In this document: piece after piece, positions 1-49,695 of the stretch | Layout: each line of letters starts with the position of its first letter | Numbering within the stretch: position 1 is the stretch's first letter | Source of the DNA: Gammaproteobacteria bacterium | Lineage (GTDB): Bacteria; Pseudomonadota; Gammaproteobacteria; 21-64-14 | Reading direction: 5' to 3' | NCBI GenBank assembly: GCA_027013145.1 | Contig: JALUXX010000046.1 | Location: forward strand, 1 to 49,695 | Length of the DNA: 49,695 nt | Position numbers and translations under genes: made by a program | The notes under the pieces: model-generated | Databases searched by the model: none | The model's input: only the letters and a program-made list of their open reading frames with translations | What the model was told of the DNA's origin: nothing

Positions 1-24
1 CCCAATCACGCTAAGCTCACCCAT
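1..24 (-). CDS. 5' end of an unidentified gene running off the left edge
   Basis: An ATG at 24 (minus strand) follows an excellent Shine-Dalgarno sequence (GAGGAGGAGACC just upstream). The eight visible codons read MGELSVIG and then leave the window. Nothing can be said about function from so little. The strong ribosome site is the only reason to call it a gene. Confidence 0.4.
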
Positions 25-167
25 GGTCTCCTCCTCACTCTCACCGATGGTCCCAGAATCCACTCCATCTTGGCGCATCACGACGCCGAAGTAGAGGGGG
101 AGGAGACCATCCCATCGGATGGAGCGACGCGCAATCCGGGAACGGGAGTCCTCCCCGCACCGCGATC

Positions 168-198
168 CCCGGATTGCGGCCTGCGGCCTACATCCGGG
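168..198. repeat. Palindromic GTAGCCCGGAT-type intergenic repeat, copy 1
   Basis: The arms CCCGGAT (168-174) and ATCCGGG (192-198) form an inverted repeat around a GC-rich loop. On the minus strand it begins GTAGCCCGGATGTAGG, a style of short extragenic repeat that I recall from many high-GC proteobacteria. A degenerate second unit (CGGCCTGCGGCCTGC...CCGGACTAC) follows to about 240. It sits just downstream of the aldolase/dehydrogenase stop codon and may act as a weak terminator. A related copy lies at 8190-8224. Confidence 0.55.
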
Positions 199-254
199 CT
201 ACATCGACCCTCCGGCCTGCGGCCTGCAGCCGGACTACGTCGCGCGGGGGGCGC

Positions 255-2228
255 TCAGATCACGCGTTCGTTGCCGCCGTCGACGGGGATCTGCGCGCCG
301 GTGGTCTTGGCGAAGACCGGGCCGCACATCTCGGCGGCGAGTTCCGCAACGTCGCGGCTGGTCACCTCCACGCCGAGCACGTTGCGCCGCTTGTACTCCT
401 CAACGCTCAGGCCGTAGTGCGCGGCGCGCGAGGCGAGGACCTCCGGGGTCCAGATGCCGGTGTCGAATACCGCGTTGGGGTGCACGACGTTGACGGTGAT
501 GCCGTCGCCGCCCCACTCCAGGGCGGCCACGCGCGCGAGCTGGTTGAGCGCCGCCTTGGAGGCCGAATACGCGGCCGCTCCCGGGCCCGGCGCCGGCACG
601 TTCTTCGAGCCGACGACCACCACCCGCCCGCGCCGCGGGGCCAGCCGCAGCAGCGGCCAGGCCCGGCGCAGGATCTCGAGGTTCGCGTCGAGGTTCACCG
701 CCATGACCCGGCGCCATTCCTCCAGGGGCAGTTCCGCGATCGAACGGCTGGCGGGAAACACGCCGGCGTTGAGCACCAGGAGATCCACCCCCCCGAACTC
801 GCGTACCGCGCGGGCGAAGGCGGCCGCGACCCGTTCCGGGTCGGTCACGTCACAGGGGATGCCGACATACCCCGGCGCCGGATGCAGCGCCTCCACCCGC
901 GGATCGAGATCGAGGCCCACGACGGCGGCGCCGCGCGCGCGGAAAGACTCCACGCACGCGCGGCCGATCCCGGATGCGGCCCCGGTGACCAGGGCGACCT
1001 CGCCGGCAAAGGCCGGCGGCGTACCGCCGCGGCGCAGCTTCGCCTGCTCCAGTTCCCAGTACTCGACCTCGAAGATCTCCTGGGCGGGAAGCGCCCGAAA
1101 GCCCCCGAGCGCCTCGGCCCGCAGGATCACCCCGATGGTGTGCCGGTAGATGTCCTGCACGATGGCCGCCTCGCGCGGACTGCGCCCGACGGTGCACAGG
1201 CCGAGTTCCGGATCGAGGACGACCCGGGGCGCCGGATCGAGCATCGTCTTGCGGGCGCGGGAGCGCGGCTCGTGGAGGCGGAAGTAGGCGCGATAGTCGC
1301 GCACGTACGCGTCCACATCGCGGCCGAGCATCGGCACGCGCTTGGTGCGGATGACGTGGTCGGGCGTCGCCGGGCCGCGCTGCGAGATCTGCGCGACGTC
1401 GGCGCGTTGCGCGAACGCCAGGAACTCCGGCTCGGGCGCGCAATGCAGGATCATCGGTGCGCCGGCCGCTTCGGAGACCGCGCGACGCAGTGCCGCGATC
1501 GCCTCCGGCGCCACGTCGGGCGCAGGGACCGGCTCCGCCGCCGGCAGCGACCAGGCGCGCTTGCGCTCCAGGTAGGCCTCGGCACGGCTGACCAGCTCGA
1601 TCATCCGCTCGTACGACTCGCGCGCGCTTTCCCCGAAGGAGAAGATGCCGTGATTCATCAGCACCATCCCTTCGGTATGCGGGCCGGACTCCGCGGGGAA
1701 GCGCTCGGCGCACAGCCGCGCGAGATCGAATCCCGGCATCACGTAGGGGATGATTACCACCCGCTCGCCGTAGACTTCGCGTACTCGCTCCGCGCCGTCG
1801 TCCGTGTTCGTGATCGTCACCACCGCATCGGCATGCGTATGATCCACGTAACGGTACGGCAGGATCGCGTGCAGGATCGCCTCGACCGAGGGCGTCGGGG
1901 CCGACGCGCGCTTGGTATGGGTCTTGAGTTCGTTCACCATCTCCGAGTCGGAGAGCAGGGGCAGTCGCGAGAGCGCGATCAGGTGGTCGAGACGCACCGG
2001 GGCGAAACCCGGCTCGTCGATCGATTCGAGATCCCATCCGCTGCCTTTCACATAGAGGATCCGCTCCTCCTCGCCCAGGAGGTCGGTCTCCGTGATCTTG
2101 ACCGAGGTATTGCCGCCGCCGTGCAGCACGAGGGCGGGCTCGCGCCCGAGCAGCCGCGAGGAGTAGACCCGCAGGCCGAGTTCGCCGCTGAATCCGGCGG
2201 CTTCCTGGTCGTTCCAGAGGCTCTTCAT
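255..2228 (-). CDS. Bifunctional class II aldolase / short-chain dehydrogenase (rhamnulose-1-phosphate aldolase-dehydrogenase type)
   Basis: This 657-residue fusion has an N-terminal class II aldolase domain (about 1-390) with HGGGNTSVK near residue 36 and the metal-binding HTHAD. A C-terminal short-chain dehydrogenase domain (about 420-657) has the NAD-binding VTGAASGIG, the LNAG motif and the catalytic YSASK. The family splits a deoxy-sugar or ketose phosphate and oxidises the resulting lactaldehyde-type product in the cytoplasm. No rhamnose isomerase, kinase or transporter genes lie nearby, so the actual substrate is open. The ATG at 2228 was chosen because the conserved MKSLWND start begins there; 16 more codons could be read upstream. 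The gene stands alone on the minus strand with a 256-bp gap before the next gene, in which I see nothing. Confidence 0.88.
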   Translation of the reverse strand: MKSLWNDQEAAGFSGELGLRVYSSRLLGREPALVLHGGGNTSVKITETDLLGEEERILYVKGSGWDLESIDEPGFAPVRLDHLIALSRLPLLSDSEMVNELKTHTKRASAPTPSVEAILHAILPYRYVDHTHADAVVTITNTDDGAERVREVYGERVVIIPYVMPGFDLARLCAERFPAESGPHTEGMVLMNHGIFSFGESARESYERMIELVSRAEAYLERKRAWSLPAAEPVPAPDVAPEAIAALRRAVSEAAGAPMILHCAPEPEFLAFAQRADVAQISQRGPATPDHVIRTKRVPMLGRDVDAYVRDYRAYFRLHEPRSRARKTMLDPAPRVVLDPELGLCTVGRSPREAAIVQDIYRHTIGVILRAEALGGFRALPAQEIFEVEYWELEQAKLRRGGTPPAFAGEVALVTGAASGIGRACVESFRARGAAVVGLDLDPRVEALHPAPGYVGIPCDVTDPERVAAAFARAVREFGGVDLLVLNAGVFPASRSIAELPLEEWRRVMAVNLDANLEILRRAWPLLRLAPRRGRVVVVGSKNVPAPGPGAAAYSASKAALNQLARVAALEWGGDGITVNVVHPNAVFDTGIWTPEVLASRAAHYGLSVEEYKRRNVLGVEVTSRDVAELAAEMCGPVFAKTTGAQIPVDGGNERVI

Positions 2229-2484
2229 CGAAATCGCCGCGGTGCGTGCGGGCCCGGGGCCGACCCCCAGGTACACCCGGCGGCCAAGCTATCCGATCGA
2301 CGCCCGGCAGGCAAGCCGCGACCGGGACGCTTGATCGGGGCCGCGCGATTGCCTACCTTGTAGCCGCCTGCCGGCCGGCGCCCCCCGTGGGGCGTAGGGG
2401 CGCGGACCCCGGCCGCGGCGGCACGGGCCGGCGGCGGTCCCCGGGGCCATCCCGGGCGCGGCCCCTCCAACAAACGGTGAATTC

Positions 2485-2769
2485 ATGGCATCCGACATCG
2501 ACGAGCTGACAGTGGACTATACGGAAGACGGCGTCCAGGTCGTCAAGCAACTGGACAAAGTAGTCCTTTCCCGCGGCGCCTGGAGCACGATCCTCTACCG
2601 CTATCAGGAATGGGACCGCCGCAAGGGCGGGTACGGCCCGGACAAGTTCTCCATACGCCGCTATCAGAAGCGCGGCGGCGAATATCAGCAGAAGTCCAAA
2701 TTCACGATCTCGAGCAAGGATCAGGCGCGTGCGATCATCGAGGCGCTGTCCAACTGGATCCGCGACTGA
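2485..2769 (+). CDS. Small conserved protein resembling PC4/YdbC-type ssDNA-binding proteins
   Basis: This 94-residue soluble protein has a basic, beta-rich middle (GPDKFSIRRYQKR, KSKFTISS) and a C-terminal helix (KDQARAIIEALSNWIRD). A KFxISSxxQA...W ending is what I recall from the PC4 transcription-coactivator fold, which binds single-stranded nucleic acid as a dimer. That match is from memory of the pattern and not a search. The ATG at 2485 has only a weak upstream GGTGA. It converges on the NYN-domain gene with a 19-bp gap. A role in transcription or single-strand DNA handling is an inference. Confidence 0.65.
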   Translation: MASDIDELTVDYTEDGVQVVKQLDKVVLSRGAWSTILYRYQEWDRRKGGYGPDKFSIRRYQKRGGEYQQKSKFTISSKDQARAIIEALSNWIRD

Positions 2770-2788
2770 GGCGGCGGGCCCGCTCCGA

Positions 2789-3634
2789 TCACTCCTCGTG
2801 GTTGAAGGCGGTGATGATGTAGCCGCCCGATTTCTCGTCGCGTTCCAGATCCAGCAGCCCGCGCTCGCGCGCCTCCTCGAGCAACTTGCTGAAGCTACGG
2901 AACCCGTAGTACGACTCGCTGAAGCCGGGCTTGCGCCGCTTGAGGGTCTGCTTGACCATCGACCCCCAGATCTTCTCCTCCTCGCCGCGCTCCGAGAATA
3001 ACGCCTCTACGGTCTCGATCACCAGATCGATGGCGTCCTGTTTCTTGTCCCCTTCGGACTTTTCGACGTCGCCCTTGGCCGCCGCGGCGTCGGCGCCCTT
3101 GCCTGCCGCCTTCGTCGAGGACTTGCGGCGCGCGCGCCGGCGCCCCTCCTTCTCGCGGACGAGGTCGTCATAGAAGATGAACTCGTCGCAGTTGGCGATC
3201 AAAAGGTCCGAGGTCGCGTTCTTTACCCCGACGCCGATGACGACCTTGTCGTTCTCCCGGAGCTTGCTCACCAGGGGCGAGAAGTCCGAGTCGCCGCTGA
3301 TGATCACGAAGGTGTCGACATGGGCCTTCGTATAACACAGGTCGAGGGCGTCGACGACCATACGGATATCGGCGGAGTTCTTGCCCGACTGGCGCACATG
3401 GGGGATCTCGATCAGCTCGAAGGAGGCCTCGTGCATCCCGCGTTTGAACTCCTTGTACCGCTCCCAGTCGCAGTAGGCCTTCTTGACGACGATGTTACCC
3501 TTGAGCAGCAGGCGCTCGAGGACTTTGGTGATGTCGAACTGGGAATACTTGGCGTCGCGTACGCCGAGCGCGATATTCTCGAAATCGCAGAACACGGCCA
3601 TGCTCTGCGTCTGTCCCTGGGACGATCCGGCCAC
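2789..3634 (-). CDS. NYN-domain (LabA/DUF88-type) putative ribonuclease with a C-terminal LOTUS/OST-HTH domain
   Basis: This is a 281-residue protein. The N-terminal NYN (PIN-like) domain, about 12-155, keeps the acidic metal-binding pattern: Asp17 in CDFEN, Asp89 in SADI, and Asp115 and Asp117 in SGDSDF. A Lys/Arg/Ala-rich linker (about 160-198) joins it to a C-terminal winged-helix region (200-275, with SESYYGFRSFSKLLEEA) typical of LOTUS/OST-HTH RNA-binding domains. The family is expected to cut or process RNA, and the substrate is unknown. The GTG at 3634 is chosen because GGGGAGGAACGA precedes it. It diverges from dsbB across a 171-bp gap. Confidence 0.85.
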   Translation of the reverse strand: MAGSSQGQTQSMAVFCDFENIALGVRDAKYSQFDITKVLERLLLKGNIVVKKAYCDWERYKEFKRGMHEASFELIEIPHVRQSGKNSADIRMVVDALDLCYTKAHVDTFVIISGDSDFSPLVSKLRENDKVVIGVGVKNATSDLLIANCDEFIFYDDLVREKEGRRRARRKSSTKAAGKGADAAAAKGDVEKSEGDKKQDAIDLVIETVEALFSERGEEEKIWGSMVKQTLKRRKPGFSESYYGFRSFSKLLEEARERGLLDLERDEKSGGYIITAFNHEE

Positions 3635-3805
3635 TCGTTCCTCCCCCCGCGCCCGCCGCGGGCGCGGGCGTCATTACACCACGCCCGGGACACCGCGTAA
3701 ACGTACCGGGGTGTCTGCCCCGTCCGCGCGCGGCCGGCGGACCTCGATCGCTCCCGCGAAACGCCGGACCATGATAGAGTGATCAGAGCTTCGCAGGACC
3801 GGTGG

Positions 3806-4309
3806 ATGACGGCGCGCCCCGCCTCCAAACGATGGTTGAACGCGGCAGGCACGCTCGCCTGCGCCGCGCTCCTGGGCTACGCCTACTATGCCCAGTTCCG
3901 TCTGCACCTCGATCCCTGCCCGCTGTGCATCTTCGAGCGCCTCGGCGTGACCGCGCTGGGGCTGGTGTTCCTGGCCGCCGCCGTGCATGACCCCGGCCGG
4001 GTCGGGGCGCGCATCTACGCCTTGCTCATCGCCGCGACGGCGCTCATCGGCACGGCGGTCGCCGCGCGCCACGTCTGGATCCAGCACCTGCCCGCCGACC
4101 GTGTCCCCTCCTGCGGGCCCGGCCTCGCCTACCTGCTGGAGACCTTTCCCCTGAGCCGCACCCTGCGCATGGTGCTGACCGGGTCGGGCGAGTGCGCGCG
4201 CGTCTCGTGGCGCTTTCTCGGGTTGAGCATGCCGGAATGGGTCCTGCTCTGGTTCGTGGCACTCGGGTCCGCGGGCTTCGTGCACAACTGGCGCGCCCGC
4301 GGCGGCTGA
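3806..4309 (+). CDS. dsbB: Disulfide bond formation protein B
   Basis: This is a 167-residue inner-membrane protein with four hydrophobic segments. The two redox pairs of DsbB are present: Cys38-Cys41 (CPLC) in the first periplasmic loop and Cys103/Cys130 in the second. It reoxidises DsbA and passes electrons to quinone, giving disulfides to envelope proteins. The ATG at 3806 has an AGGA ribosome site about eight bases upstream. A GTG at 3779 would add nine residues and is less likely. The gene converges on gshA. No dsbA is visible in the window. Confidence 0.93.
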   Translation: MTARPASKRWLNAAGTLACAALLGYAYYAQFRLHLDPCPLCIFERLGVTALGLVFLAAAVHDPGRVGARIYALLIAATALIGTAVAARHVWIQHLPADRVPSCGPGLAYLLETFPLSRTLRMVLTGSGECARVSWRFLGLSMPEWVLLWFVALGSAGFVHNWRARGG

Positions 4310-4330
4310 CGCGACCGCGCGCGCCGGCGG

Positions 4331-5908
4331 TCAGACCTCCTGCGCGAAATACCGGCGCAGATACTCGTCGAAGGGGACGTCGTCGGCGGCCTCGATCTCG
4401 GCCTGGCGCCGCAGCGACTCTTCGGCGAGCCGGCGAAACCAGGCCGTGCGCTCCGGATCCTCCGGCAGGGCCTCGAAGTAGCGCTGGTGCTTGAGGGACA
4501 TGCGCCGCGCGAAGTGATAGAAGCCCTCGCCCGTCTCGCGCATCTGCGAGAGCATGCGCGCCGAGGGTGTGCGCTCGGGGTCTTCGACCGCCGCCTTCTG
4601 GATCGCGAGACTCGCGCCATAGACGCCGCCCCCGCCGCCCGCGTCGAGCGCCGCGCACACGCCCTCCATGGCCTCGCAGACCTCCGCGGCCCAGCGGCGC
4701 AGCGGCACGGTACGACCCCCACGGCGAAGCTCCAGGGCGGGGTCGCGCCCGCGGTGGGCCGCCGCCAGTTCGTTGTAGTCGATCTCCTCACGCTCCAGGC
4801 GGCTGATCGGGGGGCTGTCATCGAGCAGACAGAAGACCATGAGCGCCTCGAGGAAACGCAACTGGTCCTCGTGTATGCCGAGGGGATCGAAGGCGTTGAC
4901 GTCGAGCGAGCGCAGTTCGATGTAGCGTACGCCGCGGCGCTTGAGCGCACGGATCGGCTTCTCGTTCCCTTCCAGGGCCTGTTTCGGGCGCACCGTGCTG
5001 TAGTACTCGTTTTCGATCTGCAGGATATTCGCGTTGAGCTGGCGGTACTCGCCGTCGACCACCACCCCGATCTTCTCGTAGCCGTGATAGGGCGTCGAGA
5101 TCGCACAGGCGAGACTCGCGATATAGGCGTCCAGGCTGTCGTAGTTCGCCTTGATGCCGGTCTCGTTCTCGCGGTTGTTCTGATAGCCGATGTCGCCCAT
5201 GCGCAGGGAGGTCCCGAACGGTTCGTAGTAAGTGTTCTCGTTGAATTCCGACAGCGTCGTCGCACGGCCGTTGAGGAAGGACTTGCACACCGCCGGCGAG
5301 GCGCCGAACAGATAGGGCACCAACCAGCCCAGGCGCTGCAGGTTGCGCAGCACCCCGAAATAGCGATCGTCGCGATAGGCGCGCGCCTCGCGCGAGTCGC
5401 CCTCGATCTCCTGCAGAACGGGCCACAGGGCATCGTTGAAGGAGTAGTTGAAGTGCACGCCGGCGATGACCTGCATCACACGCCCATAGCGGTGCCCCAA
5501 CCCGCGGCGGTAGACGGTCTTCATCATGCCGGCGTTGGATCTTCCATAACGGGCGATCGGGATGCTCGTCTCGCCGGCCACCACGCACGGCATGCTCGTG
5601 GCCCAGAGCACTTCCCCGTTCAGTTGCGAGTAGACGAAGCGCTGCGTATCGCGCAGGAACTCGAGGACCGCGGCCCCGTCCTGCAACGGCGGGGTGATCA
5701 ACTCGAGCAGGGCCTCCGAGTAGTCGGTGGTGATATAGGGATGGGTCAGCGCGGAACCGAGTCCCGCGGGATGGGGCGTCTGCGCAATCCCCCCCTCCGG
5801 GGAGACGCGTAGCGTCTCCTTTTCGACCCCGATCAGCCCCCCGCGCAACAGGGGGCCGGAACCGGCGGCGGCGAGCCGTTCGAGCCGTTGTGCGACGGAA
5901 GGGTACAA
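4331..5908 (-). CDS. gshA: Glutamate-cysteine ligase (glutathione biosynthesis, first step)
   Basis: From the chosen start the protein is 525 residues, against 518 in E. coli. It opens with LYPSVAQRLERL and soon reaches the ATP/glutamate-binding GVEKETLRV block; the TTDYSEALLELITPP and NNRENETGIK-type segments of the proteobacterial (type 1) family follow. It joins glutamate and cysteine using ATP in the cytoplasm. The start is uncertain. A TTG at 5908 preceded by AGGAACCGG fits the family N-terminus, while a GTG at 5995 would add 29 Arg/Pro-rich residues that look like untranslated sequence. No gshB is present nearby. Confidence 0.93.
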   Translation of the reverse strand: MYPSVAQRLERLAAAGSGPLLRGGLIGVEKETLRVSPEGGIAQTPHPAGLGSALTHPYITTDYSEALLELITPPLQDGAAVLEFLRDTQRFVYSQLNGEVLWATSMPCVVAGETSIPIARYGRSNAGMMKTVYRRGLGHRYGRVMQVIAGVHFNYSFNDALWPVLQEIEGDSREARAYRDDRYFGVLRNLQRLGWLVPYLFGASPAVCKSFLNGRATTLSEFNENTYYEPFGTSLRMGDIGYQNNRENETGIKANYDSLDAYIASLACAISTPYHGYEKIGVVVDGEYRQLNANILQIENEYYSTVRPKQALEGNEKPIRALKRRGVRYIELRSLDVNAFDPLGIHEDQLRFLEALMVFCLLDDSPPISRLEREEIDYNELAAAHRGRDPALELRRGGRTVPLRRWAAEVCEAMEGVCAALDAGGGGGVYGASLAIQKAAVEDPERTPSARMLSQMRETGEGFYHFARRMSLKHQRYFEALPEDPERTAWFRRLAEESLRRQAEIEAADDVPFDEYLRRYFAQEV

Positions 5909-6132
5909 ACCGGTTCCTGTTCCGGGGACGGGGATGCGTCGGGTCGACGGCCGTTCGCGGCGCCATGATAGCAGGGCGCGTTCTCGGGCCGCCACAAACC
6001 CGACGCCACGCGTGGGGGGCCGCGGCCGGCTACTTCCACATCGGAGACTGTGCTACCTTCTGCGTCCTCGACCGGGGCAACCGCCCGGATCCCCGCGACC
6101 GGGCACCGGCCCGCCCCACGGAGGACGCTGCG

Positions 6133-6771
6133 ATGCATGCCCTCACCCGCACTCTGTTCGTCATCGCCCTCGGCATCGCCGGCACGGCCGGCGCCGCCGG
6201 TGCCCCCCGTGCATCCGGTGCATCCGGTGTCGCCGGTGCACCGACACCGCCGCCTTCCGCGCCCGCCACGGCGGCACCGGCCGAACCGGCCGCACCCGCA
6301 CGCCCGCGCCCGGCGGCGACTGCGCCGGAGGGAACCGTCGCGCAGGCCCAGTTCACCACCGCGATCCGCGATCGCGAACCGGTCGACGACCTGCACGTGC
6401 TCGATCGGCCGGTGCAGCGGGTGTACTTCTTCACCGACGTGCGCAGCATGAAGGGCGGGATGGTGATCCACCGCTGGATCCACGACGGCAAGGTCGTGGC
6501 GAGCGTTCCGTTCGAGATCCGCGGGCCGCGTTGGCGCGTCTGGTCGAGCAAACGGCTGGCGTCGCGCGCGTCGGGGACCTGGACCGTGGAGGTGGTCGAC
6601 GGCGCGGGCAGACTGCTCGACCGCGCGGAACTGCGTTACGAACCCCGGAATGCGCCCGTCGCCGTGCCCGTGCGGCCGGCACCCGCTCCGGACCAGGCAC
6701 CCGCGACGGCGCAACCGTCCGCGCCGGCGCCGGCGCCCGCACCTGCGCCCGCCCCCGCGCCATCCGACTGA
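6133..6771 (+). CDS. Exported DUF2914-domain protein
   Basis: This is a 212-residue protein. It has a signal peptide (about 1-21, MHALTRTLFVIALGIAGTAG), then a Pro/Ala-rich spacer (about 22-70). The DUF2914 domain follows, with REPVDDL, VYFFTDVRSMKGG, HRWIHDGKV and the RWRVWSSKRL/GTWTVEVVD blocks. The tail is a run of Ala-Pro repeats (about 195-210), suggesting it spans or sits in the periplasm. The ATG at 6133 has a GGAGG site at good distance. The function of DUF2914 is not known; it is commonly tethered at the envelope. A PilZ gene follows 121 bp downstream on the same strand. Confidence 0.8.
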   Translation: MHALTRTLFVIALGIAGTAGAAGAPRASGASGVAGAPTPPPSAPATAAPAEPAAPARPRPAATAPEGTVAQAQFTTAIRDREPVDDLHVLDRPVQRVYFFTDVRSMKGGMVIHRWIHDGKVVASVPFEIRGPRWRVWSSKRLASRASGTWTVEVVDGAGRLLDRAELRYEPRNAPVAVPVRPAPAPDQAPATAQPSAPAPAPAPAPAPAPSD

Positions 6772-6892
6772 CGCAGGGCCCCGACCGGCGCGGCGCTCAA
6801 GCCGCCTGCGACCCGGCCGATGGGTGGGATTGAGATCCGGAGGTGGGCACACGCCCTCCGGGTGCGGCTCCTGTACCTACGGGGATCCGGCG

Positions 6893-7252
6893 ATGGACGG
6901 GCGGGCGACGATGCGGATCGGGATCAGCGGACCCGTGCGGATCACGCACACCGACGGACACGCGGCGAACGGCACCGCCGTGGACCTGTCCTCCGGCGGC
7001 CTCGCCTTTCTCAGCGAAGTCGAATTGACACCGGGTGCCCTCGTCGAACTCACGTTCCGACTCCCCGGCGCGGAGAGATCGGGACCGGTCACCTGCCTTG
7101 CGGAAGTCTCGGCCTGCCTGTTCTATTCGAGCGCACGCGGCTTCCGGATCGGGACGCGCTTTCTCAACATGTCCGACGGCAGCCGCCGGCACATCCGCCG
7201 CTTGGTGTCCGCCCGCGGCCCCCGGGAGGCGCGCGCGGCCGCGGCCGTCTAA
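6893..7252 (+). CDS. Single-domain PilZ protein (c-di-GMP effector candidate)
   Basis: This is a 119-residue protein. It has an Arg-containing N-terminal stretch (MRIGISGPVRIT), then the PilZ signature DLSSGGLAFL (D-x-S-x-x-G) and a beta-barrel-like body ending FRIGTRFLNM. PilZ domains bind cyclic di-GMP through the RxxxR and D/NxSxxG motifs; here the second is perfect, while the first is weak. The ATG at 6893 is taken. A second in-frame ATG at 6911 is possible, and neither has a strong ribosome site. It may be co-transcribed with the DUF2914 gene. It is the first of three PilZ genes within about 7 kb. Confidence 0.75.
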   Translation: MDGRATMRIGISGPVRITHTDGHAANGTAVDLSSGGLAFLSEVELTPGALVELTFRLPGAERSGPVTCLAEVSACLFYSSARGFRIGTRFLNMSDGSRRHIRRLVSARGPREARAAAAV

Positions 7253-7315
7253 AGCTAAAGGAACGCGCGTCGCCGCAGCAGGGCACGCCGACGCCGTGCC
7301 CGGCGGGGCCGCACC

Positions 7316-7501
7316 TCAGCGCAGTTCGTTGCGGGTCGCGCCGCAGCGCGTACAGCGATAGACGGTCACCAGACGACCCTGCTTGACGTCGAATCGCTGT
7401 CTCTTCCAGACCTCCCACTTGTGGAAGCCGTTGGCGCACAGGGTCACCCCCTTGCTGCGCTCGGCAAGGGAGGGCTTGCGAAACGGTACTACGTCACCCA
7501 T
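7316..7501 (-). CDS. Small zinc-ribbon-like protein
   Basis: This is a 61-residue protein beginning MGDVVPFRKPSLAER. Cys22, His27, Cys50 and Cys53 (the last two in RCTRCG) could bind one zinc ion in a ribbon fold. The ATG at 7501 is preceded by GGGAGTGG, a usable ribosome site. The next gene upstream on this strand, a PilZ gene, ends 116 bp away, so they may share a transcript. I do not recognise a named family; a nucleic-acid or protein-adaptor role is only a guess from the fold type. Confidence 0.7.
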   Translation of the reverse strand: MGDVVPFRKPSLAERSKGVTLCANGFHKWEVWKRQRFDVKQGRLVTVYRCTRCGATRNELR

Positions 7502-7617
7502 GGTCCACTCCCGGTGAACCGGCCGCCGCCGACCACCCGCCGCCATTGTACTCCACCGGCTCCCAGCGACGCCGCACGCGCGCGCGGCGGGCCGCCGGGC
7601 GCGTGCCCGCGCGGCAC

Positions 7618-8001
7618 TCAGCCGCCGGCCTCGCTCGGGCCGCGCGGCTGCAGCGGCGGGCGCCAGCGCGGCAGGCGCCCGCCCGCGCGCCGCAGCAGGG
7701 TCTGGAGGTCGCGGCGCCCGCGCGAATCGAGCGTCGCGAAGGTCACGCCGATGCCTTCCCCCAGACGCCGCGTCACCCAGCCCGGTACCCGGCACTTGCG
7801 CACGTCGTCGTCGTCCTCGAGGTCGAATTCGACCTCCACGAAACTGCGCTCGGGGAGTCCGGTCGGGTCCTGGGTCGGCGCGGAAATGAACATCCCGTTC
7901 GTACCCACGTTTCGGGTCACACCGGCCAGGACCGGTACCTGATTGCGATAGACGAGGACCTCGAGCGCCGCGGGGCGTCGCTCGGTCAGCCGCTGTTCCA
8001 T
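7618..8001 (-). CDS. PilZ-domain protein
   Basis: This is a 127-residue cytoplasmic protein. It opens MEQRLTERRPAALEVLVYRN, where the basic cluster stands at the usual RxxxR position. RNVGTNGMFIS follows, where the N-x-S-x-x-G motif has Gly in place of Ser. The PilZ barrel (VEVEFDLEDDDDVRKCRVPGWVTRR) and a Pro/Arg-rich tail complete it. AAGGAG lies at good distance from the ATG at 8001. Because both binding motifs are imperfect, c-di-GMP binding cannot be assumed. It closely resembles the PilZ gene at 13353-13718 in length and architecture, suggesting paralogues. Confidence 0.78.
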   Translation of the reverse strand: MEQRLTERRPAALEVLVYRNQVPVLAGVTRNVGTNGMFISAPTQDPTGLPERSFVEVEFDLEDDDDVRKCRVPGWVTRRLGEGIGVTFATLDSRGRRDLQTLLRRAGGRLPRWRPPLQPRGPSEAGG

Positions 8002-8189
8002 GACGCTACACTCCTTGTCCCCGGATGCATGCGCGCGGTTTCGGGGACAGGAAACCCCCGCGCGCCGAAAAGACGAGGCCGCGGTACGACCACCCTTCCA
8101 GGATATGCGCGCGTCGTGACCTGCCGATGACGCGACGTGCCCGCCGCCGGATGACGGTGCGGCGGCGGCCCGGATCTCTCTATGGATAG

Positions 8190-8224
8190 TGTAGCCCGGA
8201 TCGCGGAGGCGGGGGCGTCCGGGG
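8190..8224. repeat. Palindromic GTAGCCCGGAT-type intergenic repeat, copy 2
   Basis: GTAGCCCGGAT (8190-8200) is followed by a GC-rich spacer and CGTCCGGGGA (from 8216), giving an imperfect hairpin of the same design as the repeat at 168-198. It lies in the 261-bp gap between two minus-strand genes (8002-8262). The rest of that gap shows no gene. Two copies in 50 kb imply a dispersed family in this genome. Confidence 0.5.
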
Positions 8225-8262
8225 ATGGCAGGCGATCGGCGCGCAACCGCGCGCGGGGGCCC

Positions 8263-8448
8263 TCAGCGGCGCGGGGGCCGCAGGCGCACGACCGACGTGT
8301 CGACCCACTCGCGCCCGATGGCGTTCAGGCGCCGGTCGGCGACCCGGCGCCGATCCCACAGCACCGGGCACCCCTCACTGTCGAGAAACGGGACCGGGGG
8401 CATCGGCTGCCAGCCCCGACGGTCGGATCCGCTGCGGCGGCGGTTCAT
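8263..8448 (-). CDS. Small conserved basic protein with repeated DRR motifs
   Basis: This is a 61-residue protein, MNRRRSGSDRRGWQ at the start, then PVLWDRRRVADRRLNAIGREWVD. The two SDRR/DRRxxADRRLN blocks separated by a short hydrophobic segment form a pattern I recall from small uncharacterised proteins of gammaproteobacteria. Arg-rich RRSGxDRR stretches also occur before PilZ domains. The ATG at 8448 has a weak ribosome site. Its position among PilZ and MazG-like genes gives no firm clue to function. Confidence 0.6.
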   Translation of the reverse strand: MNRRRSGSDRRGWQPMPPVPFLDSEGCPVLWDRRRVADRRLNAIGREWVDTSVVRLRPPRR

Positions 8449-8555
8449 GGCCGGCGCGACCCCTGCTCGAAGACACGCCCCGGACAGTGCACCCGAACGG
8501 CCGTCGCGGCTATCGGATTCGCACCCAAGGATTTGTAGGAAAATGGCTCGTCGGG

Positions 8556-8909
8556 TCAATATTCCGTGTACTTGCGGGCACTTCCACGGACCCGGTCGGC
8601 GGGATAGCGATGTTCGTTGATCTCGATCTTGCGCTCGGCGGCCGCGGCGAGATCGACACCGAGGCGGTCGGCGAGGCGGACGAGGTAGATGAGGACGTCG
8701 GCCAGCTCCAGCTCGACTTCCGCCAGCCGCTGCGGCGCCAGCGCCGCGCTCTCCTCGGGCGTGAGCCACTGGAAGTGCTCCACCAGTTCGCCTGCCTCCG
8801 CGACGAGGGCCATGGCGAGGTTCTTGGGCGTATGGAAGCCTTCCCAATCGCGCGCCGCAGCGAACTCGCGCAAGCGCGCGGCGAGGGACTGCAGTCGATC
8901 CGGTTCCAT
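8556..8909 (-). CDS. MazG-like nucleotide pyrophosphohydrolase
   Basis: This is a 117-residue all-alpha protein. It has the MazG-type metal-binding pairs EAGELVEHFQW (ExxE) and ELELADVLIYLVRLAD (ExxD), the size and layout of RS21-C6/dCTPase-like single-domain enzymes. These hydrolyse NTPs or dNTPs to the monophosphate plus pyrophosphate, often removing damaged or non-canonical nucleotides. The ATG at 8909 is preceded by GGAG. Longer upstream reading (to 9152) overlaps the divergent gene at 9048 and was discarded. It lies close to the SOS operon, which would suit a nucleotide-pool cleaning role, but there is no direct link. Confidence 0.85.
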   Translation of the reverse strand: MEPDRLQSLAARLREFAAARDWEGFHTPKNLAMALVAEAGELVEHFQWLTPEESAALAPQRLAEVELELADVLIYLVRLADRLGVDLAAAAERKIEINEHRYPADRVRGSARKYTEY

Positions 8910-9047
8910 GACCGTCTCCGTCGCCGAAGCCGCCCCCGGGGCGGGCGGGAGCCCCATTGTGCCCCGGACACCGGGAAAGGCAACACTGCCCCTCCCCGGT
9001 GGGGGATGTGCGACAATAGGGCATTCCGACGCCGGAGGATCCGAACG

Positions 9048-9347
9048 ATGACCGAGTCCGCACCCTCCAAGGAGGAGCAGATCCTGCGCATCATGCGCCA
9101 GGTGCTCACCAGCGTCGCCAAGGACACGTATACGCGGCCGGGTTACCGCCACCCCCTCTCGGAGACGACTGTCGAGGGCATCCGCAACTGCCTGGCGCTG
9201 ATCAGCGCGCGCGAGCGCGAACTGGCCCTCGCGGCCGGACGCCCGTCACGGGCGCGGCCGCGCTTCGTCGACGAACCGGTGGACCGGGTCGTCGTGACGC
9301 TCGAACCGCGGGCGAAATCTGCGCCCAAGGATCGCGATTCCGACTGA
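9048..9347 (+). CDS. Conserved hypothetical protein
   Basis: This is a 99-residue, mostly helical charged protein (MTESAPSKEEQILRIMRQVL at the start). The middle is GYRHPLSETTVEGIRNCLALISARERELA, and the tail is Arg/Asp-rich. The ATG at 9048 has an excellent GGAGGA site. It diverges from the MazG-like gene (138 bp) and converges on the ParA-like gene (21 bp). I do not recognise the family and see no membrane segment or catalytic motif. Confidence 0.75.
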   Translation: MTESAPSKEEQILRIMRQVLTSVAKDTYTRPGYRHPLSETTVEGIRNCLALISARERELALAAGRPSRARPRFVDEPVDRVVVTLEPRAKSAPKDRDSD

Positions 9348-9368
9348 GCGCACCGCTCCGGCCCCCGC

Positions 9369-10067
9369 TCAGCGTTCCCCGGGGTGAACCGCGGGGCGCG
9401 CGGGCGCGGACTCCTCCTCCAGCCGGTCGATGAACCCCTGCCAGTCGGCGACGTCGCGCCCGGTCGAGTAGGATTTGAGTTCGTGGATGCCGACCCCCTG
9501 TTCGGCGGCGTGCACGTAGTTCTGGGTCTCGCGCAGACGCACCAGGACCGGGATGCGCAGCGTTTCCAGAAAACGCTCCAGCGCGCGGAAGGCGAGGGTA
9601 TTCTCGCGCACACGGTTGGCGACGATGCCCAGCCGCGTCCCCGGAGTGCGTACCTTGCCGACGAGCAGGAGATCGCGGATGAAGTCCGCGGTCGCCTGGA
9701 TGTCGATCGGCGAGGGCAGCACCGGCACCAGTATGATGTCCACGCCGCGCACGTGCTCCACCAGTTCCGACCCTTTGATCCCGGCCGGGGTGTCGATGAC
9801 CAACCGGCGGACCTCGGGCGGGACGCGCAACTGCCAGGAGCGGGTGACGTTCGCCTGCGCGCGGTCGTAGGCGGCGATCCCGTGGATGGGCGCGCGCTCG
9901 GGGTCGCGGCGGCGCAGCCAGCGGATGCTGGAACCCTGCGGATCGTGATCGAACAGGGCCGCGGACAACCCCCGGGCGGCATAGGCGCTGGCGAGATTGG
10001 TGGCGACCGTGGTCTTGCCACAGCCGCCCTTGGCGTTCATCACGATGATGCGGCGTGTGGAATCCAA
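9369..10067 (-). CDS. ParA/MinD-family ATPase, orphan
   Basis: From the chosen start this is a 232-residue P-loop ATPase with the deviant Walker A KGGCGKTT (residues 13-20). DHDPQGSS follows (Walker A' region), then LVIDTPAGIKGS (Walker B). These are the hallmarks of ParA-type proteins that dimerise on ATP and position DNA or protein cargo. No parB or parS-like site is adjacent, so it is probably not the chromosome-partition ParA. The TTG at 10067, preceded by AAGAGG, puts the P-loop at the usual distance from the N-terminus; an earlier reading to 10166 adds 33 low-quality residues. It lies 198 bp downstream of imuB on the same strand. Confidence 0.85.
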   Translation of the reverse strand: MDSTRRIIVMNAKGGCGKTTVATNLASAYAARGLSAALFDHDPQGSSIRWLRRRDPERAPIHGIAAYDRAQANVTRSWQLRVPPEVRRLVIDTPAGIKGSELVEHVRGVDIILVPVLPSPIDIQATADFIRDLLLVGKVRTPGTRLGIVANRVRENTLAFRALERFLETLRIPVLVRLRETQNYVHAAEQGVGIHELKSYSTGRDVADWQGFIDRLEEESAPARPAVHPGER

Positions 10068-10265
10068 GGGGCCTCTTGATGGGTAGCGAGGGGGTGGCGC
10101 GCAATCCCCGGCGGTGCATCGAACCGGCCCGCCCCGGACTCGTTGTCCACGGACACCGTTCTGCAACCGCCTCCCGAAGTGTAGCGGATGATCCCCGGCG
10201 AGGTTGAGGGGTGACTGCGCCGCCCCCCTGCACCGGCACGGCTCCGAAGTCCGGGGCGGTGCCCC

Positions 10266-11714
10266 CTATTCGAAGAACCCGTGCAGGAACCACCGCCCCC
10301 CGGCGCCCGGAACACGGAAGATCCACAGGCGCATCCCGTTCGGCGTGCGCGCCACGAAGTAATCGCGTACCGCATCCGCGCCATCCCACCACCCGCTTTC
10401 GATGCGCTCCCGCTCCGGCGCCAGGGCCAGCGTACCGCCGTAGCAGGGGCGTCCGCCGCGCGCCTCCAGGGGGAGCGGCCGCGGCAGCAGCCACAGCGGG
10501 CGCGCGCTCCGCAGCGGCGGGGGCGGCGTCCCCCCGACCGTCGCCCCGGGCGGGCAGGTCCGGTACGCGCGCTCCGGGCGGTGATCCTCGGTGAGCCCCA
10601 GCCCCTGCACGGAGTCCTCCTGCAGGCGCGCGCGCAGCCGGTCGAGCAGCGCCGCCGCGGCCGGAGGCGCGCCGGTGCCGAACCATCCGCCGGCGTGGTC
10701 CGGAGGCAGCGGCACGATGCGCCCCGCTCGCAGGACGAGCGCCGCGACCGGCGCCGTCAACTTCAGGGTATCCAGGCGCAGGCGCACGGGTTCCGCCAGG
10801 CGCGCGGGCGCGCGGGTCGGGGCGGCGAACCCGATCCGCACCGCCGTCGGCGCACCCCGGCGCGGCAGCAGCCGCAGCTCCAGCGACTCCACCCCCGCCT
10901 GGCGCCCGGCGAGCACCGCGGCGAGGTCGCCGAGCAGGCGCCGGGCGGCGAACGCCAGGGCATCGGCCCGCTCCACCTCCGCAGGCAGATCCAGTCGATC
11001 CTCGAACTGCGGCGGCGGCACGAAGGCCGGCCGGGGATCGGGGGCGATCCCCAGCGCGCGATCCAGGGCGGCGAGCACCGGTGCCGCGCGCCGCGCCAGG
11101 CCGGCGCGCGGCAGGCGCAGACACTCGCCCAGGGAGCGCACCCCCAGTCCCTCGAGCGTCGTACAGACTTCCGGCGGCATCTCCAACAGCGCCGGCGGCA
11201 GCCCGGCGAGCTGCGTGCGCAGCGCCGCGAGATCCGGGGCCTCGCGCTCCTCCCCCGCCCGCGCCAGCAGGCTCGCACCCAGCGGCGTGGGCGCCAGCGC
11301 CGTATGCACCCGGTGGCCGAGGCGCGCGACGCCGGCGCAGACCTGCGCACGCAACACCGAAACCCCGCCGAACAGCGACGCACTGCCCTCCACTTCCAGC
11401 AGCACCTCGCGCGGGGGCGCCGGACTCACCCGCGGCGTGAAGCGCCCCGCCCATTGCGCGAGCCGCTCCAGGGCGCGCCTCTCCGCCGCCGCATCCCGCA
11501 CCCGCAGGACCAGCCCCTGCGCCAGGGCGCGGGCAGCCCCCGCCTCCATGCCCGGCCTCACGCCGCGGGCGCCGGCCGCGGCGTTGCAGGCTACGATGCG
11601 CGGGCGCCGCGACGCCCCGTCGCTCACCGCCAGCGGCACCGCGCGCGGGATGGCCCCGCCGCGGCTGAAGACCTCCAGCGCCAGATCGGGGAGGTGCAGG
11701 CATAACCAGTGCAT
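10266..11714 (-). CDS. imuB: ImuB, Y-family polymerase-like translesion synthesis factor
   Basis: This is a 482-residue protein with Y-family polymerase architecture: the palm/fingers region (about 1-240) has EGSASLFGG, the helix-hairpin-helix follows as LGVRSLGECLRLP, and then comes the little finger. The first catalytic acidic motif is replaced by LHLPDLALEVF, as in ImuB proteins, which are catalytically inactive and bridge the beta clamp to a working polymerase. In other bacteria ImuB acts with ImuA and DnaE2 in damage-induced mutagenesis. The ATG at 11714 is four bases past the imuA stop, so the two are coupled. No dnaE2 follows. Confidence 0.92.
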   Translation of the reverse strand: MHWLCLHLPDLALEVFSRGGAIPRAVPLAVSDGASRRPRIVACNAAAGARGVRPGMEAGAARALAQGLVLRVRDAAAERRALERLAQWAGRFTPRVSPAPPREVLLEVEGSASLFGGVSVLRAQVCAGVARLGHRVHTALAPTPLGASLLARAGEEREAPDLAALRTQLAGLPPALLEMPPEVCTTLEGLGVRSLGECLRLPRAGLARRAAPVLAALDRALGIAPDPRPAFVPPPQFEDRLDLPAEVERADALAFAARRLLGDLAAVLAGRQAGVESLELRLLPRRGAPTAVRIGFAAPTRAPARLAEPVRLRLDTLKLTAPVAALVLRAGRIVPLPPDHAGGWFGTGAPPAAAALLDRLRARLQEDSVQGLGLTEDHRPERAYRTCPPGATVGGTPPPPLRSARPLWLLPRPLPLEARGGRPCYGGTLALAPERERIESGWWDGADAVRDYFVARTPNGMRLWIFRVPGAGGRWFLHGFFE

Positions 11715-11718
11715 CGGA

Positions 11719-12411
11719 TCACCCGCAAGCCGACGGATGGGGCAGGTGCACCGGCGCGCCCGCGCCGCGGCCGCGGCGCTTGAGCAGATGCAGGCGGATC
11801 CCGTCCGGGACGGGCTCCACGCGCAGGCGCAGCACCGCAGGCGAAGGCTCCCGTGCGGCGTGCAGCAGCCGGAACAACACCCCCCAGGTCCCGCTGCGTT
11901 CGGCCGCGAGCTGCAGGCGGCGCAGGACGTTCATGCCCGCGGCGGCGGGCCACGCCAGCGCCGCGCTGCAGGCCCCGGCCCCCAGGACCTGCTCCAGGGC
12001 CCACAGTCCGTCGCCGGCGGAACGCGGGCGTACCAGAAGCACCCGGTTCACCGCGACCCCGCAGGCCGCGAGGGCCGGAGCATAGGGGGCGTACGGCGGG
12101 GCCACCCACGCCAGCCAGCGCCGCTCCCGGCTCAGCCGCGCCAGTGCCGGCAGCAGCGGGGCCAGCCCCCCGATGCCGCCCGGCGCCGGCGTCAGGATCT
12201 CCGTCAGCGCCCCCAGGGGCCAACCCCCGCCCGGCAATCGGGCGTCGAGTTCCCGGAAGCCGGTGGCCAGCACCTGCGACCCCGGGGGGACGAACCCGCC
12301 GCCGCGCCAGACGTCGGGCCGATCCGCCGCCCCCCCGGACCGCGGACCCTCGAGGCCCCCGGATACGGGTGCTTCGATACGGAGCGCGGAGGAATCCGAA
12401 GGTGTGTCCAT
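11719..12411 (-). CDS. imuA: ImuA, RecA-like translesion synthesis accessory protein
   Basis: This is a 230-residue protein of the ImuA (SulA/RecA-related) family. LATGFRELDARLPGGGWPLGALTEIL aligns with the start of the RecA-like core. It lacks a clear GxxGxGKT P-loop, having TPAPGGIGGL there instead. The WLAWVAPPYAPYAPALAACGV and VLRLRVEPVPDGIRLHLLKR blocks are typical of the family. It is thought to interact with RecA and ImuB during mutagenic repair. It lies 64 bp after lexA and four bases before imuB, forming one SOS operon. Confidence 0.9.
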   Translation of the reverse strand: MDTPSDSSALRIEAPVSGGLEGPRSGGAADRPDVWRGGGFVPPGSQVLATGFRELDARLPGGGWPLGALTEILTPAPGGIGGLAPLLPALARLSRERRWLAWVAPPYAPYAPALAACGVAVNRVLLVRPRSAGDGLWALEQVLGAGACSAALAWPAAAGMNVLRRLQLAAERSGTWGVLFRLLHAAREPSPAVLRLRVEPVPDGIRLHLLKRRGRGAGAPVHLPHPSACG

Positions 12412-12475
12412 CGGGTATCGGTCTCGAAGGGCGTTCGAAGACGGCCGCGCCGCGCGGGCGGCCTTGCCGCGGCCG

Positions 12476-13090
12476 TCAGGGAACGAACGGCGATCCGTTG
12501 CGGATCAGGCCCACGCCCAGCCCCTCGATGACGAAGGGGTCGCGGCGCAGGTCCACTTCGATGGGCTCGAAGTCGCGGTTCTCCGGCAGCAACCATACGC
12601 GGCGCCCGCGCCGCCGGAACCGCTTGACGGTGACCTCCTCGTCCAGACGGGCCACGACGATCTGGCCGTTGCGCGCCTCGCGGGTGGCGTGTACCGCAAG
12701 CAGGTCCCCGTCCAGGATCCCGGCCTCGCACATGCTCATGCCGCGCACCCGCAGGAGGTAGTCGGCGCGCGGGCGAAACACCCCCGGGGCCACGGCCTCA
12801 TGGCCCTCGATATGCGCCTGCGCGAGGATCGGATCCCCGGCCGCCACCCGCCCCACCACCGGCAGACCCTCCTCCCCCCCTCCCGGGAGACGGATCCCCC
12901 GCGAGGTGCCGGGCAGCAGCTCGATCGCCCCCTTGCGGGCGAGGGCCCGCAGGTGCGCCTCGGCGGCATTGGCGGAGCGAAAACCGAGGGTGCGCGCGAG
13001 CTGGGCGCGCGTGGGGGGCATGCCCGTGCGTTCGATGAACTCGCGGATCGCGTGCAGGACCCGCTGCTGGGCGAGGGTCAGGTCATCCAC
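12476..13090 (-). CDS. lexA: LexA, SOS repressor and autopeptidase
   Basis: From the GTG at 13090 this is a 204-residue LexA. The winged helix reads [26 protein letters not shown]. The cleavage bond Ala84-Gly85 is in RVAAGDP, the nucleophile Ser119 in RGMSM and the catalytic Lys156 in EEVTVKRF, the same numbers as in E. coli. RecA-bound ssDNA triggers self-cleavage and opens the SOS regulon. Reading upstream to 13153 would translate through the operators, so the GTG start is preferred. Two LexA-type boxes overlap the presumed promoter, so it represses itself and the downstream imuAB. Confidence 0.96.
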
Positions 13091-13100
13091 CGAAGCATCC

Positions 13101-13116
13101 CTGTATTTCCATACAG
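13101..13116 (-). promoter_or_regulatory. LexA operator 1 (CTGT-N8-ACAG)
   Basis: CTGTATTTCCATACAG is a perfect CTGT-N8-ACAG palindrome, the classic gamma/betaproteobacterial LexA box. It ends ten bases upstream of the lexA GTG, at or just downstream of the presumed transcription start. Confidence 0.92.
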
Positions 13117-13133
13117 GTGTATTTATATACACC
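13116..13133 (-). promoter_or_regulatory. LexA operator 2 overlapping a -10 element
   Basis: A 7-bp inverted repeat, GGTGTAT-TTAT-ATACACC, shares the TGTAT-N4-ATACA core of operator 1, with G and C at the outermost positions. The centres of the two boxes are 16 bp apart. On the minus strand it contains TATATAAA, a plausible -10, with TTGTAT (13148-13153) as a weak -35 18 bp upstream. LexA bound here would block RNA polymerase directly. Confidence 0.75.
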
Positions 13134-13190
13134 TTCCGGAGGACGGGATACAAGCCCTCCCGGCTGGACCGCGGTGAGGAATGCGGGCCG

Positions 13191-13353
13191 GGAGCCGGTC
13201 GGACTCAGGGGATTTGTAGTGAGGCGGCAGGAGATCGAGGACGGTTTTCCGATCGTTTGCGGCGAACAGTGATCGCTATTCAACGCAAACGATCGGAAAA
13301 ACGGGCCGGTCTCCCACCCTCGGAGCAGGACAAGCCGAAGTCCGACAGGCTCC
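13191..13353. mobile_element. 163-bp MITE-like element with terminal inverted repeats and an internal palindrome
   Basis: The left end, GGAGCCGGTCGGACT (13191-13205), and the right end read inward on the minus strand, GGAGCCTGTCGGACT (13353-13339), match at 14 of 15 positions. Inside, TTTTCCGATCGTTTGCG (13245-13261) is repeated perfectly inverted at 13284-13300 around a 22-nt loop. It has no coding capacity and no obvious target-site duplication. The right end abuts, and supplies one base of, the stop codon of the PilZ gene at 13353. It lies upstream of the lexA promoter without disrupting it. Confidence 0.6.
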
Positions 13354-13718
13354 TAGTGCAACGCCTGCCGTGCCCGCCTGTCCGGCGCCGCCTGCGCCTG
13401 CGGGGCATGATAGACCAGCTCCTCGATGGATCGGAACGCCGCCTGATCGAAGGCCAGGAACATCACACCCAGGCCCTCGTCGGAGCGGTGCATCACCACG
13501 GCCGGGAGCCGGCGCCGCGCGGTTCCGCCCGCGCGCGGGACCAGAAACTCGACCTCCACCCGGGTACCCTTCTGGATCTGGGGCAGCCGCGTATGCAGGA
13601 AGGCCCCTTCCAGGCCGATGTCCCGCGTCCGACAGCGCTCCACCGGCAGACCCTGGTGCACCACCACCGCCTCCAGCGTGACGTGGGTCCGATCGCTCCA
13701 TCTGCGTTCCATGGTCAT
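13353..13718 (-). CDS. PilZ-domain protein
   Basis: This is a 121-residue protein starting MTMERRWSDRTHVTLEAVVV, which contains RxxxR (RWSDR). RDIGLEGAFL follows at the D-x-S-x-x-G position with Gly for Ser, then the PilZ barrel. GGGAGG precedes the ATG at 13718 at ideal spacing. A c-di-GMP effector role is plausible but the second motif is imperfect. The last codons and TAG (13353-13355) touch the end of the MITE-like element, so the natural C-terminus may have been replaced by insertion. Confidence 0.78.
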   Translation of the reverse strand: MTMERRWSDRTHVTLEAVVVHQGLPVERCRTRDIGLEGAFLHTRLPQIQKGTRVEVEFLVPRAGGTARRRLPAVVMHRSDEGLGVMFLAFDQAAFRSIEELVYHAPQAQAAPDRRARQALH

Positions 13719-13870
13719 GCCGCACCTCCCGTCGTCCGGGGTTCCCTGCGAATCCGGTATGATTCCGCCTCTATCCTGTGGACCTGCATTGACCGCCAAC
13801 GTTCCCCGCGTCGTCGTGCCGCCCCCCAGGATCACTATAGCCGATCGCCCGGACCACGGAACTGCGAACG

Positions 13871-13998
13871 GTTGATTGAGGTCAACCTCTGTGATTGCAA
13901 CCCGTCCTATCCTTCGTTGCGTGCCCTAGCGCACGATGGTTGGACGCAATCGACTCCTCCTCTCTTTGATCGGCCCTCCCTGCGAGGGCCGTTTTTTT
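13871..13998 (+). ncRNA. Candidate trans-acting small RNA with its own terminator
   Basis: This plus-strand intergenic stretch has no credible reading frame but ends in a strong intrinsic terminator. GAGGT-CA-ACCTC forms a small hairpin near 13878-13889. TTGCGT (13916-13921) pairs with ACGCAA (13953-13958), enclosing a GTGC/GCAC hairpin. The single-stranded TCCTCCTCTCTTT just before the terminator is complementary to Shine-Dalgarno sequences, a common design in Hfq-dependent small RNAs. The promoter is not identified and the 5' end is approximate. Confidence 0.35.
13971..13998 (+). terminator. Strong Rho-independent terminator
   Basis: The stem CGGCCCTC (13971-13978) pairs with GAGGGCCG (13984-13991) around CCTGC and is followed by seven T residues. 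A second perfect hairpin, CGGCCCGT-C-ACGGGCCG (14002-14018), lies directly behind. The upstream gene on the left is on the other strand, so the transcript it ends must begin within the intergenic region. Confidence 0.88.
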
Positions 13999-14122
13999 CG
14001 CCGGCCCGTCACGGGCCGCGCCGCGACCGGCCCCGACCGCGCCCGCAAATCGGGCGTGGCCGCCCACCGGGGACCTACGATGGTGCAGGCCGCCGACCAC
14101 CCCGATCACCACCCTGCTCTGC

Positions 14123-14151
14123 TTGCCATTTTACTTCGTGTACGATATTTT
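14123..14151 (+). promoter_or_regulatory. Probable promoter of the MarR-asnO-ngg operon
   Basis: TTGCCA (14123-14128) and TATTTT (14146-14151) are 17 bp apart in a locally AT-rich island. The start point would fall near 14158, only a few bases before the ATG at 14160, implying a leaderless or nearly leaderless mRNA. That agrees with the absence of a Shine-Dalgarno sequence there. Confidence 0.45.
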
Positions 14152-14159
14152 AGGCCACG

Positions 14160-14747
14160 ATGAAAATGAACCGCGCGATCCCCCGGGCGCCGGCCGCCCC
14201 GGCCACGCCCTCGGGGAATCCCTGCGACGAGGTGCTGGTCTCGCTGCGCCGTATCGTGCGCGCGATTGATCTGCATTCGCGTCGCCTGATCCATGAGCAC
14301 GGTGTCACCGGTCCGCAGATCCTGCTGTTGCGCAGCCTCTGCGCACGCCAGCCCAGCGCCGTCGGGGAACTGGCACGGTCCCTGCAACTCAGTCAGGCGA
14401 CCGTCACCGAGATGCTCGATCGGATGGAGGACCGGGGCCTGATCCGGCGCGTGCGCTCGCGCTCCGACCGGCGTCGCGTGATGGTACGAACCACGCGCGC
14501 GGGCGAGGCGCTGCTGGAGCGCTCGCCGCCGCTGCTGCAGGAGGGCTTCAGCGCCGCCTTCCGGCGCCTGCCCCGGCATGAACAGGAAACCATTCTCGAT
14601 GCCCTGCGACGGATCGCTGAGATGATGGATATCCGCGAACTCGACGCGGCCCCGGTGCTCGCGAGCGGGCCGCTCGCCTCCGACGGCGCGGGGGATCCGC
14701 CTCCCGACCCGGATCCGGCCGCCCAGGGCCGTCGCCGGAGGCGCTGA
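14160..14747 (+). CDS. MarR-family transcriptional regulator of the NAGGN operon
   Basis: This is a 195-residue protein. The winged-helix core (about 25-145) contains GVTGPQILLLRSL, SAVGELARSLQLSQATVTEMLDRMEDRGLI and the basic wing RVRSRSDRRRVMV. The Pro/Asp/Arg-rich tail (about 165-195) is unusual. The stop is two bases before asnO, whose ribosome site lies within the last codons, so translation is coupled. A MarR gene at the head of the asnO-ngg pair is a known arrangement and points to a regulator of osmolyte synthesis. The start is uncertain: ATG 14160 or 14166, or a GTG near 14232. Confidence 0.85.
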   Translation: MKMNRAIPRAPAAPATPSGNPCDEVLVSLRRIVRAIDLHSRRLIHEHGVTGPQILLLRSLCARQPSAVGELARSLQLSQATVTEMLDRMEDRGLIRRVRSRSDRRRVMVRTTRAGEALLERSPPLLQEGFSAAFRRLPRHEQETILDALRRIAEMMDIRELDAAPVLASGPLASDGAGDPPPDPDPAAQGRRRRR

Positions 14748-14749
14748 CC

Positions 14750-16528
14750 ATGTGTGGAATCTGCGGAGAGATCACCTTCGATGCGCGCCCTGCCTCGAAC
14801 GCGGCGGTAGCGGCGATGACCGCCGCCATGACACCGCGCGGCCCGGATGCCGGCGGCGGCTACGCCCAGGGCCGGATCGCCTTCGGCCACCGCCGCCTGA
14901 AGATCGTGGACCTGAGCGAACACGCCTGCCAGCCCATGGTCGACAGCGAACTGGGCCTCGCACTCGTATTCAACGGGATGATCTACAACTACCGCGAGCT
15001 GCGGCGCGAACTCAAGGCCCGCGGCTACCGCTTCTTCTCGCACGGCGACAGCGAGGTGCTGATCAAGGCCTACCACGCCTGGGGGCCGCGCTTCGTCGAC
15101 CGGCTCGCGGGGATGTTCGCCTTCGCCCTGTGGGAGCGCGACAGCGGCCGGGTCGTGCTCGGGCGCGACCGCCTCGGCATCAAGCCGCTCTATTACAGCT
15201 ACAGCGGGGACGCGCGGCGCCTGCGCTTCGCCTCGACCCTGCCCGCGCTGCTGGCCGCCGGCGAAGTCGACACCGCCATCGACCCCGTCGCGCTGCATCA
15301 TTACATGAGCTTCCATGCAGTGGTACCGGCGCCGTACACGATCCTGCGCGGCGTGCGCAAGCTGCCCCCGGCGACCCTGCTGACCCTCGAGCCGGATGGC
15401 ACGCGGCGGGAGGAACACTACTGGGCCCCCTCGTTCGAGCCCGAAGCCGGCGACGAGGCCCGCAGCCCCGAGGAATGGCGCGAGGCGGTCCTCGGTACGC
15501 TGCGCACCGCGGTGCGGCGGCGGACCGTGGCCGACGTCCCCGTGGGCGTACTGCTCTCGGGCGGCGTGGACTCGAGCCTCATCGTGGGTCTGCTGGCCGA
15601 GGCCGGGCAGCGCGATCTCAACACCTTCTCGGTCGGCTTCGAGAGCGTCGGCGGCGAGGCCGGCGACGAGTTCCGCTACTCCGATCTGGTGGCGCGCACC
15701 TTCGGCACCCGGCACCACCGTATCGAGATCGACGCGCAGCGCACGCTCGACGCCCTGCCCGACTGCATACACGCCATGTCCGAGCCGATGGTCAGCCACG
15801 ACGCCATCGGCTTCTACCTGCTCTCCGACCACGTCAGCCGCGAAATGAAGGTGGTGCAGAGCGGCCAGGGCGCCGACGAGGTGTTCGGCGGCTACCACTG
15901 GTATCCGCCGCTGCTGGAGAGCACCGACCCGGCGGGCGACTACGCGCGCGTGTTCTGCGATCGCGACCACGCGGAATACCTGCAGGCCGTGCACCCCGAC
16001 TTCGCCGGCGCCGACCACAGCGGCCGCTTCATCGAAGAGCACTTCGCACGCCCGGGCGCGCCCGGCGCCGTCGACCGGGCGCTCCGCATCGACACCACCG
16101 TGATGCTCGTGGACGATCCGGTCAAGCGCGTCGACAACATGACCATGGCCTGGGGCCTGGAGGCGCGCGTACCGTTCCTCGACCACGAGCTGGTGGAACT
16201 GGCCGGTCGGATCCCCGCCTCCCTGAAGGTGGCGGGCGGCGGCAAACACGTGCTCAAGGAGGCCGCGCGCGCCGTGATACCCGCCGCGGTCATCGACCGG
16301 CCCAAGGGCTACTTTCCGGTCCCCGCCCTCAAGTACTTGCGCGGGCCCTATCTGGAACGCGTGCGCGCGACCCTCGATAGCCCCGCGGCGCGCGCGCGGA
16401 AGCTGTTCCGGCGCGAGTATGTGGACACGCTCCTCGCGGATCCGGAGGCGCACGTCACACCGTTGCGGGGCTCGAAGCTCTGGCAGCTCGCATTGCTCGA
16501 GTCCTGGCTCCAGTCCCACGGGATCTGA
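14750..16528 (+). CDS. asnO: N-acetylglutaminylglutamine amidotransferase (asparagine synthase-like)
   Basis: This is a 592-residue class II glutamine amidotransferase. Cys2 of MCGICGE is the glutaminase nucleophile (N-terminal domain about 1-210). The C-terminal synthetase domain has the PP-loop LLSGGVDSS near residue 266 and GQGADEVFGGY. The family amidates N-acetylglutaminylglutamine to form NAGGN, a dipeptide compatible solute made under osmotic stress. GGAGG lies eight bases before the ATG. The partner synthetase follows at once, which separates it from ordinary asparagine synthetase. Confidence 0.93.
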   Translation: MCGICGEITFDARPASNAAVAAMTAAMTPRGPDAGGGYAQGRIAFGHRRLKIVDLSEHACQPMVDSELGLALVFNGMIYNYRELRRELKARGYRFFSHGDSEVLIKAYHAWGPRFVDRLAGMFAFALWERDSGRVVLGRDRLGIKPLYYSYSGDARRLRFASTLPALLAAGEVDTAIDPVALHHYMSFHAVVPAPYTILRGVRKLPPATLLTLEPDGTRREEHYWAPSFEPEAGDEARSPEEWREAVLGTLRTAVRRRTVADVPVGVLLSGGVDSSLIVGLLAEAGQRDLNTFSVGFESVGGEAGDEFRYSDLVARTFGTRHHRIEIDAQRTLDALPDCIHAMSEPMVSHDAIGFYLLSDHVSREMKVVQSGQGADEVFGGYHWYPPLLESTDPAGDYARVFCDRDHAEYLQAVHPDFAGADHSGRFIEEHFARPGAPGAVDRALRIDTTVMLVDDPVKRVDNMTMAWGLEARVPFLDHELVELAGRIPASLKVAGGGKHVLKEAARAVIPAAVIDRPKGYFPVPALKYLRGPYLERVRATLDSPAARARKLFRREYVDTLLADPEAHVTPLRGSKLWQLALLESWLQSHGI

Positions 16529-16531
16529 GGG

Positions 16532-18268
16532 ATGGGCGGCAGCGTGAACCGACGACACCGTTTCGAGCGCAGTCATTCGACTTCGCTCCAGAACTGGAAA
16601 CCGGTCCCGCGCCCGGACAGCGAGCGCATGGACACGAACGTCGCGCTCGACTGCGGCTGGGGCCGGCTCATCGTCGGCTACACCTACCGCGACAACGCCG
16701 AGTTGGCTCGCACCCTGTGCGACGAGGAACCCGGAAAGCGCGACATCGCCATCTACCTGCGCGACCCGCACGTGGTGATCTCGATCGCCCCGCAGGAGCT
16801 GTTCCTGGATCCCTCCCACACCTTCCGCCTGTGGCTGGACCGCTATCATGTCGGCGCCGAGCGCCCGCAGGGCTTCATCGTCCGCCGCATGCTCTCACGC
16901 CGCGACGCCGAGGCGATCAATACGCTCTACGGCCGCCGCCATATGGTACGGACCGACCCGGAATTCCTCTGGGAGCACCGCGAATCGCGCATCCTCACCT
17001 ATCTGGTCGCGGAGGACCTGCGCAGCGGGGCGGTCATCGGCACGGCCACCGGGGTGGATCACCGCGAGGCCTTCAGCGACACCGAGAACGGCGCCAGTCT
17101 GTGGTGCCTGGCGGTCGATCCCCAGGCCCCGCACCCCGGCGTCGGCGAGGCCCTCGTGCGCCAGCTCGCCGGGCACTACCTCACCCGCGGACGCGCCTTC
17201 CTCGACCTGTCGGTGATGCATGACAACGGCCAGGCGATCGGACTGTACCGGAAACTCGGCTTCGTACGCGTGCCGGTGTTCACGCTCAAGCACAAGAACC
17301 CGGTCAACGAGCCGCTGTTCATTGCGCCGGCGCCCGAGGCGGAGCTCAATCCCTACGCCGCGATCATCGTCACCGAGGCGCGGCGGCGCGGCATCGCCGT
17401 GGAGGTGCTCGATCAGGAGGCCGGGTACCTCTCGCTCAGCTTCGGCGGGCGCACGGTCGTATGCCGCGAATCGCTCTCCGAACTCACCACTGCGGTGGCG
17501 ATGAGCCGCTGCGATGATAAACAGGTCACGCGCCGCGTCCTGGAGAAGGCGGGGCTGAGAGTGCCCGCACAGCGGATCGCGAACACCGACGAGGAGAATC
17601 TGGAGTTTCTCGAACGCTACGGCCGGATCGTGGTAAAACCCGCGCGCGGCGAACAGGGGACCGGCGTCAGCGTCGACCTGCGCACCCCCGAAGACGTCGC
17701 GCGCGCGGTGGAGGAGGCGCGGCGCCATTGCGAGCGCGTGCTGCTCGAGGAGTTCGTGGAAGGTGAGGATCTGCGCATCGTGGTGATCGACGACCGGGTC
17801 GTCGCCGCGGCCGTACGCCGCCCGCCGCGCGTGATCGGCACCGGGCGCCACAGCGTCGAGCAGCTCATTGCCAAGCAGAGCCGGCGCCGCGCCGGGGCCA
17901 CCGGGGGCGAGAGCCGGATCCCGCTCGACGAGGAGACCCGCCGCTGCGTCGCCGCCGCGGGCTACCGCCTGCAGTCGACCCTGCCCGCCGGCGAGGTCCT
18001 GCAGGTGCGCCGCACCGCCAATCTGCACACCGGGGGCACCATCCACGACGTCACCGCCGACCTCCATCCGCATCTGGGGCGCGCCGCCGTCGACGGCGCC
18101 CGCGCGCTCCACATCCCGGTCGTCGGTCTCGACTTCCTCGTGCCGCGGGTCGACGGCGAGGACTACGTCGTGATCGAGGCCAACGAACGCCCCGGGTTGG
18201 CGAACCACGAACCGCAGCCGACGGCGCAGCGCTTCATCGACCTGCTGTTTCCGCTCACCGCGAAGTAG
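16532..18268 (+). CDS. ngg: N-acetylglutaminylglutamine synthetase (GNAT + ATP-grasp)
   Basis: This is a 578-residue two-domain enzyme. A GNAT acetyltransferase domain spans roughly 110-260 (LWCLAVDPQAPHPGVGEALVRQLAGHY region). An ATP-grasp ligase domain spans about 300-575, with VVKPARGEQGTGVSVDL, ERVLLEEFVEGEDLRIVVI and VIEANERPGL. It acetylates and joins glutamines to make the precursor that AsnO amidates. It lies three bases after the asnO stop. The first ATG is kept, but its ribosome site is very close; GTG 16544 or ATG 16628 are possible alternatives, since the first ~35 residues are variable in this family. Confidence 0.92.
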   Translation: MGGSVNRRHRFERSHSTSLQNWKPVPRPDSERMDTNVALDCGWGRLIVGYTYRDNAELARTLCDEEPGKRDIAIYLRDPHVVISIAPQELFLDPSHTFRLWLDRYHVGAERPQGFIVRRMLSRRDAEAINTLYGRRHMVRTDPEFLWEHRESRILTYLVAEDLRSGAVIGTATGVDHREAFSDTENGASLWCLAVDPQAPHPGVGEALVRQLAGHYLTRGRAFLDLSVMHDNGQAIGLYRKLGFVRVPVFTLKHKNPVNEPLFIAPAPEAELNPYAAIIVTEARRRGIAVEVLDQEAGYLSLSFGGRTVVCRESLSELTTAVAMSRCDDKQVTRRVLEKAGLRVPAQRIANTDEENLEFLERYGRIVVKPARGEQGTGVSVDLRTPEDVARAVEEARRHCERVLLEEFVEGEDLRIVVIDDRVVAAAVRRPPRVIGTGRHSVEQLIAKQSRRRAGATGGESRIPLDEETRRCVAAAGYRLQSTLPAGEVLQVRRTANLHTGGTIHDVTADLHPHLGRAAVDGARALHIPVVGLDFLVPRVDGEDYVVIEANERPGLANHEPQPTAQRFIDLLFPLTAK

Positions 18269-18481
18269 CGTATTCCACTACCTTTTCATCGACGTCGCCG
18301 CGGCGCGCACCTCGCCCGTCGGCCCGGCCCGCGCGTGTCTGCGCCGGCGCGCGGGGCGGACGCAGAGATCCCGCCCGGGGAACCGAACCCCAGCCCCCGG
18401 TGGTCAGAGACATTGGCGTCGACGACGCCCGCGCCGCCCGGCGACCGCACGGATGCGCCGCGTACCCGATGGAGTTGCGCA

Positions 18482-19819
18482 ATGACCGAGAGCCTGCTGG
18501 TGATCGACGACGAGCCCGCACGCGCCGCGCAGTGGCGCAGCCACCTTGAAGGCGAGGGCTGGAAGGTTCGCACCGCCGCCACGCTGACCGCGGCCGCGGC
18601 CGTGCTCGCCGCGCCGGAACCGCCCCTGCTGGTGCTCGCGCGCGCGCGTCTGCGCGAGGGCGGCGTATGGGAGCTGCTCACGGCGACGCGCGGGAAAACG
18701 CTCGATTGGATCCTGCTCGGTGTGACCCCGGAAGAAGGCGCGCGCGCGCGGAGCTACGGGGTGTATGCCCTCCCCGATCCCGCCCCGGACGCCGCCGTGA
18801 GCCAGCTGGTCGCGGCGGGGGCGCGCTGTGTTCATGCCCGGCGGCGGCTGAGCGAGGCGTGCACGCGTGCGTCCGGGCGCTTCCGTCCGGAGCGCTTCGT
18901 CGGTGTCAGCGCGGCCGCCCGCGCGGTCCGCGACCTGGCCGGGCGCGTCGGACGCGAACGGCCCGCCGCAATCCTGATCGGCGGCGAGGCCGGCACCGGC
19001 AAGCGCCTCGCGGCGCACATCCTCCACTATGCAAGCGAGCGCTCGTCCGATCCCCTCGTGCGCGTGCGCGCCGCCGGGCGCGACCCGCTCGAGCTGGAAC
19101 AGGAACTGTTCGGACCGCGTCCCGCGGACACCCGCGGGCCCCTTGAGCGCGCCGCCGGCGGAACACTCCTGGTGGTGGGGATCGGGGCGCTCGGCCCCGC
19201 CCTGCAGGAGCGCCTGCTCGACGAACTCGACCGGCGCGGCGCGGCCGCGCCGCGCCTCATCGCGACCGATTCCGGGTCCCCCGACCAGCCGTCCGTCGCG
19301 GGTTCCCCAGCCCCGCGTCTGGCCCGGATCGCCGGCCGGGCGCGCCTGTACCTGCCGCCGTTGCGTGAGCGGCGCGAGGATCTCGCCGCGCTCGTCCCGC
19401 ATCTGGTGAACCGCATCTGCGCGGCGATCGGGACGCGGAGCGCCGAGGTGCCCGAGGCGGTGTGGCGCGAATTGCGCGCCTACGACTGGCCCGGGAACGT
19501 CCGTGAACTGCGCAACGCGCTCGAGCGCGCGGTCCTCCTCGGCAACGACGGACGCCTCGCCTCGCCGCGCCTGGGCGGCGCGGACGACACCGCCCGTCTG
19601 TATCTGCCGCTCGACGGCAGCCTCAGCCTCAACGACATGGACCGGCGCATCATCCAGGCGGCCCTGGAGCGCAGCCGCTACAACGTGACCGCCGCGGCGC
19701 GCGCGCTGGGGACCACGCGGGAAACCCTGCGCTACCGCATACACAAACACGGCCTGCACCGGAACCGCGGGGAAAAGGCGGCTGCGGACCGGAACCCGTC
19801 GGCTGATTGCGGGTCATAA
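18482..19819 (+). CDS. Degenerate NtrC-like regulator (receiver + AAA+ + Fis-type HTH)
   Basis: This is a 445-residue protein. The N-terminal receiver-like domain (1-115) begins LLVIDDEP but lacks the phosphoacceptor Asp, reading LLVLARARL there. The AAA+ domain (about 138-350) keeps Walker A GGEAGTGK (167-174) and WPGNVREL (336-343). It has lost the GAFTGA sigma-54 loop after ELFG (208-211), and its Walker B reads GGTLLVVGIGAL without the acidic pair. A Fis-type helix-turn-helix (385-422) ends the protein. It therefore probably binds DNA without activating sigma-54 polymerase. GGAG precedes the ATG. It lies between the NAGGN operon and the protease gene. Confidence 0.85.
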   Translation: MTESLLVIDDEPARAAQWRSHLEGEGWKVRTAATLTAAAAVLAAPEPPLLVLARARLREGGVWELLTATRGKTLDWILLGVTPEEGARARSYGVYALPDPAPDAAVSQLVAAGARCVHARRRLSEACTRASGRFRPERFVGVSAAARAVRDLAGRVGRERPAAILIGGEAGTGKRLAAHILHYASERSSDPLVRVRAAGRDPLELEQELFGPRPADTRGPLERAAGGTLLVVGIGALGPALQERLLDELDRRGAAAPRLIATDSGSPDQPSVAGSPAPRLARIAGRARLYLPPLRERREDLAALVPHLVNRICAAIGTRSAEVPEAVWRELRAYDWPGNVRELRNALERAVLLGNDGRLASPRLGGADDTARLYLPLDGSLSLNDMDRRIIQAALERSRYNVTAAARALGTTRETLRYRIHKHGLHRNRGEKAAADRNPSADCGS

Positions 19820-20029
19820 CCCCCGAACGCGTATGCGCACGGCCCGTTGCGCCGCACCGCCCCGAAGGGGTCGCGGATTGCGGTGGATCGGGCTGAAATT
19901 CAGGCACTTCCGGCACCGCTCCGGACACCCCGGGGAATGGGGTATGCTGGTCGGCGCTCTCAGGGCCCCATCCGGCGACGCGGGAACACGCCGGGTCGCT
20001 ATCGACAATCCCAGGTACGAGGTGGATTC

Positions 20030-21463
20030 ATGATCAGATCTGCGAAACGGACGGCGCCGGGCTGGGTCGCGCTGCTGCTGATGTTCTTCGCCGCAACGGG
20101 GGTCGCACAGGCCGATTGCGGGTGCCTGCCCAACTTCACCAAACTGGTCCAGGAAAACCGGGCTGCGGTGGTCAACATCAGCAACACCATGAAACCCGTC
20201 AAGGAGAGCGGCGGGGACCTCCAACAGTTCCTGCCGCAGTTCCCGCAGAACAGCCCGTTCAACGACTTTTTCAAACACTTCTTCGGCCAGATGCCGCAGC
20301 AGCCGCGCGAGTTCCACGAGAAGTCGCTGGGTTCGGGCTTCATCATCTCCTCCGACGGTTACATCCTGACCGCCGCCCATGTGGTCGCCAATGCCGAGCG
20401 CATCGTGGTGAGCCTCGCCGATCACCGCGTGTTTCCCGCCAAGATCGTCGGCTCCGACAAGCTCTCCGATGTCGCCCTGCTCAAGATCGACGCCCATAAT
20501 CTGCCGACCGTGAAGATCGGCGACTCCGCCAAGCTTCAGGTCGGACAGTGGGTGCTCGCGATCGGCTCCCCCTTCGGCCTCCAGTACACGGCCACGCACG
20601 GCATCATCAGCGCGCTGGGGCGCAACCTGCCCAGCGACATCTACGTGCCGTTCATCCAGACCGACGTCCCCGTCAACCCCGGCAATTCCGGCGGCCCGCT
20701 CATCGACATGAAGGGGGACGTGATCGGCATCAACGACCAGATCTACACCAACACCGGCGGCTACATGGGCCTGTCGTTCTCCATACCCATCGACGTCGCG
20801 ATGAACGTCGTGCATCAGCTCAAGACCCAGGGCTATGTGAGCCGCGGCTGGCTCGGTGTCATGATCCAGCCGGTGACCGAGCAGCTCGCCCAATCCTTCG
20901 GGCTCAAGCGTCCGGTCGGCGCCCTGGTGACGCAGGTCATGAAGGACAGCCCCGCCAAACGCGCGGGCCTGAAGCCCGGCGACATCATCCTCCAGTACAA
21001 CGGGACGGATGTGGTCGATTCCGCGCACCTGCCCCCGCTGGTCGGCAATACGCCGATCGGCAAGGTGGTCCCGGTCAAGGTCCTGCGCGACCGGCGCGAG
21101 ATCACCCTGCAGGTGAAGATCGCACAACTGCCCAAGTCCGAGCAGCTCGCCACGTTGACGCGTCCGCCATCATCGCAGCATCAGGGGCGCCTCAAGATCG
21201 TGGTCTCGGACCTGACCAAGGCGCAGCGCCACAAGATGGGCATCGGCGATGTCGGCGTGCTGGTGAAGGAAGTCGCCGAGGGACCCGCGGCGCGTGCCGG
21301 GATCCAGCCGGGCGACGTGATCCTGCGCATCGGCAGGCACGACATCCGCAGCGCGGCCCAACTCGCGAAGCTGGTCGGCAAGCTACCGAAGGGCAAGCCG
21401 GTGCCGGTGCTGATCTGGCGCAACGGCAACACCCTGTTCCTGGCGCTGACACTGCCGGGCTGA
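20030..21463 (+). CDS. degP: Do-family periplasmic serine protease (DegP/MucD type)
   Basis: This is a 477-residue protein. It has a signal peptide cut near Ala28 (GVAQA|DC), a trypsin-like domain with the triad His117 (TAAHVV), Asp147 (SDVALLK) and Ser220 (PGNSGGPL), and two PDZ domains (about 275-365 and 380-475). A Gln/Phe-rich LA-loop region (62-90) is present. It degrades or refolds misfolded envelope proteins. GAGGTG precedes the ATG at 20030; longer readings start inside non-conserved sequence. It stands alone, with no rseA/mucAB nearby. A long hairpin follows its stop. Confidence 0.94.
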   Translation: MIRSAKRTAPGWVALLLMFFAATGVAQADCGCLPNFTKLVQENRAAVVNISNTMKPVKESGGDLQQFLPQFPQNSPFNDFFKHFFGQMPQQPREFHEKSLGSGFIISSDGYILTAAHVVANAERIVVSLADHRVFPAKIVGSDKLSDVALLKIDAHNLPTVKIGDSAKLQVGQWVLAIGSPFGLQYTATHGIISALGRNLPSDIYVPFIQTDVPVNPGNSGGPLIDMKGDVIGINDQIYTNTGGYMGLSFSIPIDVAMNVVHQLKTQGYVSRGWLGVMIQPVTEQLAQSFGLKRPVGALVTQVMKDSPAKRAGLKPGDIILQYNGTDVVDSAHLPPLVGNTPIGKVVPVKVLRDRREITLQVKIAQLPKSEQLATLTRPPSSQHQGRLKIVVSDLTKAQRHKMGIGDVGVLVKEVAEGPAARAGIQPGDVILRIGRHDIRSAAQLAKLVGKLPKGKPVPVLIWRNGNTLFLALTLPG

Positions 21464-21475
21464 CCCGCGGCCGAA

Positions 21476-21525
21476 CCGGCGCCGGCGGGGAGTTCTCGAG
21501 GCATCGAGAATCCCGCCGGCGCCGG
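21476..21525 (+). terminator. Very stable hairpin after degP
   Basis: CCGGCGCCGGCGGG (21476-21489) pairs perfectly with CCCGCCGGCGCCGG (21512-21525). Inside, TTCTCGA pairs with TCGAGAA around a four-base GGCA loop. No T-run follows, so it is either a Rho-assisted terminator or an mRNA 3'-end stabiliser separating degP from the sugar-phosphate genes. Confidence 0.5.
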
Positions 21526-21657
21526 CCGGCATCCGGTTCGGGCGGCGGGCGATCCCGTTTCCGACTCCGGTCGTCGGCGCCCGGCCGCCCCTTTCGCGGC
21601 CCCGCTCCGGTGTTAGCATAAAGGGCCGGCGTGCCCACGCAGCACAAGGAGGCGATC

Positions 21658-22800
21658 ATGTCCGCACCGAACCCCCTGCTCTCCCTGAAGGCGCTCGGAC
21701 AAAGCATCTGGATCGACTATATCGAGCGCTGCATCCTGCAGGACGGGACCCTGGATCGCTGGATCCGCGAGGACGGCGTCGCGGGCATGACTTCCAACCC
21801 CGCGATCTTCGAGAAATCGATCGCCCATACCGATCACTACAACGCCGCAATCCGGGCGCTCGCCGCGGAGGACCTCGGCACCGAAGCCCTCTACGAGCGG
21901 CTCGCGGTCGAGGACGTGCGCACCGCCGCCGATCATTTCCGGCCCGTATACGAGGACACCGCCGGCATCGACGGCTACGTCAGCCTCGAGGTCTCGCCGC
22001 TGCTCGCCCACGACACCGAGGGTACGGTGCGCGACGCGCATCGCCTGTGGCGCGAACTCGATCGCCCCAATGTCATGATCAAGGTACCGGCCATGCGCGA
22101 GGGGCTGCCCGCCGTACGCGAGCTGATCCGCGCCGGGCTCAACATCAACGTGACGCTGCTGTTCTCGGTGGGCCGCTACGTGGAGGTCGCCGAGGCCTAT
22201 ATCGCGGGCCTCGAGGCGCGGCTCGCCGACGGCAAGCCGATCGATCACATCGCATCCGTGGCGAGTTTCTTCCTCAGCCGTATCGACGTCAAAGTCGACC
22301 CCCTGCTCGACGCCATCGCCGCGGGCGACGACCCCGCGCGCGCCGAAACCGCGCGCCGGTTGCGGGGCGCGATCGCCGTGGCCAGCGCCGGCATGGCCTA
22401 CCGGCGGTTCCGGGAGATCTTCTCCGGCCCGCGCTGGGAGGCGCTCGCCGCGCGCGGCGCGCGCCCGCAGCGGCTGCTGTGGGCGAGCACGAGCACCAAG
22501 GACCCGAGCTATCCGGACACGAAATACGTCGAGCCGCTGATCGGCCCCCAGACGGTGAACACCGTCCCGATCGAGACGCTCGACGCCTATCGCGACCACG
22601 GGGATCCCGCCCCGCGCCTGGATGAGACCGCGGCCGGAGCCGCCGACACCCTGCGACGCCTCGCCGACCTGGGTATCGATCTCGCGCGCGTGGACCGGGA
22701 ACTCGAGGAGGAAGGGGTGCGCAAGTTCGTCGAGCCCTTCCACCACCTCCTCGAAACGGTGGAACAGCAACGCCGGGCGGTACAATCGCGCCGCGCCTGA
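21658..22800 (+). CDS. tal: Transaldolase
   Basis: This is a 380-residue enzyme. MTSNPAIFEKSI, INVTLLFSVGRY and SVASFFLSRIDVKVD are family blocks, and Lys142 in VMIKVPA is the Schiff-base lysine. It moves a dihydroxyacetone unit between sugar phosphates in the non-oxidative pentose phosphate pathway. The length matches the long TalB-unlike clade found next to zwf in actinobacteria, cyanobacteria and some proteobacteria. AAGGAGG precedes the ATG at 21658; nine codons upstream are excluded. It lies 20 bp before zwf, almost surely one transcript. Confidence 0.94.
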   Translation: MSAPNPLLSLKALGQSIWIDYIERCILQDGTLDRWIREDGVAGMTSNPAIFEKSIAHTDHYNAAIRALAAEDLGTEALYERLAVEDVRTAADHFRPVYEDTAGIDGYVSLEVSPLLAHDTEGTVRDAHRLWRELDRPNVMIKVPAMREGLPAVRELIRAGLNINVTLLFSVGRYVEVAEAYIAGLEARLADGKPIDHIASVASFFLSRIDVKVDPLLDAIAAGDDPARAETARRLRGAIAVASAGMAYRRFREIFSGPRWEALAARGARPQRLLWASTSTKDPSYPDTKYVEPLIGPQTVNTVPIETLDAYRDHGDPAPRLDETAAGAADTLRRLADLGIDLARVDRELEEEGVRKFVEPFHHLLETVEQQRRAVQSRRA

Positions 22801-22820
22801 TCCGCCACAAGGAGATCCTC

Positions 22821-24353
22821 GTGTCCATCGATGTCCGCAAGTGCGATACCGTGTTCGTCCTCTTCGGGGCCGGGGGTGACCTCGCCCGGCGCCTGATCGT
22901 CCCGGCGCTCTACAACCTCTACCTCGACCGGCACCTGCCCGAGCGTTTCCGGATCCTCGGCGTGGACCGTGACGAATTCGACGACGCGGGTCTGGCGGCG
23001 CACTACCGCGAGAACGTCTCCGCCTTTTCCCGGCGCGGGGCGCCGAAGGAGTCCGACTGGCAGGGCTTCGCCGCCGGCATCCGCTACCTGAAGGCGGACG
23101 CCACCGCGGACGACGCCTACCGGCGGCTGGCCGAGACCATCGCCGGCCTGGAGAAGGAACTCGGGAGCGCCGCCCAGCACGTCTTCTATCTGGCCACCCC
23201 GCCGTTTCTCTTCGCCCCGATCGCCAAGGGGCTCGCGGCCGCGGGACTGGCCGCGGATCGCGAACGCGCCCGCATCGTGGTCGAGAAACCGCTCGGGCGC
23301 GACCTCGACTCGTTCTGCGAGATCAACCACGCCTTGTGCGAGGGCTTCGACGAGTCGCAGATCTATCGGATCGATCACTTCCTGGGAAAGGAAACGGTCC
23401 AGAACATCCTGGCGCTGCGCTTCGCCAATCCCATCTACGAGCCGGTATGGAACCGGCGCTACATCGACCATGTGGCCATCACCGTCGCCGAGACCCTCGG
23501 CGTCGAACATCGCGGCGGCTACTACGAGCAGGCCGGGGCGCTGCGCGACATGGTGCAGAATCACCTGCTGCAACTGCTCTGCCTGGTCGCGATGGAACCG
23601 CCGGTCGCCTATGACGCGGACGACATCCGTGGCAAGAAGATGGACGTGCTGCGCGCGCTGCGACCGATCCCCCGCGACGGGGTGGCAGATTTCGCCGCGC
23701 GCGGGCAATACGGGCGCGGCTGGATCGGCGGCGAGGAGGTACCCGCCTACCGCGAGGAGGAGGGCGTCGCGCCCGATTCCAACACCGAGACCTACGCCGC
23801 CCTGAAGCTCTACGTCGACAACTGGCGCTGGCAGGATGTTCCGTTCTATCTCCGTACCGGAAAGCGTCTCGGCGCGCAGGTCTCGGAGATCTCCATCCGC
23901 TTCCAGGACGTCCCGCACAAGGCCTTTCCTGCCTCCGTCGGACTCAACGCGCAGCCCGCGCGGCTGGTGATCCAGATCCAGCCCGAAGAGGGCGTGGTAT
24001 TGAAGTTCATGGCCAAGGAACCCGGTTCGCTGCTGCGCCTGCGCCCCGTGGATATGCGCTTCAGCTACCGCGAGGCCTTCCGCACCGAATCGCCCCAGGC
24101 CTACGAGACCCTGATCTGGGACGTGCTCATCGGCGATGCGACGCTGTTCATGCGCGCCGACCAGGTCAAGGCCGCGTGGCGGCTGCTCATGCCGGTACTC
24201 GAAGCCTGGGAGGAGAACCCGGCGCCGGATTTCCCCAACTACGCGGCCGGCTCCTGGGGTCCGGAGGCCGCGGAGATGCTGGTCGCGCGCGACGGCATCT
24301 CCTGGCTCACCCCGACCCTGTCCAACCACGACGGCCCGAACGGGCGCGGCTGA
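22821..24353 (+). CDS. zwf: Glucose-6-phosphate 1-dehydrogenase
   Basis: This is a 510-residue enzyme. The nucleotide-binding FGAGGDLARR lies near residue 13, and the substrate motif RIDHFLGKE carries His186. It oxidises glucose-6-phosphate to 6-phosphogluconolactone and makes NADPH in the cytoplasm. The GTG at 22821 is chosen because AAGGAG lies just upstream and the glycine-rich loop is then at the usual place. With transaldolase before it and glucoamylase two genes later, it links glucan breakdown to the pentose phosphate pathway. No pgl or gnd is seen. Confidence 0.96.
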   Translation: MSIDVRKCDTVFVLFGAGGDLARRLIVPALYNLYLDRHLPERFRILGVDRDEFDDAGLAAHYRENVSAFSRRGAPKESDWQGFAAGIRYLKADATADDAYRRLAETIAGLEKELGSAAQHVFYLATPPFLFAPIAKGLAAAGLAADRERARIVVEKPLGRDLDSFCEINHALCEGFDESQIYRIDHFLGKETVQNILALRFANPIYEPVWNRRYIDHVAITVAETLGVEHRGGYYEQAGALRDMVQNHLLQLLCLVAMEPPVAYDADDIRGKKMDVLRALRPIPRDGVADFAARGQYGRGWIGGEEVPAYREEEGVAPDSNTETYAALKLYVDNWRWQDVPFYLRTGKRLGAQVSEISIRFQDVPHKAFPASVGLNAQPARLVIQIQPEEGVVLKFMAKEPGSLLRLRPVDMRFSYREAFRTESPQAYETLIWDVLIGDATLFMRADQVKAAWRLLMPVLEAWEENPAPDFPNYAAGSWGPEAAEMLVARDGISWLTPTLSNHDGPNGRG

Positions 24354-24388
24354 GCGCGCCTCCGCTGACGGGCGCGGCGATCCGGCGC

Positions 24389-25024
24389 ATGGGCCAGTCC
24401 TCGCTGATTCAGCAGTACCTCGCAATCGCCCAACCGTACCTGGATGCCTACGGCTACGGCGCCGTGTTCGCGGGGATCCTGCTCGAGGACTTCGGAGTCC
24501 CCTCCCCGGGCGAGCCGCTGCTGATCGCCGGGGCCCTGCTCGCATCCCAGGGCCACATGGACATCACCGTCCTGCTGTTCACCGCCTGGAGTGCGGCGGT
24601 GATCGGCGACAACATCGGCTACGCCATCGGGCGCTTCGGCGGACGCACCCTGGTGCTGCGCCACGGCGGCCGTCTGGGCCTGCGCGAGCGTCACCTGGCG
24701 AAAGTCGAGCGCTTCTTCGCCCGTTGGGGCGGGGGGATCGTGGTGGTCGCGCGCTTCTTCGAGGTTCTGCGCCAGCTCAACGGCATCGTCGCCGGCCTCG
24801 GCCGCATGCCCTGGTGGCGCTTCCTGGCCTACAACGCGCTCGGGGCCGGACTGTGGGTCGCGGCCTGGGGGTACGGAATCTATCGCGCGGGCCGGCATAT
24901 GGACCGCGCCCTGGCCTGGGTGCGGGCGGCGGAACCCTACGCGATCGCGCTCGGGCTTGCGGCCCTGGCGGGTCTGATGTTCTATCTGTTCCAACGCCGC
25001 CGGAGCGGGGCAACCCGAGGATGA
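24389..25024 (+). CDS. DedA-family inner-membrane protein
   Basis: This is a 211-residue protein with about five hydrophobic segments. It carries the DedA/SNARE-associated signatures: LEDFGVPSPGEPLLIAGALLA near the N-terminus, and VVVARFFEVLRQLNGIVAGLGRM with the conserved ARF and G-x-x-x-G pattern. The family includes lipid (undecaprenyl phosphate or phosphatidyl) flippases needed for envelope homeostasis. ATG 24389 has no strong ribosome site, and translation may be coupled to zwf 35 bp upstream. Its stop overlaps the next start by four bases (ATGA). Confidence 0.9.
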   Translation: MGQSSLIQQYLAIAQPYLDAYGYGAVFAGILLEDFGVPSPGEPLLIAGALLASQGHMDITVLLFTAWSAAVIGDNIGYAIGRFGGRTLVLRHGGRLGLRERHLAKVERFFARWGGGIVVVARFFEVLRQLNGIVAGLGRMPWWRFLAYNALGAGLWVAAWGYGIYRAGRHMDRALAWVRAAEPYAIALGLAALAGLMFYLFQRRRSGATRG

Positions 25025-27396
25025 GTGCACTCGCCGACGGTTCTCCCCTGGATGCGCCGGGCAGCCCCGGGATGGCACCGACCTGGTGCAGCAGCGCCAA
25101 ACAGATGGTGGGCGGCGCGCTGGGCGACACGCGCCTGTGGTTCACGCTCGGCGGCGGGATCGTCAACGAAGTCTACTATCCGCGTATCGACATCCCGCAG
25201 ATCCGCGACCTCGGCTTCATCGTCGCCGACGACCGCGGCTTCTGGGTCGAGGTCAAACGCCTTCCCGGACATACCGTCGAGAGCGCCGAACCCGGCATTC
25301 CCGCCGCACGCATCGTCCACCGTCACCAGCGCTTCACGCTCACCCTGCGCGTGGCGCCGGATCCGCTACGCGACGCATTGCTGGTCGAGGTCCATCTGGA
25401 AGGCGACGAGACCCTGCGCCCCTACGCGCTCCTGGCGCCGCATCTGGGCGGCACCGGTCACGGCAACCGCGCCGCCGTGGACCGCTATCGCGGGCGCAAG
25501 GTGCTGTGGGCCGAACAGGGGCCGTTCGGACTGACGCTGGCCGCCGTCGACCCCGCCCAGCACGATGCCTGGGGACGCGCCGGGGCCGGCTATGTCGGGG
25601 TCAGCGACGGCTGGCAGGACTTCGCGGCCAACGGCGCCATGCAGTGGGAATACCCCGCGGCGGGCCCGGGCAACGTCGCCCTCACCGGCGAACTCCCCCG
25701 GCATGCGGTCCTGGCTTTGGCCTTCGGCAGCAGCCGCCAGTCCGCGGCCACGCTCGCGATCTCGGCCCTGTTGCAGCCCTTCGACGCGGTCTGGGAGCGC
25801 CACATCCAGGCATGGCGCGACTGGCACGCGGCCTGCGAGCGCCTGCGCCCGCCCGACGAGGCGCTCGGCGAACACCTGCGCGCCGAACTGCGCGTCTCGG
25901 CGATGGTGCTGCGCACACACCAGGACCGCACCTTTCCGGGCGCCATGGTCGCCAGCCTCAGCGTCCCGTGGGGCAACAGCGGCGACGAACGCGGGGGCTA
26001 CCACCTGGTCTGGCCGCGCGACCTCGTGGAGTCGGCCGGCGCACTGCTGGCGCTGGGCGCCGAGGACGAAGCACGCGAAGTGTTGCGCTATCTGATCGCC
26101 ACCCAGCTCGAGGACGGGCACTGGTACCAGAACCAGTGGCTGGGCGGGAAGCCCTACTGGCAGGGCGTCCAGCTCGACGAGGCCGCCTTCCCGGTGCTGC
26201 TCGCCGCCGCACTGGCCGAACGCGACGCCCTCGACAGCATCCACGTCAACGATATGGTGCAGCGTGCACTCGCCTTCATCGCGCGCAACGGTCCGGCCAG
26301 CGACCAGGACCGCTGGGAGGAGGACGCGGGAGTCAACGCCTTCACGCTTGCGGCCTGCATCTCGGCGCTGGTGGCCGGCGCCCCGTTCCTGCGCTCGCCG
26401 GCACGGGAGTTCGCGCTTGCGCTGGCCGACTACTGGAACGCCCGGATCGAGACGTGGACCACCGTCGCCTCCACACCGTTGGCCCGACGCTTCGGCGTAG
26501 ACCGCTACTACGTGCGCGTCGCCCCGGTGCAGTCCATCGACGACGGAGACACGCTGCGTCAGGTGCTGCCGATCAAGAACCGCGTCCACGACCCCGGCCT
26601 TGCGGCGGCCGATCAGGTCGGTGTGGACTTCCTCCAGCTCGTACGCTTCGGACTGCGCCGCGCGGACGATCCGCTGGTTCGGGACACCCTCAAGGTCGTC
26701 GACGGGCTGCTGCGCACCGACACGCCTTTCGGGCCCGTGTGGCATCGATACAACGGCGACGGCTACGGCGAGCACGCGGACGGCTCGCCCTACGACGGGA
26801 CCGGTATCGGGCGCGGCTGGCCCCTGCTCACCGGAGAACGCGGGCACTACGCGCTCGCCGCCGGCAGGGATCCGCGCCCCTACCTCGAGGCCATGGCCGC
26901 GATGACCGGCGAGGGCGGCCTGATCCCGGAACAGGTGTGGGATCAGGCCCCGCTCCCCGGGCGCGGGCTCGCCCCGGGCCGCCCGACCGGTTCGGCGATG
27001 CCGCTGGTGTGGGCCCATGCGGAATTCGTCAAACTGATTCACTCGCGCGCCCTCGGGCGCCCCTTCGACCGGCCGGCGGCGGTATGGGAGCGATACCGCG
27101 GCCGCCCACCGAAATCGTACGCCGTGCTGTGGTGCCCGCAGGCACGGCTGCACCGCGCCCCGGCCGGCCGCCCGATCTGGGTGTGTTCGTTCGCGCCAGC
27201 GCTGGTGCATTGGGGAATCGACGGCTGGCAGGACGTCACGGACGCCTTCACCCGCGACACGGGCCTGGGTCTGCACGTGGCGGAACTGGACACCGCGCGG
27301 CTGAGGCCCGGCCAACACGTGGAATTCACACTGCGCGAGCGCGCCGGAGACCATTGGGAGGGGCGCGACCACCGCATCGAGATCGTGGCGGAGTGA
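25021..27396 (+). CDS. Cytoplasmic GH15 glucoamylase (glucan 1,4-alpha-glucosidase)
   Basis: This is a 791-residue protein. A beta-sandwich N-terminal domain (about 20-290; CSSAKQMVGGALGDTRLWFT) precedes an (alpha/alpha)6 catalytic domain (about 300-700). The general acid lies in RWEEDAGVN (Glu433/434) and the general base is Glu637 in LIPEQVWDQ. A small C-terminal domain follows. There is no signal peptide, so it should release glucose from internal glycogen or maltodextrins rather than external starch. GAGG is just before the ATG, and the start overlaps the DedA stop by four bases. It forms one operon with tal and zwf. Confidence 0.93.
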   Translation: MSALADGSPLDAPGSPGMAPTWCSSAKQMVGGALGDTRLWFTLGGGIVNEVYYPRIDIPQIRDLGFIVADDRGFWVEVKRLPGHTVESAEPGIPAARIVHRHQRFTLTLRVAPDPLRDALLVEVHLEGDETLRPYALLAPHLGGTGHGNRAAVDRYRGRKVLWAEQGPFGLTLAAVDPAQHDAWGRAGAGYVGVSDGWQDFAANGAMQWEYPAAGPGNVALTGELPRHAVLALAFGSSRQSAATLAISALLQPFDAVWERHIQAWRDWHAACERLRPPDEALGEHLRAELRVSAMVLRTHQDRTFPGAMVASLSVPWGNSGDERGGYHLVWPRDLVESAGALLALGAEDEAREVLRYLIATQLEDGHWYQNQWLGGKPYWQGVQLDEAAFPVLLAAALAERDALDSIHVNDMVQRALAFIARNGPASDQDRWEEDAGVNAFTLAACISALVAGAPFLRSPAREFALALADYWNARIETWTTVASTPLARRFGVDRYYVRVAPVQSIDDGDTLRQVLPIKNRVHDPGLAAADQVGVDFLQLVRFGLRRADDPLVRDTLKVVDGLLRTDTPFGPVWHRYNGDGYGEHADGSPYDGTGIGRGWPLLTGERGHYALAAGRDPRPYLEAMAAMTGEGGLIPEQVWDQAPLPGRGLAPGRPTGSAMPLVWAHAEFVKLIHSRALGRPFDRPAAVWERYRGRPPKSYAVLWCPQARLHRAPAGRPIWVCSFAPALVHWGIDGWQDVTDAFTRDTGLGLHVAELDTARLRPGQHVEFTLRERAGDHWEGRDHRIEIVAE

Positions 27397-27495
27397 CGCC
27401 GCCCGCGGGCGCCGCGGGCGCTCCTCGCGGGCGGATACTGAACTACAATGTCCTGCAGGGAGGGCGCATCGAGCCCACGGCCCGGAGGCGTGCGA

Positions 27496-28281
27496 ATGGC
27501 GCATGCGGTGTGTTCCGAAGGCCTGGACATCCCGCCGATCCGGGCACTTCCCGCTTCGCGCCCGCTGCGCTGGCTCGGCGCCGGGTGGCGGGATCTGCGC
27601 CGCGCTCCGTGGATCGGGATGACCTACGGCTCGATGTTCGCGGCGATGGGTGCGGTGCTGACCCTGGGCCTTGCATCGGCGGATCGGCTGCCGTGGATCG
27701 TCCCGGGGGGCTTCGGGTTCGTCCTGCTCGGTCCGCTGCTCGCGGTCGGCCTCTACGAGGTCAGCCGGTGCCTGGAGCAAGGACTGCGTCCCCGCCTTAC
27801 GCCGGTCCTGAACGCGTGGCGGGCCAATCCCGCGCAGATCGGTGTCCTGGGGGTGGCGCTGATCGCGGTGCTGGTCACCTGGCTGCTGGTCGCGAACCTG
27901 ATCTTCGCGCTCTTCTTCAGCCGCCCGATCGCCGGGTGGCATGACTTCTACACCCAGGCGTTCCTGTCGGGGCAGGGCCTCCCGTTTCTGACGGTCGGCA
28001 CGCTCGTCGGTGCCGTGTTCGCCGTACTGGTGTTTTCGATCACCGTGATCTCGATCCCGATGCTCCTGGATCGAAAGGCCGACGTGATCACGGCGATGGT
28101 GACCAGCATCCGTGCGGCACGGCGCAACCCCGCAACCATGGCGGTCTGGGCGGGGATGATCCTGGTACTGACCGCCGCCGGGCTGATGACGCTCTACATC
28201 GGCCTGATCGTCGTCCTTCCGCTCATCGGGCATGCCACTTGGCATGCCTACCGCGACCTCGTGGCCGCCAACGGGCGCTGA
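27496..28281 (+). CDS. DUF2189 multi-pass membrane protein
   Basis: This is a 261-residue protein with about six transmembrane segments. It has the DUF2189 pattern: WLGAGWRDLRRAPWIGMTYGSMF near the start, GFGFVLLGPLLAVGLYEVSRCLEQG in the middle, and a final LYIGLIVVLPLIGHATWHAYRDL. The function of this family is unknown; members are often near cytochrome oxidase or stress genes. GGAGG precedes the ATG at 27496 with good spacing. It lies 99 bp after the glucoamylase and converges on the LysR gene. Confidence 0.85.
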   Translation: MAHAVCSEGLDIPPIRALPASRPLRWLGAGWRDLRRAPWIGMTYGSMFAAMGAVLTLGLASADRLPWIVPGGFGFVLLGPLLAVGLYEVSRCLEQGLRPRLTPVLNAWRANPAQIGVLGVALIAVLVTWLLVANLIFALFFSRPIAGWHDFYTQAFLSGQGLPFLTVGTLVGAVFAVLVFSITVISIPMLLDRKADVITAMVTSIRAARRNPATMAVWAGMILVLTAAGLMTLYIGLIVVLPLIGHATWHAYRDLVAANGR

Positions 28282-28329
28282 GGCGGGGGCCGCCGAGCCG
28301 GTGGCGGAGCCGGCCGCCGTCCGGTCGCG

Positions 28330-29235
28330 TCAGGGGGAATCCCAGACCGGTTCCGGGCCGAAACGGGCGGCGAGAAACTCGACGAATACGCGCACCTTCG
28401 CCGGGAGGTGTCGGCGTTGCGCAAACAGGGCGTGAATCGACAACTCGGGCAGCCGGTAGCGCGGGAGAACCTGTTCCAGGCGCCCCGTCCGCAGGTCCTC
28501 CCCCACCAGGAAGGTGGGGATACGCACGATCCCGAGGCCCGCAAGCGCGGCCTCGCGCAGGGTTTCGCCGTTGTTCGCGCGCAGGCTCCCCGACACCCGC
28601 ACTGAGGCGTCCCGGCGTGCGCCGGCGAAGTGCCACTCACCGTACGGCCCCGCATAGCTGTAGTGCAGGCAGTTGTGTCGGACGAGATCCGATGGGGTCC
28701 GGGGCACACCATGGCGCTTGAGGTAGGCCGGCGCGGCACAGGCGACCAGGCGGCATGGGGCCAGGCGTCGGGCGACGAGACTCGAATCCGGGAGTTGTGC
28801 GATGCGGATGGCGACATCGAAGGCCTCGGCGACGAGGTCCAACTCGCGGTCGTCCATCACCAGATCGATGCGGACCTCGGGGAAGCGGCGCAGAAAATCC
28901 ACGATCGCTGGCGCCAGGTGCAGCCGCCCGAAGGACATCGGGGCGTTGATCCGCAGCGTTCCACGCGGTTCGCCCTGCAGGCGGGTGACCGCATCCTCGG
29001 CCTCGGCCGCCTCGGAGACGATCCGGGCGCAGAACTCGTAGTAGGCCGCGCCCGCCTCAGTGACGCTGAGCCGTCGGGTCGTGCGAAACAGAAGCCGCGC
29101 ACCGAGACGCCGCTCGAGCTGGGCCACGCGCTTGCTCACGGCGGCCTTGGAGATCCCCAGGCGTTCGGCGGCGCCCGAAAAGCTGTGCGCCTCCACCACC
29201 GCCGCGAACAGCGCCATGTCCCTTAAATCCACCAT
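28330..29235 (-). CDS. LysR-family transcriptional regulator
   Basis: This is a 301-residue regulator. The N-terminal HTH (about 1-60) reads FSGAAERLGISKAAVSKRVAQLERRLG, with FRTTRRLSVTEAG behind it. The effector-binding domain (90-295) resembles the AaeR/DsdC-like group often linked to aromatic or quinone response. The ATG at 29235, preceded by GGGGCTG, is preferred to the one 33 bp earlier. It faces wrbA across 316 bp, which suggests it controls that gene and itself; the palindrome-bounded repeat lies between them. Confidence 0.92.
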   Translation of the reverse strand: MVDLRDMALFAAVVEAHSFSGAAERLGISKAAVSKRVAQLERRLGARLLFRTTRRLSVTEAGAAYYEFCARIVSEAAEAEDAVTRLQGEPRGTLRINAPMSFGRLHLAPAIVDFLRRFPEVRIDLVMDDRELDLVAEAFDVAIRIAQLPDSSLVARRLAPCRLVACAAPAYLKRHGVPRTPSDLVRHNCLHYSYAGPYGEWHFAGARRDASVRVSGSLRANNGETLREAALAGLGIVRIPTFLVGEDLRTGRLEQVLPRYRLPELSIHALFAQRRHLPAKVRVFVEFLAARFGPEPVWDSP

Positions 29236-29255
29236 TTTCAGCCCCTTCCCCCACC

Positions 29256-29387
29256 GGGTCGGTGACAAATGCGTCTCATTTCCATTTACCGACGGGCCAC
29301 ATTACCGACGGGCCACATCGCCTTGGTCGACGGACCGGGGATCTCCCCCATCTGCGAATCGAAATCAGTCCGATTTGTCACCGACCC
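29256..29387. repeat. 132-bp palindrome-bounded element with an internal 16-bp tandem duplication
   Basis: GGGTCGGTGACAAAT (29256-29270) recurs perfectly inverted as ATTTGTCACCGACCC (29373-29387). Inside, TTACCGACGGGCCACA is present twice in direct tandem (29286-29301 and 29302-29317). The GGTCGGTGACAAATG text resembles, from memory, repeats near REP-associated (Y1-type) transposases; no transposase is present here. It is non-coding and fills the middle of the LysR-wrbA intergenic region. Confidence 0.65.
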
Positions 29388-29551
29388 CAAGGGGGATGGT
29401 ACGGATAGGAGGGGGGGAATGTTAGGGCAATTATACCCGTTTCAGAAACAGTATTTTCAAATTTTGATGATTGTAAACCGTGGCGCGTGCGGATCACACT
29501 GTGCCGGCGCACCCCACTCAACCGAACCGAAGCGATCCAGAGGAGGGACAC
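29388..29551. promoter_or_regulatory. AT-rich leader upstream of wrbA
   Basis: About 29418-29480 is sharply richer in A+T than its surroundings (runs such as ATTTTCAAATTTTGATGATT). Such a patch beside a LysR-type regulator gene is the likely promoter and operator region for wrbA. I cannot single out a -35/-10 pair or a T-N11-A site with confidence. Confidence 0.35.
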
Positions 29552-30154
29552 ATGAGCAAGCTATTGGTCCTCTACTACAGCATGTACGGGCATGTCGAAA
29601 CCATGGCGAACGCCGTGGCGGACGGCGCCCGCGAGGTCGACGGCACCCGTGTCACCGTCAAACGCGTCCCCGAACTCGTCCCCGAGGACAAGGCCCGCGC
29701 CGCCGGCGCCAAGATCGACCAATCCGCCCCGATCGCCGCACCCGACGAGCTGGCCGACTACGACGCCATCGTCTTCGGCACGCCCACCCGCTTCGGAAAC
29801 ATGGCCGCGCAGATGCGCAACTTCCTCGACCAGACCGGGAAACTGTGGATGTCCGGCGCGCTCGTCGGAAAGATCGGCAGCGTGTTCGTCAGCACCGCGA
29901 CCCAGCACGGCGGACAGGAGACGACGATCACCTCGTTCCACACCACTCTCCTCCACCACGGGATGATCATCGTCGGGGTTCCCTACTCCTGCCAGGGGCT
30001 CCTCGACATGACGGCCATCACGGGCGGAACACCCTATGGCGCCACGACGCTGGCCGCCGGTGACGGCAGCCGCATGCCCTCCGAGAATGAACTCGCCATT
30101 GCCCGGTTCCAGGGGAAACACGTCGCACAGATTGCCGGAAAGCTTTTCGGGTGA
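29552..30154 (+). CDS. wrbA: NAD(P)H:quinone oxidoreductase, WrbA family
   Basis: This is a 200-residue flavodoxin-like protein. It has [15 protein letters not shown] at the FMN phosphate loop, [20 protein letters not shown] in the middle, and the [25 protein letters not shown] block typical of WrbA. It reduces quinones by two electrons and so avoids semiquinone radicals. AGGAGGG precedes the ATG at 29552. The adjacent LysR gene and the following yceI suggest a quinone or redox stress unit. Confidence 0.95.
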
Positions 30155-30206
30155 CCCGCCCGTGAGGGGTATATTTCGTTACCGGATCCACAAGGAGGGT
30201 CTCGAT

Positions 30207-30851
30207 ATGAAACCGCTGTCCTTCCTCGTCCCGCCGGCCCTGGCCGCCGCGGCGCTGCTGGCAACCGCGCACGCCGCACCCGCCTACCGCACCCTGCGCG
30301 ACAGCCCGGCCGGACTCTATCGTATCGATCCCGATCATTCGCTGGTGCAGTTTACGATCGGCCATGTCGGCATCGTGCCTGTCACCGGCGTCTTCCGTCG
30401 CATCCACGGGACCTATCACTTCGATCCCGGGCACCCGGAACGGGATCGCGCCACCGTCGTCATTCCCGTGCGCAGCCTCGACACCTTCGTCCCGGTCCGC
30501 GACAAGGACCTGCTGGGGCCGAAGTTCTTCGACGCGGCGCGCTACCCGCAGATTCGTTTCGTGAGCACGTCCTATCGGCCCACCGGGCCGGGGCGCGGAC
30601 GCCTCCGCGGCCGCCTCACCCTACACGGCATCACGCATCCGGTGGTGTTCGACGTCCGCCGGATCGGGGCCGGGCCTGTGCGTTGGCTGCCCAAACCTTG
30701 GGGCGGTTACCTGAGCGGGTACGTCGCCACGACCACCATCGACCGGTTACGCTACGGTCTCACCGCCTACCCCGCTGCGCTGAGTCACGACGTACGGATT
30801 CGGGTCGCCATCGAAGGCGTACGGATGGACCGCGAATCAAGGCGCCCGTAG
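30207..30851 (+). CDS. yceI: YceI-family periplasmic isoprenoid-binding protein
   Basis: This is a 214-residue protein with a signal peptide (about 1-23, ending AHAAPA). The YceI lipocalin-like barrel follows, with YRIDPDHSLVQFTIGH, DKDLLGPKFFDAARYPQIRFVS and LRGRLTLHGITHPVVFDV. The family binds polyisoprenoids such as quinone precursors. AAGGAGGG precedes the ATG at 30207, 52 bp after wrbA, so the two are probably co-transcribed. Its 3' end overlaps the convergent yihY gene by 15 bp. Confidence 0.93.
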   Translation: MKPLSFLVPPALAAAALLATAHAAPAYRTLRDSPAGLYRIDPDHSLVQFTIGHVGIVPVTGVFRRIHGTYHFDPGHPERDRATVVIPVRSLDTFVPVRDKDLLGPKFFDAARYPQIRFVSTSYRPTGPGRGRLRGRLTLHGITHPVVFDVRRIGAGPVRWLPKPWGGYLSGYVATTTIDRLRYGLTAYPAALSHDVRIRVAIEGVRMDRESRRP

Positions 30852-32219
30852 CGGAGGAGTAACGGTGGTCGGAGCCGGCGGGCCGTCAGCCGCCGCGCCG
30901 GCCGCCAGATCGCAGAGCGACCGCCCCTCGAGGCTCTTCGCGACCGCCCCATCCACCAGCGCCAGGACGGCATCCGCCGCCGGATCGGCGGCTGTGACCA
31001 AGCCCGCGGGAGGATCGCCCGTACCGGCCTCGCGCAGCGTACGGAGGATCGCGGCGACGGGGATCGTCTCCGGGTCCCGCGCCGGCAGGTAGGCGGGAGG
31101 ATCCTGCGCGGCCTGCACCAGATAACCGGCCCGCAACAAGGTGTCCAGCGTCGGGTCCAGGACCTCGATCGGGATCCTGAGCGCCTGCACCAGCGCCTCG
31201 GCGGTCCACGGCCTCGACCCGGTGTGGTAGCCGCGCGCCACCATTGTCATCACACTCAACCCGACCCGTTCCTGATCGCGCGGGGCCAGACGCGGAGGGC
31301 GCCGGCGCGGAGTCAGGTATTCCGGGTGCTGAACGTAGAAGGCGATGCTCGACCCCATCAGCAGAATCAGCCAACTCACATACACCCAGATCATGAACAT
31401 GACCAGGATCGCGAAACCCGAGTAGATCGCGGTATATCGCGTGGAGTTGACTACGAAGGCGGCGAACGCCCAGCCCGCCGTCTCCCACGAGGCGCCGGCG
31501 ATCAACGCCCCCACCGCGGCGGGTCCGATGCGAACGCGCGTGTTGGGCACGAAGATGTAGACGAAGGCGAAGGCCCCGATGACCAACAGATAGGGAATCA
31601 GCTTTCCCAAGGCCCAGATCGCGGTTCCGAACGGCTCGATCGCCGCCATACGGTGCATCAAGGACGTATTCAGGGCCGAGGCCGTGATGCCCAACGCCGC
31701 AACGATCAGTACGGGACCGACGAGGATGACGCTGAGGTATTCGCTGAAGCGCTGCGAAAGGGGCCGCAGCCGGGTCACGTGCCAGATATAGTTGAACGAG
31801 TCCTCGATCTTCTGAATCAGCGAGATCGCCGTATAGAGGAGCAGCGCCAATCCGATCGACCCCAGCACGCCCACCTTGAGGTTGTCGACGAAACCGAGGA
31901 TTCGGTTGGCGACCTCGGCACCCCCCGCGCCGAGCGGCGTGAGCATTCCGAGCACAAACGGTTCGATCTGGTTGTGTACGCCAAAGGCCTTGAGGACGGA
32001 AAAGCTCAGCGCCAACAACGGGACCACGGAGAGCAGCGTGGTATAGACTAGGCTCATGGCGCGCAGCGTGAGCTGGCCGTCGGCGACGTCGCGCAGGACC
32101 ACCCACCCCACCTGCAGGGCACGGCGCACGACGCCCCTCCAACTCCGTGCGCCCAGCGGCTCGGCCGACCACAGCCGCCCCATCAGATTTCGGGAGAACC
32201 AGCCTGCGTCCCGTTCCAT
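30837..32219 (-). CDS. yihY: YihY/BrkB-family inner-membrane protein with a C-terminal winged-helix-like domain
   Basis: This is a 460-residue protein. About six transmembrane segments (about 45-310) include TLRAMSLVYTTLLSVVPLLALSFSVLKAFG, the mark of the YihY (formerly 'RNase BN') family. A cytoplasmic C-terminal region (about 325-460) has a helix-turn-helix-like stretch (PWTAEALVQALRIPIEVLDPTLDTLLRAGYL). The molecular role is unknown; it is not RNase BN. GGAGGG precedes the ATG at 32219. Twenty further upstream residues were excluded. Confidence 0.9.
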   Translation of the reverse strand: MERDAGWFSRNLMGRLWSAEPLGARSWRGVVRRALQVGWVVLRDVADGQLTLRAMSLVYTTLLSVVPLLALSFSVLKAFGVHNQIEPFVLGMLTPLGAGGAEVANRILGFVDNLKVGVLGSIGLALLLYTAISLIQKIEDSFNYIWHVTRLRPLSQRFSEYLSVILVGPVLIVAALGITASALNTSLMHRMAAIEPFGTAIWALGKLIPYLLVIGAFAFVYIFVPNTRVRIGPAAVGALIAGASWETAGWAFAAFVVNSTRYTAIYSGFAILVMFMIWVYVSWLILLMGSSIAFYVQHPEYLTPRRRPPRLAPRDQERVGLSVMTMVARGYHTGSRPWTAEALVQALRIPIEVLDPTLDTLLRAGYLVQAAQDPPAYLPARDPETIPVAAILRTLREAGTGDPPAGLVTAADPAADAVLALVDGAVAKSLEGRSLCDLAAGAAADGPPAPTTVTPPLRAP

Positions 32220-32352
32220 ACCGGCCCTCCGGCCCCGCACCGCGGCACACGGCCCCGGAAGACCTGCCGGCGCGCGCACCCGGACGAGCGGAATGACGAC
32301 GAACAGGAGAGAGTATGACAGCGGGGGATTACGCCCGCAAAGGCGGAAGGAC

Positions 32353-32389
32353 GCGGCCGGCGGTCGGAGTCAGCCCTCCCGCCGGCCGC
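32353..32389 (-). terminator. Hairpin after petC
   Basis: GCGGCCGGCGG (32353-32363) and CCGCCGGCCGC (32379-32389) are perfect 11-bp arms around a 15-nt loop, seven bases past the petC stop on the minus strand. There is no clear T-run. It probably ends the petABC transcript, possibly with Rho. Confidence 0.5.
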
Positions 32390-32395
32390 GGTGCA

Positions 32396-33142
32396 TCAAT
32401 GGATGTCTTCCCAGTAGGCCTTCTTGAGGAAGTAGGCGACCACACTGAACAGGATCATCAGCAAGACGATCCACACGCCCAGATGCTCGCGCTCGAGTTT
32501 GTTGGGCTCGGCGGTCCAGGCGAGGAAGGTGACGATGTCGCGAACCCAGTGATGGTACTGTTCGGGGGTCATGGAACCCGGGCTGACCTGCTTCAGCCCG
32601 ACGATGACCTTCTCCTTGGTACCGTCCGGCGCGGTGATCTCCTTGTACTCGGGCACCTGAGCCCCCTGCAGGTTCTCGACCACATCGGGCATGCCGACGT
32701 TCGGGAAGACCACGTTGTTCACGCCGGTCGGACGCGCCTTGTCGAGGTAGAATCCCGTCAGGTAGGTGTACAGCCAGTCGGTCCCGCGCACCCGGACCTC
32801 GTCGGTCAGGTCCGGGGGGGCTTTGCCGAACCACTTCGCCGCAAGCGCCGCCGGCATCGACGAAACCATCGGGTCGCCGACCTTAACCCCATTGAAGATC
32901 AGGTACTTCTTGATATCGTCCTGGCTCAGCCCCAACGGCTTCTCGAGCTGCAGGTAACGCACGTAGCTCAGCGAGTGGCAGCCCATGCAGTAGTTGGCGA
33001 AATCGCGCGCGCCGCGCTGCAGGGCGGCCTTGTCGGCGACGTCCACCTTGACGTGGCGCATGAAGCCGCCCCCCTCGGAGGCATGCGCCTGGGGTACCCA
33101 CGCAATCGCACAGAACAGAAGACCGAGGATCAATGTTCTCAT
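32396..33142 (-). CDS. petC: Cytochrome c1 of the bc1 complex
   Basis: This is a 248-residue protein. The signal peptide is about 1-21 (PQAHA|S). The heme c site is C52-M-G-C55-H56, the axial Met region is in the middle, and one C-terminal anchor (LGVWIVLLMILFSVVAYFL) is followed by a Lys-rich end. It carries electrons from the Rieske protein to soluble cytochrome c or a terminal oxidase. Its ATG overlaps the petB stop by four bases, so the two are translationally coupled. Confidence 0.96.
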   Translation of the reverse strand: MRTLILGLLFCAIAWVPQAHASEGGGFMRHVKVDVADKAALQRGARDFANYCMGCHSLSYVRYLQLEKPLGLSQDDIKKYLIFNGVKVGDPMVSSMPAALAAKWFGKAPPDLTDEVRVRGTDWLYTYLTGFYLDKARPTGVNNVVFPNVGMPDVVENLQGAQVPEYKEITAPDGTKEKVIVGLKQVSPGSMTPEQYHHWVRDIVTFLAWTAEPNKLEREHLGVWIVLLMILFSVVAYFLKKAYWEDIH

Positions 33143-34533
33143 TTCGACGTCACCCGCTCCGGGACCGGGAGCGCATCGCCCAGTCGCGTAAAGGCCGGCA
33201 TCAACAGGAAGAAGGCCCAATATGCCGCCGGGATCCACCAGCTGCGAACCATGAAGTGGACCGGAATGTCGCCCACGCGAAGCCAGTCGAGCACGAAGAT
33301 TGCGATGCCCGCCGCGACCAGCGCTCCAAAATAAAACCCTCGGCTCCGCGGCTTGTTGTACACCAGGCACAACAGGAAGAAGGAGAAAAACAGCTCATTG
33401 AAGCGGAAACCGATGTCCGCATGGTACGGGGTCGGGGCCTGCGCCCCGAAGTACCCCAATACGATAAACGTGGCCGCGAAACCGATCAGGGCCAGCCGGT
33501 ACATCAATCCGCGATAACGGTGAGACTTCACATGATGGCGGTCGATCCACGGCATAAAGAAGAGGATAAGGATCGCGACGGCCATCGATATGACGCCCAT
33601 CAACTTGTTCGGGACCGAGCGCAGGATCTCGTAGAACGGCAGGAAGTACCATAATGGGCGGATCTCGGGCGGTGTCTGCAACGGATTCGCCCGCACGAAA
33701 TTGTCATGCTCCAGGAACCAGCCCCAGAAATCGGGGCGGAAGAAGATGATGGCGCAGAAGATCGCCAGGAAGACCCCGACGCCGAAGAGGTCCTTGACCG
33801 TGTAATAGGGGTGGAAGGGCACGCCGTCCAGCGGCACGCCGTTCTTGTCCTTGTGCTTCTTGATCTCCACCCCGTCCGGGTTGTTGGATCCGACTTGGTG
33901 CAGGGCGAGGATATGAACGACCACGAGCGCCAGCAGCAGCAGCGGGATGAGCACCACGTGCCAGGCGAAGAAACGGTTGAGCGTGGCACCGGTGATTGCG
34001 AAGTCACCACGCAGCCATACCTCCAGCGGACCGCCGACATAGGGGATGGCGCCGATCAGCGAGGTGATGACGGTCGCGCCCCAGAAGGACATCTGGCCCC
34101 AGGGCAACAGATAGCCCATGAAGGCCTCGGCCATCAGCAGGATGTAGATCGCCACGCCGATGATCCAGATCAGCTCGCGCGGCTTCTTGTGGGACCCGTA
34201 CATCAGCCCGCGGAACATGTGAAGATAGATGATTGCGAAAAACGCCGACGCACCGACCGCATGCATGTAGCGGATCAGCCACCCCCATTTCACGTCGCGC
34301 ATGATGTACTCGACGGAGGCGAACGCGCCGTGCGGGGTCGGCGTGTAGTTCATCGCCAAAAAGATCCCCGTGACGATCTGATTGACGAGCACCAGAAGCG
34401 CTAGGGAGCCGAAGAAATACCAGAAATTGAAATTCTTCGGCGCATAGTATTTGGCGAGATGCTCGTTCCACATCTCGGTGAGCGGGAACCGAGCGTCGAT
34501 CCAGTCGCGTAGCGCCGCAAGCTTGCTGCTCAT
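33139..34533 (-). CDS. petB: Cytochrome b of the bc1 complex
   Basis: This is a 464-residue protein with eight or nine transmembrane segments. Paired heme-ligand histidines lie in HAVGASAFFAIIYLHMFRG and in WHVVLIPLLLLALVVVHILALH. The Qo-site PEWY loop appears as PEIRPLWYFLPFYEILRSVP, so the tetrapeptide itself is not adjacent to WYF as PEWY. It is full length. It oxidises quinol at Qo and reduces quinone at Qi. GGAGACC lies upstream of the ATG. It is the middle gene of petABC. Confidence 0.96.
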   Translation of the reverse strand: MSSKLAALRDWIDARFPLTEMWNEHLAKYYAPKNFNFWYFFGSLALLVLVNQIVTGIFLAMNYTPTPHGAFASVEYIMRDVKWGWLIRYMHAVGASAFFAIIYLHMFRGLMYGSHKKPRELIWIIGVAIYILLMAEAFMGYLLPWGQMSFWGATVITSLIGAIPYVGGPLEVWLRGDFAITGATLNRFFAWHVVLIPLLLLALVVVHILALHQVGSNNPDGVEIKKHKDKNGVPLDGVPFHPYYTVKDLFGVGVFLAIFCAIIFFRPDFWGWFLEHDNFVRANPLQTPPEIRPLWYFLPFYEILRSVPNKLMGVISMAVAILILFFMPWIDRHHVKSHRYRGLMYRLALIGFAATFIVLGYFGAQAPTPYHADIGFRFNELFFSFFLLCLVYNKPRSRGFYFGALVAAGIAIFVLDWLRVGDIPVHFMVRSWWIPAAYWAFFLLMPAFTRLGDALPVPERVTSK

Positions 34534-34572
34534 CTTGAGAAGGTCTCCTCGAGGAAGGTCCTGGGAATCCGG

Positions 34573-35205
34573 TTACCAGATGGCAGGCTGCCAGTTCTGA
34601 TCCTTGCCGCCCTTGAGCGAGCCCACCCGGATCACCGTCTCGCTACGGTAGTGATAGGGCGGGACGGGGATGTTGAGAGGGGCGGGGGATCCGTCGATGA
34701 CACGGGCCGCGAGGTCATAACGCGATCCGTGGCACGGGCAGAAGAAACCCCCGACCCAGGACGGACCCAGGTCCGGCGGTGCGATCTGCGGGCGGTAGGT
34801 CGGGATGCAGCCCAGGTGCGTGCAAATCGCGACCGCCACGAACAGCTCAGGCTTCAGCGAGCGGTGCCAGTTGACCACCGGAGGTCCGAACTGCTGCGGT
34901 TCCTTGGAATCCGGATCCTTGAGCGTCTCGATGAGTTTCGGATCCTTCAGCGTCTTGAGCTGCGCCTCGCTGCGGTGTAACACCCACACCGGGCGCGAAC
35001 GCCACATCACCGTAATCAACTGCCCGGGTTCGAGTTTGCTGACGTCGACGTCGATGGGGGCCCCCGCTGCCTGCGCCGCCACGCTGGGCTCCATCGAGCG
35101 GACAAACGGGACGACCGTCAGACCCGCGATCACCCCGCCCACGACCGTAGTGGCCGCCGTCAGAAAGCGTCGCCGCTGGAGATTCTCTGGAATATCGGCT
35201 GCCAT
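34573..35205 (-). CDS. petA: Rieske iron-sulfur protein of the bc1 complex
   Basis: This is a 210-residue protein. A Tat-type N-terminus (RRRFLTAATTVVGG, residues 11-24) acts as a membrane anchor. The [2Fe-2S] ligands are in CTHLGC (128-133) and CPCHGS (156-161). It moves electrons from quinol to cytochrome c1. GAGGAAC precedes the ATG at 35205; longer readings lack a ribosome site. It is the first gene of the operon, with a leader of about 230 nt if the -10 at 35441 is used. Confidence 0.96.
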   Translation of the reverse strand: MAADIPENLQRRRFLTAATTVVGGVIAGLTVVPFVRSMEPSVAAQAAGAPIDVDVSKLEPGQLITVMWRSRPVWVLHRSEAQLKTLKDPKLIETLKDPDSKEPQQFGPPVVNWHRSLKPELFVAVAICTHLGCIPTYRPQIAPPDLGPSWVGGFFCPCHGSRYDLAARVIDGSPAPLNIPVPPYHYRSETVIRVGSLKGGKDQNWQPAIW

Positions 35206-35440
35206 GCTGTTCCTCGAGGCTATACGCTGGTGAACCTGCGTCCCGGGCCAAGGCCTGCGCAGCGACGCGCTTGCCGCGTCGGCCTCCGAACCGGGCCCGG
35301 TGTGCACCACCGCAGGCCGCATCGGGCCCGCAACCGTGCAGGAATCCCGATAGCTGCAGACCTGCGCGCGCCGCGCAGATCGGGCTTCGCGTCACCGTCG
35401 CCCTGACCCGTCGCCCTGGCCGCGCCGGTTCGGCGCGCGC

Positions 35441-35484
35441 ACTATAAACGAACCGCAACCAAATTGCCACCCCGGTACCGGGGT
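35441..35484 (-). promoter_or_regulatory. Possible petABC promoter with a 16-bp palindrome at the -40 region
   Basis: On the minus strand TATAGT (35441-35446) is a good -10; the -35 is poor. A perfect palindrome ACCCCGGTACCGGGGT (35469-35484) is centred about 42 bp upstream of the expected start point, the usual place for an activator site. The 303-bp gap 35206-35508 holds no gene. Confidence 0.4.
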
Positions 35485-35508
35485 AAAAATCGGCCGTTGC
35501 AAGCGCGG

Positions 35509-36147
35509 TCAGGCGACCATCGGCTCCTTGACCCCATTGCGGCACCGCAACACCTTCCAGTAACCGAACAGGTTCGCCCGGCAGGCCTCGACCACGTTCA
35601 ACTGCGTGGTTTCCAGGAACTGGTCCAGATCCAGATCCGGACGAAAACCGGCGAGCTTCGACAGCGGCGACATCAACTCTTCGGAGGCGCCGATCAGCGG
35701 GTGGCGTGAGCGAAAATGATTTACGATATAGATCTCGCCCCCGGGTTTGCACACCCGGCGCATCTCGTCCACGAGACGCGCGGGATCCGGTACGACCGAG
35801 ACCACGTACATTGCAACGACCTTGTCGAAGCTGTCGTCAGGGAACTGCATGTGCTCGGCATCCATCTCGATGACCGCCTCGACCTGTGTAAGATCGCGAT
35901 CGCGCACACGTTGGCGCGCCTTCTCCAGCATCTCCGCGGAGATGTCGATGCCGACCACGCGGGCATGCGACGGATAGAGCGGTAACGACAGCCCCGTTCC
36001 GACGCCGACCTCGAGGACACGATCGCCGGGACGGGTATTCAGGGACTGGACGATGAGCTTGCGGGCGGGATGGAAGATCGGACCGAACAGGGCGTCGTAT
36101 ACTCGGGCATAGCGACGGTAGGCACTCTTGATCGAATCGATGTTCAC
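35509..36147 (-). CDS. SAM-dependent methyltransferase, PmtA-like (phospholipid N-methyltransferase)
   Basis: This is a 212-residue class I methyltransferase. The SAM site is VLEVGVGTG near residue 45, followed by [14 protein letters not shown] and the motif-II region [18 protein letters not shown]. The overall layout ([21 protein letters not shown] start) is that of Rhodobacter-type phosphatidylethanolamine N-methyltransferase, which makes phosphatidylcholine; UbiE-like quinone methylation is the main alternative. A GGAGAGG site precedes the ATG. It sits just upstream of petABC but may have its own promoter. Confidence 0.85.
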
Positions 36148-36478
36148 CGGTACCTCTCCTGCCGATCAATGGAATCGTCCCGGCGCAACCGTCCGGAGGC
36201 GTAAGCGGGTTCCGCAGGTTCCGAGATTCTATACAATTTTCAAGCAAATAAAACCCGCCGTCCGAACTCCGTCCCATCCGTACACAAAAACAGTGGCTTA
36301 CATCGCACGACGGCGCCCGCCGGCACAACAGCGGTGCGGCGCTTCGCCGCCGGCGGTCGCGACGGCGCGCGGTCGGCGCCGCGCATCCCCCGCTTCGCGC
36401 CTTGTGCTACCCTGTCGCCCTCGCCGGGGGCCGGCCGCTCCCGCCCGTCCGGCGCGCCACGCAACGGGAAGCACGCGA
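36148..36478. other. Divergent intergenic region between the methyltransferase gene and fabA
   Basis: About 330 bp without a gene. The part at 36225-36305 is AT-rich; on the minus strand it contains TATAGA (36228-36233), a possible -10 for the methyltransferase gene. The rest, nearest fabA, is GC-rich with no clear promoter. No repeat or structured RNA is evident. Confidence 0.5.
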
Positions 36479-36994
36479 TTGATCCAGAAAGACGCCTATG
36501 GCTATGAGGAACTGCTGCAGTGCGCACGCGGCGAACTGTTCGGCCCGGGAAACGCGCAGTTGCCGCTGCCGCCGATGCTCATGTTCGACCGCATCACGCG
36601 GATCGCCGCCGACGAGGGGGCCCACGGAAAGGGGCTGATCACCGCGGAGCTGGATGTCCACGCGAAGCTGTGGTTCTTCGACTGCCACTTTCAGGGCGAC
36701 CCGGTCATGCCCGGATGTCTCGGCCTCGATGCCCTATGGCAACTGCTCGGCTTTTTCCTGGGCTGGATGGGCGGACCCGGCCGCGGACGCGCGCTGGGCG
36801 TCGGTGAGGTCAAATTCTCCGGGCAGATCACGCCGGAATGCCGCCGCGTCGCCTACCGCGTGGACGTCAAGCGCGTGATCATGCGACGCCTCTATATGGG
36901 GATCGCCGACGGTACCGTCACCGCGGACGGGCGCGAGATCTACTCGGCGACGGGTCTCCGGGTCGGACTGTTCGCCGGCATGGAAGGTTTCTGA
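36479..36994 (+). CDS. fabA: 3-hydroxydecanoyl-ACP dehydratase/isomerase
   Basis: This is a 171-residue enzyme (E. coli 172). GRGELFG and PMLMFDR start the hot-dog fold, and the active site is His70 in [16 protein letters not shown] with Asp84. It dehydrates 3-hydroxydecanoyl-ACP and isomerises the product, starting unsaturated fatty acid synthesis. A TTG at 36479 with GGGAAG upstream gives the right N-terminus, since no ATG or GTG fits. It lies 27 bp before fabB, forming the usual pair. Confidence 0.95.
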
Positions 36995-37021
36995 GGGCTG
37001 CATCTTCTAGGGGGTACGGTC

Positions 37022-38239
37022 GTGAGGCGCGTCGTTGTAACGGGGCTGGGGGTGGTTTCCAGCATCGGAAGTAACCGCGAAGAGGTGCGCGAGGCCCTGC
37101 GCGAAGGCCGCTCGGGGATCGGATTCAGCGAGGAGTACGCCGAACTCGGTTTTCGCAGCCGCGTCCTCGGTCCGCTGCATGTGGACCTCGCCGAGGCCAT
37201 CGACCGGCGCGCGCGACGGATGATGGGCGACGCGGCCGCCTACAGTTACCTGGCGATGCGCGAGGCGATCGAGGACGCAGGGCTGGAGCCCGGCGATATC
37301 TCCCACCCCCTCACCGGCGTCATCACCGGATCGGGCGGGGCCTCGACGGCCAACACGGTCGAGGCGATCGACCTGTTGCGCGCCAAGGGGGCGCGCAGGG
37401 TCGGGCCGTTCATGGTCCCGCGCACCATGGGCAGCACGACCTCGGCGAACCTCTCGACCCTGTTCGGAATCAAGGGCGTGAGCTACTCGATCAGCTCGGC
37501 CTGCGCCACCAGCGCCCATTGCATCGGCAACGGCTGCGAGCTGATCCAACTGGGCAAGCAGGACATCGTCTTCGCCGGCGGCGGCGAGGAACTGCACTGG
37601 TCGATGACGCTGCTATTCGACGCGATGGGGGCCCTGTCCTCCAAGTTCAACGACACCCCGCAGAGCGCATCGCGCCCGTATGACGCCGCGCGCGACGGTT
37701 TCGTCATCTCCGGCGGCGGCGGCATCGTCGTGCTCGAGGAACTAGAGCACGCGCGTGCGCGCGGGGCGAAGATCTATGCCGAGGTGGTGGGTTACGGCGC
37801 CACTTCGGACGGCAGTGACATGGTCGCCCCCTCGGGCGAGGGTGCGGTACGCTGCATGCGTCAGGCGATGCGCGGGATCGACGCCGTGCCCGACTACATC
37901 AATGCCCACGGCACGAGCACGCCGGTGGGCGACCTGCGTGAGCTGGAGGCCATCCGCGAGGTGTTCGGCGAGCGGATCCCGCTGATCAGCTCGACGAAAT
38001 CGCTGACCGGCCACGCACTGGGTGCGGCCGGGGTCAACGAGGCCATCTACTGCCTGCTGATGATGGAGGCCGGCTTCGTCGCGGCCTCCGCCAACATCTC
38101 CGAGTTGGATCCCGCCGCAGAGGGAATGCCCATCGTGCGCGAGCGCCGCGACGACGTGGAACTCGACCTGGTGTTGTCCAATAGCTTCGGCTTCGGCGGC
38201 ACCAACGCCTGCTTGGTCCTGCGCCGCTACCGGGGCTGA
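37022..38239 (+). CDS. fabB: Beta-ketoacyl-ACP synthase I
   Basis: This is a 405-residue thiolase-fold enzyme. The nucleophile is Cys161 in [10 protein letters not shown], and the two catalytic histidines lie in [11 protein letters not shown] and TGHALGAAG. The C-terminal SFGFGGTNA is intact. It elongates unsaturated acyl chains with malonyl-ACP. The start is GTG at 37022 after a G-rich ribosome site. Together with FabA it indicates the anaerobic (FabA-FabB) unsaturated fatty acid route of gammaproteobacteria. Confidence 0.96.
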
Positions 38240-38264
38240 GCGGCGCGGCGGTCGCGGCGCGGGT

Positions 38265-39854
38265 TCAATGCTCGCGCGTGGCGTGGAAGCGAACCTCCGG
38301 CCAGCGCTCCTGCGCCAGTTCGAGGTTGACCCGGGTGGGGGCCAGGTAGGTCAGGTTCCCGGCCCCGTCCAGCGCGAGATTGACCTCGGCCTTGGTGCGG
38401 AACTCCGCCAGCCGCTTGGGGTCGGGACACTCCACCCAGCGGGCCATCGTCACTTTGACCGGCTCATAGGTGCAGTCGACTCCGTATTCGTGCCGCAGCC
38501 GGTAGGCGACGACGTCGAACTGCAGCGCGCCGACCGCCCCCAGGATCAGGTCGTTGCCGAACAGCGGCCGGAAGACCTGCGTCGCACCTTCCTCGCTGAG
38601 CTGCACGAGTCCCTTCTGCAGGGCCTTCATGCGCATCGGGTCGCGCAGCACGACGCGGCGGAACAGTTCCGGCGCAAAGTTCGGTATACCGACGAAGTGC
38701 AGATCCTCCCCGGCGGTGAAGGTATCGCCGATCTGGATCGTGCCGTGGTTGTAAAGACCAATGATGTCGCCGGGGTAGGCCCGCTCGACGTGCTCGCGTT
38801 CCCGTGCCATGAACGTCATCGCGTTCGCGATCTGAACGTCGCGCCCGATGCGCACCTGGCGCATGCGCATCCCCTTCTCGTACACGCCGGAGGTGATCCG
38901 CAGGAAGGCGATCCGGTCGCGGTGCTGCGGGTCCATGTTCGCCTGGATCTTGAAGACGAAGCCGCTGAACGCCGCTTCACCGGGCTCGACCGTGCGCGTG
39001 CGCGTGGGACGCGGCAGCGGCGGCGGTGCGTGTTCGACGAAGGCGTCGAGCAGCTCGCGCACACCGAACGCGTTGATGGCCGAGCCGAAGAACACCGGCG
39101 TGAGCGCGCCGGAGCGGTATTCCGGAACGGAGAATTCGTGGCTGGCGCCGCGCACCAGTTCGATCTCCTCGCGCAGCTCCGCCGCCTGGGCGCCCAACGC
39201 CTCGTCGATGAGCGGGTTGTCGAGACCACGGACCAGGCGCCCCTCCGCGGGGCGGCCGGGGCCGGCGCCGCGCTGCGCCTCGATCAGGCGAACGGTATCG
39301 TCGAACAGCCGGTAGACCCCGCGGAAGCGGCGCCCGCTGCCGATCGGCCAGGTCACCGGCGCGCAGCGGATGCCGAGCACCGTCTCGATCTCGTCCATCA
39401 GCTCCACCGCGTCGCGGCCTTCGCGGTCAAGCTTGTTGATGAAGGTCATGATCGGCATGTCGCGCAGCCGGCAGACCTCCATCAGTTTGATCGTGCGCTC
39501 CTCGACGCCGCGTGCGGCGTCGATCACCATGAGCGCGGAATCGACCGCCGTGAGCGTGCGATAGGTGTCCTCGGAGAAGTCCTCGTGCCCCGGGGTGTCG
39601 AGCAGATTGACGATGCGCCCGCCATAGGGGAACTGCATGACCGATGAGGTCACCGAGATGCCGCGCTGCTTCTCGAGTTCCATCCAGTCGGAAGTCGCGT
39701 GGCGCGCGGCCTTGCGCCCCTTCACTGCGCCGGCGAGCTGGATCGCCCCGCCGAAGAGCAGCAGCTTTTCCGTCAGGGTGGTCTTCCCTGCGTCCGGGTG
39801 GGAGATGATCGCGAAGGTCCGCCGCCGGGCGGCCTCGTCGGAGAGATCGGTCAT
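38265..39854 (-). CDS. prfC: Peptide chain release factor 3
   Basis: This is a 529-residue GTPase, the same length as E. coli RF3. It has G1 [10 protein letters not shown]2 [13 protein letters not shown]3 [15 protein letters not shown] and G4 NKLDREG. It removes RF1 or RF2 from the ribosome after peptide release. The ATG at 39854 was chosen by family length, since the ribosome site is weak and a longer reading adds 34 poor residues. It converges on fabB with a 25-bp gap. Terminal residues KFHATREH-like (VRFHATREH) are normal. Confidence 0.96.
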
Positions 39855-39975
39855 GGTGAGGACGCCGCGAAGGCGGCGGCATACGTTGCGAATGGGATCC
39901 GGCCGCGGATTATAGTCGGTCGGCGGGCCGAGGCGGCGCGCTCGAGGCCGCGACATGCCACGCCGGGCGATCCAA

Positions 39976-40001
39976 CAAAAACCCCGCCTTGCGGCGGGGT
40001 T
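39976..40001 (-). terminator. Rho-independent terminator of the cold-shock gene
   Basis: On the minus strand AACCCCGCC-GCAA-GGCGGGGTT is followed by TTTGTT. It lies 27 bp past the cold-shock gene stop and separates it from prfC. Confidence 0.9.
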
Positions 40002-40028
40002 CGTACCGCGATACGCCTCGCGGGGGGT

Positions 40029-40235
40029 TCAACCGGCAGCGCTGACCTGGGTCGCCTGCAGTCCCTTGGGTCCACGCTGGACCTCGAAGGTGACGCTCTG
40101 GCCTTCGGTCAGGGTCTTGAAACCCGACCCCTGAATGGCGGAGTAGTGAACGAAGACATCCTCTCCCCCGTCCGCCGGGGAGATGAAGCCGAAGCCCTTG
40201 GATTCGTTGAACCACTTGACAGTTCCGTTACGCAT
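40029..40235 (-). CDS. cspA: Cold-shock-domain protein (CspA family)
   Basis: This is a 68-residue single OB-fold protein. [18 protein letters not shown] contains RNP1 (KGFGFI), VFVHYSAI is RNP2, and the end is GLQATQV. It binds single-stranded nucleic acids and melts RNA structure. The ATG at 40235 follows GAGGTCTG; an ATG-like start seven codons earlier was not used. A -10-like TATACT (40359-40364, minus) would give a leader of about 115 nt, in keeping with thermoregulated csp mRNAs. An intrinsic terminator follows. Confidence 0.95.
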
Positions 40236-40364
40236 GCTTTGACAGACCTCAGACAATTACGGATCGGGTTTGCGTGCAGTGGCACGGAGCGGAGTTCACA
40301 GGAGGGACCCGACGGGTACTACCGGATACGACCGATCGACGGCGACTGCACGGCGCGCAGTATA
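40236..40364 (-). promoter_or_regulatory. Long 5' leader and possible promoter of the cold-shock gene
   Basis: TATACT at 40359-40364 (minus strand) is a good -10 with no convincing -35. The untranslated leader to the ATG would be about 115 nt. Long leaders that refold with temperature are known for csp genes. The remaining gap 40365-40721 before the next gene shows no gene or clear repeat. Confidence 0.35.
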
Positions 40365-40721
40365 TCGCAACGCCGCCGCAAAAACCACTGGCCCGCGTTT
40401 CTCACCGGGATCGCGCCGGGATCGCGGAAGCAGGCGCCGCTCTGGAAGGAAAGTGGTAGCCACAGCTACTCTGGACTGAAGAGCACCCCTGCGAAGGCGA
40501 AGACCGGCCTAAACCGTGATAGGCCGACGGCGCAAACGCAGTGTCGGCACCCGATTCCCCGCTATCGTGCCGGATACCTCCCTCGTTCCGGGGCCCTGCG
40601 CCGTAGCCGTCGGCCGCCCGGCGAGAAATGCGGGCTAGAGGCCGCCGGGCCGGTAGAATGGGCCCGCCCCGGGGACCACCGCTGTCCCCGGGGCCCCGGC
40701 CCGTCCGCCGAGAGGATCGCC

Positions 40722-41627
40722 ATGACCCGCAGACCCGCCGCCGGCGCGCTCCTTGCGCTCGCCGCCCTGGCCCTGATCTGGGGATACAACTGGGTCATCA
40801 TGAAGCGCGCCCTGCACGACGCCGGGCCGTTCACGTTCGCCGCCCTGCGCGCGCTGCTCGGGGCGCTGGCCCTGTTTGCCGTGCTCGCCGCGCGGCGCCG
40901 ACCCCTGCGCCCGGCGCACCTGCCGGGTATGCTCGTACTCGGTCTGCTGCAGACCACCGGATTTCTCGGCTTCGTGATCTGGGCGCTGGTCGGCGGCGGC
41001 GCCGGACGCACCGCGGTGCTCGCCTATACCATGCCATTGTGGCTGCTGGTGCTGGCGTGGCCGCTGCTCGGCGAACGCATCCGCGGCCTGCAATGGGCCG
41101 CGGTCGCCGCCGCCGCGGCGGGGCTGGTGCTCATCCTCCAGCCGTGGCGTATGCACGCCCATGTGCTGAGCATCGTCCTCGCCATGCTCGGCGGCGTCTC
41201 CTGGGCCCTGGCCGCAATCTGGGCCAAACACCTGCGCCGCCGCGTCGACCTGGAACTGCTCTCGCTGACCGCCTGGCAGATGCTGCTCGGCGCGCTGCCG
41301 CTCATCCTCGTCGCCCTGTGGCGGGAACCGCAACCGGTGAGCTGGACGCCCTACTTCGCCGCCGCGCTCGCCTACAACGCCCTGCTCGCCACGGCGCTGG
41401 CGTGGCTGCTGTGGCTCTACGCGCTCGACCGCCTGCCCGCCGGCATCGCCGGCATGGGCACGCTCGCCGTCCCGGTCATCGGGCTCGTATCGGCCTGGCT
41501 GCGCCTCGGCGAGCGCCCGGCCCCGCTCGAGGCCGCCGGCATGGCGCTGATCCTCGCCGGGCTGGCGATCCTCGCCGTCCAGCGCCTGCGGGCGGGGACC
41601 GCCGAGGAGCTGCCGCCGCAGGATTGA
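40722..41627 (+). CDS. EamA/DMT-family transporter
   Basis: This is a 301-residue protein with ten hydrophobic segments in two EamA repeats. The start MTRRPAAGALLALAALALIWGYNWVIMK has the IWGxN signature, and the second repeat starts near GVSWALAAIWAKHL. It probably exports an amino acid or metabolite; the substrate is unknown. AGAGGA precedes the ATG at 40722. It converges on the Old Yellow Enzyme gene. Confidence 0.9.
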   Translation: MTRRPAAGALLALAALALIWGYNWVIMKRALHDAGPFTFAALRALLGALALFAVLAARRRPLRPAHLPGMLVLGLLQTTGFLGFVIWALVGGGAGRTAVLAYTMPLWLLVLAWPLLGERIRGLQWAAVAAAAAGLVLILQPWRMHAHVLSIVLAMLGGVSWALAAIWAKHLRRRVDLELLSLTAWQMLLGALPLILVALWREPQPVSWTPYFAAALAYNALLATALAWLLWLYALDRLPAGIAGMGTLAVPVIGLVSAWLRLGERPAPLEAAGMALILAGLAILAVQRLRAGTAEELPPQD

Positions 41628-41680
41628 CCCCGATCCCGGGGATACACCGCGATGCACGCTCCGAATCAGGCGCGGGCGGC

Positions 41681-42745
41681 TCACTTGCGGGCGCGCGCGT
41701 ATTGCACCGGCCAGTCCACCTCGGCACCGAGGACGTGCGCGGCGCGCAACGGCCAGTAGGGATCGCGCAACAGCTCGCGGCCGAGGAACACCGCATCGGC
41801 CTGCCCGCTGCGCAGGATGTGCTCGGCCTGGACCGGTTCGGTGATGAGTCCCACCGCAGCCGTGGGGACCGCGGCGCGCTCCCGGATCGCCTGCGCGAAC
41901 GGCGCCTGAAAACCCGGACCGGCGGGGATCTCCGCGTCCGGCACCAGCCCGCCGCTGGAGCAGTCAACGAGATCAATGCCCAGTTCGCGCAGCCGCGCGG
42001 CGAGCGCCACCGACTGCTCCAGGTCCCAGCCACCTTCGACCCAGTCCGTGGCCGAGATCCGCACCAGCACCGGGAGCTCGTCGGGCCAGGCCGCGCGAAC
42101 CGCCTGCGCGACCCGCAGCGGCAGGCGCATGCGGTTCTCGAGCGGGCCGCCGTACTCGTCGGTGCGCCGGTTCGAGAGCGGCGAGAGAAAGGAATGCAGC
42201 AGATAGCCGTGCGCCATATGCACTTCGACGACCTCGAAGCCGGCGTCGCGTGCGTGGCCCGCCGCGGCCCGGAACGCCTCCACCACCGCCTCGATCCCGG
42301 CCGCGTCCAGCGCTTCGGGCCGGGGGTAATCGGATGCGAACGGGAGCGGGCTGGGCGCAACGGGCGTCCATCCGCCCGCCCCGGCCGCGAGCGGCCCACC
42401 ACCGCGCCAGGGCACGTCGGTGGAGGCCTTGCGCCCGGCGTGGGCGAGCTGGATCGCGGGCACCGCACCCTGCTCGCGCACGAACTGCGTGATGCGCCGG
42501 AAAGCCTGCGCGTGATCCTGCGACCAGATGCCGGAGTCCGCCGGCGAGATCCGCCCCTCCGGCGTCACGGCACTGGCCTCGACCATGACCAGCCCGGCCC
42601 CGCCCACGGCACGGCTGCCCAGGTGGACGAGGTGCCAGTCGCCCGGAAGCCCGTCGCGGCTCGAATACTGGCACATCGGCGAGACGAAGACGCGGTTGCG
42701 CAGGCGCAGCCCGCGCAGCTCCATCGGCGTGAACAGCAGACTCAT
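41681..42745 (-). CDS. Old Yellow Enzyme-type NADPH:flavin oxidoreductase (YqjM/NamA-like)
   Basis: This is a 354-residue TIM barrel. It has VSPMCQYSS at the FMN/substrate Cys position of the YqjM class, [10 protein letters not shown], and [19 protein letters not shown] plus RTDEYGG, all hallmarks. It reduces activated C=C bonds using NADPH and is linked to detoxification of electrophiles. GGAGGG precedes the ATG at 42745. Further upstream reading overlaps the divergent gene's promoter and was dropped. Confidence 0.94.
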
Positions 42746-42878
42746 GGGATCGCCCTCCGTACATAAGAACCACGCGTCGGATCCGCGCCGGCACGCGGCG
42801 GCGGGGACCGATGACGCGGCGCACCGCCCATCCGGTATCATAAGACCGACCGATGTCCGCGAAGTGCCCCGGAGGACC

Positions 42879-43604
42879 ATGGCCACCGCCGACCCCGCCC
42901 GCGTCGCCCGCACGCTGCTGCGCTCGCGCCGCTACGGGGCGCTGTCGACGCTGTCGGTGGAGATGGACGGCTGGCCCTTCGGCTCGCTTGCACCCTACGT
43001 CACGACCCACGACGGCACGCCGGTCGTACTGCTCTCGCGCCTCGCCGAGCACACGCGCAACCTGCTCGCGGATCCGCGCGCGAGCCTCATGGCGCGGGAG
43101 CCCTCGGGCGGAGGCGACGCGCAGGCCGTCGGCCGCGTCACGATACTGGCGCGTGCGGCCCGCACGAGCGTCGACGCGGCCTTCCGCGCCCGCTTCGTCC
43201 GGCACCTGCCCGAGGCCGAGGGATACCTGGGGCTGGGCGATTTCGACTTCTATCGCCTCGAGGTCGAACGGGTGCGCTACATCGGCGGCTTCGGCGCCAT
43301 CCACTGGATCGGGCGCGCGGACTTCCTGCTACAGATCCCCGACGACACCCTCGCCGCCGCCGAGGCGGCGGCGGTCGAACACGTGAACGCCGCGCACGCC
43401 GACGCCCTGCGCGCGCTCTGCCGCCTCCACCATGCCATCGCCTGCACCGAACCGCGCCTGCTCGGCTACGATCCAGAGGGCCTCGACGTGGACGCCGGCG
43501 CGGAACACGGGCACCGCCTCTTGCGCATCCCGTTCCCGGCGCCGCTATTCACCCCCGAAGAACTACGGGCGACCCTGGCGCGGATGGCACGGGCCGCGCG
43601 CTGA
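42879..43604 (+). CDS. HugZ-like protein (PNPOx-type split barrel + DUF2470)
   Basis: This is a 241-residue protein. A pyridoxamine-phosphate-oxidase-like split barrel (about 5-155; [21 protein letters not shown]) is joined to a DUF2470 domain (160-240; [16 protein letters not shown]). This is the layout of HugZ/HutZ heme-degrading proteins. Whether it binds heme is unknown. An ideal GGAGG site precedes the ATG at 42879. It diverges from the Old Yellow Enzyme gene across 133 bp. No heme uptake genes are near, so a general heme or flavin role is possible. Confidence 0.85.
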
Positions 43605-43624
43605 CGCGGTGCGCCCGCCGCCCG

Positions 43625-43957
43625 TCAGTGCGCCCCGCGGGGTTCCCAGGTGACGGCGAACTTCTCCGCCAGGTCCTCGTCGACGCGCCCGTAGACGTAG
43701 AGGCGCTCGACCTCCTCCGCGGACATCGGACGCCCGTCCGGGTCCTCGCCGAGGTGATGCACCCAGACGCCGCGCGCCACGAGTTCACAGACCGTGGCGA
43801 GAAAGTCATGGGTGCGGAAGTCGAGGTCTTCGGCGAGACGATGGAAGTCGGCCACCGAAAGCGCGCGCCTGAGCCGCCGGCACTCCTGCGCGGCGACCGA
43901 TTCCAGCGCCACGTCCCAGGTCGGAGTCTCGTCCTCGGGTGTGTTCGTACCGCTCAT
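43625..43957 (-). CDS. Small acidic conserved protein
   Basis: This is a 110-residue, acidic, soluble protein (MSGTNTPEDETPTWDVALESV at the start). A helical middle (ALSVADFHRLAEDLDFRTHDFLATVCELVARGVWVHHL) is followed by DLAEKFAVTWEPRGAH. GGGGGAAG precedes the ATG at 43957. I do not recognise a family and see no catalytic motif. It lies between the HugZ-like gene (convergent, 20 bp) and the SbmA-like ABC gene (same strand, 106 bp). Confidence 0.72.
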   Translation of the reverse strand: MSGTNTPEDETPTWDVALESVAAQECRRLRRALSVADFHRLAEDLDFRTHDFLATVCELVARGVWVHHLGEDPDGRPMSAEEVERLYVYGRVDEDLAEKFAVTWEPRGAH

Positions 43958-44063
43958 CGCTTCCCCCTGCGACCCGCCGCTGGCGGGCGACCGATCCCTC
44001 TGTAGTCGGCACCGCCCCCCGATTCTGAACCCCGGCGCCCGCACCGGGCGTGCCGACGCGCGC

Positions 44064-45812
44064 TCAGGCCGGCGAGGCGGCCGCGGCCCGATCCCCGATC
44101 TCGGCGTGTTTCCAATCGCCCTCCGGGGAGAGCAGCAGACGCCGCTGATGATACGCCAACAGCGTGGAGCGATGCCCCACGCTGACGATCGCGCTGTCGG
44201 GAAGCTCCTCGCGCAGGCGCCGGTAGAGGTCGCGCTCGGCGTCCTCGTCGAGCGCCGAGGTCGCCTCGTCCATGAAGATCCAGCGCGGGCGCTGGAGGAA
44301 CACGCGCGCGAAGGCGAGCCGCTGCTGCTCACCGAGCGAGAGCACCTGAGCCCAGTGACGACGCTCGTCGAGCAACCCGGCGAGTGACTGCAGACCGCAC
44401 GCGCCCAACACCTCGTGCAGGCGCACGTCGGGGGTCCGCGGATCCCCGTACGGATAGAGCAGCGCCTCACGCAGGGTGCCGATCGGAAGGTAGGGCCGTT
44501 GCGGCAGGAACAGCGAACGCTCCCGCGGCGGCAGCTCCACCCTACCCGAGCCGAAGGGCCACAGTCCCGCGATGGCGCGGATGAGCGTGCTCTTGCCGGC
44601 ACCCGAGGGACCCATGATCAGCAGCGACTCGCCGGGCGCGACCTCGAGCGAGAGCCCGTCGAGCAGCGGGCGCTCGTCGGGCAGGCGCAGGGTGAGCCCG
44701 TGCACCCGCAGCGGCTCGCCCGGCTCGACGCGGATCTCCGCGTGCCGTTTGCGCAACGCGCGGATCCCCTCCATGTTGCGTTCGAAGGTGCGCAACCGGT
44801 CCACGACCGCATGCCAGTTCGCCAGATCGGCATAACTGTTGACGATGTACGACAACGCACCCTGCACCTGCCCGAAGGCGGAGGCGATCTGCATCAGCCC
44901 GCCGAGTTCGATCTGTTTGGCGAAGAACCGCGGCGAGGCGACGAGAATCGGAAAGATCACCGCGAGCTGCCCGTAGCCCGAGGTGAACCAGGTCAGGCGC
45001 TTCTGCTGGATCATGATGCGCCAGAAATTGGAGAAGACGTGGCCGAACCGCCCCATGAAGTGTTCGTGTTCGTGCCGCTCGCCGCCGTAGAGCGCCACGC
45101 TCTCGCTGTTCTCGCGCAGGCGCACAAGGCTGAAGCGGAAATCCGCCTCGTAGCGCTGCTGGTCGAAGTTGAGCCGGACCAGCGGGCTGCCGATGCGATT
45201 GGTGAGCCAGGTGCCGGCCACCGCGTAGATCAGCGCCGCCCACACCATGTAGCCGGGGATCACCACCGCATGGCCGGCGAAGTGGAAGTGCAGCGGGCCG
45301 GAGATCGTCCACAGGATGCCGATGAACGAACCCAGCGTGACGACCGAGCTGAGCAGGCCGAGGGACAGGGTCAGGGTCTGCTGGACGAACATCGACAGGT
45401 CTTCGCTGATGCGCTGGTCGGGGTTGTCGGTCCCGGCGCTGAACACCTGCATGTGATAGTAGGTGCGGTCGCGCAACCACTCGGTGAGGTAATGGTTCGT
45501 AAGCCAGCGCCGCCAGCGGATCTGGAGCATCTGGTTGAGATAGAGTTGATAGACCGCGGCGATGATGTAGAGCGCCGCCAGCCAGGTGAAGCGGAAGATG
45601 GCGTGCAGGAAGGCCGCCTTGTCGAGCTTCTGCAGCGCGTTGTAGAACTCCTTGTACCACGCGTTGAAGACGACGTTGAGGTAGACCATCCCCAGGGTGA
45701 GCGCCACGATCACCACCAGCAGGCCCCAGGCCGAGCGGCGTTCGTCCGAACGCCAGTACGGACGGCTCAGCCGCCAGACGTCCCGGAAGAAGGCGCGATC
45801 GAATTGCCGCAT
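44064..45812 (-). CDS. SbmA/BacA-like ABC transporter (fused membrane and ATPase domains)
   Basis: This is a 582-residue half-transporter. The ABC_membrane_2 domain (about 15-340; VYLNVVFNAWYKEFYNALQKLD, DNPDQRISEDL) resembles SbmA and peroxisomal ABCD proteins. The C-terminal ATPase has Walker A GPSGAGKST, signature LSLGEQQRLAFAR and Walker B WIFMDEATSALDE. The family (YddA type) moves peptides, cofactors or very long chain fatty acids; the substrate is not known here. The ATG at 45812 is preferred over a start 36 bp upstream. Confidence 0.92.
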   Translation of the reverse strand: MRQFDRAFFRDVWRLSRPYWRSDERRSAWGLLVVIVALTLGMVYLNVVFNAWYKEFYNALQKLDKAAFLHAIFRFTWLAALYIIAAVYQLYLNQMLQIRWRRWLTNHYLTEWLRDRTYYHMQVFSAGTDNPDQRISEDLSMFVQQTLTLSLGLLSSVVTLGSFIGILWTISGPLHFHFAGHAVVIPGYMVWAALIYAVAGTWLTNRIGSPLVRLNFDQQRYEADFRFSLVRLRENSESVALYGGERHEHEHFMGRFGHVFSNFWRIMIQQKRLTWFTSGYGQLAVIFPILVASPRFFAKQIELGGLMQIASAFGQVQGALSYIVNSYADLANWHAVVDRLRTFERNMEGIRALRKRHAEIRVEPGEPLRVHGLTLRLPDERPLLDGLSLEVAPGESLLIMGPSGAGKSTLIRAIAGLWPFGSGRVELPPRERSLFLPQRPYLPIGTLREALLYPYGDPRTPDVRLHEVLGACGLQSLAGLLDERRHWAQVLSLGEQQRLAFARVFLQRPRWIFMDEATSALDEDAERDLYRRLREELPDSAIVSVGHRSTLLAYHQRRLLLSPEGDWKHAEIGDRAAAASPA

Positions 45813-46041
45813 GAACTGGCCCCGCCACGGCGCGCAAACCCGGCGCACGCCGCCGCCCGGGCCCGGAACCGTTTGATTTCCCCGTCATAAAGACCGGATT
45901 TCCCCGGCGAAGTTCCGCGCCGCGAACCCCGCCGTGCCGCCCGGGTCAAACCGTGCACCCGGCGAACGACCCCACGCGCCGGCGGCTCGCGACAGCGCAC
46001 GAGCGGCCGGGCCCAGAGGGAACCCAGAGGAGGATACCCCG

Positions 46042-46461
46042 ATGTCGAATCAGACGCCCCGATCCACGGCTTTCCTGTCCCTGCTCGCCGCCGCGGGCCT
46101 CGCCCTGGTCCCCGCCGCGGCAGTGGCGGGCGCGCGGGCCGAGGTCCGCATCGCCGCCGAGCACGCCGGCTTCGCCGCGGCTGCGGGCAGACTCCGGGAC
46201 GTGCACCTGCATCTGCACCACGTCATCAATTGTCTGGCCGGCCCGCGCGGGCGCGGGTTCGATGCGGCCGCCGGCGACCCCTGCAAAGGGCGCGGACACG
46301 GCGCACTGCGCGACCTGACCGGGCATCCGGCCGAGAGGCGCCTGCTCACCCAGGCCTACCGCCTCGCGCGCGTCGGCGTGCACATCGAGCGCTTCGCCCC
46401 GGCGCATGATGTCGCCGCGGCGGTCAAGGATCTGCTCGGCCGCGCCGCCGCGCATCCGTAA
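46042..46461 (+). CDS. Exported small His/Cys protein
   Basis: This is a 139-residue protein with a signal peptide (about 1-29, PAAAVAG|A). The mature part has the striking block VHLHLHHVINC (His55, 57, 59, 60 and Cys64), then FDAAAGDPCKGRGHGAL (Cys81, His86). This could bind a metal or form a disulfide. I recall similar uncharacterised exported proteins in proteobacteria, without known function. GAGGAGG is a strong ribosome site for the ATG at 46042. It precedes the MscS-like gene by 58 bp on the same strand. Confidence 0.78.
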   Translation: MSNQTPRSTAFLSLLAAAGLALVPAAAVAGARAEVRIAAEHAGFAAAAGRLRDVHLHLHHVINCLAGPRGRGFDAAAGDPCKGRGHGALRDLTGHPAERRLLTQAYRLARVGVHIERFAPAHDVAAAVKDLLGRAAAHP

Positions 46462-46519
46462 TCCACACCCGCCGGACCGGGGCTTGGCCGCGGCCCGGCG
46501 GGCATTGTATCGTGGGCCC

Positions 46520-47104
46520 ATGGAGCACCTCGCCCCCTGGCTCGCCCACATCCCCCGGCCACTGGCCGCCCTCGTGCCCAGCCTGCTCCTGCTCGTGGCC
46601 GGCGCCGCGCTGATCTCGCTCATCCTGCGCAGCCTGGAGCGCGCCCTGCGCCGCACCCACCGCCACGTCCACGTCTCCGAAGACACGACGCGGACCGTGC
46701 GCAAGATTACCGGCATCACCCTGTGGACCGTGCTGCTGCTGATCCTCCTGCGCTTCTGGGGGATCGACGTCGACGGGCTCTGGACCACCCTGGCCAGCGT
46801 CCTCGCCGTCGTGGGCGTGGGCCTGCTCGCCGTGTGGACCATGGTGAGCAACATCACCGCCACCCTGTTCATCTGGATCTGGCGCCCCTACACCATCGGC
46901 CAGCACATCGAACTGCTGCCCGACGGGATCAAGGGCCGCGCCGTCGACCGCAGCCTCATGTTCACGACCGTCGAGGAGGCCGACGGCAGCACCCTGATGA
47001 TCCCAAACAACCTCTTCTTCCAGCGCATCATCCGCCGTGCCCCCCACGGATCCGCCGCGCCCCCCGCCCCGCCCGAACCCGAGGCCGGCCCGAAAACTAT
47101 TTAA
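46520..47104 (+). CDS. Short MscS-family mechanosensitive channel
   Basis: This is a 194-residue protein with about three transmembrane helices (15-45, 65-85, 88-115). The pore-lining/beta region follows: LAVVGVGLLAVWTMVSNITATLFIWIWRPYTIGQHIELL, ending LMIPNNLFFQRIIRR. It stops after the beta domain with a Pro/Ala tail, lacking the C-terminal alpha/beta domain of E. coli MscS (286 aa). The start codon has no strong ribosome site. It would relieve turgor on hypo-osmotic shock, which complements the NAGGN osmolyte operon. Confidence 0.85.
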   Translation: MEHLAPWLAHIPRPLAALVPSLLLLVAGAALISLILRSLERALRRTHRHVHVSEDTTRTVRKITGITLWTVLLLILLRFWGIDVDGLWTTLASVLAVVGVGLLAVWTMVSNITATLFIWIWRPYTIGQHIELLPDGIKGRAVDRSLMFTTVEEADGSTLMIPNNLFFQRIIRRAPHGSAAPPAPPEPEAGPKTI

Positions 47105-47131
47105 AATACATGGCATTTAACCCATAAGGGA

Positions 47132-47187
47132 GCCAAAGGGGACAGATTTATTTGAGCATCTGCTCAAATAAATCTGTCCCCTTTGGC
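47132..47187. repeat. Perfect 27-bp inverted repeat
   Basis: The arms 47132-47158 and 47161-47187 are perfect complements around a 2-nt centre (TC). Each begins GCCAAAGGGGACAGATTTAT. This forms a cruciform-capable palindrome of 56 bp. The GGGGACAGATTTATTT text resembles repeats seen around REP-associated transposases. It is markedly AT-richer than the surrounding genes and lies between the MscS-like gene and typA. Confidence 0.9.
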
Positions 47188-47211
47188 AGTCCCCTTTGGC
47201 AGTCCCCTTTG
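47178..47211. repeat. 13-bp tandem repeat, 2.6 copies
   Basis: CCCCTTTGGCAGT occurs at 47178-47190 and 47191-47203, followed by a partial CCCCTTTG to 47211. The first copy overlaps the right arm of the 27-bp palindrome, suggesting slippage copying of its end. Confidence 0.85.
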
Positions 47212-47249
47212 CGGAACGCGTGGCCGGTGCGCGCGTAACGAAATATCCC

Positions 47250-47255
47250 TATAAT
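47250..47255 (+). promoter_or_regulatory. -10 element of typA
   Basis: TATAAT at 47250-47255 matches the consensus exactly. No clear -35 stands 16-18 bp upstream. The start point near 47262 would give a leader of about 26 nt before the GTG at 47288. Confidence 0.5.
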
Positions 47256-47287
47256 GGCCGGCTTTGCGGACATCGCGGACGGCCACC

Positions 47288-49105
<1,818 letters not shown>

Positions 49106-49604
49106 GCGGCGCGGGGACGCCCCCGACCGCGCGCAGCGCCCCGCCCGCTACGTCTGCGCACTGCCCGGCCGCCCGCTTGGAACCCGGGCCAAGAGCCCCT
49201 ATACCATCCACCGCGCTCTACGGACTCAGGTACTGATGCCCAAGGCGTAGCCACGTGCACTACAACGCAGCCGCCTCGCTTGACAGCCCTCCATCGGGGA
49301 CCTCCAAAATGACCACGAGCCAGCGCGCGTCGGCACCAAGACCGGCAACGCACCGCGCCGGAAGCATAAGCAGAAACGACCGCAAGCCACAGGAAGCCCG
49401 GCTGCGCGGGGGATATAAGAAGAATCAGAATGCGGGAGGCATCATGAGCCGGTGTGCATGCGCGTCTTTCGACCGTTTCGATTCCCGGGGGATTTCGGAG
49501 ACAGTGTACCAATTGATTCCAATTCAAGACCACCTACGCCCCCACCACCGGCACCCTCACCTACCAACGGGGACAGATTGAAGTTTCCCCGGTTTAACGG
49601 ACCA
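49106..49604. other. Non-coding tail leading to an insertion element
   Basis: About 500 bp without a convincing gene. The left half is GC-rich; from about 49380 base composition falls. GGGGGATTTCGGAGACAGTGTACCAATTG (part at 49489-49515) resembles dispersed repeats near REP-type transposases. At 49514-49592 a stop-bounded plus-strand stretch reads FQFKTTYAPTTGTLTYQ, which could be a remnant of an Rhs-like protein, but is too short to call. Confidence 0.4.
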
Positions 49605-49695
49605 TTAGCCGGCAGCCAGGTTGGCCGCCTCGAATGCCAGCGGAGCCATCTGCCCAACATGGGAATGACGCCGCTGACGGTTATAGAACACCTCG
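49571..49695 (-). mobile_element. IS3-family insertion sequence, one end only
   Basis: It includes the transposase C-terminus and about 34 bp of end sequence. On the minus strand the outer end reads AAACCGGGGAAACTTCAATC then TGTCCCC. The junction near 49571 is inferred from where this element-like text stops. The rest of the element lies beyond the window. Confidence 0.5.
49605..49695 (-). CDS. IS3-family transposase (OrfB), C-terminal 29 residues
   Basis: The minus strand reads EVFYNRQRRHSHVGQMAPLA then FEAANLAAG and TAA (49605-49607). The xxFYNxxRRHS...PxxFE ending is the classic C-terminus of IS3-family DDE transposases of the OrfB/rve type. The gene is cut by the window edge, so completeness cannot be judged. 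Confidence 0.85.
   Translation of the reverse strand, partial: EVFYNRQRRHSHVGQMAPLAFEAANLAAG

Follow-up and report, generated by a model that had tools for sequence, protein, structure and literature searches.

A degenerate NtrC-family response regulator upstream of htrA: loss of phosphorylation, ATPase and sigma-54 motifs and a possible remaining role in DNA binding

Organization of the locus

The stretch of DNA analyzed here (49,695 nucleotides, hereafter the window) carries a gene for a degenerate NtrC-family response regulator of 445 amino acids, called REG (18482-19819, forward strand). A ribosome-binding site, GGAG (18471-18474, forward strand), was recognized in the sequence before its ATG at 18482. 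Three genes of an N-acetylglutaminylglutamine amide (NAGGN) module lie upstream of REG on the same strand: a gene for a MarR-family regulator (14160-14747), asnO, encoding N-acetylglutaminylglutamine amidotransferase (14750-16528; 1007.5 bits, cut-off 570.1), and ngg, encoding N-acetylglutaminylglutamine synthetase (16532-18268; 887 bits, cut-off 569). Downstream, also on the forward strand, are the gene for a Do-family (HtrA/DegP) periplasmic serine protease (20030-21463), which is the probable target of REG, and a transaldolase gene (21631-22800). The frame after the transaldolase gene was read by eye as glucose-6-phosphate dehydrogenase.

The slot occupied by ngg holds a histidine kinase gene in the relatives of REG. 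The order kinase-regulator-HtrA-transaldolase was found in relative L124 and the order regulator-HtrA in L131, and the window has REG-HtrA-transaldolase. Because of this common gene order, the position of REG looks ancestral and the kinase appears to be the missing piece. No histidine kinase gene was found at the REG locus, and the genome holds no orthologue of the L124 kinase (the best match was 33% identical over 231 of 489 amino acids), so that relocation of the kinase elsewhere in the genome was ruled out. Loss of rpoN as the cause was also ruled out, since rpoN is present in the genome.

Motifs lost and retained in the regulator

REG was compared with its relatives by alignment. A sequence-only reading of the window had claimed that the receiver Asp, the GAFTGA loop and the Walker B acidic pair were lost and that Walker A, WPGNVREL and the Fis-type HTH remained, and the alignment agreed with it on all of these points. 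In the receiver domain (amino acids 1-118; 18482-18835), which folds as a receiver in the structure model described below, Arg replaces the phospho-acceptor Asp of the relatives at codon 54 (18641-18643). The Thr and Lys of the phosphorylation pocket are lost as well, the Lys being replaced by D99, while the acidic pair D9-D10 is retained. In the AAA+ core (amino acids 139-293; 18896-19360), Walker A, GEAGTGK, is retained (amino acids 168-174; 18983-19003). GAFTGA (loop 1) is gone through a 7-residue in-frame deletion after P214 (junction at 19121-19126), and Walker B is changed from FLDEIGE to LVVGIGA, with Val-Gly in place of Asp-Glu at residues 232-233 (19175-19180). Further losses, which the sequence-only reading had not listed, were those of the switch Asn (R196 in REG) and of the sensor I Asn and the arginine-finger stretch FRxDLYHR, both replaced at residues 276-283. 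A second deletion was found after residue 253. Among Walker A, the Walker B Asp-Glu pair, sensor I and the arginine finger, Walker A is the only part of the ATP hydrolysis site that REG has kept. LRERREDL and WPGNVRELRN are retained, as are the AAA+ lid (19361-19555) with YDWPGNVRELRN at amino acids 334-345 and the Fis-type HTH (HTH_8; amino acids 375-428; 19604-19765), the latter identified by both Pfam and the alignment.

The Pfam search returned the architecture of a Sigma54_activat-family AAA+ protein with a lid and a Fis-type HTH. AAA_lid_14 (PF25601) was matched at 1.1e-16 and HTH_8 (PF02954) at 1e-11. Sigma54_activat (PF00158) was matched at 5.4e-15, but just positions 3-120 of 168 were covered, and Response_reg, at 0.012, was under its cut-off. 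With the same models an intact relative gave 5.8e-62 for Sigma54_activat and 6.4e-15 for Response_reg.

The relatives align to REG in one continuous frame, all insertions and deletions relative to them are in frame, and no other frame, when inspected by eye, carries the missing motifs. Codon usage is gene-like in every domain and best in the HTH. The frame antisense to REG is also open over 444 codons, and because of the G+C content of the organism an open frame is by itself weak evidence for REG.

We then counted, domain by domain, how many of the positions conserved in at least 90% of the relatives are kept by REG. It retains 21 of 43 such positions in the receiver and 31 of 70 in the AAA+ core, compared with 18 of 19 in the lid and 17 of 17 in the HTH (lid and HTH versus receiver and core, Fisher P = 4e-9). 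When the intact relatives were put through the same test, nearly all positions were kept in all domains. Judged indirectly, by these counts, the pattern in REG is the one expected if selection acted on DNA binding and no longer on catalysis; the loss is taken as selective on the ground that neutral decay should strike all parts equally. Alternatively, recombination may have restored the 3' half of REG. The order to which the organism belongs contains two genomes and the other one lacks REG, so that dN/dS was not computable.

A structure model of REG, built from an alignment with its relatives, had a mean pLDDT of 82, with the receiver, AAA+ core, lid and HTH all folded and with uncertainty at the loop around residues 267-273 and in the tail after residue 428. 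Its best full-length structural matches were Brucella NtrX with ATP or ADP (the top match), NtrC1, NtrC4 and VpsR (7v2b). The model weakly supports a stable fold of REG, since models made from aligned intact relatives are prone to look intact themselves.

Relatives of the regulator

Close relatives of REG were present in 18 of 369 gammaproteobacterial genomes, counting its own genome. A pattern-limited scan of a wider contig collection gave two more, in Thiodictyon (L026) and Ensifer aridi (L027). Searches in the order to which G056 belongs and in the family of G139 yielded no further relatives. The nineteen relatives are about 31-44% identical to REG and have in common the linker motif LPLDGS, the lid and the HTH. 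All of them have Walker B, the arginine-finger region and GAFTGA or a near form of it (GAYTGA in L130, GAFTDA in L135), and the AAA+ motifs are kept in all matches to REG at E <= 1e-42. The receiver Asp is present in every complete receiver of a kinase-paired relative, and in nearly all relatives a histidine kinase gene precedes the regulator gene, often overlapping it.

Two relatives, L138 (genome G247) and L139 (genome G139), have no adjacent kinase gene. Their ATPase and sigma-54 motifs are intact, and the receiver is mostly deleted in L138 and strongly diverged in L139. Judging from these sequences, this regulator has been orphaned more than once, and L138 and L139, with the receiver alone degraded, may represent an earlier stage of a loss like that of REG.

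The sequence-only reading had proposed looking for a conserved clade that shares the losses of REG, and had named close homologues with all motifs intact as a finding that would refute it. No such clade was found: the close homologues keep the AAA+ motifs, and no second genome with a degenerate form of REG was detected among the 369 gammaproteobacterial genomes or in the pattern-limited scan. In the phylogenetic tree REG was placed inside the clade of its relatives on a very long branch (3.41 versus a median of 0.6). By path length the relatives nearest to it are L124 and L131, and the forks there are poorly supported.

Operator and sigma-54 promoters

In 7 of 18 relatives a strong sigma-54 site (-24/-12) lies 60-300 bp after the response regulator gene and in the same orientation, against 0.87 expected (P = 1e-5). 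The palindrome GGTKSATATSMACC lies 65-111 bp upstream of such sigma-54 promoters in the relatives, and in many cases two copies stand 18-32 bp from each other. It was first spotted by eye in five loci and then tested with leave-one-locus-out matrices. These gave 33 operator-promoter pairs with a spacing of 50-120 bp, against 1.6 expected, and the spacings were phased at 10.5-10.75 bp, in step with the DNA helix (P of about 1e-7); pairs that share one promoter are not independent, and both the spacing and the phasing figures are somewhat inflated for that reason. The palindrome is the probable binding site of the HTH of this clade. Such sites precede htrA, the transaldolase gene and, in L131, the kinase gene itself, and they also occur near cydAB-like genes in L128, L129 and L134; a strong site from one of the relatives reads GGTGGATATCCACC. 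Long near-identical direct repeats (GGCGATTGCCGGAAAATG...) were also observed about 1-300 bp past the regulator stop codon in L132.

In the window, the operator matrix gave a candidate operator, GGGTCATAACCCCC, at 19811-19824, across the stop codon of REG and 205 bp before the htrA start codon. It outscores every other operator match in the 49.7 kb window (chance of 0.004 for that 225 bp); its score is 12.3 bits, against 14-22 in the relatives, and it stands alone, without a partner site, and lies partly within coding sequence. No sigma-54 -24/-12 site was found before htrA in the window, unlike in the relatives, and no sigma-70 promoter was recognized nearby. By exact pattern counts the operator consensus does not occur in the genome that carries REG, and a broad REG regulon is unlikely for this reason.

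The sister genome

The genus has one further genome, G001, which was compared with the window. Its HtrA is 86% identical and the flanks are syntenic, but REG and the NAGGN genes are both missing. What is left is a 54-bp block (L146:12407-12460), 87% identical to the window, which spans the last 11 codons of REG, the stop codon and the bases after it. Hardly any other DNA from the upstream flank to htrA can be aligned, which hints at constraint on this block at the DNA level. This 54-bp match is solid; an HTH-like fragment before it is borderline (1 of 500 shuffles). Around the palindrome 26 of 27 bases match the window, and the sister counterpart of the candidate operator, GGGTCATAACCACC (L146:12431), is slightly better than the palindrome in the window, although coding constraint no longer acts on it in the sister genome. 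Five exact operator matches in the sister genome are without sigma-54 pairs and mostly overlap long frames, and they were taken as chance.

Comparison with known regulators

In architecture and loss of GAFTGA, REG resembles the sigma-54-independent bEBP homologues, a kind of protein already known. Like REG, VpsR of Vibrio cholerae is an NtrC-type receiver-AAA+-HTH protein with the GAFTGA loop deleted and Walker A complete; it aligned with REG over residues 138-355 at 2e-22 and has the same loop-1 deletion. The promoters under VpsR control are described as sigma-70 promoters (PMC10274813), and the protein binds cyclic di-GMP (PMC10714721). However, VpsR retains the conserved receiver Asp (PMC10274813), whereas REG lacks it and has its arginine-finger and sensor I regions replaced, and by sequence REG falls in the kinase-paired clade.

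The NtrC proteins of Rhodobacter capsulatus and Caulobacter lost GAFTGA by an in-frame deletion of loop 1, as REG did, and regulate through sigma-70 (PMC10274813). They keep the NtrB kinase and the receiver Asp, and Caulobacter NtrC keeps the required Walker A and B residues, while REG is without kinase, Asp and Walker B. R. capsulatus NtrC requires ATP binding but not hydrolysis (PMC10274813). TyrR and DhaR of E. coli and HupR of R. capsulatus are bEBP homologues whose GAFTGA is defective and which came to depend on sigma-70 (PMC3162934); they are different proteins, likened to REG by description. REG was also compared with the kinase-paired clade (L123-L136, L026 and L027), which has the same lid, LPLDGS linker and HTH, with the regulator-HtrA-transaldolase order in L124. 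This clade keeps the receiver Asp, the GAFTGA-type loop, Walker B and the arginine finger, all four of which REG lacks; it has a neighbouring kinase in nearly all cases and many sigma-54 sites with operators, in contrast to the one candidate operator of REG. A limited literature search found no description of this two-component sigma-54 system. It is the extent of the loss, which takes in the kinase and the target promoter as well, that is unusual in REG.

Interpretation

Sequence analysis yielded the motif losses, the lack of a kinase, the retention of lid and HTH, the operator-promoter architecture of the relatives and the lack of a sigma-54 site before htrA. On this basis we favour, with slightly better than even confidence, the reading that REG is a DNA-binding regulator, probably of htrA, which would act independently of a kinase, of ATP hydrolysis and of sigma-54. 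We infer that the REG protein is produced and binds to DNA and that it targets htrA, and the sign of regulation is likewise a matter of inference. The ancestor would have been the response regulator of a two-component system. Where this system is still intact, it appears to activate htrA, the transaldolase gene and others through sigma-54 from pairs of GGTKSATATSMACC. In the REG lineage the kinase gene would have been lost, and the MarR-asnO-ngg module would have taken its place. Without phosphorylation, the receiver and the ATPase engine would have decayed and the sigma-54 promoter of htrA would have vanished, while selection preserved the lid and the HTH. REG would then most likely bind the old operator, at least that at 19811-19824, without phosphorylation, ATP hydrolysis or sigma-54, and may tune a sigma-70-type htrA promoter, either by touching RNA polymerase or by acting, constitutively or under slow modulation, as a repressor or roadblock; its occupancy upstream of the htrA start codon allows repression of a putative promoter or activation. 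The stronger version, that REG persists as a bare binder of the htrA operator after losing all four functions and that the htrA promoter switched from sigma-54 to sigma-70, is put forward tentatively and must be considered doubtful.

The idea that the scaffold has been reused, raised in the sequence-only reading, is therefore upheld by the kept lid and HTH and by the operator-like site before htrA, and it is weakened in that no clade shares the losses. Its suggestion that REG senses something other than phosphorylation has the retained Walker A as its sole direct evidence. By analogy with R. capsulatus NtrC, REG may with this Walker A still bind ATP but not hydrolyse it.

If the stronger version is true, with its switch of the htrA promoter, REG offers a snapshot of a two-component sigma-54 activator becoming a simple DNA-binding regulator. 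Single losses in bEBPs, either of GAFTGA or of dependence on phosphorylation, have been documented, but the steps to sigma-54 independence have seldom been observed alongside loss of both the partner kinase and the target promoter. In the case of REG the kinase, phospho-site, ATPase, sigma-54 loop and target promoter are lost, and the lid, HTH and candidate operator remain. The relatives, in turn, supply a testable operator and promoter architecture for their two-component system.

REG could instead be a pseudogene in progress, dispensable after the loss of the kinase, in which the lid and HTH have simply not yet been hit. We consider this unlikely, though it is the rival to be taken most seriously: the long branch, the restriction of the losses to one genome, the sister species, where the same gene was deleted and 3' debris alone is left, and the lack of an exact operator in the genome would all fit with decay. 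However, of the conserved positions 35 of 36 were spared in the lid and HTH while 61 of 113 elsewhere were lost, which neutral decay should not produce, and REG has neither a stop nor a frameshift, its insertions and deletions being in frame.

It is rather improbable that REG is a VpsR-like ligand-sensing sigma-70 activator, in which Walker A and the receiver would bind a nucleotide or ligand without hydrolysis and so set DNA binding or oligomerization. The completeness of GEAGTGK when the rest of the site is gone, the loop-1 deletion and close structural match shared with VpsR, the ATP-bound Brucella NtrX as top match and the need of R. capsulatus NtrC for ATP binding would agree with such a role, but the receiver Asp kept in VpsR-type relatives is gone from REG, which has also lost half of the positions conserved in the receiver and core.

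It is very improbable that REG serves specifically to regulate the NAGGN osmolyte genes next to it. REG follows ngg immediately and in the same orientation, and both are missing in the sister genome, but among 12 other NAGGN loci a REG-like regulator was adjacent in none and a MarR gene in five. In P. aeruginosa the MarR protein PA3458 controls the NAGGN operon (PMC8070244), and the same MarR, asnO and ngg genes adjoin REG, which is not part of the module elsewhere; the MarR gene is co-directional with asnO-ngg in the window and divergent in P. aeruginosa. The operator-like site before htrA outscored any found upstream of asnO or ngg, and synteny links REG to htrA and the transaldolase gene. 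Lastly, although the losses were seen in one genome alone, it is judged very unlikely from the sequence, to the point of being negligible, that the regulator is intact and was misread in sequencing or assembly. Such an error would have to account for at least six separate losses, each of them in frame and together spread across about 250 codons, with gene-like codon usage in every domain and the missing motifs in no other frame.

Other features of the window

Two features away from the REG locus were also recorded, both on the reverse strand. The Rfam cspA thermoregulator (RF01766) was matched at 39974-40376 with 78.8 bits, barely above its cut-off of 78. The frame at 10266-11714 resembles ImuB, a relative of the Y-family polymerases, when its translation is read by eye, and the rest of a DNA-damage mutasome possibly lies near it.

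Follow-up and report, generated by a model that had tools for sequence, protein, structure and literature searches.

A perfect palindrome upstream of typA, a member of a dispersed family of short, probably mobile DNA hairpins

Described Y1 transposase systems and the palindrome upstream of typA

TIRtrons, as presented in passages of Di Nocera et al. (2013; PMC3733652), carry Y1 transposases between TIRs with a common GGGGWSAS; the TIR families are moderately abundant and dispersed, and some are self-complementary and occur in dimers or clusters. The same passages describe large REP clusters in which units are repeated in tandem together with segments of flanking DNA. In the parts of Quentin et al. 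(2018; PMC6006769) drawn on here, 20 of 26 published TIRYTs fall in TnpAY1 subclass 2.1, characterized by NHVH, W[EQ], YIELNP or Y[IV]HLNP, a C-terminal HTH-like domain and a median length of 238 aa; no REP-like sequences were found at its genes. Subclass 2.3 has YVDLNP, NHYH and a median of 325 aa, and the REP-bearing subclasses 2.2, 2.4 and 2.5 have DHLH/YIHYNP, YIxNNP or YI[VI]ANP (PMC6006769, same parts). REP and REPIN sequences with RAYTs are named in passages of PMC3116915 and PMC2817692. The TIRYT/TIRtron kind is known but little studied.

We analysed a window of 49,695 nucleotides, contig JALUXX010000046.1 of a Gammaproteobacteria bacterium, with the following features:

47132..47158, + strand: left arm, consisting of GCCAAA, the family arm GGGGACAGATTTATTT (47138-47153) and GAGCA; the 16-mer lies at 29 genome sites
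47161..47187, - strand: right arm, perfect reverse complement of the left arm, with the family arm at 47166-47181
47176..47211, no strand: 13-mers GTCCCCTTTGGCA in tandem, two of them complete and a third represented by 10 bases
49569..49578, + strand: outer 10 arm bases GGGGACAGAT, presumably of a further family arm, cut by the IS end
49579..49695, - strand: end of an element that we take to be IS3-like, the contig stopping inside it; last residues EVFYNRQRRHSHVGQMAPLAFEAANLAAG

The palindrome (47132-47187) consists of two perfect 27-bp arms, 100% complementary, around a 2-nt spacer, 56 bp in total. Copies of the 13-mer occupy 47176-47188 and 47189-47201, and a third matches for its first 10 bases (47202-47211), giving about 2.8 copies. 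Each combines flank with the final 6 bases at the outer end of the arm, and since the first falls within the right arm, the repeated part is the palindrome's end. A sequence-only reading had described a 27-bp perfect inverted repeat whose end is re-copied in tandem, and this description holds, its count of 2.6 units becoming about 2.8. Folded as single-stranded DNA, 47110-47230 reaches -38.2 kcal/mol; dinucleotide shuffles average -16.0 (sd 2.8), and none of the 200 folded equally well (z = -8.0). At up to 3 mismatches, GGGGACAGATTTATTT has three matches in the window against 0.11 expected: the two palindrome arms and 49569.

The palindrome separates a short MscS-like gene (46520-47101, PF00924) from typA (47264-49105, TIGR01394 above its cut-off), both on the + strand. 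The match of the MscS-like gene covers no more than positions 34-168 of the 286-position MscS model, and the gene ends 30 bases upstream of the palindrome; its C-terminal part may therefore be missing. This position, upstream of a TATAATGGCCGGC that the window shares with a same-genus genome, would suit a host regulatory hairpin, one that either terminates transcription after the MscS-like gene or controls typA. We regard this as highly improbable: the same arms stand at many unrelated places of the genome, and the same-genus genome (G001) has a typA upstream region without the hairpin. No terminator-like or promoter-like site was found in 47000-47400, and Rfam gave no match to the palindrome region. 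There is still room for a secondary influence of the hairpin on either gene.

The arm family, its transposase and its distribution

With up to 2 mismatches allowed, GGGGACAGATTTATTT is present at 29 sites, of which 19 are exact and 10 differ in one base, in the 3,284,417 bases and 67 contigs of the window's genome, and its reversed control at none in the same 3.28 Mb. Many of these sites are palindromic pairs with differing loops and flanks, and the palindrome upstream of typA belongs to this dispersed family of short, probably mobile DNA hairpins. The genome holds five Y1_Tnp genes. One lies on contig 11 in a 779-bp unit (G000:C11:208867-209645) with exact inverted arms at both ends (C11:208867-208882 and C11:209630-209645); the ORF inside, of 233-241 aa, has its stop codon within the left arm. 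The protein scores 53.7 bits with PF01797 (cut-off 23) and shows the HUH motif NHVH, the Y motif YVDLNP and WE; its sister proteins have YIELNP/YVELNP, and no C-terminal HTH domain was found in it at E<=0.001. The earlier reading had proposed a genome-wide search for the arm and for a Y1 gene flanked by the same text, and both were found: with 29 sites and inverted copies of GGGGACAGATTTATTT bracketing the contig 11 gene, the palindrome is not a single copy without a related transposase. A second, sister TIR family, GGGGACAGTATACC, has arms on both sides of its own Y1 gene at C16:247260 (L034). The degenerate pattern GGGGACAGTWTACYTWW, which covers the GGGGACAGTATACC family and other near variants, matches 43 sites when one mismatch is allowed, 22 of them exactly, and its reversed control matches none. 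No such arms were found within about 800 bases of the remaining three Y1 genes.

The window palindrome fits the TIRYT/TIRtron kind, not the canonical REP. Its arm head GGGGACAG agrees with GGGGWSAS. As in the TIRtrons of the passages cited (PMC3733652), a Y1 gene with HUH and tyrosine motifs lies between inverted repeats fitting that motif, and the TIRs form a dispersed family, here of 29 sites against none for the reversed control; the locus-specific mirrored flank treated below is, in contrast, undescribed in those passages. The contig 11 protein resembles subclass 2.1, as defined in the parts of PMC6006769 used here, in NHVH, WE and a length near the 238-aa median, and differs from it in a YVDLNP that recalls subclass 2.3 and in giving no HTH match at E<=0.001. 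The earlier reading had likened the palindrome to REP elements acted on by single-strand transposases, and of this the Y1 link stands. We give next to no credit to a canonical REP or REPIN moved by a RAYT: the transposase superfamily is the same, and dispersed hairpins likewise accompany a cognate Y1 gene, but the foot AAAGGGGACAG lacks the GT[AG]G tetranucleotide (GTAG/GTGG), there are 29 sites and not hundreds, and the whole 56-bp palindrome corresponds to two TIR arms. Moreover, NHVH and YVDLNP are not among the motifs that those parts of PMC6006769 give for subclasses 2.2, 2.4 and 2.5, which bear REPs, and the NCBIfam model for REP-associated tyrosine transposases (NF047646) scores 75.8 bits, under its cut-off of 80. 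The REP label was dropped because the foot fails the defining GT[AG]G. An IS200/IS605 insertion sequence was also rejected (NF033573, 27 bits, cut-off 55). A full-text literature search retrieved no paper with GGGGACAGATTTATTT or its complement, and 12-mers of the arm or its complement matched seven papers, none of them on bacterial repeats by title.

In a cross-genome scan, whose counts refer to the matches listed and are no census, the full palindrome was found in at least 117 stretches, with records from Pseudomonas, Stutzerimonas, other Gammaproteobacteria, Nitrospirae, SAR324, Desulfobulbus, other Deltaproteobacteria, Planctomycetota, Aerophobetes and others. One full palindrome used as a query against plasmids, phages and E. 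coli genomes gave no match at E<=0.01. The same type of palindrome, with tandem flank copies on both sides, is seen in a class relative (L050, G084:C6, 1440-1640) that stands outside these counts. As a raw count without a control set, the longest ORF near the hairpin encodes a polymorphic-toxin/immunity domain (Rhs, filamentous hemagglutinin/DUF637, Tle1-like, EndoU, PoNi) in 11 of 40 proteins from Pseudomonas-group loci, the 40 being drawn from the 41 listed for L055-L171 with L146 left out.

All 24 palindrome-bearing genomes tried, among the matches listed, have Y1_Tnp, against 5 of 14 controls. Among 30 Y1 loci from palindrome-bearing genomes, exact inverted arms surround the gene in three (L184, L186, L199), L185 has arms on both sides of the ORF, and several others have different GGGG-headed TIRs or none. 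In a tree of 18 Y1 ORFs (those passing the motif filter among 34 loci, L030 excluded), six labelled with the GGGGACAGATTTATTT arm and four with other TIRs stand apart (94/94; in 95% of bootstrap trees; equally low in 4 of 500 label shuffles); the labels of L182, which has an exact arm on one side only, and L185 were assigned by hand. Among 93 relatives, exact arms occur in four, the window's genome included. Y1 proteins matching the contig 11 transposase at E<=1e-10 occur in 44 of the 93, 41 of these without exact arms, and G081 has three arms yet no Y1 match at that threshold; both observations argue against a tight link between arm and transposase. Outside the window's genome, G009 has the best match, at 64% identity; it is among the four exact-arm genomes, though no inverted arm pair was found there around the Y1 gene on a short contig.

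Copied flanks and insertion at the arms

Tandem copies were scored where the 7 bases just outside the GGGG recur within the preceding 70 bases, using distinct arms of L001-L029 and L055-L171. An arm was eligible if its outer 7-mer held two or more letters other than A; 93 of 307 did not, so that some visible tandem cases, such as L135, go uncounted. Among the matches listed, 33 of the 214 eligible arms have copied flank (8 of 19 in the window's genome), compared with 1.1% of random positions taken from these loci (338 of 30000) and 20 of 1341 with A-rich ends; hits number 42, against a mean of 1.5 with shuffled flanks. The units hold locus-specific bases, and 37 of the 42 reach at least one base into the stem. 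The stem length copied ranges over 0-9 bases, with four cases at 16, and 10 of 42 stop 6-7 bases into the arm. This spread speaks against a single break point, and a single cleavage point deduced from the tandem copies was dropped on that account. The extra tandem units of the window's palindrome resemble scars left by local miscopying of DNA at the hairpin.

Flanks are also mirrored across some hairpins. Among the matches listed, 25 of 117 palindromes have a mirrored flank of at least 8 bases, against a mean of 1.1 with mispaired flanks (largest value 6 in 2000 shuffles). Requiring 40 nt or more of flank on either side and excluding duplicates left 112 stretches, five of them with two palindromes; L061, L093, L108, L142 and L153 gave none. 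By group, again among the matches listed, a mirrored flank of at least 7 bases is found in 11 of 15 palindromes of one Nitrospirae genome (0.4 expected), and the remaining genomes give 17 of 54 (1.3 expected). The Pseudomonas group, with 3 of 43 (1.2 expected; 569 of 5000 shuffles as high), is at chance level, so mirroring is not a general property. These group counts omit L064, L095, L151, L167 and L168, and Bowmanella L141 was placed in the Pseudomonas group by hand. The window copy mirrors 6 bases outside the GGGG, three of them the consensus A, and thus carries little weight taken alone.

Our preferred reading, to which we assign a probability of roughly 0.62, is that the palindrome is a non-autonomous two-TIR hairpin of a TIRYT-kind Y1/HUH element, moved in trans and then reshaped by slippage and template switching. 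The transposase would recognize GGGGACAG-headed arms on single-stranded DNA and move or copy arm-loop-arm hairpins in trans. Once in place, a hairpin may stall DNA synthesis; a polymerase stalled at its foot could drop off and re-anneal upstream, yielding tandem units, and such slippage would re-copy some flank with a few stem bases, as in the window's 13-mers. A template switch onto the other arm would keep the arms perfect and, in some lineages, mirror the flank outward. Template switching at quasi-palindromes, with their perfection, is described for E. coli in passages of PMC7202029, and a role for it in the origin and upkeep of hairpins has been put forward (PMC8794818, in part). Since no clean empty site was found, we infer the order of events. 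The earlier reading had taken perfect arms to imply recent arrival or active maintenance; arrival finds no filled/empty pair behind it, and upkeep of the arms by template switching comes nearer to the second.

It is possible, at a clearly lower probability, that the hairpin prefers to insert into existing palindromes or loops, the mirrored flank being the target's own arms and the tandem units the outcome of repeated insertion or transposase nicking. Four family palindromes of Chromatiales MAG-239 (G113; L064, L151, L167, L168) are indeed nested in TAGGAGC...GCTCCTA palindromes, three of which occur there without insert, and a nick might leave tandem copies that end 6-7 bases into the arm, as 10 of 42 do. 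In L167 and L168, however, the mirrored stretch exceeds what the three insert-free palindromes have in common; repeated insertion of ends alone would not bring the locus-specific flank held by the tandem units, and break points scattered over 0-9 bases do not suit it either. Insertion into existing palindromes explains some copies, and it and slippage with template switching are not exclusive.

The arms are themselves a target. The element at the window's end is called IS3-like on the strength of a motif, and its 29-aa tail has no Pfam or NCBIfam match. Ten ends of this one element were found in the window's genome, eight abutting arm sequence and two not. Seven of the eight have their junction after SGGGACAGAT and one after AAATAAATC on the other strand, which a 3-bp GAT duplication would fit. 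The window's junction (49569-49578) is one of the eight, and the same arm position is used in seven further places. These lie on G000 contigs C2, C4, C16, C47, C48, C57 and C58, and several contigs end inside the IS. IS insertion into REP sequences is known, and in the passages of PMC1525189 that treat it an IS likewise sits repeatedly at one position of a repeated palindrome. What differs here is the target, a GGGGACAG-type TIR arm, and the inserted element, presumed to be IS3-like.

Flank comparisons, gene joints and significance

No excision, insertion or clean empty site was seen in any flank comparison made. The same-genus genome has an orthologous place for four of seven joined flank pieces (typA, C16, C9, C53), and none was found there for those from the MscS-like gene, C58 and C9:33.7k. 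In the four, the 38 to 236 bases next to the hairpin show no similarity, and an empty site cannot be read; this loss of similarity near the hairpin, in 4 of 4 readable comparisons without a base rate, is only a lead. For the L135 flank, compared with 99 genomes, the best relative diverges at the start of the tandem units and offers no empty site. Against 398 genomes, the flanks of L113 and L137 have relatives with continuous genes where the arms adjoin shortened pieces. At L113 (2401-3600) the hairpin has a shortened gene on either side, and several relatives agree on the continuation of both; at L137 (4401-5700) a gene piece breaks off next to a single arm nearby, with five relatives in agreement (L246, L255-L258). 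To judge from these alignments, the pieces would speak of rearrangement, not of a simple empty site. At C16:203357, the hairpin comes after the first 30-odd codons of the first frame of the IS3-like element; because contigs end inside the IS, no intact copy of that frame was found among the loci examined.

A bolder proposal, which we consider doubtful, is that TIRYT hairpins act as local copying engines and joints: stalled replication, perhaps with transposase nicks, would repeatedly copy and mirror host DNA and mark joints of truncated genes, notably in Pseudomonas toxin-immunity regions. Of the results on this element, those on copying scars and on joints most deserve to be followed further.

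An anonymous palindrome is now tied to a transposase group, and the 16-base signature GGGGACAGATTTATTT finds its family in several phyla. With many natural hairpins that bear copying scars, it becomes testable whether replication errors or the transposase shape the repeats, and the IS that reuses one arm position provides a second ready test of palindrome-targeted insertion. Were the bolder proposal true, this Y1 transposase family would be a driver of gene-piece shuffling in bacteria.
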